Shown here piece by piece: positions 1-64,000 of a DNA stretch of 64,000 bases (position 1 is its first letter; every line of letters begins with the position of its first letter). Source of the DNA: Micromonospora sp. NBC_01796 (GTDB taxonomy: Bacteria > Actinomycetota > Actinomycetes > Mycobacteriales > Micromonosporaceae); contig NZ_CP109078.1 of NCBI RefSeq assembly GCF_035917455.1, positions 5,440,001-5,504,000 on the forward strand. The letters run 5' to 3'. The translations under genes and the position numbers were made by a program. The notes below the pieces were generated by a model. That model saw only the letters and a program-made list of their open reading frames with translations. It ran no database searches and was not told the DNA's origin.

Positions 1-1012
1 CCGGGTCGTTCTCGGCCCGGAACGCGGCCCACACCCTGTCCCCCTCGACCGGGCCGTACTTCGCCCGCGCGGCGATCCGGACCAGGGCCGACTGCATCTC
101 GGTGCCGCCACCGCCGCCGAACAGCCCGCCGACGACACCGGCGATGGCGATCAGGTCGGTCATCTCGAACCGGACCGGGCCACCCGCGTTGGTGATCGCG
201 TCCAGGTGCCCGGTGAGCACGTACTCGCCGGGGCAGTTGCGGTTGGCCATGCAGACACCGATGTACGCGTTGATCCCGTCGATGTACTCGCGTACGTCGG
301 CGTAGAGCTGCTCGCCGCGCGGGCCGCGCTGGCGCAGCGCCTCGACCTGGGCCTGGAGGTCCGCCTCGGTGTACGGCGAGTTGCGCCAGACGCTCTGCTC
401 GAGCGCCCGGTTGCCGGGGGCGCCCCCCGCGAACGGGGTGAGCGTGCCGCGCCCGACGTGCCGGAGCAGGTCCATGGTGAACAGCCGGTCCTCGGCACCG
501 GCGAAGCCCGCCCCGTACATGGTGCCGCCACGGGTGGTGCCGGTGATGTGCGGTACGCCGGTGGACCGGTCCCGGACGATGGTCACGTCGGCGCGCGGGG
601 AGTAGGTCCGCTCGGCCTGGCCCGGCGGGACTCCGAAGGAGGCGTCGTTGAAGAAGTTCCCGAGCTGGTCCTCGCGCAGGCCGGCGTAGCCGTAGACCAG
701 GTTGGCGTACTTGCCGAGCTGGTCGCCGGAGTGTCGGGGCAGGGTGCCGAAGGCCTGGTTGCCGAGGACCTCGACCAGGGTGGCGTTGCCGTTCTGACCG
801 GGCGGCAGGATGTCGGCGCACTCGCCGAGGCAGTAGTCGGTGGCGGCGAAGGAGGTGGTGCCGACCCCGTCCGGTGCGGCGGCGCTGGCACCCACCCGGT
901 CCGGTGCGGGGGCGGCCTGCGCGGGTGCGGGTCCGGCGACGAGCGTGGTCGCGGTGGTGACCAGGACGGCGAGGGCCGCCGTCACCCGTCGATTCAGGAC
1001 ATGTCGGGGCAT
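1..1012 (-). CDS. Penicillin acylase family protein, N-terminal part (cut by window edge)
   Basis: The reading frame is open from an ATG at 1012 to the left edge of the window, giving 337 residues of a longer protein. A Sec-type signal peptide (basic start, then a hydrophobic stretch ending in AQA) is followed by a region typical of the penicillin amidase (Ntn-hydrolase) family: VTIVRDRSTGVPHI, then GAGFAGAEDRLFTMDLLRH. Such enzymes are secreted precursors that self-cleave and hydrolyse amide bonds of beta-lactams, acyl-homoserine lactones or related amides. The nucleophilic Ser of the beta chain lies beyond the window, so activity cannot be judged. AGGAGG seven bases before the ATG supports the start. 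The truncation is only the window border. Substrate unknown. Confidence 0.85.
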   Translation of the reverse strand, partial: MPRHVLNRRVTAALAVLVTTATTLVAGPAPAQAAPAPDRVGASAAAPDGVGTTSFAATDYCLGECADILPPGQNGNATLVEVLGNQAFGTLPRHSGDQLGKYANLVYGYAGLREDQLGNFFNDASFGVPPGQAERTYSPRADVTIVRDRSTGVPHITGTTRGGTMYGAGFAGAEDRLFTMDLLRHVGRGTLTPFAGGAPGNRALEQSVWRNSPYTEADLQAQVEALRQRGPRGEQLYADVREYIDGINAYIGVCMANRNCPGEYVLTGHLDAITNAGGPVRFEMTDLIAIAGVVGGLFGGGGGTEMQSALVRIAARAKYGPVEGDRVWAAFRAENDP

Positions 1013-1160
1013 GGCTGATCCTCCTGCCGGTGGGATCATTACATGAAGAAACCTCGGGTACCGGATGGTAACCGTTCGTGAAGAACGTTGGAAAGACCTA
1101 ACACCATCGATACCTCACCGACATCCGGTCCTGCTCCGCGTCCCCATGGGACGGTCGGTA

Positions 1161-1189
1161 TCGGGTCGCCACGACAAACGGCGACCCGA
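1161..1189. terminator. Hairpin with 10-bp perfect stem
   Basis: TCGGGTCGCC at 1161-1170 pairs perfectly with GGCGACCCGA at 1180-1189 around a nine-base loop. It lies in the 251-base gap between the acylase start and the subtilase stop. It could end transcription of the subtilase gene or act in the acylase leader. There is no T tract. Confidence 0.45.
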
Positions 1190-1225
1190 CCGCCGGAGCC
1201 GGCAGCCGGGTCGCCGTCGTGCCAC

Positions 1226-1254
1226 GGTGGCGCGCCCCGAGGGGACGCGCCACC
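1226..1254 (-). terminator. Probable terminator of the subtilase gene
   Basis: GGTGGCGCG (1226-1234) and CGCGCCACC (1246-1254) form a perfect 9-bp stem ten bases past the subtilase stop codon. No U tract follows, as is usual for GC-rich actinomycete terminators. Confidence 0.6.
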
Positions 1255-1263
1255 GGGTGATCG

Positions 1264-4200
1264 TCAGCCGGCGTGGTACGCCCGGATGATCGTCTGTTCG
1301 ATCCCGCTCCCGCCGCTCCCGCCGGCCTTCACCTTCAGCGATACGGCCTGTCCCGTCTTGACCGTCGGCAGGTCGGCACGGTAGCCATCACCGTCCCGGC
1401 CGACCCGGGCCGAGCGCCAGGTGGCCCCGTCGTCGGTCGACGTCCAGAGCTGGAACGACTCCACCCGCTGGGCCGGTACGCCGTTCGCCTGCCGGACCCG
1501 GAAGCTGGCCGCTCCGCCCGTCGGGTGGTTGGCGGCGTCCAACGGCAGCGCGTAGTCGACCGAGAGCAGCGGCAGGGCAACACTGCGGGTGCCGCTCGGA
1601 CCGGCCGACCGGAACGTCCACGCCGTGCTGACCCGGGTCGAGACCGGCAGGATCAGGCTCGTGTCGACGTCGAAGGTCAACCGGTAGTCCGCCGCCGCGC
1701 TGGGCACGGTGAAGTCGGCCAGCGACGCCGCCCGTTCCTCGACCAGCTTCCCGTCGCGGTACAGGGCGAGCTTGCGGGTGACCCCGATCGTCCCGCCCGC
1801 GAGGCAGTCGGCCCGCTGGTGCGCGTCGGTGAGCAGGACCAGGTCGACGTGCAGGTTGCCGCTGGTCCGCGACGGTGCGGTGGCGCAGCTGAACTCCGCG
1901 CCGGACGGGTCGTCGTACCAGTCCGAGTGCAGCGGCTGCCGGGCCCAGATCGTCGACTGGCGGCTGCCCGCCCGGTAGACGCGGTCGCCCTGGGAGGCGT
2001 TCAGTCCACCGTAGATTCCCTCGTCCTTCCAGGTGTAGCCGGGCGTGACGTAGTCGGTCCGGTGCACCGGCAGGTCGTACGTCCGGTTCTGCAGCAGCGG
2101 CATGGACCCGTCCGGGGTGAAGCCGGAACGTCGCAGAGAGGTGAACATCTCCGGGGAGTCGATCTGGTTGAACCGCTGGTCGATCCGGGCGAGGCGGGCG
2201 CGTTCCGCCGTACTCACCCGGTAGGTCGGATCGGCCGGCACACCCCGGTCGTACGCGTGGACCAGGTCGTAGTGCTCCGGGGTGCCCGTGGTGGCGGTGG
2301 TGTCCATGGCGAAGCCCGCGTAGGCCCGGAGGGTCCCGATCCCGGGACGCTCCATCGGCTCCACCGACACCCTCGCCGAGGGACCGAAACCGGTGACGCT
2401 CTGGAACCAGGTCAGACCGGTGCGGGAGGTGTGGACGTTGGTGAACTGGACCGTGCCGGTCTTCGTGGCGACCCGGTCGATCGTCGCGGTCACCTGCTTC
2501 GCCCGCGCCGGGTCCAGTGTCATGGTCCGGTCGGCGGTGACGGCGATGTCCGGGACGCCGACGATGGCGCCCTGCTGGTTGTCGGTCTCCGGGTCATAGA
2601 CGGTGTACGCCCCGGTGATCGCGTACCGGCCGGCGGGGACCCGGAGGGTGACGGTCCTACCGGCGACGGTGAAGTCGCCCCCGCCGTAGACGGTCGGGTC
2701 GTCCAGGTTGGTCACCGACACACCTACCCAGTTGTCCGCGCTCGGCGGCAGGTCCTTCGTCGCCACCGTGTTGATGGTCAGGTCGTGGCTCGGCGCCTCC
2801 ACGTAGAAGGTCACCGGCGTACGCGACACGACCCTGTCCCGGACGCGGGCGGTCACCACGGCGCCGTAGAGGCCGGGCTTTCCGGCCACCGCCGCACGGT
2901 CGATCCGCAGCGTGGTGCCGGCGGACGCGCCGGGCTTGAGGCGTACCCGGGTTTCGGAGAGCGACGCGGTGCGCCGCGGCGCGGCCGTCCCCGCGTGGTC
3001 GGTGACCGTGACGTCGAGGTCGAGGTCGACCGTCGTGGCCTTCGGGTCACCGGTCCAGCTCAGCGATGCCGTGCCGGACCCCTGCTGCGGGTACGGGAAC
3101 GTGCCGAGGGCAACCACCGGCTGGTTGCTGACCGGGCCGGACAGGGACCGGACCGCGTTGAGCCGACCGGCACCGACGGCGTACGGGTCCGCGCCGGGCA
3201 GGGCGTCGGCGGCACCGACGAGTCCGGCCTTGAGCCGGGCGGCGGTCCAGTCCGGGTAACGCTGGGCGAGCAGTGCCGCGGCACCGGCGGCGTGGGGTGT
3301 TGCCATCGAGGTGCCGTCGGCGCCGGTGTAGTACTGGTCGACCGGCGCACCCAGCTGGGTGCCGGCAGCCCGGCCGGCGACGATGCCGACGCCCGGTGCC
3401 ACCAGTTCCGGCTTGGCCGCGCGGCTGTTGACCATCGGCCCCCGGCTGGAGAAGTCCGCCAGGTTGTCGGCGTCGTCGACCGCGCCGACGGTCAGCGCGG
3501 TGCTGGCGGCGGCGGGCGAGGAGATCGCGCCGCCGCTGTTGCCGGCGGCGATGACAAACAGCGCGCCGGTCTGCTTCGACAGGGCGTCGACGGCGAGGGA
3601 GAGCGGGTCGGTCCCGTCGCTCGGGTCGGTGCCACCGAGGCTCATGTTGATCACGTCGGCGCGGGCGGCGGCCCACTCCATACCGGCGATGATCTGCGAG
3701 TCCTCGCCGTAACCGGTGTCGTCGAGGACCTTGCCGACGACGAGTCGGGCACCGGGTGCGACACCACGGCGCTGGCCGTGCGACGCCGCGCCGGTGCCGG
3801 CGATGGTCGTGGCCACGTGCGTACCGTGTCCGTGGTGGTCGACGGCGTCGCCGCCCGCAACGGTGAAGTCGGCCCGGTCGACGATCTGACCGGCCAGGTC
3901 CGGGTGACCGAAGTCGGCCCCGGTGTCGAGCACGGCGACCCGGGCGCCCTTGCCGGTGTACCCGGCGTCCCAGGCCTCGGGGGCGGAGACCTGGCGCAGG
4001 TTGCGGTCGAGGTTGCTGCCGGACGTGGTGGTGGCCCGGACCCTGCGGTCCAGCCAGACCTTCGCCGCCCCACCGAGCAGGCCGTCGGTGGCCTGCTTCG
4101 CGGCGACGGGTGACTTCTTGGGTACGTGACCGGCCACCGCGCCGATGCTCGGCAGTTGCCGTACGTCGCCGAGGGTCGCCATCCGCGCGTTCGCCCGGGG

Positions 4201-4575
4201 CTGCACGATCACCGGGAGCTCGGGGGTGCTGGCGTCGTCGTACCCGTCCTCGATCAGCGCGGTGACGTCGAAGAGGGTCGGGTCGAAGACGGGTCCGACC
4301 TGCGCCGCGATGCTCGCCGGGATGACCCGTACGTGGCCGTCGGGACCGCAGCTCTGCTGGATCACCCCGTTCGGGTCGACCGGATCGACCCGGACCCTCG
4401 GGCATCCGGTACCGGTCGTCTCGACGGTCACCACGTCCCCGGTCAACAGGGTGACGGTGTACGTCTTCCCCGTGGGGGCGGCACTCTCGCCGGCCAGGAC
4501 CGGGCTACCCGGTACGAAGCCGACCATGGTGGCGACCAGTGTCATCGCGGGCAGCCAGCGCAAACTCCTGTGCAT
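1264..4575 (-). CDS. Secreted S8 family (subtilisin-like) serine peptidase
   Basis: A 1103-residue secreted protease. A signal peptide (about residues 1-29) is followed by a propeptide-like region and an S8 catalytic domain at about 205-470. The triad is visible: Asp217 in AVLDTGADFGHPD, His253 in HGHGTHVA and Ser423 in GTSMATPHAAG, with oxyanion Asn346 in AAGNSGG. About 600 residues of beta-rich sequence follow, as in large actinomycete subtilases, probably for substrate binding or surface retention. An AAGGGAG ribosome site precedes the ATG at 4575. It runs towards the acylase gene and ends in a hairpin. It probably degrades extracellular protein; the target is unknown. Confidence 0.93.
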   Translation of the reverse strand: MHRSLRWLPAMTLVATMVGFVPGSPVLAGESAAPTGKTYTVTLLTGDVVTVETTGTGCPRVRVDPVDPNGVIQQSCGPDGHVRVIPASIAAQVGPVFDPTLFDVTALIEDGYDDASTPELPVIVQPRANARMATLGDVRQLPSIGAVAGHVPKKSPVAAKQATDGLLGGAAKVWLDRRVRATTTSGSNLDRNLRQVSAPEAWDAGYTGKGARVAVLDTGADFGHPDLAGQIVDRADFTVAGGDAVDHHGHGTHVATTIAGTGAASHGQRRGVAPGARLVVGKVLDDTGYGEDSQIIAGMEWAAARADVINMSLGGTDPSDGTDPLSLAVDALSKQTGALFVIAAGNSGGAISSPAAASTALTVGAVDDADNLADFSSRGPMVNSRAAKPELVAPGVGIVAGRAAGTQLGAPVDQYYTGADGTSMATPHAAGAAALLAQRYPDWTAARLKAGLVGAADALPGADPYAVGAGRLNAVRSLSGPVSNQPVVALGTFPYPQQGSGTASLSWTGDPKATTVDLDLDVTVTDHAGTAAPRRTASLSETRVRLKPGASAGTTLRIDRAAVAGKPGLYGAVVTARVRDRVVSRTPVTFYVEAPSHDLTINTVATKDLPPSADNWVGVSVTNLDDPTVYGGGDFTVAGRTVTLRVPAGRYAITGAYTVYDPETDNQQGAIVGVPDIAVTADRTMTLDPARAKQVTATIDRVATKTGTVQFTNVHTSRTGLTWFQSVTGFGPSARVSVEPMERPGIGTLRAYAGFAMDTTATTGTPEHYDLVHAYDRGVPADPTYRVSTAERARLARIDQRFNQIDSPEMFTSLRRSGFTPDGSMPLLQNRTYDLPVHRTDYVTPGYTWKDEGIYGGLNASQGDRVYRAGSRQSTIWARQPLHSDWYDDPSGAEFSCATAPSRTSGNLHVDLVLLTDAHQRADCLAGGTIGVTRKLALYRDGKLVEERAASLADFTVPSAAADYRLTFDVDTSLILPVSTRVSTAWTFRSAGPSGTRSVALPLLSVDYALPLDAANHPTGGAASFRVRQANGVPAQRVESFQLWTSTDDGATWRSARVGRDGDGYRADLPTVKTGQAVSLKVKAGGSGGSGIEQTIIRAYHAG

Positions 4576-4709
4576 TCTGCTCCCTTGTGTACGATCAGCC
4601 GCTTTCGTGCGGCGCGGCCATGATCATATGCACGCGAACCGTTGCAAGATCGCGACAGGGGCGTTAAATCCGATCGCCCGAAGTCGGGTTCGAACGACAC
4701 AATGCGCAG

Positions 4710-5348
4710 GTGAACGCCTCAGTCGACGCCCTGGTTGCCGGACTGCTCGCCGGCTACGGAGTGGCCATCCCGTTCGGTGCGATCTCCGTACTGGTTGTCG
4801 CCCTCACCGCCCGTACCTCGTTCCGGGTCGGCGCCGGCGCCGGTCTCGGGGTGGCCGTGGCGGACGGCCTCTACGCCGGTGTCGCCGTGGTCGGCGGCAC
4901 CGCGCTGGCCACGGTGATCGAGCCGGCCGCCGGCCCGCTGCGGCTGCTCGCCGTGGCGATCCTCCTGCTGCTGGCCACCGGGACCGTGGTCCGGGCGATC
5001 CGCCAGCACCGCGGACGGTCGGGCCCGGCCCGCGACGACCGGGGCCTGACCACACCCGGTCGGGCGTTCGGCGCGGTGCTGGCGCTCACCCTGCTCAACC
5101 CGACCACGATCCTCTACTTCGGCGCGCTCATCCTCGGCCGGCAGGCATCCGCCCCGTTCACCCCCACCGACGCGGGCATCTTCGTGGCGGCGGTGCTCGC
5201 CGCCTCGGCGAGCTGGCAGCTCGTCGTCGCGGGCAGCGGGTCGCTGCTCGGCCGGGTGCTGGCCAGCCCCCGGGGACGCCTCGGCACCGCCCTCGTGTCC
5301 AGCGCGCTGATCGTCCTGCTCGCCCTGCGGCTGCTGCTCGCGGACTGA
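4710..5348 (+). CDS. LysE family amino-acid/metabolite exporter
   Basis: A 212-residue integral membrane protein with about six hydrophobic segments in the LysE/RhtB arrangement. The N-terminal helix carries GYGVAIPFGAISVLVV, and the conserved LTLLNPTTILYFGAL of the fourth segment is present near residue 130. LysE proteins export basic amino acids, homoserine, threonine or small metabolites using the membrane potential. The GTG at 4710 has no Shine-Dalgarno sequence; CACAAT six bases upstream might be a weak -10 for a leaderless message. The gene stands alone, diverging from the subtilase. Substrate cannot be inferred. Confidence 0.85.
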   Translation: MNASVDALVAGLLAGYGVAIPFGAISVLVVALTARTSFRVGAGAGLGVAVADGLYAGVAVVGGTALATVIEPAAGPLRLLAVAILLLLATGTVVRAIRQHRGRSGPARDDRGLTTPGRAFGAVLALTLLNPTTILYFGALILGRQASAPFTPTDAGIFVAAVLAASASWQLVVAGSGSLLGRVLASPRGRLGTALVSSALIVLLALRLLLAD

Positions 5349-5465
5349 GCCCCCCGCTCGTGTTCCCGGACCGGGCCCGGCACCCACCCCGGTTGTCGTC
5401 CACCCACCGGGTCGGTGGCGGTACCCGACCGCGCCGCCGGCCGCACCGTCCGCGACGTTCTGGCG

Positions 5466-5471
5466 TACGGT
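5466..5471 (+). promoter_or_regulatory. -10 element TACGGT for leaderless acVLRF1 message
   Basis: TACGGT lies exactly six bases before the ATG at 5478 and there is no ribosome-binding site, so transcription should start at or next to the A of the start codon. Confidence 0.5.
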
Positions 5472-5477
5472 CGGGGC

Positions 5478-6143
5478 ATGAGCAGCCGACCCGCCGCAGG
5501 CGGTGGCCGTTGGGTCGACGTCGAACCGGCCCGCGTGGCCCGCTGGATCGACGGTTTCACCGCCCGGCACGGTTCACCCGAGGTCGCCCCCACGCCGTAC
5601 GGGCTGCTGCTCACCGCCCCGGACGGCGCCACCGCCGAACTGCACCACCCACCCGGCACCCCGGCCGCGCCGGATCTGCCCGGCTTCCTGGACAGGGTGA
5701 CCGCCGCCCGCCGACTGGGGCTGCTGCTGGCCCGCAAGGGTGCGGTGGCGGTCGGCGTCGCCGAGGGTCCCGACCTGGTGACCTCCAAGGTGGACACCCG
5801 GTACGTGCAGGGGCGTACCGCCGCCGGTGGCTGGTCTCAGCAGCGTTTCGCCCGACGTCGGGACAACCAGGCCAAGGCGGCGATGGGGGATGCCGCCGAG
5901 CTGGCCCTGCGGTTGCTGGTTCCGGTGGCCGGCAGCCTCGACGCGGTGGTGGCGGGTGGCGACCGCCGGGCGATCGACAGCATCCTGGCCGACAGACGGC
6001 TCGCTCCGCTCGCCGCCCTGCGCGCGGACCGGCTGCTCGACGTTCCGGAACCACGGCACGCGGTGCTGGTCGACGCGATCGCCGCCGCGCGGGCGGTACG
6101 CGTCCTGGTCCGCGACCCCGACCCCGCACCACCCCCGGCCTGA
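5478..6143 (+). CDS. acVLRF1 family peptidyl-tRNA hydrolase (ribosome rescue)
   Basis: A 221-residue protein of the actinobacterial Vms1/ANKZF1-like release factor family. The diagnostic segment is at about residues 110-131: VQGRT, then GGWSQQRFARRRDNQ, where the conserved Gln of the QQRF loop takes the place of the GGQ of class-1 release factors. In eukaryotes Vms1 frees nascent chains from tRNA on stalled 60S subunits; the bacterial members are inferred to do the same job. The ATG at 5478 was preferred to an upstream in-frame start at 5415 because TACGGT sits six bases before it and the family starts there. It lies near an ABC-F ribosome ATPase, which fits a translation-stress neighbourhood. 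Confidence 0.85.
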   Translation: MSSRPAAGGGRWVDVEPARVARWIDGFTARHGSPEVAPTPYGLLLTAPDGATAELHHPPGTPAAPDLPGFLDRVTAARRLGLLLARKGAVAVGVAEGPDLVTSKVDTRYVQGRTAAGGWSQQRFARRRDNQAKAAMGDAAELALRLLVPVAGSLDAVVAGGDRRAIDSILADRRLAPLAALRADRLLDVPEPRHAVLVDAIAAARAVRVLVRDPDPAPPPA

Positions 6144-6287
6144 CTCCCTCCCGAACCCCGCTCTGCCCCGGCCTGACGACCGTCCCGGGCGTCGCCGTGG
6201 GCGTCACGCTCGGCGGTGCCGGGGTGACGGAGGCGGGTTCCCGCGACCGCCGGGTGATCCCGGATGGCGTCGGCGCGGGGCACTGGC

Positions 6288-6293
6288 TACCCT
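6288..6293 (+). promoter_or_regulatory. -10 element TACCCT for leaderless message
   Basis: TACCCT ends six bases before the ATG at 6300 and no Shine-Dalgarno is present, which fits a leaderless transcript. Confidence 0.45.
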
Positions 6294-6299
6294 CCCGCC

Positions 6300-6770
6300 A
6301 TGGCTTCGCGCGCCCGAAACCGTCGTCGTTCCGCATCCGCGTGGCCGCGGCTGGACCGGGACCTCCACCGACCGCTGCTGTTCGTCGGCGGGCTGGCGCT
6401 CCTGCTCTGCCTGACCGGCCTGGGCATCGGCGGGTTCTTCTGGTTCCGGCCGGACCAGGAGCCGGAGGCGGCGGCCCGGATCGCCATCGACTCCTTCGTC
6501 CAGCGCCTGATCACCGGCAACTACGGCGGGGCGTACGACCAGCTCTGTACGGACACCCGGCAGCGGTTCGACCGGGAGCAGTTCACCGCCGACGTGGGAG
6601 GTCGGCCGGCGGTTCGGTCGTACCAGATCGACACGATGGAGCGGTCCGGCCCTGCGTTCTCGGTCGGGGTGACCCTGGTCGACCCGAGCGGGGCCAGTGA
6701 GGCGCACGTGTACCGGGTGGTCGAGGACCGGGGGAGCTGGCGGATCTGCGGCGACCCGCTACCGGCCTGA
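6300..6770 (+). CDS. Single-pass membrane protein with extracytoplasmic NTF2-like/DUF4878-type domain
   Basis: A 156-residue protein. A basic, arginine-rich cytoplasmic tail (residues 1-22) precedes one transmembrane segment (about 25-48), then a roughly 100-residue extracytoplasmic domain. The pattern AARIAIDSFVQRLITGNYGGAYDQLC resembles the opening of small NTF2-like or DUF4878 lipoprotein domains, in which a helix pair precedes a curved sheet; this fold assignment is inference. Two Cys in the outer domain (in QLCTDT and WRICGD) could form a disulfide. The start at 6300 is chosen for its leaderless promoter; an in-frame ATG at 6264 would add 12 residues. Function unknown. Confidence 0.65.
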   Translation: MASRARNRRRSASAWPRLDRDLHRPLLFVGGLALLLCLTGLGIGGFFWFRPDQEPEAAARIAIDSFVQRLITGNYGGAYDQLCTDTRQRFDREQFTADVGGRPAVRSYQIDTMERSGPAFSVGVTLVDPSGASEAHVYRVVEDRGSWRICGDPLPA

Positions 6771-6836
6771 CCTGGCACCGGTCCGTTGCGCTGATCATGC
6801 GTGGTAATCCCACCGGGGGTCGGGCCGGTCGCCCGG

Positions 6837-6955
6837 TACACTTGGAGCCGTGCTGCTCTGCGAAGGCTGATCCGCCCCGCACCGGGGGGACATCGTTCCC
6901 GCCGGTGCATCCGTGTGCCTGAGTCAGCCTTCGACCCCGAGAGTGAGTCCACGAC
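6837..6955 (+). promoter_or_regulatory. Structured leader of the ABC-F gene with upstream ORF (candidate attenuator)
   Basis: TACACT at 6837-6842 sits seven bases before a GTG that opens a six-codon ORF (6850-6870). CGAAGGCTGA (6861-6870), which contains the stop codon of that ORF, is perfectly complementary to TCAGCCTTCG (6924-6933). Inside lies a second hairpin: GCACCGG (6879-6885) with CCGGTGC (6902-6908), continued by GGGA/TCCC with a six-base loop. This is the layout of ribosome-mediated attenuation, which is known for antibiotic-inducible ABC-F and WhiB7-regulon genes. A ribosome stalled on the short ORF would mask the left arm. No drug specificity can be read from the sequence. Confidence 0.6.
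6850..6870 (+). CDS. Six-codon leader peptide (MLLCEG)
   Basis: GTG-CTG-CTC-TGC-GAA-GGC-TGA starts seven bases after a TACACT -10 element, so it should be translated from the first base of a leaderless message. Its last three codons and stop form the left arm of the 10-bp leader stem upstream of the ABC-F gene. Its likely role is to sense ribosome stalling or cysteine/leucine supply; the peptide itself need have no function. Confidence 0.45.
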   Translation: MLLCEG

Positions 6956-8560
<1,605 letters not shown>

Positions 8561-8590
8561 GCCGGCGATCAGCGTCGCCTCGGGCGGACC

Positions 8591-8755
8591 ACCGTCGGGT
8601 CGAGCGGTCATCCGTCCGATCGGGCGGACCGGGTCGGGTCGAGCGCTCCTGCGTTCGGTCCGGCGGGCGGCGGTCGGGCCGAGGGCTCCTGAGTGCGGTC
8701 GGGTCGGGCGGCACCCCTGCGTCCGGTCGGGCTTCCGCTCGTCGGGTCGACTTAC
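8591..8755. repeat. Degenerate tandem repeats of about 40 bp
   Basis: About four imperfect units share a GTCGGGTCGAGCG core followed by TCCTGCGTYCGGTCSGGCGG-like sequence. They lie directly downstream of the ABC-F stop. They are not palindromic and too degenerate for CRISPR. Confidence 0.5.
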
Positions 8756-8887
8756 TGTCCCTCGTCGGTGCAGGCGTGTCCCGGCAGGCCCTGAGTGAGC
8801 CGAGTGGACCGCGGCGAGGGCTCGCGACCCGCCGAGGGTCGGCGACGAGCCGCCCGACGAGTACCGGGCCGGCCGGTGCCCGCGAGC

Positions 8888-9037
8888 GGTCACAAACGGT
8901 CGGTCACGAAGAGTGCGGTTACGAACAGTCGGTCACGGACGGTTGGTGGGAACGGCCGGGGCGGGACGAAGGATCTTGTCGATGCCCGTGTCCCCGAGCG
9001 CGCCCACCGGGGCGGTGGTGGCGAGACTCTCGGTCAC
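8888..9037. repeat. GGTYAC direct repeats spaced 14-15 bp
   Basis: GGTCAC occurs at 8888, 8902 and 8931 and GGTTAC at 8917, all in the same orientation at 14-15-bp spacing and flanked by similar CG and GAA or GGA bases. A further TCGGTCACGGA copy starts at 9030. Regular spacing suggests a regulator-binding array upstream of the small HTH gene, but this is inference. Confidence 0.45.
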
Positions 9038-9243
9038 GGAGTGCATCGGTACGGACAGACGCCGAGAACGCCCGCCCCGGTCCGTACGTGGCCTTTCCCG
9101 TTGGGCGCAATCGCTGAATCGGGAAATTGACACTGCTGTGCGTGTCGGTTGGCGAAGAGTTGATATCTGGCGCATGATCGTTCGAGGCGGTCTAATAGGT
9201 GGGACCGTATCGAACCGCACAGTCTGGGACGTGAGGAATCAAC

Positions 9244-9471
9244 ATGGCAGCCACCGGCACAGCCACCAGCACTGAGAAGGGTCGCCGGATCGTCGGAGCC
9301 GAGCGCCAGACGCTCGCCAAGGACCTGGTCAAGCGGTACACGTCCGGCGAGAGCATTCGTGCCCTGGCGGCCTCGACCGGCCGTTCCTATGGGTTCATCC
9401 ACCGGGTGCTCACCGAGTCCGGCGTTCAGTTGCGCCAGCGCGGCGGCGCTCGCCGTCGCAAGAAGGCGTGA
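9244..9471 (+). CDS. Small helix-turn-helix protein, Rv1473A-like
   Basis: A 75-residue basic protein. After a flexible 20-residue start, residues about 24-60 form a helix-turn-helix of the resolvase/Hin type: LAKDLVKRYTSGESIRALAA, then STGRSYGFIHRVLTESGV. The tail RQRGGARRRKKA is strongly basic and suits DNA or RNA binding. Mycobacterial Rv1473A, of similar size and motif, sits directly after the ABC-F gene Rv1473, and the order is kept here. The ATG at 9244 follows GTGAGGAATCAAC, a usable ribosome site. Its target is unknown; the direct repeats upstream are one candidate. Confidence 0.85.
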   Translation: MAATGTATSTEKGRRIVGAERQTLAKDLVKRYTSGESIRALAASTGRSYGFIHRVLTESGVQLRQRGGARRRKKA

Positions 9472-9516
9472 GTCGCTTCTCAGCCTGGTCCGCGCCCCGC
9501 GCAGTGGGGACCCACG

Positions 9517-10281
9517 GTGACCGCTGACGGCGGGGTGCGGCTGGAATGCGACGGGCCGGTGGCGACGGTGACGTTGTGCCGGCCCGACGTGCTCAACGCG
9601 CAGACTCCCGCGATGTGGCGGGCGATGCGCGCATTCGACCGCGACCTGCCCGGGAACGTGCGGGTCGTGGTGGTACGCGGCGAGGGCAGGGCGTTCTCCG
9701 CCGGCCTGGACCGGTCCGTCGCCGGTGCCACCGGCCCGGACTCGTTCGCCGCGCTGTCCGCGCTGCCTCCGGCGGAGGCGGCCGATCGCATCGCCGGGTT
9801 CCAGGCCGCCTTCACCTGGCTGCACCGCCCCGATCTCATCTCGATCGCCGCGGTGCAGGGGCACGCGATCGGCGCGGGCTTCCAACTCGCGCTCGCCTGC
9901 GACCTGCGGGTGCTGGCCGACAACGCCAGCCTCGCCATGGCCGAGGTGACGCTCGGCCTGGTGCCCGACCTGGCCGGCACGAAGCGCCTGGTCGACCTGG
10001 TCGGTTACGCGCGGGCGCTGGAGATCTGTGTGACCGGCCGCCGGTTGGACGCGGTCGAGGCGCAACGGATGGGGCTGGCCACGGTGGTGGTGCCCGTGGC
10101 CGAGCTGGACGGGGCGGTGGCCGACCTCACCGCGGCCGTACTGGCGGGGGACCGCAACGCGGTGGTCGAGATCAAGGCGCTGCTGGCCGGTGCGTCCGGG
10201 CGGTCGCCCAGCGATCAACAACGGGCCGAACGCGAGGCTCAGATGCGACGTTTAGGCGATCTCGCGGGCCACGGCGAATAA
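9517..10281 (+). CDS. Enoyl-CoA hydratase/isomerase family protein (EchA12-like)
   Basis: A 254-residue crotonase-fold enzyme. The oxyanion-hole segments are recognisable: GEGRAFSAGLD near residue 60 and AVQGHAIGAGFQLALACDLRV near 110, followed by MAEVTLGLVPDLAGTKRL. Crotonases hydrate enoyl-CoA in beta-oxidation or catalyse related CoA-ester reactions. It starts with GTG 45 bases after the HTH gene. In mycobacteria echA12 (Rv1472) precedes the ABC-F gene, so the same gene set appears here in rearranged order. The exact substrate cannot be told. Confidence 0.88.
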   Translation: MTADGGVRLECDGPVATVTLCRPDVLNAQTPAMWRAMRAFDRDLPGNVRVVVVRGEGRAFSAGLDRSVAGATGPDSFAALSALPPAEAADRIAGFQAAFTWLHRPDLISIAAVQGHAIGAGFQLALACDLRVLADNASLAMAEVTLGLVPDLAGTKRLVDLVGYARALEICVTGRRLDAVEAQRMGLATVVVPVAELDGAVADLTAAVLAGDRNAVVEIKALLAGASGRSPSDQQRAEREAQMRRLGDLAGHGE

Positions 10282-10396
10282 ATAAGCAAATGGTAAGGAC
10301 CAAGCGGGAAGAGATTACTTACCTCTCGGGTTAGCTTAAGCGTCGGTGGAATCGGATCGGTAAGGTCCGCGACAATTAGCGACACGGAGGTGACGG

Positions 10397-12361
10397 GTGT
10401 CCAACCCGATGGCGGGCGGCGGCATGGGCGGATGGAGCACGCTGCGTTCGATGCGCAGCCGGGACGAGGTTCGCAGCCACCAGCTCAGTCGGGGAGCCAC
10501 CCGTCGGATCGTCGCCTTCGCGCGGCCGTACCGGCGGGACATCGTGGTCTTCCTGGTCACCGTCGTACTCTCCGCCGTGATCGGCGTGGCGACCCCGGTA
10601 CTCGCCGGTGACGTCATCAACACCATCACCAAGGGTGGTGGTGAGGCGGGCGCCATCGTCGTCCGGCTGGCCCTGTTCATCGCCGGGCTTGCCGTGGTGG
10701 ACGCGCTCCTGTCACTGGCCCAACGCTGGTACTCGGCCCGGATCGGCGAGGGCATCATCCTCGACCTGCGCACCAGGGTCTACGACCACGTCCAGCGGAT
10801 GCCGTTGCAGTTCTTCACCCGTACCCAGACCGGTGCGCTGGTCAGCCGGCTCAACAACGACGTGACGGGGGCGCAGCGCGCGTTCACCTCGACCCTGTCC
10901 GGCGTGGTCAGCAACATCATCCAGCTGGTCCTCACCGCCCTGGTGATGTTCACCCTCTCCTGGCAGATCACCGTCATCTCGCTGCTGCTACTGCCGATCT
11001 TCGTCGTACCGGCCCGCCGGGTGGGCAAGCGGCTGGCCGAGATCACGCGGGAGGCGTACAACCTCGACGCGAAGATGAACGCCACCATGACCGAGCGGTT
11101 CGGGGTGGCGGGCGCACTGCTGGTCAAGCTCTTCGGCAAGCCCGAGGAGGAGGCCCGCCGGTTCGCCGAACGGGCCGACCGGGTACGCGACATCGGCGTG
11201 CAGACCGCCATGTACTCCCGTACGTTCTTCGTGGCCATGCTGCTCGTCGCGTCACTGGCCCAGGCGCTCACGTACGGCCTCGGTGGCTGGCTCGCCGTCA
11301 ACGGCTCCGTCAGCGCCGGTACGGTCGTCACCCTCGCCCTGCTGCTCACCCGGCTGTACGGGCCGCTGACCGCGCTGTCCAACGTCCGGGTCGACGTGAT
11401 GAGCGCCCTGGTCTCCTTCGACCGGGTCTTCGAGGTGCTCGACCTGAAGCCGTCGATCGCGGAGAAGCCGGACGCCGTCACCATCCCACGCGGTCAGGGC
11501 CGGCTGGAGTTCCGTGACGTGCGGTTCCGTTACCCGAGCGCGTCCGAGGTGTCGCTCGCCTCGCTGGAGGACGTCGCCGCGCTCGACCGGACCGTCTCCG
11601 AACCGGTGCTGCGCGGGGTCTCCTTCACCGTCGAACCCGGACAGATGGTCGCCCTGGTCGGCCCGTCCGGTGCCGGCAAGTCGACCACCTCGATGCTGGT
11701 CTCCCGGGTCTACGACGTGACCGACGGCGAGGTACGCGTCGGCGGGGTCGACGTCCGCGACGCCACCTTCGACTCCCTGCGGGACGAGATCGGAGTGGTC
11801 ACCCAGGACTCCCACCTGTTCCACGAGACCATCGCCGAGAACCTCCGGTACGCCAAGCCGGACGCGACCGACGACGAACTCTGGGCGGCGCTGCGCGGTG
11901 CCCAGGTCGAGGAACTCGTCCGGGCGCTGCCCGAGGGGCTCGAAACCATGGTCGGGGAACGCGGCTACCGGTTCTCCGGCGGGGAGAAGCAACGGATCGC
12001 GATCGCCCGCCTGCTGCTCAAGGCGCCGTCCATCGTCATCCTCGACGAGGCGACCGCACACCTCGACTCGGAGTCCGAGGCGGCCGTACAGCGGGCCCTG
12101 GCGGTGGCCCTGACCGGGCGTACCGCGCTGGTCATCGCGCACCGGTTCTCCACCGTCCGGGACGCCGACCAGATCCTGGTGCTCGACCACGGCAAGATCG
12201 TCGAGCGGGGCCGGCACGAGGAGCTGGTCGCGGTCGGCGGCCTGTACGCCGAGCTGTACCGGACCCAGTTCTCGGTGGCCGACTCCCCGAAGCCCTACAC
12301 CGACGCGGTCGGCCCCGAGCCGGTGACCACCGTCGCCCGACGCGAGTACGACCCGGAGTGA
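10397..12361 (+). CDS. ABC transporter, fused permease/ATPase exporter
   Basis: A 654-residue half-transporter of the ABCB/MsbA type: six transmembrane segments at about residues 45-330, then an ATPase domain from about 370. Walker A GPSGAGKST, signature FSGGEKQRI and Walker B IVILDEATAHLD are intact. The ATPase domain has a short insert before Walker A (SLASLEDVAALDRTVSEPVL). Homodimers of this class export lipids, drugs or peptides. The GTG at 10397 has GGAGG six bases upstream; an ATG four codons further in is possible. The 115-bp upstream gap is unusually AT-rich. Its 3' end overlaps the convergent glycosylase gene by 67 bp. Substrate unknown. Confidence 0.88.
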   Translation: MSNPMAGGGMGGWSTLRSMRSRDEVRSHQLSRGATRRIVAFARPYRRDIVVFLVTVVLSAVIGVATPVLAGDVINTITKGGGEAGAIVVRLALFIAGLAVVDALLSLAQRWYSARIGEGIILDLRTRVYDHVQRMPLQFFTRTQTGALVSRLNNDVTGAQRAFTSTLSGVVSNIIQLVLTALVMFTLSWQITVISLLLLPIFVVPARRVGKRLAEITREAYNLDAKMNATMTERFGVAGALLVKLFGKPEEEARRFAERADRVRDIGVQTAMYSRTFFVAMLLVASLAQALTYGLGGWLAVNGSVSAGTVVTLALLLTRLYGPLTALSNVRVDVMSALVSFDRVFEVLDLKPSIAEKPDAVTIPRGQGRLEFRDVRFRYPSASEVSLASLEDVAALDRTVSEPVLRGVSFTVEPGQMVALVGPSGAGKSTTSMLVSRVYDVTDGEVRVGGVDVRDATFDSLRDEIGVVTQDSHLFHETIAENLRYAKPDATDDELWAALRGAQVEELVRALPEGLETMVGERGYRFSGGEKQRIAIARLLLKAPSIVILDEATAHLDSESEAAVQRALAVALTGRTALVIAHRFSTVRDADQILVLDHGKIVERGRHEELVAVGGLYAELYRTQFSVADSPKPYTDAVGPEPVTTVARREYDPE

Positions 12362-12957
12362 TCCGGGGCGGACCGGCCGTCCCGTACCGCCGCCCGTAGC
12401 TCGGCGAAGGTGCCGGCCAGCCGGTCCGGGGTGTAGTGCGCGTTGAGCCCGCTCGGGTTCGGCAGCACCCAGAGTCCCGCCCCGGCGAGCCCCTCCGGTT
12501 GGTGCCCGAGTGCCGCCCCGCGCCGACCGAACGCCACCCGGTACGCGGTCACCCCGACCACCGCCACCCACGCCGGCCGGTACCGCCGTACCTTCTCCGC
12601 CAACCGGCGCCCGCCGAGCGCGAGTTCGGCCGGGTCGAGTTCGTCGGCGCGGGCGGTGGCCCGCTCCACCAGGTCGGTGATGCCGAGGCCGCAGCCGAGC
12701 AGCTCCTCCTGGTCGGTCGGGCCGAGCAGCCGGGGGGTGAACCCACCGCGGTGCAGCGCCGGCCAGAACCGGTTGCCGGGTCGGCCGAAGTGCCGGCCGA
12801 TCGCCGCCGAGTAGAGCCCCGGGTTGATGCCGCAGAACAGCACGTCGAGTCCGGGTGCGACCAGGTCGGGGATCGTCCGCCCGTACGCCGCCGCCAGCTC
12901 CTCCCGGCTCGGCCGGGCGACCCTGCCCGACGGCGTGCCGTTCCCGGGACTCGGCAC
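12295..12957 (-). CDS. mug: G/U mismatch-specific uracil-DNA glycosylase (Mug/TDG family)
   Basis: A 220-residue DNA-repair glycosylase. The two hallmark motifs are present: FCGINPG near residue 41, which positions the catalytic water through Asn, and LPNPSGLNAHY near residue 160, the intercalation loop. Mug excises uracil or thymine opposite guanine after cytosine deamination, which is relevant for a high-GC genome. The GTG at 12957 lies two bases after the TGA of the upstream SDR gene, so translation is probably coupled. The C-terminal coding region overlaps the tail of the convergent ABC exporter gene. Confidence 0.88.
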   Translation of the reverse strand: MPSPGNGTPSGRVARPSREELAAAYGRTIPDLVAPGLDVLFCGINPGLYSAAIGRHFGRPGNRFWPALHRGGFTPRLLGPTDQEELLGCGLGITDLVERATARADELDPAELALGGRRLAEKVRRYRPAWVAVVGVTAYRVAFGRRGAALGHQPEGLAGAGLWVLPNPSGLNAHYTPDRLAGTFAELRAAVRDGRSAPDHSGSYSRRATVVTGSGPTASV

Positions 12958-12959
12958 GG

Positions 12960-13721
12960 TCAGATGCCCCGCAGCGCGCCGCCGTCGACCGGGAGGGTGA
13001 TCCCGGTCAGGTAGCTCGCGGCGGGGGAGAGCACGAACGCCGCCACCCGCCCGAACTCGGCCGGGTCACCGAGGCGGCGCATCGGGATCGCCGCCTCCAC
13101 GTCGAGGCGGGTCCGCTCCGGGTCGCCGCTGGCGGCGAAGATCTGGCGGTTGCGGTCGGTCATGATCCGCCCGGGGAGCAGGCTGACGAACCGTACGCCG
13201 CGCGGGCCGTACTCGTCGGACAGTTCCTTGGCCACCGCGGCCATGCCGGGGCGCAGACCGTTCGAGATGCCGAGGTTGGGGATCGGTACCCGGACCGAGC
13301 TGGACAGGACCAGGCCGATCGCACCGCCCTCGGGCAGCACCCCGGCGAGCGTACGGATGGCTCGGATGGTGCCGAGGAAGACGGTTTCGAACGACTCCCG
13401 CCACTGCTCGTCGGTCACCTGTCCGGCCGGGGCGACGGGTGGTCCGCCGACCGAGACGAGTGCCCCGTCGAGCCGACCGAAGTGCTCACCGGCGGCGTCG
13501 ATCAGGCGCTGCGGGGTGTCAGGGTCGCCCAGCGTGGTGGCCAGCCCGGTCGCGTGTTCCGCACCGCCCAGCCGCTCGACCGCCGCCGCCACCCGGCCGG
13601 GGTCACGGGCGGCGATCACCACCCGGGCACCCTCGGCCACCAGTTGTTCGGCGGTGGCGAAGCCGAGCCCGTTCGAGGCACCGGTCAGCACGTACACCCG
13701 GTCTGCGAGTCCCAGATCCAT
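12960..13721 (-). CDS. SDR family protein lacking the YxxxK catalytic motif
   Basis: A 253-residue Rossmann-fold protein of the short-chain dehydrogenase superfamily. The cofactor loop TGASNGLG (about residue 13) and the C-terminal PVDGG are normal. Where the catalytic Ser-Tyr-x3-Lys should be, the sequence reads LSSSVRVPIPNLGISNGLRP: the serines are kept, but the Tyr and Lys positions are Gly or Asn and Arg or Pro. SDRs with this SN-LRPG variant recur among actinobacteria, so it is probably a true subfamily and not decay. The product may bind nucleotide without classical hydride transfer. It lies 32 bp after the DUF692 cassette and just before mug. Confidence 0.8.
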   Translation of the reverse strand: MDLGLADRVYVLTGASNGLGFATAEQLVAEGARVVIAARDPGRVAAAVERLGGAEHATGLATTLGDPDTPQRLIDAAGEHFGRLDGALVSVGGPPVAPAGQVTDEQWRESFETVFLGTIRAIRTLAGVLPEGGAIGLVLSSSVRVPIPNLGISNGLRPGMAAVAKELSDEYGPRGVRFVSLLPGRIMTDRNRQIFAASGDPERTRLDVEAAIPMRRLGDPAEFGRVAAFVLSPAASYLTGITLPVDGGALRGI

Positions 13722-13753
13722 GCGACGATCCTGCCGTACGCCGGAGGCGGGTG

Positions 13754-14221
13754 CTACCCGAGCCCGCCGCGCAGAACCCGTACCCGGCCCGCGACCCGGA
13801 TCACCAGGGTGCGACCGGCCCGACCGAGCGCCGGAGCCCGCCGCGGCCGGGGGTTGGAGTCGCCGTCGTAGCGCCAGGTGGCCTCCCGTACGGCCAGCTC
13901 CTCGGCCGCCGGCTCCGGCAGCCGACCACCGGTCGCCAACTCCCGGGCCAGGTCCCAGCCGTCGCGCAGCGAGCCGTTGGTCGGTCGGGTGCCGGCGAAC
14001 GTCCGGAACGTGGGCAGCCAGTCGGCGCCCAGCCCGGCGGCGAGCATCGGCCAGTGCCGGCCGACGTCACCAGCCCGCTTGCGCAGCAGGGCGTCGCGGG
14101 CCGCCCCGACCAGCCGGGTGTCGAAGCCAGTGGGCACCGGCGCACCGGACACCAGGGCCGCGACCAGCTCCGCCTGTCGGGCGGCGAGCCGGTCGCGGCC
14201 GGGGCGCTCGACCTCGCTCAC
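13754..14221 (-). CDS. Small partner protein of DUF692 enzyme (SCO6045-like C-terminal domain)
   Basis: A 155-residue soluble, helical protein. Its GTG overlaps the TGA of the DUF692 gene (GTGA at 14218-14221), so the two are translationally coupled. Conserved-looking segments are PTGFDTRLVGAARDALLRKR, WPMLAAGLG and RPTNGSLRDGWDLARELA; the C-terminus holds a basic WRYDGDSNPRPRRAP region. DUF692 (MNIO) enzymes generally work with a small partner that presents the peptide substrate (MbnC or DUF2063-like); position, size and coupling suggest the same role here. I recall similar sequences as the C-terminal part of Streptomyces SCO6045 but could not check. Alternative: an independent unknown protein. 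Confidence 0.65.
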   Translation of the reverse strand: MSEVERPGRDRLAARQAELVAALVSGAPVPTGFDTRLVGAARDALLRKRAGDVGRHWPMLAAGLGADWLPTFRTFAGTRPTNGSLRDGWDLARELATGGRLPEPAAEELAVREATWRYDGDSNPRPRRAPALGRAGRTLVIRVAGRVRVLRGGLG

Positions 14222-15039
14222 GTGATCGCCGGGTAACCGGCGGCGGCGGCGATCGCGTCGAGTTCGTCGCGCAGTGCCCGCGCCGGTGGGTAGCGCCCGT
14301 CCCGTTCGAGCAGCAGCGCCGGTGGCCGGTGCCGGGCGCAGAGCTCGCCGACCAGTTCGAGTACGGGCGCGGGGGTCGGATCGGTGTGCGTGTCGTGGTA
14401 GATCCCGTCGTGCTCGGCGCCCCCGGCGACGTGCACGTACGCGACCCGGTCCAGCGGCAGCCGGTCGAGCAGGTCGACCGGATCGGTGCCCCGGTTGCGT
14501 GCGTTGCCGTACACGTTGGCGATGTCGAGCAGGAGCAACGCCCCGGTCCGGTCGAGGATCTCGGTGAGGAACTCCGCCTCGCCCAGCTCGTCGTCCGGCC
14601 AGTCGAAGAGCGCGGCGATCGGCTCCAGCGCCAGTGGGACCGGCAACTCCGCCTGGGTCCGGGTGACGTTCTCCACCAGCGCGTCGACCGCGTCGCGGGT
14701 ACGCGGCACCGGCAGCAGGTGACCGGCCTCGACCCCGCCGGCCCGGACGAACGCGATGTGCTCGCTGACCAGCGGGGCGTCCAGCAGTTCGGCGACTCGG
14801 GCCAGGTGGGTGACCCGGTCCGGCTCGACCGGCTCGGCGCCGCCGAGCGACAGCCGCACCCCGTGCGGTACGACCACGGTCCCGCGCTCGCGCAGGGCGG
14901 TCAGTGCCGCCGGTGGTGGCCCACCGGCGGCGACGCTCTCGGCGACCACCTCGACGAAACGGAGTCCGGGCAGTTCGGCGACAAAACCGGAGATCTCCGG
15001 TCGCCACCCGATCCCGACCCCGTACGCGGGCAGGTTCAT
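14218..15039 (-). CDS. DUF692 family multinuclear iron-dependent oxidase (MNIO)
   Basis: A 273-residue TIM-barrel protein of the DUF692/UPF0276 family, to which methanobactin MbnB, TglH and the bufferin-modifying enzymes belong. Likely metal ligands: His59 in VPHGVRLSLGG, SEH at 92-94, Glu139 in LALEP, Asp172 and Asn175/179 in LLDIANVYGNA, His203 in YVHVAGG, His215/218 in HDTHTD, and Glu245 in LLERDG. Characterised members use two or three iron ions to oxidise cysteine residues of peptides. Its ATG overlaps the TGA of a membrane-protein gene ending in a Cys/Gly tail (ATGA, 15036-15039), and its own TGA overlaps the GTG of a small partner gene. These couplings suggest that the Cys tail is the substrate. 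Confidence 0.9.
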   Translation of the reverse strand: MNLPAYGVGIGWRPEISGFVAELPGLRFVEVVAESVAAGGPPPAALTALRERGTVVVPHGVRLSLGGAEPVEPDRVTHLARVAELLDAPLVSEHIAFVRAGGVEAGHLLPVPRTRDAVDALVENVTRTQAELPVPLALEPIAALFDWPDDELGEAEFLTEILDRTGALLLLDIANVYGNARNRGTDPVDLLDRLPLDRVAYVHVAGGAEHDGIYHDTHTDPTPAPVLELVGELCARHRPPALLLERDGRYPPARALRDELDAIAAAAGYPAIT

Positions 15040-15998
15040 CCGCCGCAGCCCCCGCCTCCGCCGCAGCCTCCGCCACCTCCGCAGCTGCTACCGCCACCGC
15101 CGTCACCGCTGCTGCTACCCCCGTCGCCGGAGTAGCCGCTGCCGCCGCTGCCGCTGGCAAGGTTGCGCTGGACCTCCGCCTCGGCGGCGAAGCTCGGGTC
15201 GAGGGCGTAGAACGCGGCACCGCCGAACAGCGCCACACCCATGGCGGCACTGGTCGAGCCGTAGGTGTCGTACGACGGGTGGGAGCTGGGGGACAGGTGC
15301 TCGTGCTGCCCCTTCATCGTCCGTACGGCCCGGCGGGCGGCGCGGGTCTGCCTCGGCACCGAGCGGAGCAGGATCAGGGTGGTCAGCGCGAGTGCGACGA
15401 GCACGATGAGCAGGAAGATCACCGGCTTGCCTCCGGTGACCCCGGCGATGAACCGGACCACCCCGACCGCCAGCAGGCCGAGCAGTAGCAGCGGGAAGAG
15501 ACGTGCCGCCCGGCGCTGTTCCGTGGTCGGTGCGAGTCCGGTGTGTTCGAGCTGTCGCCGGATGCCGTGCAGGGCGGCCCGTACCCGATCGTCGGTGCCC
15601 AGGTCGCGGGGCCGGATCCGTCGCCCGGCCGCGTTGTAGACGGCCTGGTCGAGCTGGGTGGCGCCGGTCGGCATCGGACCGGCGGTGGTGAGGGCGCGGC
15701 CCTGGGCGGTGGTGTCGACCGAGCCGGCGGCTCGCAGGCCGCCGAGCGAGGCGTACACGGCGAGCCGTTCCCCGCCGTTGAGGTAGGCGGCCTGTTCCGG
15801 GATCAGTTGGCTCGTCGCCAGTTCCTGCCGGCCGGCGAAGACGATGGAGCGTTGTACGACGGCAGCGAGGATCAACAGGCCGGCTGCGGCCACGTACAGG
15901 AACAGGAAGGTGGGCCCGGAGATGCCCCAGGTGTCCGCCGGGGCCGCGGCGTCGATCAGCATGGCGTCATTGTGGAACAGGGCCGCCACTGCCGCCAC
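15036..15998 (-). CDS. TIGR04222-type membrane protein with Cys/Gly C-terminal tail
   Basis: A 320-residue membrane protein: a first hydrophobic segment at about 25-45, a soluble stretch carrying EQAAYLNGGERLAVYASLGGLRAAG, two adjacent transmembrane segments at about 170-215, then a low-complexity tail. The last 17 residues hold three cysteines spaced by glycines (SSCGGGGGCGGGGGCGG). This architecture matches TIGR04222, a family I recall as defined by a membrane region before a Gly/Cys/Ser tail and by linkage to DUF692 genes. The GTG at 15998 lies six bases after the preceding paralogue; an ATG at 15962 is the alternative start. The stop codon lies inside the ATGA that starts the DUF692 gene. 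Candidate substrate of the enzyme. Confidence 0.8.
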   Translation of the reverse strand: MAAVAALFHNDAMLIDAAAPADTWGISGPTFLFLYVAAAGLLILAAVVQRSIVFAGRQELATSQLIPEQAAYLNGGERLAVYASLGGLRAAGSVDTTAQGRALTTAGPMPTGATQLDQAVYNAAGRRIRPRDLGTDDRVRAALHGIRRQLEHTGLAPTTEQRRAARLFPLLLLGLLAVGVVRFIAGVTGGKPVIFLLIVLVALALTTLILLRSVPRQTRAARRAVRTMKGQHEHLSPSSHPSYDTYGSTSAAMGVALFGGAAFYALDPSFAAEAEVQRNLASGSGGSGYSGDGGSSSGDGGGGSSCGGGGGCGGGGGCGG

Positions 15999-16004
15999 AG
16001 CCGT

Positions 16005-16892
16005 TCAGCCGCCGCCGCTCCCACATCCACCATCGGACCCGGAGCCACCGGATCCGTAGTCGGGGGATCCGCCGCCGTCGCTGCCGATGGCACCGCTCGG
16101 TGCGTGGGGTGTCGAACCGGCGGACGCCGAGCCGTGCTCGTCCTGCGCCTCCTGCGCCATCTCCGGGTCCAGAGTGGACATGACCGACATGCCGAACAGT
16201 GCGACGGTCATCGCGACCGTGTGGGTGTCCTGCCCGCCGAGGTCCGGGTTCGCCGACGTGACGAGGTGCCGGTGGCCGCGCCGGAGCTGGACGAGCATGG
16301 CCTCGGCGGCGCGGCTGCGGCGCGGGATCTGGGAGACCAGCAGCAGGTACGCGAGCATGACCAGGAGGAGCGCCACCCAGAGATGGTCGGCCGGTACGTC
16401 CCGGACGAGCCCGATGGCGAGCCGGGCGACGCCGAGGGCGAGCAGCCCGAGCAGGAGCCACGAGCCCCGGCGGGCGGATTGTCGCACGTCGCGGCCGAGC
16501 AGCAGGTTGGCCTGCTCCAGGCTGCGTTTCACCTCGGCGACGGCGGCCAGCACCTCCGGATCGGCCCGCAGCCACTGCTGGGACAACCCGCTCCCGGCCG
16601 CCGCGTAGACCGCCCGGTCCAGCCGGCTCGCGTCGGGCGGGAGGGGGCCGGTGACGGTCAGCCGTCGGTCCGTGGTCACGCCGACGGCGTCCAACCGGCG
16701 CAGCGCGGCCAGGGAGGAGTAGACCGTCAGCCGTTCCCCGCTGTCGAGGTAGGCGGCCTGGGCCGGGGTGATGTCGGTCAGCCGTAGGCCGGGAGGCTGG
16801 CTGAGGGCCCGGCGCCGGTGCAGCAGCGCGCCGACGAGGATGATCGCCGCCGCGGCGAGGTAGTACCAGGTGAAGAGGGGGACTTGCCACAT
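16005..16892 (-). CDS. TIGR04222-type membrane protein, second paralogue with Gly-rich tail
   Basis: A 295-residue paralogue of the neighbouring membrane protein. An N-terminal transmembrane segment (about 7-25) is followed by ITPAQAAYLDSGERLTVYSSLAALRR, which matches the same position of the neighbour, then two transmembrane segments around 140-185 and a Ser/Gly/Asp-rich tail ending GSDGGCGSGGG with one Cys. The two copies are well diverged, so the duplication is old. GAGGAG ten bases before the ATG at 16892 is a fair ribosome site. The gene starts 39 bases after the TetR gene and is followed within six bases by the paralogue. Confidence 0.8.
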   Translation of the reverse strand: MWQVPLFTWYYLAAAAIILVGALLHRRRALSQPPGLRLTDITPAQAAYLDSGERLTVYSSLAALRRLDAVGVTTDRRLTVTGPLPPDASRLDRAVYAAAGSGLSQQWLRADPEVLAAVAEVKRSLEQANLLLGRDVRQSARRGSWLLLGLLALGVARLAIGLVRDVPADHLWVALLLVMLAYLLLVSQIPRRSRAAEAMLVQLRRGHRHLVTSANPDLGGQDTHTVAMTVALFGMSVMSTLDPEMAQEAQDEHGSASAGSTPHAPSGAIGSDGGGSPDYGSGGSGSDGGCGSGGG

Positions 16893-16931
16893 CGGTGAGC
16901 TACTCCTCGTCGTCCGGGGAGGTGAGGGCTC

Positions 16932-17525
16932 TCAGTGTGCGCCTCCGCCGCCCGCTGGTCGACGTACCGCCTCCTCGACGAGGTCGAGGACCGGGCCGAG
17001 GTCGCCGGCGGGGCGTCCCATGGCCAGGTGCAGCACCAGCCCGTCGTAGGCGAGTTCGAGGAACTGGGCCAGGACGTCGATCGGTACGTCGTCGCGCAGC
17101 ACCCCGGCGTCGCGCTGCCGGATCAGCCGGTCCCGGGTGGCTCCGGCGATCGCCGCCGAGCGTTCGGCCCACCGCTTGGCGAACTCGGGGTCGGTACGCA
17201 GCCGCCGGGACACCTCCAGTTGGCTGCCGAGCCAGCCGGCGGTCTCCGGGGAGCTGGCGCTGGTGAGCAGGTCCCGCATCACCTGGACCAGGCCGTTGCG
17301 GGCGACGGTGGAGACCATCGCCACCGCGTCGTCCTCGGCGACGGCGAGGAAGAGGGAGTCCTTGTCCCGGAAGTGGTGGAAGATCGCGCCGCGGGAGAGG
17401 CCGGTCGCTTCTTCCAGCCGGCGGACTGTGGCACCCTCGTATCCGTACCGGGCGAAACAGGCCCGCGCCGCCGCGAGGATCTCGTGGCGGCGAGCGTCGA
17501 GCTGGTCCTGGCTCACTCTGGGCAC
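16932..17525 (-). CDS. TetR family regulator, AcnR/Rv1474c-like
   Basis: A 197-residue TetR repressor. The DNA-binding domain occupies residues about 12-58: RRHEILAAARACFARYGYEG, then ATVRRLEEATGLSRGAIFHHFRDKDSLF. This is very close to AcnR of Corynebacterium and Rv1474c of Mycobacterium, which sit next to aconitase and repress it; the helical ligand domain follows. Here aconitase is about 12 kb away, but both promoters carry the same 20-bp operator (17558-17577 and 32153-32172). Translation starts with GTG at 17525. The gene heads a one-strand run into the DUF692 cassette, so autoregulation may also set expression of that cassette. Confidence 0.88.
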   Translation of the reverse strand: MPRVSQDQLDARRHEILAAARACFARYGYEGATVRRLEEATGLSRGAIFHHFRDKDSLFLAVAEDDAVAMVSTVARNGLVQVMRDLLTSASSPETAGWLGSQLEVSRRLRTDPEFAKRWAERSAAIAGATRDRLIRQRDAGVLRDDVPIDVLAQFLELAYDGLVLHLAMGRPAGDLGPVLDLVEEAVRRPAGGGGAH

Positions 17526-17557
17526 CCGTCGATCGTGTCAGGTGGCGGTGCGCGATG

Positions 17558-17577
17558 CAAACCGTACGTACGGCTTG
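17558..17577. promoter_or_regulatory. Candidate AcnR-type operator in front of the TetR gene
   Basis: CAAACCGTACGTACGGCTTG is a near-perfect palindrome: CCGTACGTACGG (17562-17573) is exact, flanked by CAA/TTG arms. It lies 33 bp before the TetR start and overlaps the -35 region expected for the divergent CN hydrolase gene. A copy identical at 18 of 20 positions precedes aconitase. Confidence 0.7.
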
Positions 17578-17594
17578 GTTTCGGCGGTTCGGGG

Positions 17595-17600
17595 TAGGGT
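17595..17600 (+). promoter_or_regulatory. -10 element TAGGGT of the CN hydrolase gene
   Basis: TAGGGT ends seven bases before the ATG at 17608 with no ribosome site between, which suggests a leaderless transcript. Confidence 0.55.
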
Positions 17601-17607
17601 GCCGCCC

Positions 17608-18456
17608 ATGACCCCACCCGACGCGCTGACGGTCGCCGCGATCCAGGCCCAACCGGTCCCCGGGGACCTGGCCGGCAACGCCGGGACCGCCGCCCGACTG
17701 GTGCACCGGGCCGCCGACGAGGGCGCGGGGTTGGTCGTACTGCCTGAGTTGTTCCTCCCCGCGTACCATCCGCCGACCCTGCGGGCCGACCCGGCCGGAA
17801 CCGATCTGGCCGCGGTCGACGGCGGCCGGATCGACGACCCCCGGCTCGACCCGCTCCGGGAAGCCGCCCGCGACCGCCGGGCCGTGGTGGTCGTCGGCGC
17901 CGCCATCCGGTACGCCGACACCCGTCGCACCTGCGCGTCCGTGGTCGTCGACCGCTCCGGTACGGCCCGCGCCGGCTACGACAAGCAGCACCTGTGGGGG
18001 CCCGACGAGCGGGAGTTGTTCGTCCCCGGCGGACGCGGAGCCACGCTGACGGTCGACGGATGGCGGCTCGGCCTCGGTGTCTGTTACGACGGCTGCTTCC
18101 CGGAGCACGCCCGCGCCGCCGCCGGTGACCGGGCCCACGGCTACCTCTGCCCGAGCGGTTACGTCACCGGTTCGGCCCACCGCCGCGACCTCTACTACGC
18201 CGCCCGCGCCCTGGACAACACCATGTACGTCGCCTTCGCCAACTCCGTCGGCGGCGACCGGCCGTGGCGGTTCAACGGCGGTGCCGCCCTGTACGACCCG
18301 GAGGGTCGGGTACTCGGCCGTGGCGCCGACGACGGGGAGGCGGTGATCGTCGGTGTGTTCGACCCGGCGGAGTTGGTCCGGGTCCGGTCCACCCACCGGA
18401 TGCTCGCCGACCGGCGGGCCGAACTCGGCGGCGAACGTGCCCTGCTCATCGGCTGA
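17608..18456 (+). CDS. Carbon-nitrogen hydrolase (nitrilase superfamily)
   Basis: A 282-residue nitrilase-fold amidohydrolase. The Glu-Lys-Cys triad is visible: Glu in VVLPELFLPAY (about residue 48), Lys in YDKQHLWGPDE and Cys in GVCYDGCFPEHA. Members hydrolyse small amides or nitriles, for example omega-amides or N-carbamoyl compounds; the exact substrate cannot be assigned. The ATG at 17608 is fixed by a leaderless TAGGGT promoter, whereas the frame is open far upstream. It diverges from the AcnR-like regulator and the shared operator could also affect it. Confidence 0.85.
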   Translation: MTPPDALTVAAIQAQPVPGDLAGNAGTAARLVHRAADEGAGLVVLPELFLPAYHPPTLRADPAGTDLAAVDGGRIDDPRLDPLREAARDRRAVVVVGAAIRYADTRRTCASVVVDRSGTARAGYDKQHLWGPDERELFVPGGRGATLTVDGWRLGLGVCYDGCFPEHARAAAGDRAHGYLCPSGYVTGSAHRRDLYYAARALDNTMYVAFANSVGGDRPWRFNGGAALYDPEGRVLGRGADDGEAVIVGVFDPAELVRVRSTHRMLADRRAELGGERALLIG

Positions 18457-18500
18457 TTCACCAGTCACCTACCGGGAAACCTGTTAACACATGGGGTCTG

Positions 18501-18528
18501 TTGTCGGACACCCCGATTCCCGTAGGGT
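18501..18528 (+). promoter_or_regulatory. Promoter TTGTCG-N16-TAGGGT of the HAD gene
   Basis: A -35-like TTGTCG (18501-18506) and TAGGGT (18523-18528) are separated by 16 bases; the GTG start codon lies six bases further, so the message should be leaderless. Confidence 0.6.
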
Positions 18529-18534
18529 GCGCGA

Positions 18535-19179
18535 GTGCCACTGCTGCTCCTCGACCTGGACAACACCCTGCTCGACCGGGCAGGACCGTTCCGTGCCTGG
18601 GGGCAGCGTTTTCTGGCCGAGATCGGGGCACCCGACACGGACATCGACTGGCTGCTCTCGATCGACGCCGACGGGCTGACCGACCGGTGGGACGTGGCGG
18701 ACGCGATCCGGGACCGCTACCGGCTGCGTACCTCGTCGATCGACCTGGTCGAGGCGCTGCACGACGGGGTGGTGGAGCACATCCGGCTCGATCCGCTGAT
18801 CGCCTGCGCGCTGCGGATCGCCGACGACGCGGGCTGGGTCCCGGTGGTGGTCAGCAACGGCAGCGTGCGCCAGCAGGACGCGATCATCCGGAAGACCGGA
18901 CTCGACCGGTACGTGGCGGACTGGGTCATCTCCGAGGAGGCCGGGGTCAGCAAACCGAACCCCCGGATCTTCGTGCTCGCCGCACAGCGGGTACGGATGC
19001 AGCTGCGCGGCGCCTGGGTGGTCGGCGACAGTCCCGAGGCCGACATCGGCGGGGCGGCGGCGGTCGGCCTGCCCAGCGTGTGGCTGCACCGTGGCCGAAG
19101 CTGGATGGAGTCCCGGTTCGCGCCGACCCGTACGGCCGACGGCCTCATCCCCGCCGTCTCCGCCGTACTCGCCGGCTGA
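18535..19179 (+). CDS. HAD superfamily hydrolase
   Basis: A 214-residue haloacid-dehalogenase-like phosphatase with a helical cap. Motif I is LLDLDNTLLDRAG near the N-terminus (nucleophile Asp in DLDNT), motif II is VVVSNGS near residue 104, motif III Lys lies in GVSKPNPRIF and motif IV is GDSPEADIGGAAAVG. The pattern fits phosphoglycolate-phosphatase-like enzymes, but the substrate is not predictable. The GTG start follows a well-formed promoter at six bases. It stands as a single gene. Confidence 0.85.
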   Translation: MPLLLLDLDNTLLDRAGPFRAWGQRFLAEIGAPDTDIDWLLSIDADGLTDRWDVADAIRDRYRLRTSSIDLVEALHDGVVEHIRLDPLIACALRIADDAGWVPVVVSNGSVRQQDAIIRKTGLDRYVADWVISEEAGVSKPNPRIFVLAAQRVRMQLRGAWVVGDSPEADIGGAAAVGLPSVWLHRGRSWMESRFAPTRTADGLIPAVSAVLAG

Positions 19180-19307
19180 ACCGGATCACCTCCCGGTCGA
19201 GCCGGATTTAAATCGTTTGACGGCAGGCTCGGTCGCCGGTGAACATGTTCCCGTCACGCCCGCAGGTGCCCGGTGGATCCGGGTCGAGGAGAGAAGGAGG
19301 TCGCGTA

Positions 19308-19448
19308 ATGGCTGTCGTTGTGGCGCGCCCGTACCCGCCTTCTTTCACCTCGATCAAGGGATTCCTACCTTGCGTGAGCACGACCATGTCCCATCGGCGC
19401 GGGAGCGCCGTACCCGTCGCTTCGACGACGACGAACCGCAGTTCCTGA
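19308..19448 (+). CDS. Short SD-led ORF overlapping the RIO kinase start (possible leader peptide)
   Basis: ATG at 19308 follows a strong GAAGGAGGT ribosome site and opens a 46-codon frame ending at 19448. It overlaps the start of the RIO kinase gene out of frame by about 79 bp. The amino-acid sequence (MAVVVARPYPPSFTSIKGF, then Ser/Thr-rich) looks like no known protein. It may be a leader controlling entry to the kinase gene, or the true kinase start joined by a sequencing frameshift. The first option is favoured weakly. Confidence 0.35.
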   Translation: MAVVVARPYPPSFTSIKGFLPCVSTTMSHRRGSAVPVASTTTNRSS

Positions 19449-20308
19449 AGCGGTCCCGGCACCCAGTGCCGGGTGCCGGCTTCGACACCAACACCGACAC
19501 CGACACACCCGAGGTCGGTGACCGCTGGTCGAGCTGGGACCAGGCGGTACAGGGCCCCGAGCCGTACCCGGAGTGGCTGGTCACCGAGCTGGCCGCGGTC
19601 GACAGCGAGCTGGGCGTACTCAAGACCGGCAAGGAAGCCGACGTACACCTCGTACGGCGGTACGTACCCGACACCGACCGGTCCTGCCTGCTGGCCGCCA
19701 AGCGCTACCGGGACGCCGACCACCGGCTCTTCCACCGCGACGCCGGTTACCTGGAGGGGCGCCGGGTCCGCCGCTCCCGGGAGAACCGGGCGATGGAGGG
19801 ACGGACCGCGTTCGGTCGGCAGGTGATCGCCGGTCAGTGGGCCGCCGCCGAGTTCGGCGCGCTGGTCCGGCTCTGGGAGGTCAGCCAGGAGTTGGGCAGC
19901 ATCGCGGTGCCGTACCCGGTCCAGTTGCTCGGCACCGAGCTGATGCTGGAGTTCGTCGGCGACGCCGAGGAGGGGCAGGCCGCACCCCGGCTCGCCCAGA
20001 CCCGGCCGGAACCGGCCGAACTGCGCAGCCTCTGGGAGCAGCTCCTGGACGCACTCATGGTGCTGGCCCGAGCGGGACTGGCCCACGGGGACCTGTCGGC
20101 GTACAACCTGCTGGTGCACGACGGCCGGTTGGTGCTGATCGACCTGCCCCAGGTCGTGGACGTGGTCGCGAACCCGCAGGGCCGGGACTTCCTGGCCCGC
20201 GATGTGCGGGTGGTGTCGAACTGGTTCGGGTCGCGGGGGCTGCCCGGCGACCTGATCGACCCGGTCGGCCTGACCACCCGGTTGCTCGGGGAGGCGGGGA
20301 TACGGTGA
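19370..20308 (+). CDS. RIO-type serine protein kinase
   Basis: A 312-residue RIO-family atypical kinase. The basic N-terminus RRTRRFDDDEPQFLKRSRH precedes the nucleotide-binding Lys region GVLKTGKEADVHLV and LLAAKRYR. The catalytic loop is AGLAHGDLSAYNLLV and the metal-binding loop VLIDLPQVVD. RIO kinases act in ribosome maturation in archaea and eukaryotes; the bacterial role is unclear. TTG at 19370 is taken as start because AAGGG lies nine bases upstream and no ATG or GTG is available in frame nearby; the frame itself stays open back to 19091. A strongly SD-led short ORF overlaps the start. A hairpin follows the stop. Confidence 0.85.
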   Translation: MREHDHVPSARERRTRRFDDDEPQFLKRSRHPVPGAGFDTNTDTDTPEVGDRWSSWDQAVQGPEPYPEWLVTELAAVDSELGVLKTGKEADVHLVRRYVPDTDRSCLLAAKRYRDADHRLFHRDAGYLEGRRVRRSRENRAMEGRTAFGRQVIAGQWAAAEFGALVRLWEVSQELGSIAVPYPVQLLGTELMLEFVGDAEEGQAAPRLAQTRPEPAELRSLWEQLLDALMVLARAGLAHGDLSAYNLLVHDGRLVLIDLPQVVDVVANPQGRDFLARDVRVVSNWFGSRGLPGDLIDPVGLTTRLLGEAGIR

Positions 20309-20322
20309 CCGGTCCCGGCCCG

Positions 20323-20353
20323 GCGCCGGACGGCCAGGTGGCCGGTCCGGCGC
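20323..20353. terminator. Hairpin between RIO kinase and DUF2630 genes
   Basis: GCGCCGGAC (20323-20331) pairs with GTCCGGCGC (20345-20353), and the inner GGCC/GGCC closes a four-base loop with one bulge. It lies between two converging genes and can end both transcripts. Confidence 0.6.
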
Positions 20354-20405
20354 TCGGCCGTCGGATCGTCGGGGGAGTGGTTACCGGCGGTAGCCGCTCC
20401 GCCCG

Positions 20406-20651
20406 TTACTGGAGGTAGCTCTCCACCTCGTTCTTGCTCCGGTCGCCGACCGTCTCCGGGTCGCTGCCGGCGCTGCGGGCGGCCCGCCGGCGACGGAGCA
20501 GGTCCCAGCACTGGTCGAGGGACTCTTCCAGGGCACGCAGCCGTGCGCGCTCCTCGTCGGTGGTCTTGTGGTTGGCCTGTTCCTGGCTGCGGAGCTTGTG
20601 CTCCTCGTCGACCAGTTCGTTGATCCGGCTCAGGATCGTGCTGTCGTCCAT
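20406..20651 (-). CDS. DUF2630 family protein
   Basis: An 81-residue acidic/basic helical protein that matches the DUF2630 pattern from end to end: ILSRINELVDEEHKLRSQE, then LRALEESLDQCWDLLRRRRAAR. The heptad-like spacing suggests a short coiled coil. The family is common in actinobacteria and has no known function. It is a single gene that converges on the RIO kinase. Confidence 0.88.
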   Translation of the reverse strand: MDDSTILSRINELVDEEHKLRSQEQANHKTTDEERARLRALEESLDQCWDLLRRRRAARSAGSDPETVGDRSKNEVESYLQ

Positions 20652-20832
20652 GCGGAGAGCCTGTCACAGGCCCGGCGGCGGCGTCCGTATTCCCCGGCCC
20701 GGGTGTGCTTTGCCACCGGCCGCGCGGGCCGTCCGGTTCCCCGCTGTACGTAACCTTGGCGCCGGCCGTGACTTTGCTAACGATCCCGGCCCGGTCGGTG
20801 ATGGTTCGTGACCTCGCAGGCACTGTTGACCG

Positions 20833-23061
20833 GTGACGGAGAAGACCCGGTTCGGCAAGGCAGCGAAGCTCCTGTTCTACGGCGTACTGGCCGGTGCGGT
20901 GCTTGCCGCGTCGGCACTGCCGGCCAGCGCGCTCGCCGGTGTGGTGCTCAAGGCGGCCAGCGACTCGTACGAGGATCTGCCGACGGATCTGAAGGTGCCG
21001 GCGACCGCGCAGCGCTCGTACCTCTACGCCAACGACGGCAAGACGCTGCTGACCACCTTCTACGACGAGAACCGGGTCGACGTACCGATCACCGAGATCG
21101 CGACGAGCATGCAGCAGGCGATCGTCGCGGCCGAGGACACCCGCTTCTACGAGCACGGCGGCGTCGACCTGCGCGGTGTGGTCCGGGCGTTCGTGGCGAA
21201 CCAGAACAGCGGTGAGGTCGAGCAGGGCGCCTCCACGCTGACCATGCAGTACGTCCGCAACGTGCTCAAGTCCGACCCGAACCTGACCCCGGAGCAGCGG
21301 GCGGCGGCCACCGCCGAGACCAAGGGTCGCAAGATCCAGGAGATGCGGTACGCGGTCGCCCTGGAGAAGAAGATCTCCAAGCAGGAGATCCTGGACCGCT
21401 ACCTGAACATCGCCTACTTCGGCGCCGGTGCGTACGGGATCGCCGCCGCGAGCCAGCGCTACTTCGGCAAGGCCGCCTCGGCGTTGACGCTGTCCGAGTC
21501 GGCGTTGCTGGCCGGTCTGGTGCAGTCGCCGGACTCGGACAACCCGATCAGCGGGGACAAGCAGGCGGCGCTGGACCGGCGGTCGTACGTCCTGGGTGCG
21601 ATGGCGAAGATGAACGTCATCACGGACGCCGACGCGAAGACCGCCGACGCCGAGGAGCTGGTCCTGCACCCGACCCAGGCGCCGAACGACTGCGGCGGCA
21701 TGCCGGCCGGGCACGACGACTGGGGTTTCTTCTGCGACTACTTCCGGCAGTGGTGGAACGCCCAGCCGGCGTTCGGTGCCACGGTCGACGAGCGGCAGCA
21801 GGCGCTGCGTCGCGGTGGCTACACGATCGTCACGTCGCTCGACCCGAAGGTCCAGGCCGCCGCGTTGCAGCAGACCCTGACCGTCTACGGCTACGGCAAC
21901 AAGCGGGCCACCCCGATCGCGGCGGTCCAGCCGGGCACCGGACGGGTGCTGGCGCTGGCGGTCAACCGGCACTACAGCCTCGACCCGAACCCCAACGGGC
22001 AGCAGAACTATCCCAACACGGTGAACCAGCTCGTCGCCGGTGGCGGTGCGATCGAGGGCTACCAGGCCGGTTCGACGTTCAAGATGTTCACCATGCTGGC
22101 CGCGCTCGAGTCCGGTCGGAGCCTCGACACCGGTTTCGTCTCCCCGGCGAAGTTCCCCAGCAAGTATCCGGACGGCGGGCCGAACAGCTGTAACGGCGTC
22201 TGGTGCCCGGAGAACGCGAACCCGGACTGGATGGACGGTTACCGCAACATGTGGACCGGCTTCGGCCGGTCGGTGAACACCTACTTCGTCTGGCTGGAGC
22301 AGCAGGTCGGTGCGGAGAAGGCGGTGGAGATGGCGCAGCGGCTCGGGATCCAGTTCCGGGCCAAGTCCGACGCCGACCTGGCCAAGGACGGTGCCGACGG
22401 GTGGGGCGCGTTCACCCTTGGCGTCGCCTCCACCACCCCGTTGGACCTGGCCAACGCGTACGCGACGATCGGTGCGGACGGGGTCTACTGCAAGCCGTTG
22501 CCGGTCAACTCGGTCACCGGCCCGGACGGCGCCAAGGTCGACGGGATCGGGCCGTCGTGCAACCGGGTGGTGAGCGCGGACGTGGCGCGGGCGGCGGCCG
22601 ACGCGGCCCGTTGCCCGGTCGGCGACCAGTCCAGCCTCAACACCTGTGACGGTGGCACCGCCAACCAGGTCTCCGACATCCTGGGCGGCCGTCCGGTCGC
22701 CGGCAAGACCGGTAGCTCGGAGGAGAACGCGACGGAGACCTTCGTCGGCTTCACCCCGCAGCTCGCGGTGGCGGGGATCGCGGCCAACCCCGACGACCCA
22801 GGCGACCACGTGGGTTCGGCGGTCCAGTCGAAGGTTGTCGACGCGGTCGCCCGGACCATGGCCGCCGCGTTGCAGGGCAAGCCGAAGACGGACTTCACCG
22901 CGCCGAGCAGGGAGATCGCGTACGGCAGCGACGGCCCGAACCAGCCGCCGAAGCAGGACCCGGACCCGAACCCGAACCCGGACGGCGCCACCACGAACGG
23001 GAACGACACCCCGCCGGCCGACACGAACCAGCCCGGCAACCCGGGGCGCCGCGACCGCTGA
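20833..23061 (+). CDS. Class A penicillin-binding protein (transglycosylase/transpeptidase)
   Basis: A 742-residue bifunctional peptidoglycan synthase. One transmembrane segment lies at about residues 14-38. The GT51 domain shows AIVAAEDTRFYEHGGVD (catalytic Glu), QGASTLTMQYVRN and KILDRYLNIAYFGAGAYGI-like sequence. The transpeptidase domain has STFKMF (SxxK), SVNTYF (SxN) and GKTGSSEENATETF (KTG). The tail is rich in Pro/Asn/Asp. It polymerises and crosslinks the cell wall outside the membrane. The GTG at 20833 lacks a clear Shine-Dalgarno sequence. A 13-bp terminator hairpin follows the stop. Confidence 0.93.
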   Translation: MTEKTRFGKAAKLLFYGVLAGAVLAASALPASALAGVVLKAASDSYEDLPTDLKVPATAQRSYLYANDGKTLLTTFYDENRVDVPITEIATSMQQAIVAAEDTRFYEHGGVDLRGVVRAFVANQNSGEVEQGASTLTMQYVRNVLKSDPNLTPEQRAAATAETKGRKIQEMRYAVALEKKISKQEILDRYLNIAYFGAGAYGIAAASQRYFGKAASALTLSESALLAGLVQSPDSDNPISGDKQAALDRRSYVLGAMAKMNVITDADAKTADAEELVLHPTQAPNDCGGMPAGHDDWGFFCDYFRQWWNAQPAFGATVDERQQALRRGGYTIVTSLDPKVQAAALQQTLTVYGYGNKRATPIAAVQPGTGRVLALAVNRHYSLDPNPNGQQNYPNTVNQLVAGGGAIEGYQAGSTFKMFTMLAALESGRSLDTGFVSPAKFPSKYPDGGPNSCNGVWCPENANPDWMDGYRNMWTGFGRSVNTYFVWLEQQVGAEKAVEMAQRLGIQFRAKSDADLAKDGADGWGAFTLGVASTTPLDLANAYATIGADGVYCKPLPVNSVTGPDGAKVDGIGPSCNRVVSADVARAAADAARCPVGDQSSLNTCDGGTANQVSDILGGRPVAGKTGSSEENATETFVGFTPQLAVAGIAANPDDPGDHVGSAVQSKVVDAVARTMAAALQGKPKTDFTAPSREIAYGSDGPNQPPKQDPDPNPNPDGATTNGNDTPPADTNQPGNPGRRDR

Positions 23062-23079
23062 CCCGTCGATCGTCGGCAG

Positions 23080-23110
23080 AGCTGCCCGGAGCCTCCCGCT
23101 CCGGGCAGCT
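23080..23110 (+). terminator. Strong terminator after the class A PBP gene
   Basis: AGCTGCCCGGAGC (23080-23092) and GCTCCGGGCAGCT (23098-23110) form a perfect 13-bp stem with a five-base loop, 18 bp after the stop codon. Confidence 0.85.
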
Positions 23111-23215
23111 TACTGTGGTGCCACGTCCACCGCCGGACGGGCTGCGCGGACGCCTCGCCACGGCCGGTACGTGGATCTTCGCCGGTGGGGGCGGTTGTCG
23201 TATCGACATCTCTCG

Positions 23216-23244
23216 TTGACACGGCGGAAATTTGTTTCTATGGT
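23216..23244 (+). promoter_or_regulatory. Consensus promoter TTGACA-N17-TATGGT for the pectate lyase genes
   Basis: TTGACA (23216-23221) and TATGGT (23239-23244) have ideal 17-bp spacing. A 16-bp palindrome begins seven bases downstream. The start should lie near 23251, leaving an untranslated leader of about 215 bases. Confidence 0.75.
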
Positions 23245-23251
23245 GGGCGAC

Positions 23252-23267
23252 AGGAAAGCGCTTTCCT
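23252..23267. promoter_or_regulatory. 16-bp palindromic operator (LacI-family type)
   Basis: AGGAAAGCGCTTTCCT is a perfect palindrome with the central CG typical of LacI/GalR-family sugar-responsive repressors. It covers the expected transcription start of the pectate lyase operon, so a bound repressor would block initiation. No LacI-type gene lies in this window. Confidence 0.7.
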
Positions 23268-23466
23268 AAGGATCTTTCCTCGGATCAGCCACTCGCGCAG
23301 CCCGTACCGCATCAGTCGTGACCCGCCCGGCGCGGACCCGCCGCCGACCCCGCGGCCGGCTCCGGCCTGCCGTGCAGCGCGCCCGACGGCCCCCACGGCC
23401 GCGTCCACGGGCGGGCCGATGGTTGGCGCCCGTCGCCGGGCGGTCCACCACCCGGAAGGCGGAACC

Positions 23467-25161
23467 GTGACCGCACCCACCCCCACCCCGAACACCCGGC
23501 GGCGAACGTCGCGCTGGTCTGCCCTGGCCGCGGCCGGGCTGGCAGCCGCGCTCGCCACCGCCCTGGTCGTCACCACCGGCACCGCCCAGGCGGCACCGCT
23601 GTTCGGCGACAACTTCGACGACGGCAACCACAACGGCTGGAGCAGTTCCGGCGGCTCCTGGAGCGTCATCACCGACGGCACCGGCGCGCTGCGCCAGGCC
23701 AGCACCGGCGCCGACGCCCGGGTCCGGGCCGGCACCGCGAGCTGGACCAACTACACGGTCACCGCGCGGGTCAAACCCACCGCCTTCGGCACCGGCGACC
23801 GGCTGGCCGGGGTCGCGGCCCGCGCCCAGGGCAGCGGAAGCTACTACTACCTCGGCGTCCGCGCCGACGGTGCGGCCATCCTCGGCAAGCTCGCCGCCGG
23901 CACCCACACGACCCTGGCCAGCGCGCCGCTGCCGGTCACCGTCGGCACCTGGTACGCGCTGAGCCTGGCCGTCAACGGCAGCACCCTGACCGGGCGGGTC
24001 AACGGCGGCAGCCCGCTGACCGTCACCGACACCCAGTTCGCCAGCGGCCAGATCGGCCTGTTCGGCCGGTACGCCGCAGCCAACTTCGACGACGTGAGCG
24101 TCGAGTCCGGCCCGCCGGGCCCGACCCCGTCCACCCCCGCACCGACCACCCCCGGACCGACACCCACCACCCCGACCCCCACCACCCCGGCGCCGACCAC
24201 ACCGGTACCGACCGGTACCCCGACCGCCCCGGTCACCGGGCGGGCCGACGGGTTCGCCAGCGTCAACGCGCTCGGCCAGAACGGCACCACCGGTGGCGCC
24301 GGTGGTCCGGTGGTCACCGCCTCCACCACCGCGCAGTTCCTGGACTACATCGCCCGCCCCGGCCCGTACGTGATCCAGGTCGTCGGCACGATCACCCTGC
24401 CCACCGGCACCAGCGACGGCATGCACGACGTCACCTCGGACAAGACCATCGTCGGGGTGGGCGCCAACGCGGTCCTGTCCGGCGGCGGGCTCAACATCGG
24501 GCTGCCGGTCAGCGACACCATCACCTCCCCGCCGGCGGACGCGGTCCACAACGTCATCATCCGCAACCTGCACCTCACCGGGGCGACCGACGACCTGCTC
24601 AACGTGCAGATGTTCAGCCACCACATCTGGATCGACCACAACGAGTTCTCCAACGGCGACGACGGCGCGGTGGACATCAAGCGCGGGTCGGACTTCGTCA
24701 CGGTCTCCTGGAACAACTTCCACGACCACGACAAGACCCTGCTGCTCTCGCACGACGAGGACGCCGGGGCGCAGGACATCGGCCGGCTGCACGTCACGTA
24801 CCACCACAACTACTTCAACCGCTCCGACCAGCGGCATCCACGGGTGCGGTTCTCCGACCTCACCCACGTCTACAACAACTACTACTTCGACAACAGCTAC
24901 GGGGTCGCGTCCACGTACGACGCCGGGGTGCTGGTCGAGGGGAACTACTTCTACAGCGTGAACAACCCGGGCCGGGTCGAGTTCAGCGGCGACCTCGGCC
25001 GGATCGTCGAACGCGGAAACATCCTCGTGGACTGCAACCACCCGATCGAGACCCGGGGCGCGGTCACCGAGCCGAGCACGTACTACAGCTATCGGCTGGA
25101 CAACGCCGCCGACATCCCGACCATCGTCCCGGCCGGTGCCGGGGTGGGAAAGCTGGGCTGA
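23467..25161 (+). CDS. Secreted pectate lyase (PL1) with N-terminal concanavalin-like domain
   Basis: A 564-residue exoenzyme. The signal peptide ends at about TAQA (near residue 40). A jelly-roll domain of about 170 residues follows (FGDNFDDGNHNGWSSSGGSW to NFDDVSVE), resembling LamG/CBM66-type carbohydrate-binding folds. After a Thr/Pro linker comes a right-handed beta-helix lyase of family PL1 with HHIWIDHNEFSNGDDGAVD, VSWNNFHDHDKT and the catalytic-Arg region QRHPRVRFSD. It cleaves polygalacturonate by Ca-dependent beta-elimination. The GTG at 23467 follows GGAAGG; the frame extends upstream but that part is the untranslated leader. The gene is followed four bases later by a paralogue. 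Confidence 0.9.
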   Translation: MTAPTPTPNTRRRTSRWSALAAAGLAAALATALVVTTGTAQAAPLFGDNFDDGNHNGWSSSGGSWSVITDGTGALRQASTGADARVRAGTASWTNYTVTARVKPTAFGTGDRLAGVAARAQGSGSYYYLGVRADGAAILGKLAAGTHTTLASAPLPVTVGTWYALSLAVNGSTLTGRVNGGSPLTVTDTQFASGQIGLFGRYAAANFDDVSVESGPPGPTPSTPAPTTPGPTPTTPTPTTPAPTTPVPTGTPTAPVTGRADGFASVNALGQNGTTGGAGGPVVTASTTAQFLDYIARPGPYVIQVVGTITLPTGTSDGMHDVTSDKTIVGVGANAVLSGGGLNIGLPVSDTITSPPADAVHNVIIRNLHLTGATDDLLNVQMFSHHIWIDHNEFSNGDDGAVDIKRGSDFVTVSWNNFHDHDKTLLLSHDEDAGAQDIGRLHVTYHHNYFNRSDQRHPRVRFSDLTHVYNNYYFDNSYGVASTYDAGVLVEGNYFYSVNNPGRVEFSGDLGRIVERGNILVDCNHPIETRGAVTEPSTYYSYRLDNAADIPTIVPAGAGVGKLG

Positions 25162-25165
25162 GCCG

Positions 25166-26812
25166 ATGAACCTCCACCACGGCACCAGACGGACGACACC
25201 GCTCACCACCGCCCTGGGCGGCGCCCTGCTCGCCCTCCTGCTGGTGGTCACCGCACTCGCGGTCACCACCGGCTCCGCGCGGGCGGCGACCCTGTTCACC
25301 GACAACTTCGACGACGGCAACTCGACCGGGTGGACCGCCTCCGGCGGAAGCTGGAGCGTGGCCACCGACGGCAGCCCGGTGCTGCGCCAGTCCGGCACCA
25401 GCGCCGACGCCCGGTCCCGGGCCGGTGCGACGAACTGGACCGACTACACCGTCCGGGCCCGGGTCAAGCCGACCGCCTTCAACGGGGCCAACCGGTTCGT
25501 CGCGCTCACCGCCCGGGCCCAGTCCGCAACCAGCTACTACTACCTCGCCCTGCGCAGCAACAACACGCTCGAACTGAAGAAGCTCAGCAACGGTACGTCG
25601 ACCACTCTGGCCAGCGCCTCGGTCACCGTGACGGCCGGCACCTGGTACGCGCTGAGCCTCCAGGTCAGCGGCTCGACCCTGACCGGTCGGGTGGACAACG
25701 GCCCGGCACTGACCGCCACCGACGACCAGTACCCGACCGGGCAGGTCGGGGTGGCCACCTTCTACGCCAGCGCCCACTTCGACGACGTGCTGGTGGAGAC
25801 CGCCTCCGGCCCCACGCCGACGCCCACCACCGCCGGACCGACCCCGACCACGCCCGGTCCGATCCCGTCCACTCCCGTACCCACCACTCCCGCGCCGACC
25901 ACGCCGCCGCCGACCGGTAACCCGGTGCCGGGCCAGCCGGACGGTTTTGCCGGCGTCAACGCGCTCGGCCTGAACGGCACCACCGGTGGGGCGGGCGGCC
26001 CGGTGGTGACGGCCACCAACGCCACCGACTTCCTGAACTACATCGACACCATCGGACCGCTGGTGATCCGGGTCCAGGGTGTGATCCGGATCAGCAGCAA
26101 GCAGGGCGTACGCCCGAACAAAACGATCATCGGGGTCGGCGGGAACGCCGAGATCACCGGCGGTGGGCTGGACATGTACCGGTCGTACAACGTGATCATC
26201 CGCAACATCAACTTCACCGACGCCGAGGACGACGCGGTCAACGTCGGGCAGGAGTCGCACCACGTCTGGATCGACCACAACCGGTTCGCCGGTGCCGTCG
26301 ACGGGTCGGTCGACATCGTCCGGGGAGCCGACTACGTCACCGTCTCCTGGAACCACTTCGACCACTCCGACAAGAGCATGCTGATCAGCCACTCCGACGG
26401 GGCCGGGTCCACCGACATCGGGCACCTGAAGGTCAGCATCCACCACAACTTCTTCGACCACTCCCGGCAGCGCCACCCCCGGGTCCGGTTCGGTGAACCG
26501 GTGCACGTCTACAACAACTACTTCCTCGGCAACGACCTGTACGCCGTCGCGTCGACGGAGAACGCGGGTGTGCTGGTGGAGGGGAACTACTTCGAGAACG
26601 TGCCCTTCCCGATCTACTCCGCCAGCGGTTACGCCGACAGCGGTCCCGGTCGTGCGGTGCAACGGAACAACATCTTCGTCAACTCCGGCGTGCCGGAGAC
26701 GTCCGGGACGGTGGTCGAGCCGAGCACCTTCTACGCGTACCAGTTGAGTCCGGCGGCGGGTGTGCCGGCCTCGGTCACCGCGGGCGCGGGGGTGGGGCGG
26801 ATAAGCGGCTGA
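25166..26812 (+). CDS. Secreted pectate lyase (PL1), tandem paralogue
   Basis: A 548-residue protein with the same four parts as its neighbour: signal peptide ending GSARA, jelly-roll domain starting FTDNFDDGNSTGWTASGGSW, Thr/Pro linker, and PL1 beta-helix with HHVWIDHNRFAGAVDGSVD, VSWNHFDHSDKSM and QRHPRVRFGE. Spacing of four bases and absence of its own promoter indicate cotranscription and coupling. The pair arose by tandem duplication, and clear divergence in the lyase domain (different VDIKRG/VDIVRG loops) suggests complementary cleavage preferences. A perfect 18-bp terminator follows. Confidence 0.9.
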   Translation: MNLHHGTRRTTPLTTALGGALLALLLVVTALAVTTGSARAATLFTDNFDDGNSTGWTASGGSWSVATDGSPVLRQSGTSADARSRAGATNWTDYTVRARVKPTAFNGANRFVALTARAQSATSYYYLALRSNNTLELKKLSNGTSTTLASASVTVTAGTWYALSLQVSGSTLTGRVDNGPALTATDDQYPTGQVGVATFYASAHFDDVLVETASGPTPTPTTAGPTPTTPGPIPSTPVPTTPAPTTPPPTGNPVPGQPDGFAGVNALGLNGTTGGAGGPVVTATNATDFLNYIDTIGPLVIRVQGVIRISSKQGVRPNKTIIGVGGNAEITGGGLDMYRSYNVIIRNINFTDAEDDAVNVGQESHHVWIDHNRFAGAVDGSVDIVRGADYVTVSWNHFDHSDKSMLISHSDGAGSTDIGHLKVSIHHNFFDHSRQRHPRVRFGEPVHVYNNYFLGNDLYAVASTENAGVLVEGNYFENVPFPIYSASGYADSGPGRAVQRNNIFVNSGVPETSGTVVEPSTFYAYQLSPAAGVPASVTAGAGVGRISG

Positions 26813-26818
26813 CCCGGT

Positions 26819-26861
26819 CCGGCTCCGGCGTACGGGAGGTCCCCCCGTACGCCGGAGCCGG
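26819..26861 (+). terminator. Strong terminator of the pectate lyase operon
   Basis: An 18-bp perfect stem: CCGGCTCCGGCGTACGGG (26819-26836) with its complement at 26844-26861 and a seven-base loop. It lies six bases past the stop. Confidence 0.9.
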
Positions 26862-26924
26862 AGTCACCGGTGGTGGACGTCTCCGGCCCGGCGGGCGCGG
26901 GCAGCGTCGGTCCGTACGGCGGGT

Positions 26925-26930
26925 TAGCCT
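26925..26930 (+). promoter_or_regulatory. -10 element TAGCCT of the P450 gene
   Basis: TAGCCT ends six bases before the GTG at 26937 with no ribosome site, which fits a leaderless message. Confidence 0.5.
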
Positions 26931-26936
26931 CGTGCG

Positions 26937-28154
26937 GTGACCGGACAAGCCACCTCGAACCCGCCGTCCTCGCCGTTCACCGCGGCCTTCGTCGCCGACC
27001 CGTACCCGACCTACGCGGCGCTGCGGGAGGCCGGGCCGGTGCACCGGATCCCACTGCCGGACGGGACGACCGCCTGGCTGGTGACCCGCTACGCGGAGGT
27101 ACGCGCGGCGCTCGCCGACCCGGCGCTCTCCCTGGACAAGGCGAACTCGGACGGTACGTGGCGCGGCTTCTCCCTGCCCCCGGCGCTGGACGCGAACCTG
27201 CTCAACATGGACCCGCCCAACCACACCCGGATCCGCCGCCTGATCAGGGCGGCCTTCGGCCCGCAGCGGATCGCCGACCTGCGCCCGAGGGTGGAGGCGG
27301 CGGCGGAGGAACTGCTCGACCGGATCGCCGCCGACGGCCGGGCCGACCTGGTTGCCGACTACGCCGGCCCGCTGCCGGTGACGGTCATCTGCGACCTGCT
27401 CGGGGTGCCGGCGCAGGACCGGGCCGCGCTGCGCGGGTGGACCGACGTGATGCTCACTCCACCGGCGGACGACCCCCGGGCCGCCGGCCGGGTGGTGGTG
27501 CAGTTGCAGGAGTTCATGGTCCGGCTGATCGCCGAGAAGCGCCGTGAGCCCGGCGACGACCTGCTCTCCGCGATGATCGCCGCGCGGGACACCGGTTCGG
27601 ACGGCGGCACCGACCGGCTCAGCGAGGACGAGCTGACCTCGCTCGCCTTCCTGGTCCTCTTCGCCGGCTACGAGAACTCCGTACACCTGATCGGCACCGG
27701 CATCCTCGCCCTGCTGCGCCACCCGAAGCAGCTCGACGGCCTGCGCGAGGCACCCGAGGTGCCCGCCGCCGTGGTCGAGGAACTGCTGCGGTACGAGCCG
27801 CCGTCGCCGGTGGCGCTGCGCCGGTTCCCGGTCACCGAGGTGGAGATCGGCGGGGTGACCATCCCGGCCGGGGCGACTGTGCTGCTCGGGGTGGCCGCCG
27901 CGAACCGCGATCCGCGCCGGTTCGACAACCCGGAACTGCTGGACGTGTCCCGGCCCGACAACGGGCAGTTGACCCTGGGCCACGGCATCCACTACTGCGT
28001 CGGCGCTCCGCTCGCCCGGCTCGAACTCCAGGTCGCCGTCGGTGCCGTGCTGCGGCGCTTCCCGAAGCTGGCACTCGCGGTCGACCCGGCCGAACTGGCC
28101 TGGCGGCCCAACTTCCGTACCCGTGGTCTGCGTAGCCTGCCGGTCACTTTCTGA
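26937..28154 (+). CDS. Cytochrome P450, CYP107-like
   Basis: A 405-residue soluble P450. The heme-binding loop is LTLGHGIHYCVGAPLARLE with the thiolate Cys near residue 355; the ExxR of helix K is in VVEELLRYEPP. The I-helix reads LFAGYENSVHLIGTGILALL: the usual acid-alcohol pair (Glu/Asp-Thr) is Glu-Asn-Ser, so the Thr that helps protonate the iron-bound oxygen is missing. CYP107A1 (EryF) likewise lacks this Thr and uses substrate hydroxyls. This suggests a polar, possibly macrolide-like substrate, but no biosynthetic cluster is nearby. It has no ferredoxin gene beside it. The GTG start is fixed by a leaderless promoter. Confidence 0.88.
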   Translation: MTGQATSNPPSSPFTAAFVADPYPTYAALREAGPVHRIPLPDGTTAWLVTRYAEVRAALADPALSLDKANSDGTWRGFSLPPALDANLLNMDPPNHTRIRRLIRAAFGPQRIADLRPRVEAAAEELLDRIAADGRADLVADYAGPLPVTVICDLLGVPAQDRAALRGWTDVMLTPPADDPRAAGRVVVQLQEFMVRLIAEKRREPGDDLLSAMIAARDTGSDGGTDRLSEDELTSLAFLVLFAGYENSVHLIGTGILALLRHPKQLDGLREAPEVPAAVVEELLRYEPPSPVALRRFPVTEVEIGGVTIPAGATVLLGVAAANRDPRRFDNPELLDVSRPDNGQLTLGHGIHYCVGAPLARLELQVAVGAVLRRFPKLALAVDPAELAWRPNFRTRGLRSLPVTF

Positions 28155-28244
28155 AGGATGCCGGGACGGCCGGGCGATTGAAACTCGATCGAGCACCGTG
28201 GATGCTGTAACGGCGTCTATCGATGTCGATCAGCGGAGGTCCGC

Positions 28245-29111
28245 ATGCGCCGTTCCCCGTTCCTCGTCCTGCTCGCGGTGGTGCTCCTGCTCGCCGCACC
28301 GACAGCCGCCCAGGCCCGACCCGCCGCACCCGAAGCCGTCGACCCGGCCCGGGCGGCGGCGATCCTCGCCGACGTACGCACCGCCGGCACGGTCTGGGGA
28401 CTCGATCCGGCCACCGGCCGGATGACCCTCACCGTCGACGACACGGTCGGCGCCGAGCGGGTGGCCGCGCTCCGGGCGACCGCCGACCGCGCCGGTGCGG
28501 TGGTACGCCACGAGCCGGGCCGGTTGACCACCCTGATCGCCGGGGGGCAGGGCATCCAGGTCAACAGCGCGGGGCGGTGCTCACTGGGTGCGAACGTGCG
28601 CAGCGGCAGCACCCACTTCTTCATCACCGCCGGGCACTGCACCATCCTCGGCGGCACCTGGTACGCCCAGGGAAACCAGGCGCCCGTACTCGGCACCCGG
28701 GTCGGGACCAGCTTCCCGGGCAACGACTACGGCCTGGTCCGGTACACCAACGGCGCGATCCCGCACCCCAGCGCCGTCTACACCTATCCCGGCCTGCTGC
28801 CGTCGAACGGGATCGCCAACGCCTACGTCGGCCAGCGGGTCTGCCGCAGCGGCTCCACCACCGGGGTCCGGTGCGGGACGGTGGTCGCGCTCAACCAGAC
28901 CGTGAACTACTCCCAGGGTTCGGTCCACGGGCTGATCCGTACCAACATCTGCGCCGAGCCGGGCGACAGCGGCGGGCCGCTCTACGACCCGGCCAACGGA
29001 AACGTACTCGGCATCCTCTCCGGCGGCAGTGGCAACTGCACCAGTGGCGGCACCACCTACTACCAGCCGATCGCCGAGATCCTCGCCGCGTACGGCGTGA
29101 CCCTGCCCTGA
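28245..29111 (+). CDS. Secreted S1 family serine protease (streptogrisin/alpha-lytic type)
   Basis: A 288-residue preproprotease. The signal peptide (about 1-25) is followed by a short propeptide of roughly 75 residues, then a chymotrypsin-fold domain. The triad is His in FFITAGHCT, Asp in GNDYGLVRY and Ser in [11 protein letters not shown]; paired Cys are present around each. Mature enzymes of this kind degrade extracellular protein. GGAGG precedes the ATG at 28245 by six bases. The gene ends in a large hairpin between it and convergent aconitase. Confidence 0.92.
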
Positions 29112-29129
29112 CCGGCGGTTCCTACGGAA

Positions 29130-29168
29130 CCGGGCCCGCACCCATCACGACGGATGGGGCGGGCCCGG
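29130..29168. terminator. Long hairpin between S1 protease and aconitase genes
   Basis: CCGGGCCCG (29130-29138) pairs with CGGGCCCGG (29160-29168), and the stem continues inward with one bulge through CCCAT/ATGGG. It separates convergent genes and can act on both strands. Confidence 0.8.
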
Positions 29169-29220
29169 TCACTCGGTGCCTCGAACGCCGCCGGCTGGAC
29201 CGGCCGCGCCTGCGGTACGG

Positions 29221-32010
<2,790 letters not shown>

Positions 32011-32096
32011 GTCGTACTCCTTCACGCTGTGTTCGTTCCGGCCGATGCCTTCCGGCCGAAGGGCGACCGTGAATAGTCCTGAGCAGTCTTTCGTAT

Positions 32097-32127
32097 GTGT
32101 TACCGCCACGCGCGGCTTAGGTAACAC
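32097..32127. promoter_or_regulatory. Inverted repeat GTGTTACC-N15-GGTAACAC upstream of aconitase
   Basis: Perfect 8-bp arms (32097-32104 and 32120-32127) lie between the AcnR-type operator and the aconitase start. They could be a second regulator site or a leader hairpin; the sequence does not decide. Confidence 0.5.
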
Positions 32128-32152
32128 TTACCAACCGGCTCCTCCGGCTATT

Positions 32153-32172
32153 CAAACCGTACGTCCGTCTTG
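32153..32172. promoter_or_regulatory. Candidate AcnR-type operator of aconitase
   Basis: CAAACCGTACGTCCGTCTTG matches the palindrome before the TetR gene at 18 of 20 positions without gaps. It lies in the divergent region between aconitase and the Gly-rich protein gene. Confidence 0.7.
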
Positions 32173-32259
32173 CTACTGACGCAAGCCGGCCCGTACCGAG
32201 TGGCGGGCTCCGGACACCGGAGGGCGGCGGAGGGTCGGACCCGGTACAGGCGTCGGTGC

Positions 32260-32265
32260 TAGGGT
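32260..32265 (+). promoter_or_regulatory. -10 element TAGGGT of the Gly-rich protein gene
   Basis: TAGGGT ends seven bases before GTG 32273. An earlier in-frame GTG at 32264 lies inside this element and is therefore rejected as the start. Confidence 0.5.
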
Positions 32266-32272
32266 GCCGCGA

Positions 32273-32839
32273 GTGACCGACGCAACCGTCCAGCTCGCCG
32301 CCCAGCCACGCATCGACACCGTGGCGACCGGATTCTTCACCGACGCCCGGCGACTGCGCAGTGACTACGCCGGCATCGCCTGGATCGGCGGTCAGCCCGA
32401 CGCCGACACCGGGCTGATGGGGCCGGAGTACAAGCGCCGCCAGGTCGACTCCCGGCTCTTCCTGCCGGACACCCACTGGTACGACCTGGACGCCCTCGAA
32501 GACGTCGAGGTGCAGCTCAGCGTCGGCCTGCTCCAGATCCCCGGCACCGCCCAGGGCACCCAGGGCCTGGTCGGGGCGATCGCCGACCCGGTGGTGGAGT
32601 TCTACGAGCACCCGGACGGCGGCACCGGTGTGGGCCTCTGCCTGTGGGTGCACGGCGACATCTGGTCCAACGTCGGCCTCTCCTACCGGGTCACCGTGCT
32701 CTGCGCCCCGGACGCCGTACGCGAGCCCGGTGCCGAGAGCGACGGGCTCGTCACCGCCAACCCTGCGGTCGGTGGCGCTGACGGCGACGGCGGCGGCTAT
32801 GGCGGTGGCGACGGTGGCGGTGGTGGTGGCGGCTACTAG
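32273..32839 (+). CDS. Conserved-looking protein with Gly/Tyr-rich tail, function unknown
   Basis: A 188-residue soluble protein without signal peptide or membrane segment. The body (about 1-160) is rich in beta-prone segments: GIAWIGGQPDADTGLMGPEY, VDSRLFLPDTHWYDLDALED, VEFYEHPDGGTGVGLCLWVH. The last 25 residues are almost only Gly, Asp and Tyr (GGGYGGGD, then polyglycine, ending in Tyr). I do not recognise the family; a TerD-like fold was considered but the Ca-binding pattern is absent. The start is set by the leaderless promoter. It diverges from aconitase and ends at a strong bidirectional hairpin. Confidence 0.7.
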   Translation: MTDATVQLAAQPRIDTVATGFFTDARRLRSDYAGIAWIGGQPDADTGLMGPEYKRRQVDSRLFLPDTHWYDLDALEDVEVQLSVGLLQIPGTAQGTQGLVGAIADPVVEFYEHPDGGTGVGLCLWVHGDIWSNVGLSYRVTVLCAPDAVREPGAESDGLVTANPAVGGADGDGGGYGGGDGGGGGGGY

Positions 32840-32873
32840 CGCCGAACGCCACCCCCGCGTCGTAGCGGACACG

Positions 32874-32906
32874 CCGAGGGGCCAGCTCGATGAGCTGGCC
32901 CCTCGG
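32874..32906. terminator. Bidirectional terminator, 15-bp stem
   Basis: CCGAGGGGCCAGCTC (32874-32888) pairs perfectly with GAGCTGGCCCCTCGG (32892-32906) around three bases. It separates the convergent Gly-rich and C39-type genes. Confidence 0.88.
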
Positions 32907-32938
32907 TCCTACCGTCCTGCTATTCGGTTGTCACCTCG

Positions 32939-33718
32939 TCAGGCCGAGTAACCGCGGGTGGCGATCCAGTTGGCCATGTCGATGGTGCTCATCCAGTACG
33001 ACGAGTTGTTCGGGTTGGCCGAGTCGGAGATCTTCACGGCCCGACCGTCATCGCGGTAACCGACCACGGCCAGGTAGTGGCCGCCCTCGTAGGAGTGCGA
33101 GACCCCGTCGGTGTCGGTCCCGGTACCGATGATGTTGGCCACCACGGCACGGTTGTCGTCGACCGCGCGCTTGACGTCAGCCTGGAGCTTGTCCATCTGC
33201 TCCGGCTTGGCCTTGCTGTCCGGGATCGCGGTGGTCTTGTACTTGTCGCCGCCGACAACCTCGTTCAGCACCCGGGTGGTGTCCTCGGCCGAGGGGGTGC
33301 CCTCGACGGTGGTACCGAGCTTCTTGGCCAGCTCGTCCTGGGTCAGGTGGTGCCCGTCGGCGCTCAGCGCGTTCCGGGTCGCGGCCGGACCACACCAGTA
33401 GAAGTTCGGCTGCGCCTGGTAGTCGTTCTTGAGTTCCTTGGCCGACATGGTGCGACCGGCGTCCTTGCCGTGACCCTTGTCCTTGTCACGGTCGGCGTCC
33501 TTGCCGTGACCGTTGTCGTCGTGACCGCGGTCCGAGGTCACGTGGGCGACGGTGGTCATGGCCGGGGCCGGCTGGGCGGCCGGAGCCGCTTGCGCGGTGG
33601 CACCCAGGGGGCCGGCGATGGCGCCGCCGACGAACGCGAGGCTTGCGGCGGTCAGTGCGCCCTTACGAACTGCGGAGGTCTTTGCGATGGCCGGTAGCCA
33701 CTGACTAAAGGTAGTCAT
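32939..33718 (-). CDS. Secreted C39-like cysteine peptidase domain protein
   Basis: A 259-residue exported protein. The signal peptide (about 1-45, ending ATAQA) is followed by a His/Asp/Lys/Gly-rich linker of about 30 residues (DRGHDDNGHGKDADRDKDKG) and a papain-like C39 domain: Cys in FYWCGPAATRNAL, His in YEGGHYLAVVGY and Asp in ISDSANPN. The domain could be a peptidase or a peptide-binding relative. The linker may bind metal ions. The ATG at 33718 follows GGAAGG; the frame is open further upstream but that is repeat DNA. Three 96-bp repeats occupy the promoter side. Confidence 0.8.
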   Translation of the reverse strand: MTTFSQWLPAIAKTSAVRKGALTAASLAFVGGAIAGPLGATAQAAPAAQPAPAMTTVAHVTSDRGHDDNGHGKDADRDKDKGHGKDAGRTMSAKELKNDYQAQPNFYWCGPAATRNALSADGHHLTQDELAKKLGTTVEGTPSAEDTTRVLNEVVGGDKYKTTAIPDSKAKPEQMDKLQADVKRAVDDNRAVVANIIGTGTDTDGVSHSYEGGHYLAVVGYRDDGRAVKISDSANPNNSSYWMSTIDMANWIATRGYSA

Positions 33719-33812
33719 GATGGTTGCCTTCCAGTGGGGGTGTCCCGTAGCTGGGGGAGAAGCACGGGGCTGAGCCACACGCCCGGCCGGTGGGGGCTGG
33801 TCGGACGTGCTC

Positions 33813-34075
33813 GGGGATGTAACCGGTCCGGCCCGTCGTGCATTCCGGGGATGCGTCACCCGGGGGCCGGTCACGGAGGCGACCCGCTCGGGGTGCTCCG
33901 GTGTTCAGGGGGATGTAACCGGTCCGGCCCGTCAATCATTCCCGGGGGCTGGCCACCGGGGGGCCGGTCCAGGAGATCACCCGGTCGGGGTGCTCCGGCG
34001 TACGTGTGTATAACCGATCCGGGGGCCCCGGCATTCCGGGAGATGGCCGCCCCGGCCAGTTGATCAAGCAATCCG
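33813..34075. repeat. 96-bp tandem repeats upstream of the C39 gene
   Basis: Two well-matched units (starting 33813 and 33909) and a third degenerate one (from about 34004) share GATGTAACCGGTCCGGCCCG, a CATTCC..GGG stretch and CGGGGTGCTCCGG in the same order, with TAACC recurring at 33820, 33916 and 34011. On the minus strand each unit shows GGACCGGTTACATCC, so every unit could carry one regulator or promoter element for the C39 gene. The remaining DNA between 33719 and 34128 shows no gene. Confidence 0.7.
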
Positions 34076-34128
34076 TGTCCCGGGCCGGGGAGGGTCTGGG
34101 ACATACCCGACATTGGGTCGGATACCGC

Positions 34129-34299
34129 TCAGTCTTCCTTGGCTCCCAGGGCGTTCGCCTCCGCGTGCCGGTCACGCAGCCGGGTACGGATCTGGTCCGG
34201 CGTGTACGCCCGGCGACGCCGCTCCGCCCGGGCGATCACCACCCCGGTGGCCGCCACACCCACGACACTTGCCAGGCCAACTATCTTCCACCAGCGCAT
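34129..34299 (-). CDS. Small membrane protein, 56 residues
   Basis: An ATG at 34299 opens a 56-codon gene. The product has one N-terminal transmembrane segment (WWKIVGLASVVGVAATGVVI), then a basic RAERRRRAYTPDQIRTRLRD cytoplasmic helix and a short acidic end. Similar one-helix proteins with the RRRAYTPD motif are widespread in actinomycetes, as far as I recall, without known function. TACCCT six bases before the ATG is part of the bidirectional TAGGGTA element. It is followed by the repeat region. Confidence 0.75.
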   Translation of the reverse strand: MRWWKIVGLASVVGVAATGVVIARAERRRRAYTPDQIRTRLRDRHAEANALGAKED

Positions 34300-34304
34300 C
34301 CGCC

Positions 34305-34311
34305 TAGGGTA
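34305..34311. promoter_or_regulatory. Shared bidirectional -10 element TAGGGTA
   Basis: Read on the plus strand, TAGGGT (34305-34310) ends six bases before GTG 34317. Read on the minus strand, TACCCT (34311-34306) ends six bases before ATG 34299. One 7-bp element thus fits two divergent leaderless genes whose start codons are only 17 bp apart. Confidence 0.65.
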
Positions 34312-34316
34312 GTCGA

Positions 34317-35027
34317 GTGGTCGATACGAGCATCAGCCTCGATGAGGCCGTCGACGTGACCCGTACCGGGGATCTGTGGGTGTTCCGTGGACGGAGCATG
34401 CCGGACCGGGCCATCCAGCTCACCACGAACAGTCCCGTCAACCACGTCGGCATGGCCGTCGTGCTGGACGACCTGCCTCCGCTGATGTGGCACGCCGAGC
34501 TGGGCCGGTCGTTACCGGACATGTGGTCGGGCACCCACCAACGCGGCGTCCAACTGCACAACCTCCGCGACGCCGTCTGCGTCTGGGCGAACCGGTACGG
34601 ACAACGCGCCTGGCTGCGCCAACTGGAGCCGCCCGCCGGTCGCGAACTGGAGGACGCTGTCCTGCGTACGATCGCCCGGCTCGACGGCACCCCCTTCCCC
34701 TCCACCGCCCGGATGGCCTGGCGGTGGCTGCGCGGCCGGGTGCCGGACGTACGCCGGACCGGGCTGTTCGGTGCCGGTGCGCGCGATGGGGCGCCCGTGC
34801 CGATCGAGCCGGACGGACCGGCCGAGGCGCGTCGCCGGGAAAGTGAGCTGGAGACCGCCTACTGCGCCGAAGTGGTGGCCGTGACGTACGAGGAAATGGG
34901 TCTGCTGCCGACCGGCCGGCGGCCGAACTGGTACGACCCCGGCCGTTTCTGGAGTGGGGACGACCTCGTCCTCGCCAACGGCTCCCGGCTCGGTACGGAG
35001 ATCACCGTCGAGATACCGCCCCGCTGA
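34317..35027 (+). CDS. Permuted papain-like (YiiX/C92-type) protein
   Basis: A 236-residue cytoplasmic protein. The order of active-site elements is circularly permuted as in YiiX/YaeF amidases: TGDLWVFRGRSMPDRAIQL, then the His in SPVNHVGMAVVLD near the N-terminus, and the Cys in TAYCAEVVAVTYEEMGLL near residue 182. Between them is an Arg-rich helical insert. Such proteins are thiol peptidases or amidases acting on cell-wall peptides or lipids; the assignment is from motif order and is not certain. The GTG start is fixed by the bidirectional promoter. It converges on the HAAS-like gene with a 17-bp gap. Confidence 0.65.
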   Translation: MVDTSISLDEAVDVTRTGDLWVFRGRSMPDRAIQLTTNSPVNHVGMAVVLDDLPPLMWHAELGRSLPDMWSGTHQRGVQLHNLRDAVCVWANRYGQRAWLRQLEPPAGRELEDAVLRTIARLDGTPFPSTARMAWRWLRGRVPDVRRTGLFGAGARDGAPVPIEPDGPAEARRRESELETAYCAEVVAVTYEEMGLLPTGRRPNWYDPGRFWSGDDLVLANGSRLGTEITVEIPPR

Positions 35028-35044
35028 CGATCCGGCGGTTGCCG

Positions 35045-35707
35045 TCAGGAGACGGCCGGCACGGTGTGGTCCCGCAGCGACAGTCGGCGGGCCAGCAGGG
35101 TGGCGCCGACCAGCGCGGCCACGACCAGTGCGATCTCGGTCGCCACGACCGGCAGCGCGAAGCTGTAGTCGGTGAGCCGGGCGAACCCCATGGTGATCGG
35201 GGTGACCGCCGCGCCAGCCACCGGCAACAGCAGGCCCATCAGCGCGATCGTCCGCCCGATCCTCGGTACGTCGCGAAGGTGCACGCGGACGGCGACCAGG
35301 GCGCCCCCGACCACTATCGCGGCCGGTACGCCGTAGTAGACGCCGATCGCGAGGGCGAGCGGCACCTCGAAGCCGGACGGCAGGTCGAACAGGGAGACGA
35401 AGGTCGAGTAGACCGAGGACATGACGAGGTAGCCGAGCGTCGCACCCAGCACGGCACCGGTCAGCATGGTGAGCAGCAGGCGCGGGTACTCACGCGGGAC
35501 GCGGGCGACGCCCGACTCGTCGGCGAGCCGCCGGGCGAACCCGCGAATGTCGCCCCCGAGTAGTTGCTCGGGTGTGACGCCGTCCGCGGCGGCCGCCTCC
35601 AGGTCGAGCCGGAGGTCGGCGACGAGCGCGGCGCGGTCGCGATGCTGGATGCCGAGGAGGCGCCATTCGTTGTCGGCGATCGTGAGCGCGGTGTCGATGG
35701 GGTCCAC
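35045..35707 (-). CDS. HAAS/DUF1700-like membrane protein
   Basis: A 220-residue protein. The N-terminal soluble part (about 1-85) contains helices resembling the HAAS/DUF1700 signalling domain that commonly pairs with PadR regulators: IADNEWRLLGIQHRDRAALVADLRLDLE. Four to five transmembrane segments follow. It starts four bases after the PadR stop, so the two form an operon; membrane partners in such pairs are thought to be under PadR control. Function unknown. Confidence 0.7.
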   Translation of the reverse strand: MDPIDTALTIADNEWRLLGIQHRDRAALVADLRLDLEAAAADGVTPEQLLGGDIRGFARRLADESGVARVPREYPRLLLTMLTGAVLGATLGYLVMSSVYSTFVSLFDLPSGFEVPLALAIGVYYGVPAAIVVGGALVAVRVHLRDVPRIGRTIALMGLLLPVAGAAVTPITMGFARLTDYSFALPVVATEIALVVAALVGATLLARRLSLRDHTVPAVS

Positions 35708-35711
35708 GGGG

Positions 35712-36098
35712 TCAGCTCCTCGGGCCGGACGGGGTGGAATCGGTGAGGGTCGCGTTGACGATGCCGACGAAGTTGGTCCACTGCCGACTCCAGGTACGCA
35801 GCCTGGTACGGCCCGCGTCGGTGAGCGCGTACACCTTGCGTGGTGGCCCGCTCGGGCTGGCCTGCAACTCGTCGGCGACCAGGCCGAGACGGCGCATCCG
35901 GGTCAGCAGCGGGTAGATCGTGCCGTAGCCGACCGCGTCGAAGCCGGCGGCCTCGACCCGACGGACCAGTTCGTAGCCGTGGGCCGGCTCCTTGGCGAGC
36001 AGGGCGAGCAGGCACATGTCCAGGGCGCCGCGCAGCAGTTGGGTCTGCCGCTCGTTGTCCTGCCCGGTGTCCTGCTCGTTCACTACCATGCGAGACAT
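35712..36098 (-). CDS. PadR family transcriptional regulator
   Basis: A 128-residue winged-helix repressor. The core LLRGALDMCLLALLAKEPAHGYELVRRVEAAGF, then GTIYPLLTRMRRLGLV and GPPRKVYALTDAGR, is the PadR/PF03551 signature. PadR proteins repress neighbouring transport or stress genes and are released by small aromatic or cationic ligands. ATG at 36098 or 36089 could be the start. CTACCAT and ATAGTAG arms (36083-36103) flank the start codons and could be the autoregulatory operator. Confidence 0.85.
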   Translation of the reverse strand: MSRMVVNEQDTGQDNERQTQLLRGALDMCLLALLAKEPAHGYELVRRVEAAGFDAVGYGTIYPLLTRMRRLGLVADELQASPSGPPRKVYALTDAGRTRLRTWSRQWTNFVGIVNATLTDSTPSGPRS

Positions 36099-36171
36099 AG
36101 TAGCGTCCGCTATTAGGTCTCGTCCAATAGTTCGGCGGAATCGTGGCGCCGGATCTGTTCGGGCGGAACGG

Positions 36172-36678
36172 TCAGCCGCGCCGGGCGCCGTCGGGCCAGA
36201 GGACGGTCACCGGCAGCCCGCGTTCCCGGGCGGCGCGTACCACGTCGGCGGTGTCACCGACGTGGACCGAGGGTCGGCCGTCCCAGACCGCGAACAGCAG
36301 CTCGCACCGGTTCAGCAGCTCCACGCTCGCGGCCATGTACGCCTGCCGGTCCGACCGGTCGTACGGCATGTAGTCCACCCGTACCGCCCGTTCCAGCAGC
36401 TCGTCGAAGGTGGCCCGGTTGTCCCGCTCGACCGCGCACTGCCGGTAGTCGGCGGCCGGGATCACCGCCTCGTAGGTCCCGTGAAGCGCCAGGATCTCCC
36501 GAGCGAAGAGCTGGTCGGCACCGTTGGCCAGGCAGGTTATCCCGTGCAACCCCGGCCCGGCGTACGGCAGCAGATGCTCGGCGAGACACGCGGCGACCAG
36601 TTCGGCGGTGCCGTTGGCGAGGATCACGTGACCGGTGACCCCGATCCGCGGCATGGCACACCGTCCGTTCGTCGTCAC
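36172..36678 (-). CDS. SLOG-superfamily nucleotide-sensor-like protein
   Basis: A 168-residue Rossmannoid protein. The N-terminal GVTGHVILANG, GITCLANGADQLFAREIL and EAVIPAADY order matches the SLOG/YpsA-like family, whose members bind nucleotide-derived ligands such as ADP-ribose or cyclic dinucleotides. The C-terminal LFAVWDGRPSVHVGDTADVVRAARERGLPVTVLWPDG completes the fold. GTG at 36678 overlaps the stop of the RyR-domain gene (GTGA), so both are made together; ATG at 36654 is an alternative. SLOG and RyR domains are known to co-occur in bacterial conflict and signalling islands. Confidence 0.7.
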   Translation of the reverse strand: MTTNGRCAMPRIGVTGHVILANGTAELVAACLAEHLLPYAGPGLHGITCLANGADQLFAREILALHGTYEAVIPAADYRQCAVERDNRATFDELLERAVRVDYMPYDRSDRQAYMAASVELLNRCELLFAVWDGRPSVHVGDTADVVRAARERGLPVTVLWPDGARRG

Positions 36679-38402
36679 GCCTCACGCAGCCGTACGATCC
36701 GGAACCCGGCGTCGGCCAGGATCGTGGGCATCGCCCGGATGACGTCGTGATTGCGCTCGCGCATCTCCGTACTGAGCTTCTCCCAGGCGACCAGCGCCGG
36801 ATGCAGCCGTCGGTCGTCGTCGCGCGGTTCACCGTAGCGCCAGCCGGCGGCGGTCCGCTCCGCCATCCAGCGCCGGTGTTCCAGCACCGCCAGCCGGATC
36901 ACGTCCGGCTCGGTCAGGGTGTACTCCTCGCCCGGCCCGACCCGTGGCGACAGGACACAGCCCAACTCGCGCAGCTTGCTGCCGAAGTCCTCCGCCTGGG
37001 CCCGGTTGGCGATCCGCAGCGACTCCGTCAGCGACTCCCACGCCACCAGCGTCGGGGTGTTCTCGGGGCGCTCGCCGCGCCGCAGCCGCGCGGCGACGTA
37101 ACTCTCGTGGATCACCCGGGCGAGGTCGTCCCCGATCAGCTCCGGGTCGCACGCCGCCCGGACCACGCCGTACAGGCGCAGGGTGCCGGACAGGTCGTCG
37201 AGCAGCCGCTCACCCGAACCGCCGAACGCCTCCCGGAGACTGGCCAGCCGGTCCAGCCGGACCACCACCGAGCCGGGTGCGCCGTGCCACAACTGCTCCG
37301 CGGTCAGCGCCGTCTTGAGCGCCCGTTGCTCGTCGTCGTAGCAGATGAACACCCGGTCGGGTGGCATCGGGAACCCTCCGGCGGCGAGGAGTTCGGTCAG
37401 CCCCCCGTCGTACGCGGTGATCCGGCAGATCCGGGACAGGAAGGGAAAACGTTCGACGAGCTGGTCGTGTGCCCGACCGGCCGCCTCGTCGACCAGGGCG
37501 ACCGGCACCGGCCGCTCGTCGCCCGGATCCCGCAGCCGCCACCGTCGAGCCAGTTCGACCAGTACGGAGCGGCCGAAGTTGGTCGCGCCGATGACCACCA
37601 CCCGTGGTGGTTCACCGTTGACCGGCACCGGCGGCTCCTGGCTCAGCAGCTTGCGCGCGGCCAGGTCGTCGATGTGGAAGAAGTCCACCCGGGCGCCGGG
37701 CTGCCCGGCCAGACCGAGGTGCCGGGCCTGTAGGGCGAGGCAGAGTTCCGGGTCGGCGACCTCCGCGTAGACGGAGAGCGGGCTGCGCCGGCCGTACCGC
37801 CCGTGCCGGGCGGCGGCGAGCGCGATCGCGGTGTTGGCCGCGCTGTCGTCGGTGCAGGCGTACAGGGCACGGGCCCGTCCGACCCCGGCCGCCCCCAGCA
37901 CGTCGGGGTCCCGGGCCGCCCTCGCGATGCGGCGGGTGTCCGGTTCGGCGGCCACCGCACCCGAGGGGACCGACACCACCCGGTCGCCGCCCGCCCGCAG
38001 GCGCCGGGCGAGGGTGTTGGCGATCAGGCCGTCACCGCAGACGATCACGTGGTTGCGGGCCTGGCGGACCCGCAGCCGTCGCAGTTCGGTCTGGAAGACC
38101 AGACGGCCGGCCTCGATGAACGCGTAGACGGTGACGGCGGGGGCACTGAACCGGGCGATGTTCAGCAGCAGTGGGAACGGCCCGCCGTCGTCCAGTGGCG
38201 GTGAGCCGAGCACGAACAGTTGCAGGTCGTAGTAGAGCAGGTCGGACGGGTGCGCGCGTACGGGCGGCTCGAGGTTGAGGAAGTACTCCTGTAGACCCAG
38301 GTAGCCGCAGACGAAGGAGGCCACCCCGATCAGGGCGAAGAGCACCCGCAGCACGTCCATGGTCGGGGCGCGCGGGGGTTCGCCGAGGCTCCTGCCGGGC
38401 AC
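36675..38402 (-). CDS. Membrane protein with TrkA-N domains and C-terminal RyR domains
   Basis: A 575-residue protein. Two or three hydrophobic segments in the first 105 residues anchor it. A TrkA-N-type NAD-binding domain starts at HVIVCGDGLIANTLARRL (about residue 119), and a second Rossmann element follows at VVVIGATNFGRSVLVELARRW (about 268). The C-terminus holds a degenerate and a canonical RyR domain; the latter reads LEHRRWMAERTAAGWRYGEP, then HPALVAWEKL. RyR domains are ligand-sensing modules shared with ryanodine receptors. The layout suggests a nucleotide-gated ion channel subunit or sensor. It is translationally coupled to a SLOG gene. GGGAGG precedes the GTG. Confidence 0.75.
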   Translation of the reverse strand: MPGRSLGEPPRAPTMDVLRVLFALIGVASFVCGYLGLQEYFLNLEPPVRAHPSDLLYYDLQLFVLGSPPLDDGGPFPLLLNIARFSAPAVTVYAFIEAGRLVFQTELRRLRVRQARNHVIVCGDGLIANTLARRLRAGGDRVVSVPSGAVAAEPDTRRIARAARDPDVLGAAGVGRARALYACTDDSAANTAIALAAARHGRYGRRSPLSVYAEVADPELCLALQARHLGLAGQPGARVDFFHIDDLAARKLLSQEPPVPVNGEPPRVVVIGATNFGRSVLVELARRWRLRDPGDERPVPVALVDEAAGRAHDQLVERFPFLSRICRITAYDGGLTELLAAGGFPMPPDRVFICYDDEQRALKTALTAEQLWHGAPGSVVVRLDRLASLREAFGGSGERLLDDLSGTLRLYGVVRAACDPELIGDDLARVIHESYVAARLRRGERPENTPTLVAWESLTESLRIANRAQAEDFGSKLRELGCVLSPRVGPGEEYTLTEPDVIRLAVLEHRRWMAERTAAGWRYGEPRDDDRRLHPALVAWEKLSTEMRERNHDVIRAMPTILADAGFRIVRLREA

Positions 38403-38493
38403 GACGCCTCCCGTGGGGGATCAGGCATGAACGCAGCGTCATCGTACCGTTGCGGCTCGACCCCACGGAAGATCGTCAAGCGGCGGGAACCCG

Positions 38494-39993
38494 TCAGCCG
38501 GGCAGCCGGTGACCCGCCTCGCGCTGGGCGGCCAGCCAGGACTCCACCTCGTCGGCCCGCCGGGGCAGACCGGCCGACAGGTTGACCGCGCCGGCCGGGG
38601 TCACCAGTACGTCGTCCTCGATCCGGATGCCGATCCCGCGCAACTCCGCCGGGACCAGTTCGTCCTCGGGCTGGAAGTAGAGGCCCGGCTCGACGGTCAG
38701 CACGTAGCCCTCGCCGAGGTTCCCGTCGCGGTACGTCTGCTTGCGGGCGTTCGAGCAGTCGTGCACGTCGATACCGAGCATGTGCCCGAACCCGTGCAGC
38801 GTCCAGCGCCGGTAGACCGTCGAGGTCTCGTCCATCGCCTCGTCCACGCTCACCGGCAGCAGCCCCAGGTCGGACAGACCCTCGGCGAGGACCCGCATGC
38901 AGGTGCGGTGTACGTCCTTGAAGCTCACGCCGGGCCGGATGAACTCGATCCCGGCCTGCTGGGAGGCGTACACGATGTCGTAGACCTGGCGCTGGAGCGG
39001 GGTGAAGGTGCCCGAGACCGGCAGCACCCGGGTGACGTCGGCGGTGTAGAGGCTGCGCCCCTCCACCCCCATGTCCATCAGGAGCAGCTTGCCCGGCTGG
39101 GTCACGCCGGTGTTGCGGACCCAGTGCAGGATCGTCGCGTGCTCGGCCGACCCGACGATCGAGCTGTAACCCACGTCGTTGCCGTCGTGCCGGGCCCGGA
39201 GCGCGAAGATCCCCTCCAGCAGCCGTTCGGTCACCGGCCGGTCCGCCGGCAGCACCCGGGCGACGTCCTCGAACCCGCGTACGGTGGCGTCGATGGCGTC
39301 CTGGAGCTGGGCGATCTCCCACTCGTCCTTGACCAGCTTCAGCTCACCGATCACCGCCGCCAGTTCCCGGTCCCGGCCGAGTTGCGCCGTCGCCTGGTCG
39401 CCGGTGGCCGACGGCGGGTCGTACGGGCGGACGGCGGCATCGACCGAGGCGTCCAGTCCACGCAGCACCCGGGTACGCCCCGGCGCGCAGTCGGCCAGCG
39501 CGGCGGCCAGGTCGGTCAGCGGTGCCGTCTCGACCCCCAGCTCGGTCGACTTCTCGGCCAGGGTGTGCCGGCGACCCACCCACAGCTCGCCGTTGCGGCT
39601 GCGGAAGAACTCGTCGGTCTCCTTCGAGTTGCGCGGCTGGGTGTAGAGGATCGCGTCGTGGCCGGACCCGTTCGGGCGCAGCACCAGCACGTCGTCCGGG
39701 TCGTGGTCACCGGTCAGGTACGCGAAGTCGCTGCCCGGCCGGAACGGGTGGTCGGTGTCGTTGGCCCGTACCTTCTCGGTCCCGGTCGGGATGACCAGCG
39801 TCTCGCCAGCGAACGCGGCAGACAGGGCGGCCCGGCGCTTGGCGTGGTTGGGCACCTCGGGACGGGGGCTCACGGACAGGGCGGAGTCCCGCCAGCCCTC
39901 CCGCATGAACGCGAGGAACTTCTCCGGGTAGTCGGGATCGTGCGACTCGATCCGCGCGGTCTCCGCCGTGTCCTCGGTGCGCTCGTCGCTCAT
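38494..39993 (-). CDS. pepP: Xaa-Pro aminopeptidase (aminopeptidase P, M24B)
   Basis: A 499-residue cytosolic metallopeptidase that removes N-terminal residues before proline. An N-terminal domain with FRPGSDFAYLTGDHDPD is followed by the pita-bread fold with ligands Asp in LLMDMGVEG and YTADVTR, His in HGFGHMLGIDVHD, Glu in TVEPGLYF and Glu in GIRIEDDVLVT. The start at 39993 has GGGAGGAG in front; the frame stays open far upstream into asnB antisense. It diverges from asnB across 111 bp. Confidence 0.92.
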   Translation of the reverse strand: MSDERTEDTAETARIESHDPDYPEKFLAFMREGWRDSALSVSPRPEVPNHAKRRAALSAAFAGETLVIPTGTEKVRANDTDHPFRPGSDFAYLTGDHDPDDVLVLRPNGSGHDAILYTQPRNSKETDEFFRSRNGELWVGRRHTLAEKSTELGVETAPLTDLAAALADCAPGRTRVLRGLDASVDAAVRPYDPPSATGDQATAQLGRDRELAAVIGELKLVKDEWEIAQLQDAIDATVRGFEDVARVLPADRPVTERLLEGIFALRARHDGNDVGYSSIVGSAEHATILHWVRNTGVTQPGKLLLMDMGVEGRSLYTADVTRVLPVSGTFTPLQRQVYDIVYASQQAGIEFIRPGVSFKDVHRTCMRVLAEGLSDLGLLPVSVDEAMDETSTVYRRWTLHGFGHMLGIDVHDCSNARKQTYRDGNLGEGYVLTVEPGLYFQPEDELVPAELRGIGIRIEDDVLVTPAGAVNLSAGLPRRADEVESWLAAQREAGHRLPG

Positions 39994-40031
39994 GTCCCGC
40001 TCCTCCCAGGCCGATCCATCTCCAAGACGGT

Positions 40032-40047
40032 ACCGCGCAAGCGCGGT
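40032..40047. promoter_or_regulatory. Palindrome between pepP and asnB
   Basis: ACCGCG (40032-40037) and CGCGGT (40042-40047) flank CAAG. It lies in the divergent region and could be an operator or a leader hairpin of asnB. Confidence 0.3.
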
Positions 40048-40104
40048 CCAGATCTCCCAGCGGTGCCGGCACGCGCGCCCGAGCCGCGTGGAAAGATGAC
40101 CGCC

Positions 40105-42066
40105 ATGTGCGGACTCCTGGCCTTTTTCAGCGCGCGCGGCGACGCCAGCGCGCACCGAGACGCCCTTGCCGGCGCATTGGAATGCCTGCACCACCGGGGA
40201 CCGGACGAGACCGGGGTGGAAGTCATCGGCGACCCGTCCGGTACCCGGGCGGACGCGGTCTTCGCGCACAAGCGGCTGTCGATCATCGACGTGGCGCTCA
40301 GCCACGAACCGCTGCCCTACGCCGACGGCCGCTACCTGCTGACCTTCAACGGCGAGATCTACAACTACCTGGAGCTGCGCGAGGAGCTGGCCCGGGACTT
40401 CGGCGCCCAGTTCGCCACCCAGGGCGACGGCGAGGTGATCGTCGCCGGCTTCCACTACTGGGGCGAGCAGGTGCTCACCCGGTTGCGGGGGATGTTCGCC
40501 TTCGTGATCTGGGACCGGCAGGAGCGGCGGGCGTTCGGCGCCCGGGACTACTTCGGCATCAAGCCGATGCACTACCTGGAGACCAACGACGGGGTCTACC
40601 TCGCCTCGGAGAAGAAGGCGCTGCTCCCGTTCGCGCCGGCGGCGCACGCCGGTGACGCCGGGGTGGACGCGGCGAACCTGTCGCACTACCTGACCCTGCA
40701 GTACGTGCCCGAGCCGGGCACCCTGCACCACGGGATCCGCCGGATCGGGTCGGGGGAGTACCTGACCTGGGTGCCGGGGGGCCGGATCGACGTACGTCGG
40801 TGGTACCGGCCGGTGTTCCGGCCCGCCCCGGTCGACGACCAGCAGCGGCTCTACGACCAGATCCGGGAGACGCTGCGCGAGAGCGTACGGATGCACATGC
40901 GGGCCGACGTGCCGGTCGGGTCGTTCCTGTCCAGCGGGATCGACTCGACCGCGGTGGTCGCCCTGGCGCGGGAGTTCAACCCGAACATCCTGACCTTCAC
41001 CGTCGGCTACGACGTTCCCGGCTACTCCGAGATCGACGTGGCCCAGGAGTCGGCCCGGCACCTCGAGGTGACCACCATCCCGACCAAGATCGGGCCGCAG
41101 GACATGATCGACGCCCTGCCGAAGATCATCTGGCACCTGGACGACCCGGTCGCCGACCCGGCCCTGGTCCCGCTCTACTTCGTCGCCAAGAAGGCCGCCG
41201 AGCACGTCACGGTGGTGCTCTCCGGCGAGGGCGCGGACGAGTTCTTCGGCGGATACACGATCTACCGCGAGCCGCTCTCGCTCGGCGCGGTCAACGGCCT
41301 GCCCGGCGGCATGCAGAAGGGCCTGCGGGCGGTCTCCAAGGCGATCCCCCAGGGGGTCAAGGGCAAGAGCTTCCTGGAGCGCGGCACCACCCCGATCGAG
41401 GAGCGCTACTACGGCAACGCGCGGATGTTCACCGAGGAGGAGAAGCAGAAGCTGATGCGCCGCTACGACCCGAGCGTGCGCTACACCGACGTGACCGCCC
41501 CGATCTACGCCGAGGCCACCGAGCTCGACGACGTGACCAAGATGCAGTACATCGACCTCTACACCTGGCTGCGCGGCGACATCCTGGTCAAGGCCGACCG
41601 GATCTCGATGGCGCACTCGCTGGAGGTACGGGTGCCGTTCCTGGACCGGGAGGTGTTCGAGGTCGCCGCCGGCATCCCGGTCGACCTGAAACTGCCGCCC
41701 CGCTCCGACGCCACCAAGTACGCCATGCGCCAGGCCCTGCGCAACGTGGTGCCGCCGGCCATCGTCAACCGGCGCAAGCTCGGCTTCCCGACCCCGACCC
41801 GGGTCTGGCTGCGGGGCGAGATGTACGAGTGGGCCCGGCACATCCTGTCCACCTCCGGTGCGGGCGACCTGCTCGACCTGTCGTACGCGATGCGGCTGCT
41901 CGAGGAGCACAAGCGCGAGGAGGCCGACCACTCGCGCAAGGTGTGGACCGTACTGATCTTCTGCATCTGGCACGCGATCTTCGTGGAGCGCTCGCTCGAC
42001 CCGGGCATCCAGCGCAACCAGTCGGCCCTGCTCACCAAGCCGGTGGTCGGCTCGATGGTGGCCTGA
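40105..42066 (+). CDS. asnB: Asparagine synthase (glutamine-hydrolysing)
   Basis: A 653-residue class II amidotransferase. The start at 40105 is required because the nucleophile must be Cys2 of MCGLLAFF; an in-frame ATG nine bases upstream is excluded by that. The N-terminal glutaminase shows LHHRGPDETG, FNGEIYNYLELR and GDGEVIVAG. The synthetase domain has the PP-loop SFLSSGIDSTAVVALA near residue 275 and LSGEGADEFFGGYTIY. It converts aspartate plus glutamine and ATP into asparagine. A strong terminator follows after 67 bp. Confidence 0.95.
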   Translation: MCGLLAFFSARGDASAHRDALAGALECLHHRGPDETGVEVIGDPSGTRADAVFAHKRLSIIDVALSHEPLPYADGRYLLTFNGEIYNYLELREELARDFGAQFATQGDGEVIVAGFHYWGEQVLTRLRGMFAFVIWDRQERRAFGARDYFGIKPMHYLETNDGVYLASEKKALLPFAPAAHAGDAGVDAANLSHYLTLQYVPEPGTLHHGIRRIGSGEYLTWVPGGRIDVRRWYRPVFRPAPVDDQQRLYDQIRETLRESVRMHMRADVPVGSFLSSGIDSTAVVALAREFNPNILTFTVGYDVPGYSEIDVAQESARHLEVTTIPTKIGPQDMIDALPKIIWHLDDPVADPALVPLYFVAKKAAEHVTVVLSGEGADEFFGGYTIYREPLSLGAVNGLPGGMQKGLRAVSKAIPQGVKGKSFLERGTTPIEERYYGNARMFTEEEKQKLMRRYDPSVRYTDVTAPIYAEATELDDVTKMQYIDLYTWLRGDILVKADRISMAHSLEVRVPFLDREVFEVAAGIPVDLKLPPRSDATKYAMRQALRNVVPPAIVNRRKLGFPTPTRVWLRGEMYEWARHILSTSGAGDLLDLSYAMRLLEEHKREEADHSRKVWTVLIFCIWHAIFVERSLDPGIQRNQSALLTKPVVGSMVA

Positions 42067-42133
42067 CCCCGCGGGGGGAGCACCACGGCGGGCGGTGACG
42101 GGCGACCTCACGGCACGCGGTGACGAACACGGA

Positions 42134-42164
42134 CCGGGCCCGGCGCAGTTCGCGCCGGGCCCGG
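42134..42164. terminator. Bidirectional terminator, 13-bp stem
   Basis: CCGGGCCCGGCGC (42134-42146) and GCGCCGGGCCCGG (42152-42164) pair perfectly across a five-base loop between the converging asnB and LPMO genes. Confidence 0.9.
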
Positions 42165-42182
42165 CCGCTCCGTGGGGAGGAG

Positions 42183-43316
42183 TTACGGGCTGCTGCAACT
42201 CACCGTCGGTGAGGTGTTGGTGGCCCCGGTACTGCCGGTGAAACCGAACGTGGCGGTGCCGTTCGCGGCCAGGTTCCCGTTGTGCCCGGCGTTACGTACG
42301 GTCACAGCCGATCCGCTCTGGGTGTAGGTCCCGTTCCAGAGACTGCCGATCGTCTGACCGCTCGCCCAGGTCCAGCGGGTGGTCCAGCCACTCAGTGCCG
42401 AACTGCCGGTGTTGCGTACCGTCACCTCGCCCTGGAAGCCCCCGGACCAGCTCCCGGTCACCCGGTAGGTGGCCGAGCAGCCGGCGGTGCCCGGCGGCGG
42501 GGTGGTCGGGTTCGGCGGCGGCGTCGTGGGGTTCGGCGGCGGGGTGGTCGGGTTCGGCGGAGGTGTGGTCGGGTTCGGCGGCGGGGTGGTCGGGTTCGGC
42601 GGGTTCGAACCGCCCGGTCCGACCCCGGTGACCTCGCCGTTGCCGCCGTCGAAGACCACGTCCGAGCAGCCGAAGAAGTTCTCCTGGCTGTCCGAGCGCA
42701 CCCAGCGGGAGTAGATGATGTGCCGCCCGCTCTTGCCGGTCGGCAGCTGCCCGCTGAAGTAGTAGTGCCCCTCGTTGGTGCCGACCCCGCCGCTCTGCGG
42801 CGGGTTGGTCACCGTCAGGAACGGCTCCTCCAGGTCACTCCAGGCCAGCGCCCGGGTGGGGCTCCAACTGTTCTTCGTGACATAGAAGTAGAAGGTGCCC
42901 GGGTGGTGGGCCCAGTTGCTGTACTTGAAGTTGAAGTTGCCACCGGCGGTCAGGTGGGTCAGCGGCCAGTCGTTGCGGGCCAGGTTGTAACCGCTGAAGC
43001 TGGCGTTGCCGCCGCTGCACAACTGTCCGTCGGAGACGAAGCCGGTGGTCCGGCCGCCCGCGTCGGAACGCAGCACGCTGAACCAGTTGTAGAGCGAGTT
43101 GGCCCCGCTCTGGTTGACCGCGGCCGCGCAGGCCGGGTTGTTGGGCTGGATGTCGCCGCGCGGGCTGAGCCCGTCCTTCCAGCACAGGAAGGTACGACTG
43201 CCGGGTGCCATCGCGGCACCGTGGGCGAACGCCGCGTTGGGCGTCACCACCGTGACGATGCCGGCGGTGAGCATGGCCGCGGCGGCGAACACCGCGACTC
43301 TGCGGAAGGGTTTCAC
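42183..43316 (-). CDS. Lytic polysaccharide monooxygenase AA10 with C-terminal CBM2
   Basis: A 377-residue secreted copper enzyme. Cleavage of the signal peptide after AFA exposes His32, the first ligand of the histidine brace; the second His lies in SNWAHHPGTFYFYVTK. The AA10 domain spans about 32-225. A linker of five NPTTPPP repeats joins a family 2 carbohydrate-binding module of about 100 residues (CSATYRVTGSWSGGFQGEV to the final Cys), which binds cellulose or chitin. It oxidatively breaks crystalline polysaccharide. The GTG at 43316 follows AAGGAG. The tryptophan-bearing CBM2 surface suggests cellulose or chitin; which one is not decided. Confidence 0.94.
   Translation of the reverse strand: MKPFRRVAVFAAAAMLTAGIVTVVTPNAAFAHGAAMAPGSRTFLCWKDGLSPRGDIQPNNPACAAAVNQSGANSLYNWFSVLRSDAGGRTTGFVSDGQLCSGGNASFSGYNLARNDWPLTHLTAGGNFNFKYSNWAHHPGTFYFYVTKNSWSPTRALAWSDLEEPFLTVTNPPQSGGVGTNEGHYYFSGQLPTGKSGRHIIYSRWVRSDSQENFFGCSDVVFDGGNGEVTGVGPGGSNPPNPTTPPPNPTTPPPNPTTPPPNPTTPPPNPTTPPPGTAGCSATYRVTGSWSGGFQGEVTVRNTGSSALSGWTTRWTWASGQTIGSLWNGTYTQSGSAVTVRNAGHNGNLAANGTATFGFTGSTGATNTSPTVSCSSP
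42489..42611. repeat. In-gene repeat coding the LPMO linker
   Basis: Five near-identical units with core GGTGGTCGGGTTCGGCGG code for the Asn-Pro-Thr-Thr-Pro linker between the AA10 and CBM2 domains. Such arrays can change length by slippage. Confidence 0.8.
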
Positions 43317-43723
43317 CGAGTACTCCTTAACTTTCGGGCTAGAGCCGCAGGCGGGTGGGTACGCCGGTACTGCGGACAACCAGCGGGTCCCGCGGGGTGC
43401 GGGCACCCGGGTCGGACCGCTGGTCGTGGTGTCGTGCGAGCCGCTCGCGGTGGTGGTGATGATGGGAGAGGACGCGGCGGGCAGGCGGCGACACGGGACC
43501 CGGTCCGATCACGGACGGGTGTGCTGCTCGCGCGGCCCCCTGGCGGCATCCGGCACGGCGCGTTAGCCCCCGCGCTGTCCCGGTACGCGCCAGTGCATCA
43601 CGGATCCGTACCCGATGCAATAGGTGGGCATCGATCGGAATCCGGTCCACCGGACGCCGTTGACCCGGCCCGACCCCGACCCGGCATGCTGTCCGGGCAG
43701 GATCTCGACACGAGGAGGAACCC
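43317..43723. other. 407-bp divergent intergenic region
   Basis: This stretch separates the LPMO and sugar kinase genes. Apart from their ribosome-binding sites (AAGGAG on the minus strand, AGGAGG on the plus strand) no credible ORF, strong palindrome or consensus promoter was seen. Confidence 0.6.
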
Positions 43724-44662
43724 ATGGGGTACGCGGTGGTGCTCGGCGAAGCGCTGGTCGACCTCCTCGACGGGGCGGCCGACGGGCAACCGGTCTACCG
43801 CCAGGCGATCGGCGGCGCCCCGCTGAACGTCGCCGTCGGGGTCGCCCGGCTCGGTGCCCCGGTGGAGTTTGTCGGGTCGGTCGGCGACGACGTACTCGCC
43901 GGGCGGATCCGGGACTTCCTTCGCGACCGCGGCGTCGGGCAGCGCGGGACGGTGACCGTGCCGGTGTCGACCACCCTCGCCGTCGCCACCTTCGCCGGGG
44001 CCGAACCCGACTTCCGCTTCTACGGCGAACCGCCCTCCTACGGGCTGCTGACGGCCGACGCGCTCGACCCGACCCTGATCCGGGAGGCGGCGGTGCTCTA
44101 CTGCGGCTCGATCGCCCTGCTCCGTACGCCGGTGCTGGCCGCCGCCCGGCGGGCCTGGTCGCTCGCCACCGGCCGGCGGGTCTTCGACCCGAACGTACGC
44201 CCCCGGCTGATGCCGGACGAGGGCGCGTTGGACGGTTTCCGGGCCGTGGTGGCCGAGTTCGCCACCACCGCCGACCTGGTGAAACTCAGCGCGGTCGACG
44301 CCGACCTGCTCTATCCCGGCGAGCCGGTGGACCGGGTGACGGCGCGGCTGCGGGCGCTCGGCGCCGGCGCGGTGGTGCTCACCCGTGGGCCGGTGGGGGC
44401 GCTGGTCTGCGCCGGGGCGGACACGGAGCCGGTGGCGGTGCCCGCGCCGGTGGTCGACGCGGTCGACGCGACCGGGGCCGGTGACTCGGTGATGGCCGCC
44501 CTCGTCGCCGACCTGCTCCTGAGCGGCCCGCCCGCACCGGGCGGCTGGCCGGCGCGGGTCGCGTACGCGCTCCGGGTCGCCGGGCTGGTCTGCGAGGCGC
44601 CCGGCGGGGCGGTCGCCATGCCGAACCGGGAGCAGGTGGCCGCCCGGTTCCCGACCGGGTGA
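43724..44662 (+). CDS. PfkB family carbohydrate kinase (fructokinase-like)
   Basis: A 312-residue ribokinase-fold enzyme. GEALVDLLDG and GGAPLNVAVGVARLGAPVEFVGSVGDD form the N-terminal PfkB signature; DAVDATGAGDSVMAALVADLL near residue 245 holds the anion hole and catalytic Asp. The pattern is closest to bacterial fructokinases, which phosphorylate fructose at C6. AGGAGG sits seven bases before the ATG. It is followed within 30 bp by the convergent MBL gene. The sugar is inferred only from similarity. Confidence 0.88.
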   Translation: MGYAVVLGEALVDLLDGAADGQPVYRQAIGGAPLNVAVGVARLGAPVEFVGSVGDDVLAGRIRDFLRDRGVGQRGTVTVPVSTTLAVATFAGAEPDFRFYGEPPSYGLLTADALDPTLIREAAVLYCGSIALLRTPVLAAARRAWSLATGRRVFDPNVRPRLMPDEGALDGFRAVVAEFATTADLVKLSAVDADLLYPGEPVDRVTARLRALGAGAVVLTRGPVGALVCAGADTEPVAVPAPVVDAVDATGAGDSVMAALVADLLLSGPPAPGGWPARVAYALRVAGLVCEAPGGAVAMPNREQVAARFPTG

Positions 44663-44691
44663 CCCGGAGCGGCGACGGTCGGCGGGGACGA

Positions 44692-45522
44692 TCAGGTGTC
44701 GCCGGAGAGTTCCGCGTACCCGAGCCGGATCGCCGGCAGGGTCACCGTCGGGGTGAACGGGGCCCGGGAGGCGACCCGCTCGGCGGGAGCGCCGTCGGCG
44801 TGCCCGTCACGGATCAGCCAGGCCAGGGTGGCGAGCTGCTCGTGTTGTGCGCGTACGCCGTCGATGCCGAGGATGCCGCCGTGCCCCGGCACGACCATGG
44901 TGCGTCGGGTCGCCAGGCGCAGCAGTTCCGCGACCGTCTCCGGCCACTCCAGCGGGTAGCTGTCGTCGAACGACGGCGGGCCGCTCTCCTCGACCAGGTC
45001 ACCGGCGACCAGCAGATCGGCGTCGGGCACGTGCACGACCAGGTCGCCGTCGGTGTGCCCACGCCCCAGGTGCCGCAGGACAACCGTACGACCGCCGATG
45101 TCCAGGGTGGACTCCAGGTGCACCGGGTGGCTGGGCGCCAGGATCGTGGTACGGGACAGCTCGGCGGCGAGCACCGGTTCGGTTTCGCGCATCTCGTCGT
45201 ACGCCTGCTGTCGCACCAGCTCGGGATGGTCCCGCAGCCGGGCCGCGGCGGCCTGGTGGGCGTAGATCGGCCGGGCCGGCTCGCCGGCCAGCGTGGCGTT
45301 GCCGAAGCAGTGGTCGAAGTGGTGGTGGGTGTTGACCAGGGTCCACGGGTACGGCGTGATCGTGCGTGCCGCCGCCGCCAGCTCCCCGGCCTGGGTCGCG
45401 TTCGACAGGGTGTCCACCAGCAGGGCTTCGCCGTCGCCGACGACCAGGGTCACGTTGACCGCGAGCGCGGGGTGGCGCAGCAGGTAGACCCGCTCGCCGA
45501 TCTCCTCGAATTCGATCGTCAT
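44692..45522 (-). CDS. MBL-fold metallo-hydrolase
   Basis: A 276-residue metallo-beta-lactamase-fold protein. The metal-binding motif THHHFDHCFGNATL near residue 65, the Asp/His in GRGHTDGDLVVHVP and LLVAGDLVE, and the terminal PGHGG are in place for a dinuclear site. The family includes glyoxalase II-like thioesterases, lactonases and ribonucleases. Its ATG overlaps the TGA of the thioesterase gene (ATGA), so it is the second gene of that operon. Substrate unknown. Confidence 0.86.
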   Translation of the reverse strand: MTIEFEEIGERVYLLRHPALAVNVTLVVGDGEALLVDTLSNATQAGELAAAARTITPYPWTLVNTHHHFDHCFGNATLAGEPARPIYAHQAAAARLRDHPELVRQQAYDEMRETEPVLAAELSRTTILAPSHPVHLESTLDIGGRTVVLRHLGRGHTDGDLVVHVPDADLLVAGDLVEESGPPSFDDSYPLEWPETVAELLRLATRRTMVVPGHGGILGIDGVRAQHEQLATLAWLIRDGHADGAPAERVASRAPFTPTVTLPAIRLGYAELSGDT

Positions 45523-45923
45523 GGTGTGCGCGACGCCCTTTCCACGAACCGGAGCCGGTCGACCAGTGCCCGCTCCACCCGGCCCTTCGCCACGGTCGCC
45601 GAGCCGTCGGTCACGCTCACGTCGAAGTGCAGCCGCCGGCCGCTCACCTCGGTCAGCCAGGCCTGGGCGACAACCGTCCGGCCGACCGGGGTGGGCACCG
45701 TGTGGTCGAGTTCCACCCGCAGGCCCACCGTGGTCATGCCGGGCAGCATCCGGGTCGCGGTGGCCGCCACCGTGGCCGCCTCGGCCAGTGCCAGCACCCT
45801 CGGGGTGCCGAGTACCGGCACGTCACCGGAGCCGACCGCCAGGGCGGTGTCGGTGTCGGTGACGGTGAGTTCAACCCGGGCGGTCAGGCCGGGCGCGAAG
45901 CCGGGATCCGGCGGTTGTTCCAT
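45519..45923 (-). CDS. Hotdog-fold thioesterase, FlK-like
   Basis: A 134-residue protein with the single-helix hotdog pattern of fluoroacetyl-CoA thioesterase relatives: a first strand region LTARVELTVTDTDTA, VPVLGTPRVLALAEAATVAA with the acidic residue on the long helix, and LRVELDHTVPTPVGRTVVAQAWLTEVSGRRLHFDVSV. It likely hydrolyses small acyl-CoA esters. TAAGCT lies six bases before the ATG, which suggests a leaderless start. It is coupled to the MBL hydrolase; together they may detoxify or recycle an acyl thioester. Confidence 0.8.
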   Translation of the reverse strand: MEQPPDPGFAPGLTARVELTVTDTDTALAVGSGDVPVLGTPRVLALAEAATVAATATRMLPGMTTVGLRVELDHTVPTPVGRTVVAQAWLTEVSGRRLHFDVSVTDGSATVAKGRVERALVDRLRFVERASRTP

Positions 45924-45929
45924 GGGTGC

Positions 45930-45935
45930 AGCTTA
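45930..45935 (-). promoter_or_regulatory. -10 element TAAGCT of the thioesterase operon
   Basis: On the minus strand TAAGCT ends six bases before the ATG at 45923, which fits a leaderless message. Confidence 0.45.
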
Positions 45936-45965
45936 GGCCGTGACCCGGCGCCGGATGATCGGCAT

Positions 45966-46092
45966 GCCGGCCGTGTCCCGCCGCCGGTCGCAGCGGCACA
46001 GCCGGCCGTGTCCCGTCGCCGGTCGCAGCGGCACAGCCGGTCGTGTCCCACCGTCGGTCGCAACGGCGCCCGGTCGTGTCCTGCCGCCGGAT
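45966..46092. repeat. 35-bp tandem repeats
   Basis: Four consecutive units (periods 35, 35 and 33 bp) share GCCGGYCGTGTCCC, then CGCCGGTCGCAGCGGCACA; the first two are nearly identical and the fourth is degenerate. They fill the 200-bp gap between the PH-domain gene and the thioesterase gene. No inverted symmetry or spacer pattern is seen. Confidence 0.8.
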
Positions 46093-46123
46093 GACCGGCT
46101 CGGCCCGGCGACCCGGGTGCCGG

Positions 46124-47590
46124 TCAGCCGGCGTTGCGGGCGGCCCGTGCGCGGGCGGTGAGTTCGGCGGCGAGCGCCCACGCCTCGGCCAGGTCCCGGT
46201 CCAGGGCGGCGGCACCCGCCCCACCGGCGGTGTCGGCGTGTACGGTCGCCAACCGCAACCGCCGCTGCAACGGCCCCTGCACCACCCGGACACTCTGGAT
46301 CCGCGCGTACGGCACCACGACGAGCTGGCGGGTCAACAGCCCGCTGCGGACCGCGAACACCCGGTCGGTCAGCCCGGCACCGAGCACCGGCTGGGCCAGC
46401 GGATGCACCCAGCGGGCCCGCCGGGGCGGCGGCGGCAACGGCACGCCGAGATCGACGCCGGGCAGCACCTCCGCCATGATCATTTGCCCGGTTCGCAGGT
46501 CACCCACCGGCAGCAACTGGTCGGCGCGCTGGTTCGCGTCCGCCTCGACGGAGAACCCGGCCACCTCCAGCCGCAGCCGCAGCCAACCCTTCATCCGCCA
46601 GAGCAGCGGCCAGGTCGCCCCGACCGCCTGCAACCGGTCCAGCGGTACGGTCTGCGCGCGGGTCTCCAACAGGCCGTGCCGTACGCGCAGGCGCCCGGCA
46701 CCGTCGCCACCCCGATCGGCCCCGACCCCGCCGCCGGCGTCGTCGCGGGCGAGTTGGAAACTCCAGTCGGCGAGCACCCGGCGCAGGGGTTGCAGGAGCA
46801 CACCGGCCATCGCGGTCAGCGTGCTGGCCACCGCGATGAACGACCAGGACCCCTCGTTGAGGAACTGGATCACGACGAACGCCACCCCGAACGGGAGCAG
46901 CATCGCCTGCGGGGTGAGCAACTGGCTGATCAGCAGGTCCCGGTTGGCGACCGAGTGCAGGTGCCGGCGGGGCATCTCGACCGGCGCCGGTGACTCGACC
47001 CGCTCGACACCCGGCCGGGCCGGTGCGGGCGTACGGGCGGCGAGGCCGAGCAGCCGTTCCCGCAGCGCGACCGCGTCCGCCACCGCGACGTACGCCAGCG
47101 GTGCCTCCGTCTTGCCTCCGCCGACCACCTCCAGCCGCAGTTCGGCCAGGCCGGTGAGCTGTGCGAGCAGCGGACGGACCACCTCGACGGACTGGAGCCG
47201 CTCCAGCGGGATCGCCCGGGTACGCCGCCACAGCAGGCCCTCGTGGATCCGCAGCTCCCGGCCGACCACGTGATAACCGGTGTTGTACCAGCTCACCAGG
47301 GAGAGCACGACGGCGCCGAGCAGCAGCACCGTGACCATCCCGGCGTACCAGCCCAGTCCCACCCGGCCGAGGGTCTGCCAGGAGAGCGCGGCGACGATCA
47401 CCACCAGGGAGTTCGCGCCGTGCAGCAGCGGACTCAGTGGATGCAGCCGCTGCCGAGGCTCGACCGGCGGTTGCTCGGTGCCCGGCGTCTGCCCGTTGCT
47501 GAGCGGGCCGGTGAACGACGGCTCGGTGCGGGGTGGCGCGGTCGCGGGTGGCTGGGCGAGCGGCGGTTCGGGTACCGGCGGCTCGGTCAC
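46124..47590 (-). CDS. Membrane protein with three bacterial PH domains (YdbT-like)
   Basis: A 488-residue protein. After a Pro-rich start come paired transmembrane segments near 55-100 and again near 225-275, alternating with three bPH2 (DUF304) domains: ELRIHEGLLWRRTRAIPLER, LRVRHGLLETRAQTVPLDR and VFAVRSGLLTRQLVVVPYAR. Each carries the G-L-L then V/I-P-hydrophobic-R pattern. The YdbS/YdbT pair of Bacillus has this composition. Its GTG overlaps the stop of the one-domain PH gene (GTGA). The pair probably forms one membrane complex; function unknown. Confidence 0.88.
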   Translation of the reverse strand: MTEPPVPEPPLAQPPATAPPRTEPSFTGPLSNGQTPGTEQPPVEPRQRLHPLSPLLHGANSLVVIVAALSWQTLGRVGLGWYAGMVTVLLLGAVVLSLVSWYNTGYHVVGRELRIHEGLLWRRTRAIPLERLQSVEVVRPLLAQLTGLAELRLEVVGGGKTEAPLAYVAVADAVALRERLLGLAARTPAPARPGVERVESPAPVEMPRRHLHSVANRDLLISQLLTPQAMLLPFGVAFVVIQFLNEGSWSFIAVASTLTAMAGVLLQPLRRVLADWSFQLARDDAGGGVGADRGGDGAGRLRVRHGLLETRAQTVPLDRLQAVGATWPLLWRMKGWLRLRLEVAGFSVEADANQRADQLLPVGDLRTGQMIMAEVLPGVDLGVPLPPPPRRARWVHPLAQPVLGAGLTDRVFAVRSGLLTRQLVVVPYARIQSVRVVQGPLQRRLRLATVHADTAGGAGAAALDRDLAEAWALAAELTARARAARNAG

Positions 47591-48150
47591 AGGCCCTCCG
47601 CGCGGTCTTCGCCGAGCGCGGTGAGCCGGTCGCGCAGGCGGGACGCCTCGGCCGGACGCAACCCCGGCACCCGGGCGTCGCTCGCCGCGGCGGCGGTGTG
47701 CAACTGCACGGTGGCCAGGTCGAAGGCGCGTTCCAGGGGACCGGCGCTGACGTCGACGAACTGCATCCGGGCGTACGGCACGATCGACAACCGGCGGACC
47801 AGCAGGCCGTGCCGGACCAGCAGGTCGTGGTCGCGCTCGGCGTACCCCCAGGCGCGTACGGCCCGGACGATGGCAATGGCCCGCCAGCCGGTGAGCAGCG
47901 CGGCCAGGCCCAGGGCGAGCCCGAAGAGCCAGTGGCCGGTCAACGCCCAGCCGACGCCGAGCGCGGCGAGCACCACCACCATGCCGGCGGCCAGCCGCAG
48001 CAACTCGACCCAGATCAGGTCACCGGAGACCGGCTGCCACCGCACGGTCTCCGGCCACGGCTCCAGCGGGCTGGTCGGACCGGCTGACGGGCCCGGCTGG
48101 TCCGGTCCGGCCGGTTGCGGTGCCGGGCCGGGTCCGCCCGGGTGGCTCAC
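47587..48150 (-). CDS. PH domain-containing membrane protein (YdbS-like)
   Basis: A 187-residue protein: Pro/Gly-rich cytoplasmic start (about 1-45), two transmembrane segments (about 58-105), and one bPH2 domain with HDLLVRHGLLVRRLSIVPYARMQFVDVSAGPLERAF. The GTG at 48150 is chosen because it overlaps the TGA of a 25-codon ORF (GTGA at 48147-48150), continuing a chain of such overlaps; longer in-frame starts lie within the previous gene. It is coupled to the three-domain PH gene downstream. Confidence 0.85.
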   Translation of the reverse strand: MSHPGGPGPAPQPAGPDQPGPSAGPTSPLEPWPETVRWQPVSGDLIWVELLRLAAGMVVVLAALGVGWALTGHWLFGLALGLAALLTGWRAIAIVRAVRAWGYAERDHDLLVRHGLLVRRLSIVPYARMQFVDVSAGPLERAFDLATVQLHTAAAASDARVPGLRPAEASRLRDRLTALGEDRAEGL

Positions 48151-48224
48151 CGGGTCACCCGGCGGTGCCGGTGACCGCCGCTGGCCGTCGCACGGCCCCG
48201 GAGGAGATCGTTTTGCTCGCTCAC
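48147..48224 (-). CDS. 25-codon micro-ORF in the PH operon
   Basis: Its GTG overlaps the TGA of the upstream small gene (GTGA, 48221-48224) and its own TGA overlaps the GTG of the PH gene (GTGA, 48147-48150). The product starts MSEQNDLLRGR and ends in a His/Arg-rich segment. It may serve mainly to pass ribosomes on by termination-reinitiation, or encode a small basic peptide. It is too short to be judged by similarity. Confidence 0.5.
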   Translation of the reverse strand: MSEQNDLLRGRATASGGHRHRRVTR

Positions 48225-48451
48225 GGTTCGAGCGTAGGCGATGGGTCCACCGGTGCCACCTCACGCAGGAAACCGCGCGCGCCAAGGAAGTCGCCGAGGC
48301 TCTGCCGATGGTCGGCACAGGCGAGCCAGGTCTTGCGTCGCTGCGCGTCGTGCAGCCGGGGGTTGTTCCAGCGCAGGGCCCAGATCGCCGTCGCCCGGCA
48401 ACCCTTCGCCGAGCAGACCGGGATCATCGGGGACGGCTCGGAGTCGGTCAC
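48221..48451 (-). CDS. Small Cys-containing actinobacterial protein
   Basis: A 76-residue protein with VCSAKGCRATAIWALRWNNPRLHD, then RKTWLACADHRQSLGDFLGARGFLREV. Two Cys in CSAKGC and Cys plus His in LACADH could bind one zinc ion. Proteins of this pattern are common in actinomycetes and are sometimes mislabelled as acetone carboxylase; no function is known. GTG at 48451 lies six bases after TACACT, giving a leaderless start, which is preferred to longer frames. It is the first gene of a four-ORF overlap chain ending in the PH proteins. Confidence 0.8.
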   Translation of the reverse strand: MTDSEPSPMIPVCSAKGCRATAIWALRWNNPRLHDAQRRKTWLACADHRQSLGDFLGARGFLREVAPVDPSPTLEP

Positions 48452-48457
48452 CCGGCG

Positions 48458-48463
48458 AGTGTA
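48458..48463 (-). promoter_or_regulatory. -10 element TACACT of the PH operon
   Basis: On the minus strand TACACT ends six bases before GTG 48451 and no ribosome site intervenes. Confidence 0.55.
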
Positions 48464-48515
48464 CGGAGGCACGGCGCACGGGTCGGGGCGTGCAGTGCCG
48501 GTCGCGGCGGGGTGT

Positions 48516-48572
48516 GTCGAAGAAGACGGCGCCTGTCGAAGGGGACGGCGTGCGTCGAGGAAGGCGGCCCGG
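48516..48572. repeat. Three 19-bp tandem units
   Basis: GTCGA-starting units begin at 48516, 48535 and 48554 with shared GTCGARGRRGACGGCG sequence. They lie in the divergent 403-bp gap between the PH operon and moxR, which holds no gene. Confidence 0.5.
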
Positions 48573-48701
48573 ACATGGCACGGGCAATAAGATCGCCGGG
48601 CGACCACGGGGGGAGCCGCCCGGCGACGGCTGAATCGTACACGTCACCTGCCCCGTCCTGTCTACCCGCGCCCGACGTTTCGTGTCCCGCCGGTGGGCGG
48701 C

Positions 48702-48724
48702 GGACCGCCGCGGCGCGGCGGTCC
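48702..48724. promoter_or_regulatory. 10-bp hairpin upstream of moxR
   Basis: GGACCGCCGC (48702-48711) pairs with GCGGCGGTCC (48715-48724) around a three-base loop, 130 bp before the moxR start. In a divergent region it is more likely a leader or regulatory hairpin than a terminator. Confidence 0.45.
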
Positions 48725-48854
48725 CCGGTTCCGCCGCGACCGGCCCGCGATAAAACGTCTTCTCGCCACCCGGTCACTCAGCCGGACGTGCGAGGCTTGG
48801 TGCGGCAGTCCCTCGCCGAACTTTTCGATCACGCGACCCCGCTGTGGAGGACCG

Positions 48855-49964
48855 GTGGCCCAGCCGACCACGCCCGATGCCCCGACACCGACCGAATCCG
48901 CCAACGGCGGCCCCGCCAAGGGCACTACCCCGGCGGAGGATGCGACCCTGCTCGAACGCGCGTTGTTCGAGGTCAAGCGGGTGATCGTGGGTCAGGACCG
49001 GATGGTGGAGCGGATGTTCGTCGCCCTGCTCGCCCGCGGGCACTGCCTCCTGGAGGGGGTGCCCGGGGTGGCCAAGACCCTGGCGGTGGAGACCCTCGCC
49101 AAGGTCGTCGGCGGCACCTTCTCCCGGGTCCAGTTCACCCCGGACCTGGTGCCGGCCGACATCGTCGGCACCCGGATCTACCGGCAGTCGAGCGAGAAGT
49201 TCGACGTCGAACTCGGCCCGGTGTTCGTCAACTTCCTGCTCGCCGACGAGATCAACCGGGCCCCGGCCAAGGTGCAGTCGGCGTTGCTGGAGGTGATGTC
49301 GGAGCAGCAGGTCTCGATCGGCGGGCAGACCCACCAGGTGCCGAACCCGTTCCTGGTCATGGCCACCCAGAACCCGATCGAGCAGGAGGGGGTCTACCCC
49401 CTGCCCGAGGCGCAGCGCGACCGGTTCCTGATGAAGATCCTGGTGGGCTACCCGACCGACGCCGAGGAACGCGAGATCGTCTACCGGATGGGGGTCAGCC
49501 CGCCGGAACCGGTGGCCGTGTTCAGCCCGACCGAACTGATCGCCCTGCAACGCAAGGCCGACCAGGTGTTCGTGCACAACGCGCTGGTCGACTACACCGT
49601 ACGGCTGGTGCTGGCCACCCGTACGCCTGCGGAGCACGGGATGCCCGACGTGGCGCAGCTCATCCAGTACGGCGCCAGCCCGCGCGCCTCGCTCGGCATC
49701 GTCCGGGCGACCCGGGCACTGGCCCTGCTGCGCGGGCGGGACTACGCGCTGCCGCAGGACGTGCAGGACATCGCCCCGGACATCCTGCGCCACCGGCTGG
49801 TGCTCAGTTACGACGCGCTCGCCGACGACGTGCCGGCCGACCACATCGTCGGCCGGGTGATGTCCACGATCCCGCTGCCCTCGGTCACCCCCCGGCAGAA
49901 CGCCGCCCCGGTGCCGCCCACTCCCGCGCAACCGGCCGGTGCCTGGCCCGGACGGTTGCCGTGA
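48855..49964 (+). CDS. moxR: MoxR family AAA+ ATPase
   Basis: A 369-residue AAA+ chaperone. Walker A is LEGVPGVAKTLA near residue 69, Walker B LLADEINRAPAKVQSALLEVM, with sensor motifs ATQNPIEQEGVYPLPEAQRDRF. MoxR ATPases act with VWA-domain proteins to mature or insert metal-dependent or cell-envelope complexes. GTG at 48855 has GGAGG close by; the frame is open further up without family similarity. The gene overlaps the DUF58 gene (GTGA), matching the order Rv1479-Rv1480-Rv1481. Confidence 0.92.
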   Translation: MAQPTTPDAPTPTESANGGPAKGTTPAEDATLLERALFEVKRVIVGQDRMVERMFVALLARGHCLLEGVPGVAKTLAVETLAKVVGGTFSRVQFTPDLVPADIVGTRIYRQSSEKFDVELGPVFVNFLLADEINRAPAKVQSALLEVMSEQQVSIGGQTHQVPNPFLVMATQNPIEQEGVYPLPEAQRDRFLMKILVGYPTDAEEREIVYRMGVSPPEPVAVFSPTELIALQRKADQVFVHNALVDYTVRLVLATRTPAEHGMPDVAQLIQYGASPRASLGIVRATRALALLRGRDYALPQDVQDIAPDILRHRLVLSYDALADDVPADHIVGRVMSTIPLPSVTPRQNAAPVPPTPAQPAGAWPGRLP

Positions 49965-50971
49965 CGCCTGCCGCCGCCGGACCGGCGACGTCGGGCGCGG
50001 GATCGGCGGCCTCGGCGGCCACCTCGGCGCGGGCCGATGCGGTGCTCTCCCGGTTGCAACTGCTGGTCACCCGCAAACTCGACGGCCTGTTGCAGGGGGA
50101 CTACGTCGGCCTGCTGCCGGGGCCCGGCAGTGAGGCGGGGGAGTCCCGGGAGTACCGCCCGGGTGACGACGTACGCCGGATGGACTGGCCGGTGACGGCC
50201 CGGACCACCCTGCCGCACGTCCGGCGTACGGTCGCCGACCGGGAACTGGAGACCTGGCTGGCGGTGGACCTGTCGGCCAGCCTCGACTTCGGCACCGGGC
50301 AGTGGCTCAAACGGGACCTGGTCGTCGCGGCGGTGGCCGCGGTCGCGCACCTGACCGTACGGGGTGGGAACCGGATCGGCGCCGTCGTCGGCACCGGTGG
50401 CTTCGGCGGGACCACCCGTCCGGTCGCCGGCCGGACCGGGACCCCCACCCCGCCGAACGTGCTCCGGCTGCCCGCCCGACCGGGACGCAAGGAGGCGCAG
50501 GGCCTGCTCCGGGCGATCGCGCACACCGAGATCAAACCGGGTCGCAGTGACCTCGGCGCCCTGGTCGACATGCTCAACCGGCCCCCGCGCCGCCGTGGGG
50601 TGGCGGTGGTGATCTCCGACTTCCTGTCGCCGCCGGAACAGTGGGGCCGGCCGGTACGCAAGCTCGCCGTCCGGCACGACGTGCTGGCGATCGAGGTGGT
50701 GGACCCGCGCGAACTGGAGCTGCCCGACGTCGGGGTGCTCGCGCTGGTCGACCCGGAAACCGGCCAACTGCACGAGGTGCAGACGGCCGATCCCCGACTG
50801 CGGCGTCGGTACGCCGAAGCCGCGTCGGCCCAACGGGCGGCTATCGCCCACCAGCTGCGCGCCGCCGGGGCGGCGCACCTGCGGCTGCGGACCGACTCAG
50901 ACTGGCTGCTGGACATGGTGCGTTTCGTCGCCGCGCAGCGGCACGCACGTACCAGGGGGACGACTCGATGA
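49961..50971 (+). CDS. DUF58 domain-containing protein
   Basis: A 336-residue cytosolic protein. The DUF58 signature GESREYRPGDDVRRMDWPVTART lies near residue 65, followed by a VWA-like fold with ETWLAVDLSASLDFGTG near residue 105 and VVISDFLSPPEQW. Members accompany MoxR ATPases and are thought to be their adaptors. GTG overlaps the moxR stop, and its own TGA overlaps the ATG of the VWA gene (ATGA, 50968-50971), so the three are translationally coupled. Confidence 0.9.
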   Translation: MTPAAAGPATSGAGSAASAATSARADAVLSRLQLLVTRKLDGLLQGDYVGLLPGPGSEAGESREYRPGDDVRRMDWPVTARTTLPHVRRTVADRELETWLAVDLSASLDFGTGQWLKRDLVVAAVAAVAHLTVRGGNRIGAVVGTGGFGGTTRPVAGRTGTPTPPNVLRLPARPGRKEAQGLLRAIAHTEIKPGRSDLGALVDMLNRPPRRRGVAVVISDFLSPPEQWGRPVRKLAVRHDVLAIEVVDPRELELPDVGVLALVDPETGQLHEVQTADPRLRRRYAEAASAQRAAIAHQLRAAGAAHLRLRTDSDWLLDMVRFVAAQRHARTRGTTR

Positions 50972-51918
50972 TCCGTTTCTTGCAACCGTTGTGGCTGCTG
51001 GCGTTGCTGCCGGTGCTCGCCGTCGCCGGAGCGTACGTCTGGCGGCAGTTGCGCCGCCGCGAGTACGCCGTCCGGTTCACCAATGTGGACCTGCTGCGCA
51101 CCCTGGCGCCGAAGGGTCTGGGTTGGCGCCGGCACGCCGCGGCGAGTGCGTTCCTGCTCAGCCTGGCGATCCTGGCGACCGCGATGGCCCGACCGTCGAT
51201 CGACACCGAGGAGCCGCTCGAACGGGCCACCGTCATGCTCGCCATCGACGTGTCGCTGTCGATGGAGGCGGACGACGTGGCACCGAACCGGTTGGAGGCG
51301 GCGCAGGAGGCGGCCAAGCAGTTCGTCGCCGAGCTGCCGCCGTCGTACAACCTGGGGTTGGTGGCGTTCGCGAAGTCGGCGAACGTGCTGGTGCCGCCGT
51401 CGAAGGACCGGCCGGCGGTGACCCAGGCGATCGACGGGCTGGTGCTGGCCGAGGCGACCGCGACCGGTGAGGCGGTGTTCACCTCCCTGGAGGCGATCCG
51501 GTCGGTGCCGGCCGACGGGGCGCAGGGGGTTCCGCCGGCCCGGATCGTGCTGCTCTCCGACGGTTTCCGGACCTCGGGACGGTCGGTGGAGGAGGCTGCC
51601 GCGGCGGCGGCGGCGGCGAACGTACCGGTTTCCACCATCGCCTTCGGCACCGACTCGGGCCAGGTCGACATCGGTGGGCAGGTCCAGCGGGTGCCGGTGG
51701 ACCGGATGGCCCTGGCCCAGCTCGCGGAGACCACCCGGGGTTTCTTCTACGAGGCCGCGTCGGTGACCGAGCTGAAGCAGGTCTACCAGGACATGGGCTC
51801 GTCGATCGGGTTCCGGACCGAAGCCCGCGAGGTCACCCAGTGGTACGCCGGATTCGCCCTGCTCTTCGCGCTCTGTGCGGCGGCGATGAGTCTGCTGTGG
51901 ACGTCCCGGCTGCCCTGA
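50968..51918 (+). CDS. Membrane-anchored VWA domain protein
   Basis: A 316-residue protein with transmembrane segments at about 5-25, 55-75 and 290-312 enclosing an extracytoplasmic or cytoplasmic von Willebrand A domain. The MIDAS motif is MLAIDVSLSMEADD (DxSxS) near residue 92, with Thr in ATATGEAVF and Asp in VLLSDGFRTSG. It is the third member of the MoxR-DUF58-VWA set, the arrangement of mycobacterial Rv1481, which affects cell shape. AGGGGGA supplies the ribosome site. Confidence 0.9.
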   Translation: MIRFLQPLWLLALLPVLAVAGAYVWRQLRRREYAVRFTNVDLLRTLAPKGLGWRRHAAASAFLLSLAILATAMARPSIDTEEPLERATVMLAIDVSLSMEADDVAPNRLEAAQEAAKQFVAELPPSYNLGLVAFAKSANVLVPPSKDRPAVTQAIDGLVLAEATATGEAVFTSLEAIRSVPADGAQGVPPARIVLLSDGFRTSGRSVEEAAAAAAAANVPVSTIAFGTDSGQVDIGGQVQRVPVDRMALAQLAETTRGFFYEAASVTELKQVYQDMGSSIGFRTEAREVTQWYAGFALLFALCAAAMSLLWTSRLP

Positions 51919-51967
51919 CGACGGTATGTCCCTGACGGGCTGGCCGACCTGACGGTCGGCTGGCCGG

Positions 51968-52054
51968 TCAGGGGGTTCCGCTGACCAGGACGAACAGGAC
52001 CAAGACCCACATAGCGGCAAGGGTGAAGCCCAGTGGGGCAACAAAACGGTGCAT
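51968..52054 (-). CDS. 28-residue single-helix membrane peptide
   Basis: ATG at 52054 with GGGGAG seven bases upstream opens a 28-codon frame. The product is a single hydrophobic helix: MHRFVAPLGFTLAAMWVLVL, then FVLVSGTP. A basic His-Arg start and tight stop fit a small membrane protein. It lies convergent to the VWA gene. Too short for homology to decide; the ribosome site and composition are the evidence. Confidence 0.5.
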   Translation of the reverse strand: MHRFVAPLGFTLAAMWVLVLFVLVSGTP

Positions 52055-52282
52055 GGCTTGACTCCCCGGTGGCGGCTCAGACGGCCGGCGCCGGCAAGTC
52101 CTGGCCGGCGGGGCCTGAGGGAAAGGACGCACACACGAAGTCGTGACCGGGCGGCTCCACGCATCCCCGACGCAGACCGGCGGCGGGGTTCACACCACAC
52201 TGCGTCCACCGCCGGCCGGGGCCGGGGTGGACGGGTTGGTGCGAGAAGCGGGGCTGGGTCAGTTCACCGGCCGAGTCGTGGC

Positions 52283-53566
52283 TCAGCGGGACTGACGAGC
52301 GGCCCGGCCACGACTAGGAGGATCGCTACTTCGCACAGCGATCACCTCCACCTGTCGGACCGGACCGGAACGCAACGATCGTACACCCGCCCCGCGCTGG
52401 GACGAATTCCGCCGATCATCCGGTCCGTACCCTCCCTGAACGGCCTGCCCACGCGGGCGCTGGGACCGTGCCGGGCGGTCCGGGCGGCGGCTGACCAGGA
52501 GCGCCAGAACCGTGGCGAACAGCGGCAGCCAGGCCAGCCGGGCGACCACCCAGAGCGGACGGTCCGGGACGGTGTGCAGGCCGGTCAGGGCGGCGCCGCC
52601 GGACAACCGGGCACCGAGCACGGTCACCGTCACCAGCGCCGTCTGGTGCCACAGGTACACCGACATCGCCGCGCCGTTGACGGCCAGGACCGGCGTCGAC
52701 CACCGGGGCCGTTCCAGCAGCCGGGCCAGTCCCGGCCGGAGCAGCAGTGCGCAGCCGACCTGGGCGAGCGCGAGACAGACCGTGAACAGCGACGGCGGGT
52801 CGAGGTTGGACCGGCCGGCACCCGGCACACCGACCGCGCTCGCCGGGTAGCCGGCCACCAGGACCAGCGCGGCCATCCCGGCAACCCCACCGACGACCAA
52901 CCGGGTTCCGGTCCGCCGATCGCGCGGCTCCCCGCCGGCCAGCGCCACCCCGATCGCGTACGGGACCAGCCAGGCGGCGACCACGCCCAGCGGCACCACC
53001 CAGCCCGGTACGCCACCGGGGCGCACCCGCCCGGTCAGGTCGACCACCGCGACCAGTACGACCGCCGGCAGCACCACGCCGAGCACGCCCACCCGCCGCA
53101 GTGCCCCGCGCAGTGGTCGGGTGAGCAGCGCCAGCGCGACGAACGGCAGCAGGAACCAGAGCGGGCTGACCACCAGCGTCGCCACGGTCCGCAGGGTCCC
53201 CACCGGAACACCCCCCACCACCGCCACCGCCAGTACGCCACCCCAGCAGCCGAGCAGTACGCCGACCGGCCCGACCAGCCGCCCCAGCCGTCGCCCGTAC
53301 CAGAGCCGGTAACCGCCCCTCGCGTCGTTGTCGGGGCGGGACGAGTCGAGGGAGCGGGCCGAGGCGTAACCACCGGTGAAGAAGAACAGGCCGAGGGTCT
53401 GGAGCAGCCAGGTGACCGGCACCAGTGCCGGCATCGAGGCGAGCGGGCTGGCCTGGGTGAGCGTTCCCGCCGGTGTGAGCACCAGCGCGGTCACCAGCCA
53501 GTGGCCGAGCACCACCCCGCCGATCGCGTACGCCCGCAGCCCGTCGATGCCCCGGTCCCGGCTCAC
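52283..53566 (-). CDS. Acyltransferase 3 family membrane protein
   Basis: A 427-residue protein with about ten transmembrane segments. The family start RDRGIDGLRAYAIGGVVLGHWLV has the active-site His, and LQTLGLFFFTGGYASARSL and NGAAMSVYLWHQTALV are typical of the acyltransferase 3 (OafA-like) fold, which acylates sugars or exported glycolipids at the membrane. The last 65 residues are a basic, Arg/Ser/Pro-rich tail without membrane segments, longer than usual. GTG overlaps the stop of the alpha/beta hydrolase gene (GTGA). Confidence 0.85.
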   Translation of the reverse strand: MSRDRGIDGLRAYAIGGVVLGHWLVTALVLTPAGTLTQASPLASMPALVPVTWLLQTLGLFFFTGGYASARSLDSSRPDNDARGGYRLWYGRRLGRLVGPVGVLLGCWGGVLAVAVVGGVPVGTLRTVATLVVSPLWFLLPFVALALLTRPLRGALRRVGVLGVVLPAVVLVAVVDLTGRVRPGGVPGWVVPLGVVAAWLVPYAIGVALAGGEPRDRRTGTRLVVGGVAGMAALVLVAGYPASAVGVPGAGRSNLDPPSLFTVCLALAQVGCALLLRPGLARLLERPRWSTPVLAVNGAAMSVYLWHQTALVTVTVLGARLSGGAALTGLHTVPDRPLWVVARLAWLPLFATVLALLVSRRPDRPARSQRPRGQAVQGGYGPDDRRNSSQRGAGVRSLRSGPVRQVEVIAVRSSDPPSRGRAARQSR

Positions 53567-54507
53567 CGGGACACCTCCGCCCCACGGCCGAGCGCGACCC
53601 GGGCGATCGCGCTCAGGGCACCGGTGCCGGGGACGAGGTAACCGTCATGTCCGGTCACCCCGTCCGTCGGCAGGGTCAGGGCCCCGAACGCCGGATCGGC
53701 CGGTCTGGTGCCGTGCCCGAGGCCGAGCAGCCGTACCTGCGGGATGCGGCGGATCCAGTCGGCCGGTGCCTCGGCCGCCCACACCCGGGCCGTGCTGTGC
53801 AGGTCACCCACCCGATCGGCACCCATACCGATGCCACCCACGGTCACCAGGTCGGTCACCTGGGCCGGCAGGCCGGGCGCGGCCAGGCCGACCACCACCG
53901 CCCCGTAGCTGTGTCCGATCAGCGTGATCGTCGCCGCCGGCCGGTGCGCCGCCAGCGACTCGGTCAGCGAGGTCAGCCTCGCCGCACCGGACCGTGCACT
54001 GCTCTCCCGGACGGCGGCCCAGCCGAGCCCGTCCGGCGGGTCGTAACCGAGCCAGGCGAGCACCGCCACGCGAGCGCGGGGGTCGTCGGCGCGCAGTTGG
54101 TCGTACAGGTGACGGGCCTGCGTCGCCGGGGCGCGGCGGGCGACACCGCCCAACCCCCGGTCGAAGTCGCGCAGCGTGGTGTCCACCCCCGGCACCAGGA
54201 CCACTATCCGGTCGGCGGTGGCCAGGTCGCCGAGGACCTCGACCGCGAGCCCGTCGCCACGCGGGTCGAAGGCCAGGAACCGGCGTCCGGCGTCAACCCA
54301 CCCCGCGTACGGCGCACCCGCCGCCCGCATCGCCGACGCGACCACCGGGTACGCCCCGACGAACCCGCCGACCACCGCCGGCGTCCCGGCTGCCGCGGCC
54401 GGTGGTGGGCGCAGCAGTGCCGGCGGTGAGCCGAGCAGTCCCAGCCCGAGCAGCAGCACCACCGACCCGCGCAGCGGTAGTCGCCGTATCGTCGCCCGTC
54501 GCGTCAT
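53563..54507 (-). CDS. Alpha/beta hydrolase, DUF1023 family
   Basis: A 314-residue exported hydrolase. After a Tat/Sec-like basic and hydrophobic start come RIVVLVPGVDTTLRDFD, the nucleophile elbow TLIGHSYGAVVVGLAA (Ser in GHSYG) and VTVGGIGMGADRV, the DUF1023 pattern. The ATG at 54507 is preferred to GTG 54531 because of the GGGG ribosome site and signal-peptide geometry. It is coupled to an acyltransferase 3 gene, so the two may add and remove acyl groups on the same envelope molecule; this is inference. Confidence 0.82.
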   Translation of the reverse strand: MTRRATIRRLPLRGSVVLLLGLGLLGSPPALLRPPPAAAAGTPAVVGGFVGAYPVVASAMRAAGAPYAGWVDAGRRFLAFDPRGDGLAVEVLGDLATADRIVVLVPGVDTTLRDFDRGLGGVARRAPATQARHLYDQLRADDPRARVAVLAWLGYDPPDGLGWAAVRESSARSGAARLTSLTESLAAHRPAATITLIGHSYGAVVVGLAAPGLPAQVTDLVTVGGIGMGADRVGDLHSTARVWAAEAPADWIRRIPQVRLLGLGHGTRPADPAFGALTLPTDGVTGHDGYLVPGTGALSAIARVALGRGAEVSR

Positions 54508-54636
54508 CGCGAATCCCCGTCCGGTCGTCACCGACCCGGATCGGTCGGCGTGGACCGGAAGAATGCGGACTCGGCCACCGCCTGCGCGTCACTCCGGAGA
54601 GCCGTTCCCGGCGTACCTCCACGGTGCTACCCGGTG

Positions 54637-55299
54637 CTACTCGCCGGCGGCGACCAGGCCCGACTCGTACGCGACGACAACCGCCTGGGCGCGGTCGCGC
54701 AGGCCCAGCTTGGCCAGGATCCGGCCGACGTGGGTCTTGACCGTCTGCTCCGCCACCACCAGGTCGGTGGCGATCTCCCCGTTCGAGCGGCCGCGCGCGA
54801 TCAGCCGGAGCACCTCGGTCTCCCGCGCGGTGAGCGCGGCCAACGAGGTCGGCCGGGGCCGGTCCGGGGCGGGGCGGGCGGCGAACTCGGCGATCAGCCG
54901 GCGGGTCACCGCCGGGGCGAGCAGGGCGTCACCGGCGGCGACCACCCGGACCGCGTGCACCAGCTCGGCGGCGGGCGCGTCCTTGAGCAGGAAGCCGCTG
55001 GCTCCGGCCCGGAGCGCCTCGAAGACGTAGTCGTCCAGGTCGAACGTGGTCAGGATCAGCACCCGGGGGCGGTCGGCGGCCCGGTCGCCGAGCAGTTGCC
55101 GGGTCGCGGCCAATCCGTCGAGGACCGGCATCCGTACGTCCATCAGCACCACGTCCGGGTCGAGCCGGCGGGCGGCGCTGACCGCCTCGGCACCGTTGGC
55201 GGCGTCGCCGACCACCAGCAGGTCGGGCTGGGCGGCGAGCAGGGCGCCGAAGCCCTGCCGGACCATCGCCTGGTCGTCGGCGATCAGCACCCGGATCAT
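54637..55299 (-). CDS. NarL/LuxR family response regulator
   Basis: A 220-residue two-component regulator. The receiver domain (about 1-120) has Asp in DVVLMDVRMPVLDG as phosphorylation site and Lys in GASGFLLKDAP. The C-terminal LuxR-type helix-turn-helix is LTARETEVLRLIARGRSNGEIATDLVVAEQTVKTHV. ATG at 55299 overlaps the stop of the sensor kinase gene (ATGA). Target genes are unknown; the adjacent hydrolase/acyltransferase pair starts about 130 bp downstream on the same strand. Confidence 0.92.
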   Translation of the reverse strand: MIRVLIADDQAMVRQGFGALLAAQPDLLVVGDAANGAEAVSAARRLDPDVVLMDVRMPVLDGLAATRQLLGDRAADRPRVLILTTFDLDDYVFEALRAGASGFLLKDAPAAELVHAVRVVAAGDALLAPAVTRRLIAEFAARPAPDRPRPTSLAALTARETEVLRLIARGRSNGEIATDLVVAEQTVKTHVGRILAKLGLRDRAQAVVVAYESGLVAAGE

Positions 55300-56543
55300 C
55301 GCGCTTCCCCCTCGGTGGTCCGGTACGGCAGCACGGCGGTCACGGTGAAGCCGTCCACGGTCGGCCCGGCGGTGAACGTACCGCCGAGCAGTCGGGCCCG
55401 TTCGCGCATCCCGATCAGCCCGTGCCCGGCCGGTGGCTCGGTCGGGCCGGGCGTACCGCCGAGGTTGTCGACGCGTACGCCGAGATCCTGTTCACCCGGT
55501 CGCAGGGTGACCCGGACCGGCGCGCCCGGGGCGTGCCGGGCGGCGTTGGCCAGCGCCTCCTGGACGATCCGGTACGCGGCCAGCCCGACCGCCTCCGGCG
55601 GCTCCGGTGCCCCGGCCGGCGGGGTGCCCTGCTCCAGGGTCACCGTCATCCCGGCCCGCCCGGCGGTGTCGACCAGCTCCGGTAGGTCGGCGAGTCCCGG
55701 CTGCGGTGCGGTCTGCGGGGTGCCGGACTCGCTGCGCAGCACGCCGAGCAGCCGCCGCATGTCGGTCAGCGCGCTGCGCGCCGAGGCGGCGATCGCGGTG
55801 AACTCGGCCCGCGCCGGCTCCGGCAGCGCGTCGAGCCGGTACGGCGCCGTCTCCGCCTGCACCGCGATCATCGACATGTGGTGGGCGACCACGTCGTGCA
55901 TCTCCCGGGCGATCCTGGTGCGTTCCTCCAGCACCGCCCGCCGGGCTTGGGCCAGCTCGCTGAGTTCGGCCTGCTCCGCCAGGGCCTGCTGGCTCATCCG
56001 GCGCCGCCGGACCTGGTCGCCGACGACGAGTACGGCGACCACGAGGACCACCACCCCGTACGCGTTTCCGCGTTCCGGGACGGTCGCGAAGACCGGGACC
56101 AGGGTGAGCAGACCGGCCCAGGCGGCGACCCCGGTTGGCACCCGGGAGGCGAGCACGACGAGGACGAAGAGGAAGCCGACGATCTGGACCGGGTTCCACG
56201 GCCAGGGCTCGTCCGGGGTGGCGTCGACGGTGCCGAGGAAGAGCAGGGGGTAGGCGATCCGCCAGGCCCAGAGTGGTCGGCGGGGCGCCAGCGCCACCGG
56301 CAGCGTCGAGCCGATCGCCAGCCCGATCGCGTACGGGCCGGGCAGATCGCGGAGGTCGATCAGGTACCCGATGGCGACGAAGGTGAGGCCGGTCAGCGCC
56401 AGCACGGCGACCGGGATCAGCACCCGCCGCAGGCGTCCCCACCGGCGCGTCGGTTTCCCCGGCCGGTGCCGCTCGTCCGGGCCGACGAACAGCCGGCGCA
56501 GGTCCCCCAGTGCGGCGCGAACCGGGTCGTCGGGTTGCTCCAT
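55296..56543 (-). CDS. Sensor histidine kinase, HPK7 (NarX/DesK) type
   Basis: A 415-residue membrane kinase. Four to five transmembrane segments lie between about residues 45 and 165, with little outside the membrane, so it probably senses membrane state or an intramembrane ligand. The HisKA_3 box is ARRAVLEERTRIAREMHDVV with the phosphoacceptor His in EMHDVVAHHMS. The ATPase domain ends with GHGLIGMRERARLLGG. Start at ATG 56543 is supported by TAGCGT seven bases upstream; GTG 56582 would be longer. Confidence 0.9.
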   Translation of the reverse strand: MEQPDDPVRAALGDLRRLFVGPDERHRPGKPTRRWGRLRRVLIPVAVLALTGLTFVAIGYLIDLRDLPGPYAIGLAIGSTLPVALAPRRPLWAWRIAYPLLFLGTVDATPDEPWPWNPVQIVGFLFVLVVLASRVPTGVAAWAGLLTLVPVFATVPERGNAYGVVVLVVAVLVVGDQVRRRRMSQQALAEQAELSELAQARRAVLEERTRIAREMHDVVAHHMSMIAVQAETAPYRLDALPEPARAEFTAIAASARSALTDMRRLLGVLRSESGTPQTAPQPGLADLPELVDTAGRAGMTVTLEQGTPPAGAPEPPEAVGLAAYRIVQEALANAARHAPGAPVRVTLRPGEQDLGVRVDNLGGTPGPTEPPAGHGLIGMRERARLLGGTFTAGPTVDGFTVTAVLPYRTTEGEAR

Positions 56544-56550
56544 CCCCCGA

Positions 56551-56556
56551 ACGCTA
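56551..56556 (-). promoter_or_regulatory. -10 element TAGCGT of the two-component operon
   Basis: On the minus strand TAGCGT ends seven bases before ATG 56543, which suggests a leaderless start. Confidence 0.5.
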
Positions 56557-56704
56557 CGGCGCGGGCTCCGACCGGTCGTCACGCTCGGGTGCGATCCTGC
56601 TCGTCGTACCCAGGTATGACGGACCGGTTCGGGTCGGTCGCCGGACCGGACCAGTTGCCGGGTCGGTGTGGCGCGGCCCGTTCTGACCTGGCCCGCGTTA
56701 CTGC

Positions 56705-57516
<812 letters not shown>

Positions 57517-57577
57517 GCCGGACGGGACCACCCGCACGCGCTCGACAACACGCACCCAACCTTTGGAGGAGCTACAC

Positions 57578-58345
57578 GTGTCTGGACTCCTGGCCGGTAA
57601 GCGGCTGCTCGTCACCGGTGTCATCACCGACCAGTCGATCGCCTTCTCGGTGGCGAAGCTCGCCCAGGAGAACGGCGCGACCGTCGTCCTCACCGGGTTC
57701 GGGCGGCTCTCGCTGGTCGAGCGGATCGCCAAGCGGCTGCCCGCGCCCGCGCCGGTGATCGAGCTGGACGTGACGAACGCCGAGCAGTTGGCCGGGCTCG
57801 CCGACCGGGTACGCGAGCACGTCGACGGCCTCGACGGGGTGGTGCACTCGGTCGGGTTCGCGCCGGCGAGCTGCCTCGGTGGGGGCTTCCTCGACGCCCC
57901 GTGGGAGGACGTGGCCACCGCGCTGCACGTCTCCACGTACTCGTACAAGTCGCTGGCGATGGCGGCGCTGCCGCTGATGTCGTCCGGCGGCTCGGTGGTC
58001 GGGCTCACCTTCGACGCCACCAAGGCGTGGCCGGTCTACGACTGGATGGGCGTGGCCAAGGCCGGGCTGGAGTCCGCCTCCCGCTACCTGGCGCTGCACC
58101 TGGGCAAGAAGGGGATCCGCAGCAACCTGGTCTCGGCCGGTCCGCTGCGCACCATGGCGGCCAAGTCGATCCCCGGCTTCGAGCAGTTCGAGAACGCCTG
58201 GGCCGAGCGCGCCCCGCTGGGCTGGGACCTGACCGACCAGGAACCGGCCGCGCGGGCCTGCCTGGCGCTGCTCTCCGACTGGTTCCCGGCCACCACGGGT
58301 GAGATCGTGCACGTCGACGGCGGATACCACGCCCTCGGCGCCTGA
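57578..58345 (+). CDS. fabI: Enoyl-ACP reductase (InhA/FabI)
   Basis: A 255-residue NADH-dependent enoyl-ACP reductase. The divergent SDR motif is LLVTGVITDQSIAFSVAKLAQ, followed by VHSVGFAP, and the Tyr-x6-Lys active site is YDWMGVAKAGLE. LVSAGPLRTMAAKSIPGF is the substrate-loop region as in InhA, the isoniazid and triclosan target. GTG at 57578 has GGAGG seven bases upstream; the frame five codons longer is excluded because it contains that site. Operon with fabG (61-bp gap). Confidence 0.94.
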   Translation: MSGLLAGKRLLVTGVITDQSIAFSVAKLAQENGATVVLTGFGRLSLVERIAKRLPAPAPVIELDVTNAEQLAGLADRVREHVDGLDGVVHSVGFAPASCLGGGFLDAPWEDVATALHVSTYSYKSLAMAALPLMSSGGSVVGLTFDATKAWPVYDWMGVAKAGLESASRYLALHLGKKGIRSNLVSAGPLRTMAAKSIPGFEQFENAWAERAPLGWDLTDQEPAARACLALLSDWFPATTGEIVHVDGGYHALGA

Positions 58346-58433
58346 CGCGTCCGGTAGGGCCCCGGGGTAACCGCGCTCGCTCCGGCCCGGGGTCCTGCCA
58401 CGCCGCGCGCGTGGCCGCGCGAGAATACGTTCC

Positions 58434-59462
58434 ATGGCGTACGAGGCACTGCTGCTGGTCGGATTCGGCGGCCCGGAACGGCCCGACGACGTGTTGCCGT
58501 TCCTGGCGAACGTGACCCGAGGCCGTGGCGTGCCCCCCGAGCGGCTGGCCCAGGTCGCCGAGCACTACCAGCACTTCGGTGGCGTCTCCCCGATCAACCA
58601 GCAGAACCGTGACCTGCTCGCGGCGATCCGGGCCGACTTCGCCGCGAACGGCGTCGACCTTCCGCTCTACTGGGGCAACCGGAACTGGCACCCGCTGCTC
58701 GCCGACACCGTGGCCGAGATGCGCGCCGACGGGATCGGCACCGCCCTCGCCTTCGTCACCAGCGCGTACGGCGGCTACTCCTCCTGCCGGCAGTACCAGG
58801 AGGACCTGGTCGCCGCCCGCTCGGCGGTCGGGCCGGAGGCGCCGATGATCGACAAGCTGCGCCAGTTCTGGGACCACCCCGGCTTCGTCGAGCCGCACGC
58901 CGACGCGGTCCGGGCCGCGCTGGCCACGCTCGACCCGGCCCGCCGGGCCAGCACCCGGCTGGTCTTCACCGCCCACTCGGTGCCCACCGCGATGGCCGCC
59001 GCCGCCGGACCCCAGGGCGGACGGTACGTGGCACAGCTACGCGAGACCGCCGCCCTGGTCGCCGCCGCGGCCGCCCCCGACCTGCCGTACGACCTGGTGT
59101 GGCAGAGCCGGTCCGGCCCGCCGCACGTCCCGTGGCTGGAGCCGGACATCAACGACCACCTCGCGGTGCTGGCCGCCGACGGGGTCAGCTCGGTGGTGGT
59201 CAGCCCGATCGGGTTCGTCTCCGACCACCTGGAGGTGGTGTGGGACCTGGACACCGAGGCTGCCGCCACGGCGAAGCAGCTCGGGCTGGACTACGCCCGC
59301 GCCGCCACCCCCGGCACCGATCCCCGGTTCGTCGCCATGGTGCGGGAGCTGGTCATCGAGCGGGTTAACCCGCCGGATACGTCGCCGCGACGTCGCCTGG
59401 GTACGCTCCCGGTCTGGGACACCTGCCCGGCGGGTTGCTGTGTGCCGGCCCGGCGCCCCTGA
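58434..59462 (+). CDS. hemH: Ferrochelatase / coproporphyrin ferrochelatase
   Basis: A 342-residue protein that inserts iron into a porphyrin; in actinobacteria the substrate is coproporphyrin III. LLVGFGGPERPDDVLPFL opens the protein, YWGNRNWHPLLADTV, TSAYGGYSSCRQYQED and FTAHSVPTAM (catalytic His) follow, and SPIGFVSDHLEVVWDLDTEA ends the fold. Cysteines at the C-terminus (DTCPAGCCVPARRP) are notable: actinobacterial ferrochelatases hold a 2Fe-2S cluster using C-terminal Cys plus one internal Cys (here perhaps in SSCRQY). It is the third gene after fabG-fabI. Confidence 0.93.
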   Translation: MAYEALLLVGFGGPERPDDVLPFLANVTRGRGVPPERLAQVAEHYQHFGGVSPINQQNRDLLAAIRADFAANGVDLPLYWGNRNWHPLLADTVAEMRADGIGTALAFVTSAYGGYSSCRQYQEDLVAARSAVGPEAPMIDKLRQFWDHPGFVEPHADAVRAALATLDPARRASTRLVFTAHSVPTAMAAAAGPQGGRYVAQLRETAALVAAAAAPDLPYDLVWQSRSGPPHVPWLEPDINDHLAVLAADGVSSVVVSPIGFVSDHLEVVWDLDTEAAATAKQLGLDYARAATPGTDPRFVAMVRELVIERVNPPDTSPRRRLGTLPVWDTCPAGCCVPARRP

Positions 59463-59510
59463 CCACCGGGTCGGGACCGCGGGCGGGACGAGGCGTAGCG
59501 AGGGGACGGC

Positions 59511-60290
59511 ATGAGGGATCGGAAGCCCGTGCAGAGCTGGCTCACCGACATGGACGGCGTGCTGGTGCACGAGGGACAGCCGGTACCGGGGGCGCCCGAG
59601 TTCATCAACCGGCTGCGCTCGTCCGGCAAGCCGTTCCTGGTGCTGACCAACAACTCCATCTACACCCCACGGGACCTCCAGGCCCGGTTGGCCCGGATGG
59701 GCTTCGAGGTGCCCGAGCAGGCGATCTGGACGGCGGCGCTGGCCACCGCGCAGTTCCTCGCCGACCAGCGCCCCGGCGGCACCGCGTACGTGATCGGCGA
59801 GGCGGGTTTGACCACGGCCATGCACGCCGTCGGTTACATCCTCACCGACTTCGCCCCGGACTACGTGGTGCTGGGGGAGACCCGGACGTACAGCTTCGAG
59901 GCGATCACCAAGGCGGTCCGGCTGATCGAGGCCGGGGCCCGTTTCATCTGCACCAACCCGGACGTGACCGGGCCGTCGAACGAGGGTCTGCTGCCGGCCG
60001 CGGGTTCGGTCGCGGCGATGATCTCGAAGGCGACCGGGGTGGAGCCGTACTTCGTCGGCAAGCCCAATCCGATGATGATGCGGTCGGCGCTGAACACCAT
60101 CAACGCGCATTCCGAGTCCACCGCGATGATCGGCGACCGGATGGACACCGACATCCTCTGTGGACTGGAGGCCGGGCTGGAAACCATCCTGGTGCTCACC
60201 GGGATCAGCACCAAGATCGAGGCGGAGCGTTACCCGTACCGGCCGTCGCGGATCATCAACTCGGTGGTCGACCTGATGGACGAGATCTGA
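59511..60290 (+). CDS. HAD-IIA family phosphatase (NagD-like)
   Basis: A 259-residue phosphatase. Motif I is SWLTDMDGVLVHEG (nucleophile Asp in DMDG), motif II VLTNNSIYTPRDL, the C2a cap lies between, motif III Lys in VGKPNPMMM and motif IV MIGDRMDTDILCGLEAGL. The family dephosphorylates nucleotides, sugar phosphates or 4-nitrophenyl phosphate; the natural substrate here is unknown. GAGGGGA precedes the ATG. The stop codon lies in a hairpin shared with the convergent gene. Confidence 0.9.
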   Translation: MRDRKPVQSWLTDMDGVLVHEGQPVPGAPEFINRLRSSGKPFLVLTNNSIYTPRDLQARLARMGFEVPEQAIWTAALATAQFLADQRPGGTAYVIGEAGLTTAMHAVGYILTDFAPDYVVLGETRTYSFEAITKAVRLIEAGARFICTNPDVTGPSNEGLLPAAGSVAAMISKATGVEPYFVGKPNPMMMRSALNTINAHSESTAMIGDRMDTDILCGLEAGLETILVLTGISTKIEAERYPYRPSRIINSVVDLMDEI

Positions 60291-60313
60291 CCCGAGCGCG
60301 GGTGGTCGGGTCA
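60288..60313. terminator. Hairpin formed by two opposing stop codons
   Basis: TGACCCGA (60288-60295) and TCGGGTCA (60306-60313) form a perfect 8-bp stem with a ten-base loop. The left arm begins with the TGA of the HAD-IIA gene and the right arm carries the complement of the TGA of the convergent gene. Confidence 0.55.
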
Positions 60314-61102
60314 GGCGGCCAGCGGGGCGTTGCAGGCGGCCACCAGGGCACGCCGGCAGGCCACCGTCAGCGGACGCAGGGCGGCGTCGCGCTGCTGTGC
60401 CTCGTACCCGTTGACCGCACCGCCCGGTGCGACGTGTTCGGCCAGTGCCAGCACCTGGTCGAGCACGCTGGCCCGGGCGAACAGCCGGCGGGCCCGCGGG
60501 TCGAAGCCCGGCGGCAGGTCGGTCCCGCCGTCCGGCCGGCGCAGCGCGGCCAGGGCGCCGGCCAGCTCGGGCCGCCAGTGGGCCACGTCGAGTCGGGTCA
60601 GCGCCGCGGTCGCCTCGGCGAGGGCGGTGGACAGGTCGGCCTCGGCCTCGGCCGGACCGGGACTGCCGAGTGCCGCGGCGGGCGCGGTCTCCGGCAGCGG
60701 GTAGACCCGCCACAGCACGGTTTCGAAGGTCACCCCGGAGCCGGAGGTGTGATTCCGCACCTCGGGGATCAGCCCCAGCGTGCCGGCGACCACCGCCTCG
60801 CCCGCGACCAGCGCCGCACCCGCGAACGGTCCGGGGCCGGGCAGGCCGCGCGGATCGCCGGGTGCGGGCAGCACCAGCCGGATCTCGTCCGGGGAGAGCT
60901 TCGACAGGGTGGGCAGGGCGTCGGCGAGCGGCACGTCGGTCCAGGTGCCGGGAGCGTCGGCGACGAGATGTTCCTCGTCACCGGCCACCTCGTCGGCGAC
61001 CTCGTCATACGGCACCAGCCCGGCGCGCCATGCGCGTACCCAGGCCACGAACCGGCTCGACCGGCGCGGCGCAAGGGTCGCCGCGCCCGTTGCGGGGGAC
61101 AT
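60311..61102 (-). CDS. Conserved actinobacterial protein of unknown function
   Basis: A 263-residue Ala-rich cytosolic protein. Recognisable blocks are FVAWVRAWRAGLVPYDEVAD, LVLPAPGDPRGLPGPGPFAGAALVAGEAV, VLWRVYPLP and AEHVAPGGAVNGYEAQQRD. These look like an intact, selected protein but I cannot name a fold or activity. TACCCT seven bases before the ATG at 61102 suggests a leaderless message. It diverges from the DUF3097 gene. Confidence 0.75.
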   Translation of the reverse strand: MSPATGAATLAPRRSSRFVAWVRAWRAGLVPYDEVADEVAGDEEHLVADAPGTWTDVPLADALPTLSKLSPDEIRLVLPAPGDPRGLPGPGPFAGAALVAGEAVVAGTLGLIPEVRNHTSGSGVTFETVLWRVYPLPETAPAAALGSPGPAEAEADLSTALAEATAALTRLDVAHWRPELAGALAALRRPDGGTDLPPGFDPRARRLFARASVLDQVLALAEHVAPGGAVNGYEAQQRDAALRPLTVACRRALVAACNAPLAA

Positions 61103-61109
61103 GCAGGCA

Positions 61110-61115
61110 AGGGTA
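61110..61115 (-). promoter_or_regulatory. -10 element TACCCT, minus strand
   Basis: TACCCT on the minus strand ends seven bases before ATG 61102. Confidence 0.5.
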
Positions 61116-61187
61116 CGTGTTCACCGCGGCCCTGTCTCGGCCCCCGGCCCGGCGGCGCGTCTGCGTCACCGATCACCCGAATCGGGT

Positions 61188-61193
61188 TAGCGT
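61188..61193 (+). promoter_or_regulatory. -10 element TAGCGT of the DUF3097 gene
   Basis: TAGCGT ends seven bases before ATG 61201 with no ribosome site in between. Confidence 0.5.
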
Positions 61194-61200
61194 CCCCGAC

Positions 61201-62016
61201 ATGGGGAGGATGTACGGCAAGGATGTGCTCGCCGGTGACTGGCGGCGACGCCGGACGGTGCCGGAGGTGGACGCCGAGCCGGACCTGGTGGTGGAGGACG
61301 CCGACTCGGGGTTCTGTGGCGCCGTGGTCGGGTTCGAGTCGGGTGCGGTGGTGCTGGAGGACCGGCGGGGTCGGCGACGCAACTTCCCGTTGCTGCCGGC
61401 GGCGTTCCTGCTCGACGGTTCCCCGGTCACGTTGCGCCGGCCAGCGCCGGCCAAGCCTCCGGGCGGGCGCCAACGCACCGCTTCCGGTTCGGTCGCCGTG
61501 GCCGGCGTACGCGCCCAGGTGGCCAAGGCCAGCCGGATCTGGGTCGAGGGGATCCACGACGCCGCGTTGGTGGAGCGGATCTGGGGCGACGACCTGCGGA
61601 TCGAGGGTGTGGTGGTGGAGCCTCTCGACGGCATCGACGAGCTGGCCGCGCACGTACGCGACTTCGGGCCCTCCCCGCAGCGTCGGCTCGGGGTGCTGGT
61701 CGACCATCTGGTGGCGGGTTCGAAGGAGAGCCGGATCGTGGCCGGGGTGACCTCCCCGCACGTGCTGGTGACCGGGCATCCGTACGTCGACGTGTGGCAG
61801 GCGGTGAAGCCGGCGAAGCTGGGCATCCGGGCGTGGCCGGTGGTGCCGCCGGGGCAGCCGTGGAAGGAGGGCGTCTGTGCGGCGCTCGGGGTGGCCGAGC
61901 CGGCGGAGATGTGGCGGTTGATCCTGTCGCGGGTGTCGAGCTTCCACGACGTCGAGACCCCGTTGATCAACGCGGTCGAGCGGTTGATCGACTTCGTCAC
62001 CGTCCCGCAGGACTGA
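61201..62016 (+). CDS. DUF3097 family protein
   Basis: A 271-residue protein of the actinobacterial DUF3097 family: RMYGKDVLAGDWRRRR start, VTLRRPAP, a central SRIWVEGIHDAALVERIWGDDLR block and VLVDHLVAGSKESRIVAGV. The WVEGIHDAALVE and VLVDHL motifs resemble the Toprim-like acidic core of primases and RNase M5 (Glu, then Asp-x-Asp-like), which suggests a nucleic-acid-processing role; this is inference. ATG at 61201 (or 61210) agrees with the leaderless promoter. Confidence 0.85.
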   Translation: MGRMYGKDVLAGDWRRRRTVPEVDAEPDLVVEDADSGFCGAVVGFESGAVVLEDRRGRRRNFPLLPAAFLLDGSPVTLRRPAPAKPPGGRQRTASGSVAVAGVRAQVAKASRIWVEGIHDAALVERIWGDDLRIEGVVVEPLDGIDELAAHVRDFGPSPQRRLGVLVDHLVAGSKESRIVAGVTSPHVLVTGHPYVDVWQAVKPAKLGIRAWPVVPPGQPWKEGVCAALGVAEPAEMWRLILSRVSSFHDVETPLINAVERLIDFVTVPQD

Positions 62017-62055
62017 TTCGGGGTCGTCGTTTCCTTGACCCGTTGGCCGAGACTG

Positions 62056-62910
62056 ATGGCCATGCATACGGGGGAAGTGGGTAACGGCGGCGGGGAGCGA
62101 AGACTCGGCCTCGGGTGGCGGGTGCTGATCGTGTTGGTCGCCGGGGTGGTGATCTGGCGATCGGTCTACGGGGTCGCCGAGTGGATCTTCGGCTCGGGGT
62201 ACGACCGCGCCGGTCACGTGTTCCGGGCGGTCGCGATCACCGCGCTGGTCGTACCGATGGTGGTGCTGGCCCGCCGGTTCCTGGACCGGCGCCCGTGGGC
62301 CGGCCTGCGACTCGCCCCGCCGTCGCAGGGCTGGCGGCCGTTGCTGGTCGGTGCCGCCGCGTACCTCGTCCCGCTCCCGATCGGCCTGGCCGTGGTCCTG
62401 GGGCTCGGCTGGGCGACGCTGAGCGTGCACGCCTCCGTTGGGGAGGTGGTCCTGTCCGCCGCCGGGCTGCTGCTGCTCGTCCTCCTCTACGAGGCGCTGC
62501 CCGAGGAGCTGATCTTCCGGGGGTACCTCTACCGAAACCTGGTGACCGCGGTGCCGGCGTGGCTGGCGGTGTGTGCCCAGGCGGTCCTGTTCAGCCTCTT
62601 CGGCCTGGCACTCGGTGCCGACGTCGGGCGGGCGGTGATCTTCCTCGGGTTCGGGTTCGTCCTCGGCCTGATCCGGATGGTGACCGGCAGCCTGTGGGCC
62701 CCGATCGGCTTCCACCTGCTGTTCCAGACCTGCGCGCAGCTCGCCGGCCCGGACTGGGACCTGGTCACGGTCACCAACCGGGAGACGCTGGAGATCGCCG
62801 CGCTCGGCGCGATCCCGATCGGCCTGGGTGCGGTGGCCATCCGACTGCTGCACCGGCACCCGGCGGTCGACCAGTCCGCCCGCGAACCGGACCCGGCCCC
62901 GATCGGCTGA
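62056..62910 (+). CDS. CPBP family intramembrane metalloprotease
   Basis: A 284-residue membrane protein with about eight segments. The CAAX-protease/bacteriocin-processing motifs are ALPEELIFRGYLYRNL (EExxxR) near residue 150, and Asn/His equivalents in GSLWAPIGFHLLFQTCAQL. Members cleave peptides in the membrane or give immunity to bacteriocins. Starts at ATG 62056, 62062 or TTG 62035 are possible. No peptide gene lies next to it. Confidence 0.85.
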   Translation: MAMHTGEVGNGGGERRLGLGWRVLIVLVAGVVIWRSVYGVAEWIFGSGYDRAGHVFRAVAITALVVPMVVLARRFLDRRPWAGLRLAPPSQGWRPLLVGAAAYLVPLPIGLAVVLGLGWATLSVHASVGEVVLSAAGLLLLVLLYEALPEELIFRGYLYRNLVTAVPAWLAVCAQAVLFSLFGLALGADVGRAVIFLGFGFVLGLIRMVTGSLWAPIGFHLLFQTCAQLAGPDWDLVTVTNRETLEIAALGAIPIGLGAVAIRLLHRHPAVDQSAREPDPAPIG

Positions 62911-62950
62911 GCCGAGCGGTCGCGGCCGGGCGCGCCGAGCCGAGCCGGGG

Positions 62951-64000
62951 TCAGTCGAGCCGGTCCGGGTCGCGGGTGAGGACGAAGGTCGCGATGTCGA
63001 GCGTCCGTACCGCGCCGGCCGGGTCCCGGCGTACGGCCAGGATCTCGCCGTCGTTCATCCCGGACCTGCCCCGCCAGTGGTCGGCGTCGACCCGGCCGAA
63101 CCGCCACGGCGCCGCCCCGGCCGGGCGGAGCAGGGAGAACACCAGTTCCTCCGCCTCTCCGTCCCAGGACGCCTCGAACTCCCGACCCATCCACCACCAC
63201 CGGCCGGTCAGCTCGGCCACCGCAGGCTCGGGCGGTCCGGCGGCGGGACGCCACGGCTTGACCGGTTCGGGTTCGTGGTCGAGCACCTCGGTCAGCAGGT
63301 GACGGGTGGTGGCGCCGATCGAGCCGCTGCGGAAGCCGTACGCGTTGGCGAAGGTGACCACCCCGGTCCGCGACCGCCGGTGCACCGCCAGACCGGCGAC
63401 GTAGCCGGGCATCGAACCCCCGTGCCCCACGTAGACCCGTTCGCCGGTGCGGTACAGCTCCAGCCCGAGCCCGTGCCCGGAGGTCCACGACTCCGGGTCG
63501 CCGATCGCCACCGGAACGCACATCTCGGTCACCGTCTCCGGTGCGATCACGGCCGGGTCCGGGTCGGCCAGGAACGCCGCCCACCGGGCGAGGTCGGGCA
63601 CGCTGGCCCAGAGCTGCCCGGCCGGCGCCATCGCACCGGTGTCCGTACGGGGTTCCTCGCGCAGCGTCCCGTGCCACGGATGGACCAGGTAACCACGGGC
63701 GAACGGCTCCTGCGCCTGGTACGACGTGCGGGTCATCCCCAGCGGGCCGAGCAGGCGTTCCCGGATCAACTCCCACCACGACTGCCCGGTGAGCCGCTCC
63801 AGCGCGCCGCCGAGCAGCCCGTACGCCAGGTTCGAGTAGTGGTAGGTGCGGTGCGGCGGGTGGGCGAGCTTGGCCGGGGTGAGTCCGGCGAGCAGGGTGG
63901 CCAGGTCCACGCCCTCGGACCGTTCCCACCAGCCGTCCCCGTCGGGTTCGCGTTGCAGGCCGCTGGCGTGCCCGAGCAGTTGCCGGAGGGTGACCCGGCC
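62951..64000 (-). CDS. Beta-lactamase-family serine hydrolase, C-terminal part (cut by window edge)
   Basis: The frame is open from the right edge to the stop at 62951, giving 349 residues. The visible part starts within VTLRQLLGHASGL, the region just after the SxxK serine, so the nucleophile lies outside. The YxN motif is TYHYSNLAYGLLG and the third motif VYVGHGGSMPGYV (HxG). A C-terminal lipocalin-like domain of about 100 residues follows. These are class C beta-lactamase-like esterases or D-aminopeptidases. A GTG at 63910 would be an internal start but is not the true one. Confidence 0.88.
   Translation of the reverse strand, partial: GRVTLRQLLGHASGLQREPDGDGWWERSEGVDLATLLAGLTPAKLAHPPHRTYHYSNLAYGLLGGALERLTGQSWWELIRERLLGPLGMTRTSYQAQEPFARGYLVHPWHGTLREEPRTDTGAMAPAGQLWASVPDLARWAAFLADPDPAVIAPETVTEMCVPVAIGDPESWTSGHGLGLELYRTGERVYVGHGGSMPGYVAGLAVHRRSRTGVVTFANAYGFRSGSIGATTRHLLTEVLDHEPEPVKPWRPAAGPPEPAVAELTGRWWWMGREFEASWDGEAEELVFSLLRPAGAAPWRFGRVDADHWRGRSGMNDGEILAVRRDPAGAVRTLDIATFVLTRDPDRLD

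Follow-up and report, generated by a model that had tools for sequence, protein, structure and literature searches.

We found that the cysteines in the C-terminal tails of TIGR04222 membrane proteins are probably, judging from sequence, modified by the MNIO (DUF692) enzyme encoded in the same cassette of the window (the whole 64,000-nucleotide stretch analyzed). The multi-Cys character of the tails tracks the MNIO gene across genera and their design is regular, with a near-fixed Cys-Gly-Gly, which bears out the initial annotation in presenting them as probable MNIO substrates. That annotation had also called such membrane-protein substrates undescribed, but the same idea already stands in Antoine et al. 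(2025, PMC12452194), which proposes TIGR04222 subsets with Gly/Ser/Cys tails as putative MNIO substrates and names PME-type 2 partners; among its examples are the tail of a protein from Micromonospora purpureochromogenes and a 158-aa partner from M. matsumotoense. The protein family, tail type, and adjacent MNIO are shared with the window cassette, whose partner is PME-type 2-like and which, by its sequence, appears to belong to the kind hypothesized there; our survey supports that idea. Among the titles and abstract openings of the literature searched, we found no experimental test of MNIO-modified TIGR04222 tails.

The cassette layout described in the initial annotation, that is, two TIGR04222 proteins with Cys tails, an MNIO with its ligand residues, a partner, and two gene overlaps, held in every coordinate and feature when re-checked (Table 1). 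The genes of protein B and the MNIO overlap as ATGA (15039–15036), and those of the MNIO and the partner as GTGA (14221–14218). A homolog of the TetR-type regulator lies upstream on the same strand in 68 of the 124 loci with the MNIO downstream (17 genera, every one belonging to the same family as the window), and the gene is possibly co-transcribed with the cassette; all TetR-type NCBIfam matches of the regulator were below their cut-offs. When neighbors were clustered across 39 genera, no neighboring family occurred in more than 17 genera at the clustering cut-offs used, and the largest clusters resembled the TetR gene and shadow frames.

Table 1. Features of the cassette and its upstream neighbor (positions within the window)
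Feature	Position	Strand	Remarks
TIGR04222 membrane protein A	16005..16892	(-)	295 aa; upstream paralog; NCBIfam TIGR04222 115.9 bits
TIGR04222 membrane protein B	15036..15998	(-)	320 aa from GTG; adjoins MNIO; NCBIfam TIGR04222 142.9 bits
Gly/Ser/Cys tail of protein B	15039..15149	(-)	residues 284-320; predicted disordered (pLDDT)
MNIO (DUF692, PF05114) enzyme	14218..15039	(-)	273 aa; Pfam E 1.1e-79
MNIO partner, PME-type 2-like	13754..14221	(-)	155 aa; homolog downstream of MNIO elsewhere
TetR-type regulator	16932..17525	(-)	directly upstream of the protein A gene, same strand

Both membrane proteins belong to NCBIfam TIGR04222 (cut-off 43 bits). Protein A ends in ...GSDGGCGSGGG, in which residue 290 is the single Cys, whereas the tail of protein B (...SSCGGGGGCGGGGGCGG) carries Cys 306, 312, and 318, all within its last 17 residues, with Cys 318 sitting in a C-terminal Cys-Gly-Gly. 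In the AF2 model of protein B (pLDDT 85), the score falls below 50 over residues 284–313 and 315–320. Because their Gly/Ser tails contain Cys and the genome encodes an MNIO, these proteins fit the putative MNIO-substrate subset of TIGR04222, and protein B, the MNIO-adjacent paralog, is likely the main substrate.

The enzyme matches PF05114 at 267.8 bits (cut-off 25) over residues 7–266 of 273 and profile positions 1–261 of 263. Nine residues (H59, H94, E139, D172, N175, H203, D216, H218, and E245) are identical in all 130 full-length MNIO rows, window included, and phmmer aligns them with the same residues in TglH; we take this conserved His/Asp/Glu/Asn set to be the metal ligands. The best NCBIfam match was NF050167 (MNIO_BufB), at 186.9 bits against a cut-off of 310, and as the window partner also lacks a DUF2063 match, membership in the bufferin systems was rejected.

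We investigated how closely Cys tails follow the MNIO by reading tails in 161 loci (160 and the window), hand-picked among the matches listed, with one to thirteen genomes per genus and genus labels assigned by hand. The 210 TIGR04222 frames comprised 169 with an MNIO downstream, 8 with one upstream, 29 with none nearby, and 4 excluded frames (one incomplete at an end and three whose flank was short); the TIGR04222 tallies are lower bounds because scoring covered only some of the first-look candidates. A single broken MNIO was also encountered. Alignment A1 held 71 of 75 references and the window protein, and A2 held 73 of 81 and P0001. An MNIO lay downstream on the same strand in 124 loci of 39 genera; the nearest TIGR04222 protein had at least two tail Cys in 121 of these, and some TIGR04222 protein did so in 123. 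The cassette recurs far beyond chance, in these 39 genera and in all 16 loci retrieved from named genomes, where each of the 16 has a Cys-Gly-Gly end; the latter set appears to overlap the survey (at least one locus, L260, seems to come from survey genome G402).

For a genome-level test, 106 genomes (26 + 80) were chosen by hand, not at random, and 103 were retained after removal of three without a readable tail. At least three Cys in the last 40 residues were found in 68 of 80 MNIO-positive genomes compared with 0 of 23 MNIO-negative ones, a contrast in which related genomes are not independent and which lies partly between subfamilies. The association described by Antoine et al. (PMC12452194) is looser, with 490 of 1372 TIGR04222 genomes lacking an MNIO and over a quarter of the proteins lacking a C-proximal Cys, whereas in our Actinomycetota set, once divided by tail type, an MNIO is present in every one of the 68 genomes, out of 103 read, that have at least three such Cys. 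Twelve frames with at least two tail Cys had no MNIO nearby; they occur in nine genomes, all of which encode an MNIO elsewhere. In genus g2, seven second paralogs without a nearby MNIO have neither Cys nor a Gly tail, and in six of those seven genomes a multi-Cys paralog beside the MNIO was also read. That the MNIO targets another residue of the tail or membrane protein (e.g., Gly, Ser, or Asp), with Cys serving for recognition alone, appears very unlikely, given that Cys is the residue tracking the enzyme across genomes and that the best NCBIfam neighbor, BufB, targets Cys.

The initial annotation had asked whether TIGR04222 proteins with C-terminal Cys always co-occur with DUF692 genes. Among the 103 genomes read, tails with at least three Cys were confined to MNIO-positive ones, but four MNIO-negative genomes from a single family have Gly-rich tails that contain two Cys. 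Absence of conserved tail Cys despite a DUF692 gene, which would speak against the substrate reading, was rare where TIGR04222 precedes the MNIO (nearest protein with fewer than two Cys in 3 of 124 loci) and was the rule in genus g8, where TIGR04222 follows the MNIO and lacks Cys in 6 of 8 loci despite MNIO and partner. Of the three former loci, one (L243, genome G468) combines an intact cassette with a single-Cys tail that lacks a Gly run, and in the other two (L076 and L218) the closest TIGR04222 protein carries at most one tail Cys, although another protein of the family at the locus has more. Inspection by eye of short frames beside the eight g8 MNIOs gave no convincing small Cys-rich precursor.

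The two-Cys tails in MNIO-negative genomes are compatible with a rather unlikely alternative, namely that tail Cys stay free thiols, which coordinate a metal (iron, copper, or zinc) or pair up in disulfides, while the MNIO acts on a different substrate and co-occurs through a shared metal-stress role. Unmodified Cys-Gly-Gly arrays could bind soft metals, and another Cys-rich precursor is possible, the by-eye inspection having covered the eight g8 loci alone; however, the lack of tails with three or more Cys in all 23 MNIO-negative genomes and the near-universal partner gene argue against this explanation.

The design of the tails also bears on whether their Cys could be products of neutral drift, the genome being GC-rich and the Gly/Ser tail of low complexity. 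The commonest tail codons are GGC and AGC, and TGC is one base from each, so that a single step from GGC would suffice. However, Cys positions are regular: successive Cys are 4–7 residues apart in 311 of 397 cases (130 ± 9 in shuffles), close pairs are nearly absent (1 versus 137 in shuffles), and Cys occupies position −3 in 107 of 124 tails (about 23 expected from shuffles), with the C-terminus being Cys-Gly-Gly in 106 of the 124 loci. Per 100 residues, the tails contain 6.6 Cys and the domain 0.15. Among one-step neighbors of GGC in the tails, TGC (435) outnumbers GAC (141), GCC (88), CGC (15), and GTC (14), although these other codons alter tail chemistry more. Neutral drift is disfavored by the spacing and position of the Cys, and we consider it scarcely credible.

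Counted with domain coordinates, a partner homolog follows the MNIO in 130 of 132 MNIO loci and in 122 of the 124 in which the MNIO is downstream of TIGR04222; Antoine et al. (PMC12452194) report PME-type 2 partners for 10% of clusters or more. In the two exceptions, a partner match turns up 1.75 kb farther along (L142) or as a short stretch immediately behind the MNIO (L200). The window partner had no Pfam match at E up to 1, including DUF2063 (PF09836, PME-type 1), and no NCBIfam match; DUF2063 was touched by 7 of 74 partner homologs at E up to 0.1 (best 2.4e-4) and was found in 1 of 296 genomes of the phylum at E up to 1e-6. The position of the partner gene just after the MNIO is as for PME-type 2, and the likeness to NGO1945/TglI is confined to a weak match in Foldseek, which returned nothing significant for the AF2 partner model (pLDDT 93) and placed TglI (8hi7_A) at rank 44 (E 3.7). 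The top Foldseek rows, viral integrases with TM-scores of about 0.2 or less, were rejected as noise, and a partner-alignment profile searched against the PDB gave a best E of 0.21 and retrieved neither NGO1945 nor TglI.

Several known systems resemble the cassette. In methanobactin biosynthesis, MbnB and MbnC, an MNIO and its partner, oxidize Cys to copper ligands on a short free peptide with a leader, with no membrane protein involved; the enzyme pair is common to both systems, whereas the carrier differs, and the window MNIO reaches 25.7 bits against the MbnB cut-off of 325. TglH and TglI act on a Cys appended to the C-terminus of a carrier peptide, and the window MNIO aligns with TglH of Pseudomonas syringae over nearly its whole length (E 8e-28). 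Bufferins (Buf1/Buf2) likewise go with an MNIO from this Pfam family, have Cys-containing motifs, and, according to PMC12452194, chelate copper. However, bufferins are signal-peptide precursors with a DUF2063 (PME-type 1) partner, whereas the carrier in the window cassette is a membrane protein with several spans and the partner there has no DUF2063 match.

We propose that the membrane proteins end in disordered C-terminal Gly/Ser tails carrying a spaced Cys array, and that the partner would dock the tail onto the MNIO, a cytosolic iron enzyme. The MNIO may then oxidize tail Cys, mostly those followed by Gly, to thiooxazole- or oxazolone/thioamide-like groups comparable to those of bufferins and methanobactin. 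The modified tail would remain anchored to the membrane and bind a soft metal, with copper the likeliest, which would make it a membrane-bound analog of bufferin. Alternatively, a protease could free the tail as a peptide, with the membrane domain acting as leader and export device. Characterized MNIO products are mostly peptides, and the tail is disordered in the AF2 model; on the other hand, family searches of three neighbors identified no protease and no neighbor family spans more than 17 of the 39 genera, and although a protease could be encoded elsewhere, we regard release as highly improbable.

We put the chance that metal binding is the purpose of the modified tail at about even. More tentatively, the protein could be a membrane-tethered, protein-borne metallophore, in which Cys mostly 4–7 residues apart and the Cys-Gly-Gly end form a polyvalent metal-binding brush that crosses the membrane without a signal peptide; the enzyme would therefore have to act before or during membrane insertion. 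Charges fit an N-out/C-out arrangement of four spans, but the fourth segment is weakly hydrophobic on hand-entered hydrophobicity and insertion scales and is broken in the AF2 model; Foldseek returned no matches for the TIGR04222 model. A tail outside the cytoplasmic membrane is plausible and favored by the charges; the cytosolic MNIO would in that case need to modify it ahead of translocation. The membrane-displayed metal-binding or redox surface put forward in the initial annotation is thus a conjecture as regards both its location and its chemistry.

Most of what is known about MNIO enzymes concerns natural products that are peptides. Should these enzymes also act on the termini of full-size membrane proteins, post-translational Cys oxidation would be a general route to metal-binding cell surfaces in many actinobacterial genera. 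The locus offers a compact four-gene test case, for which the survey gives predictions for mass spectrometry: a Cys-Gly-Gly end, regular Cys spacing, and a near-universal partner.

The four genes of the cassette lie in one operon (table below). The initial annotation's description of it was accurate, as gene order, families, tails and the ATGA and GTGA overlaps were all re-found; ATGA joins TIGR04222 membrane protein B to the DUF692 enzyme (MNIO), GTGA joins the MNIO to its 155-residue partner, and a gap of 6 bases separates proteins A and B if GTG is taken as the B start. The partner had no family match of its own in NCBIfam or Pfam searches. In the host genome (8.56 Mb, one contig), A and B were the only TIGR04222 genes found (E up to 0.001), and the MNIO was the only PF05114 match (E up to 1e-8). 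Sixteen loci with B relatives came from named genomes of Paractinoplanes, Actinoplanes, Micromonospora, Winogradskya, and Plantactinospora, all of them Micromonosporaceae. The cassette is real and well conserved.

Features of the operon and its upstream neighbor (window coordinates)
Feature	Position	Strand	Remarks
TIGR04222 protein A	16892-16005	-	first in transcription order; NCBIfam TIGR04222 match
TIGR04222 protein B	15998-15036	-	second in transcription order; NCBIfam TIGR04222 match
MNIO	15039-14218	-	third in transcription order; Pfam PF05114 match
Partner	14221-13754	-	fourth in transcription order
TetR-type regulator	16932-17525	-	directly upstream of the operon

TIGR04222 proteins scored above the cut-off in at least 16 of 396 phylum genomes, at least 175 of 250 family genomes, and at least 119 of 298 order genomes. 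From 160 fetched stretches and the window, we obtained 210 TIGR04222 frames and 132 loci with an MNIO, including 124 loci from 39 genera with a same-strand MNIO no more than 4 kb downstream (MNIO-downstream class). In this class, the nearest TIGR04222 protein carried two or more cysteines in its tail (the disordered C-terminal Gly/Ser/Cys stretch) at 121 of 124 loci, and any TIGR04222 protein did so at 123. The three shortfalls were L076 (one Cys), L218 (none), and L174 (one); at L076 and L218, another TIGR04222 protein of the same locus has more tail cysteines. At L174 (G836:C1:396224-396998), where the adjacent tail has one Cys against four in its genus-mate L163, the MNIO match is broken over three frames. 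Either a sequencing error accounts for this or the gene has genuinely decayed, and in the latter case Cys loss may have come after enzyme loss. Among frames without a nearby MNIO, 12 of 29 had two or more tail cysteines, and their genomes encoded an MNIO elsewhere (9/9). Seven second paralogues in one genus (g2) lacked Cys, Gly tail, and neighboring MNIO alike.

PF05114 was sought in 106 TIGR04222-bearing genomes and found in 21/26 of a first set and 61/80 of a second; tails were readable in 103 (80 MNIO-positive, 23 MNIO-negative). Three or more cysteines in the last 40 residues occurred in 68/80 positive and 0/23 negative genomes (Fisher 1.6e-14, in a test that ignores kinship), two or more in 70/80 and 4/23, and one or more in 74/80 and 7/23. 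The four two-Cys negative genomes all belong to one family (f89) and carry low-scoring relatives. Twelve positive genomes fell under three cysteines, among them G836 with the broken MNIO and six of genus g8, one of which has a one-Cys tail at a separate place. G413 and G815 have two tail cysteines each, G013 has one, within a Cys-Gly-Gly (CGG) end adjoining its MNIO, and in G509 the MNIO lies at the contig start, leaving any TIGR04222 gene ahead of it out of view. The clearest exception is G468 (locus L243), a complete TIGR04222-MNIO-partner cassette whose acidic tail has one Cys and no Gly run. In this survey, which the initial annotation had proposed, tails with fewer than two Cys beside a DUF692 gene were rare where the TIGR04222 gene comes first (3/124 nearest proteins), but Cys-free tails were the rule in g8, where it comes second (6/8).

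Genus g8 (L219-L226) has another gene order, with MNIO and partner first, and its subsequent TIGR04222 proteins have no tail Cys in 6/8 cases and eight in 2/8. Six loci (L151, L157, L167, L171, L178, L180) place three or four TIGR04222 genes ahead of one MNIO; their tails reach 11 Cys, some within Ser runs, and the MNIO-adjacent protein ends in -GGD or -GGS, not -CGG. Distant relatives in f89 (L234, L235, L237-L241, L244-L248, L250) come from genomes with no PF05114 match, and several keep Gly-rich ends with zero or two Cys, a hint that Gly tails may not depend on the presence of Cys.

The tails of the 124 nearest proteins follow a common design, with a median of 4 Cys and 6.6 Cys per 100 residues, against 0.15 in the 240 residues ahead of the tail. 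Gly directly follows Cys in 428 of 520 cases, and CGG forms the last three residues in 106/124 proteins and at every locus in 32/39 genera. The commonest Cys spacing was 6 (159/397); spacings of 4-7 numbered 311 (130 in shuffles), spacings of 2 or less 1 (137), and Cys at -3 107 (23). Basic residues are scarce, with 29 Lys plus Arg in the final 40 positions summed over the 124 proteins. Protein B fits this design (three Cys, spacing 6, CGG end), whereas A departs from it (one Cys, no CGG); among 45 upstream paralogues, 18 have the CGG end and 32 two or more tail Cys, which puts A on the poor side.

In the AF2 model of B (pLDDT 85), three helices (28-53, 167-188, and 194-212) are followed by a fourth hydrophobic stretch, which is broken (248-258/260-266), and the tail is disordered. 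Over 72 aligned proteins, the window's included, the 51-166 domain averages a net charge of +5.6 and the segment following helix three +4.7; the means are −1.7 for the segment past the fourth stretch and −1.2 for the tail. By the positive-inside rule for membrane protein topology, the main domain would be cytosolic and, if the fourth stretch spans the membrane, the tail would be outside, in which case the cytosolic enzyme must act before the tail crosses. On the scale used, helices one to three are more hydrophobic than the fourth stretch, and a tail inside is therefore possible. The charges better fit a cytosolic main domain than the large periplasmic domains mentioned in excerpts of PMC12452194.

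A partner homologue lies downstream of the MNIO at 130/132 MNIO loci and 122/124 of the MNIO-downstream class, above the "at least 10%" that the same excerpts give for PME-type 2 partners in a wider set. Its AF2 model (pLDDT 93), in which five helices precede three strands, much resembles PME-type 2 as described there. DUF2063 sequence hints appeared in 7/74 homologues, but Foldseek with the model returned no significant structural relative; kinship with known MNIO partners is likely.

A TetR-type gene lies upstream on the same strand at 68/124 loci, all within the window's family. At 18 loci, an aconitase-like gene of the same orientation occurs still farther upstream. None of the three window neighbors placed by family search (TetR-, SDR-, and nitrilase-type) is a metal-transport gene.

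Overall, the cassette very likely comprises an MNIO with tail-borne cysteines as putative substrates. The initial annotation had called such a surface undescribed, which was not borne out: Antoine et al. (2025; PMC12452194, in the parts available) already proposed TIGR04222 subsets with C-terminal Ser/Gly/Cys tails, predicted to face the periplasm and accompanied by PME-type 2 partners, as MNIO substrates, and an excerpt of PMC5183585 mentions a TIGR04222 peptide within a "bacteriocin" cluster. Our search, which covered few subscription journals, found no published test of these tails as substrates, and the idea thus stands in print as a hypothesis. The window cassette is a further member of this kind, now with better statistical support, and the survey offers three usable predictions: the CGG end, the regular Cys spacing, and the near-universal partner.
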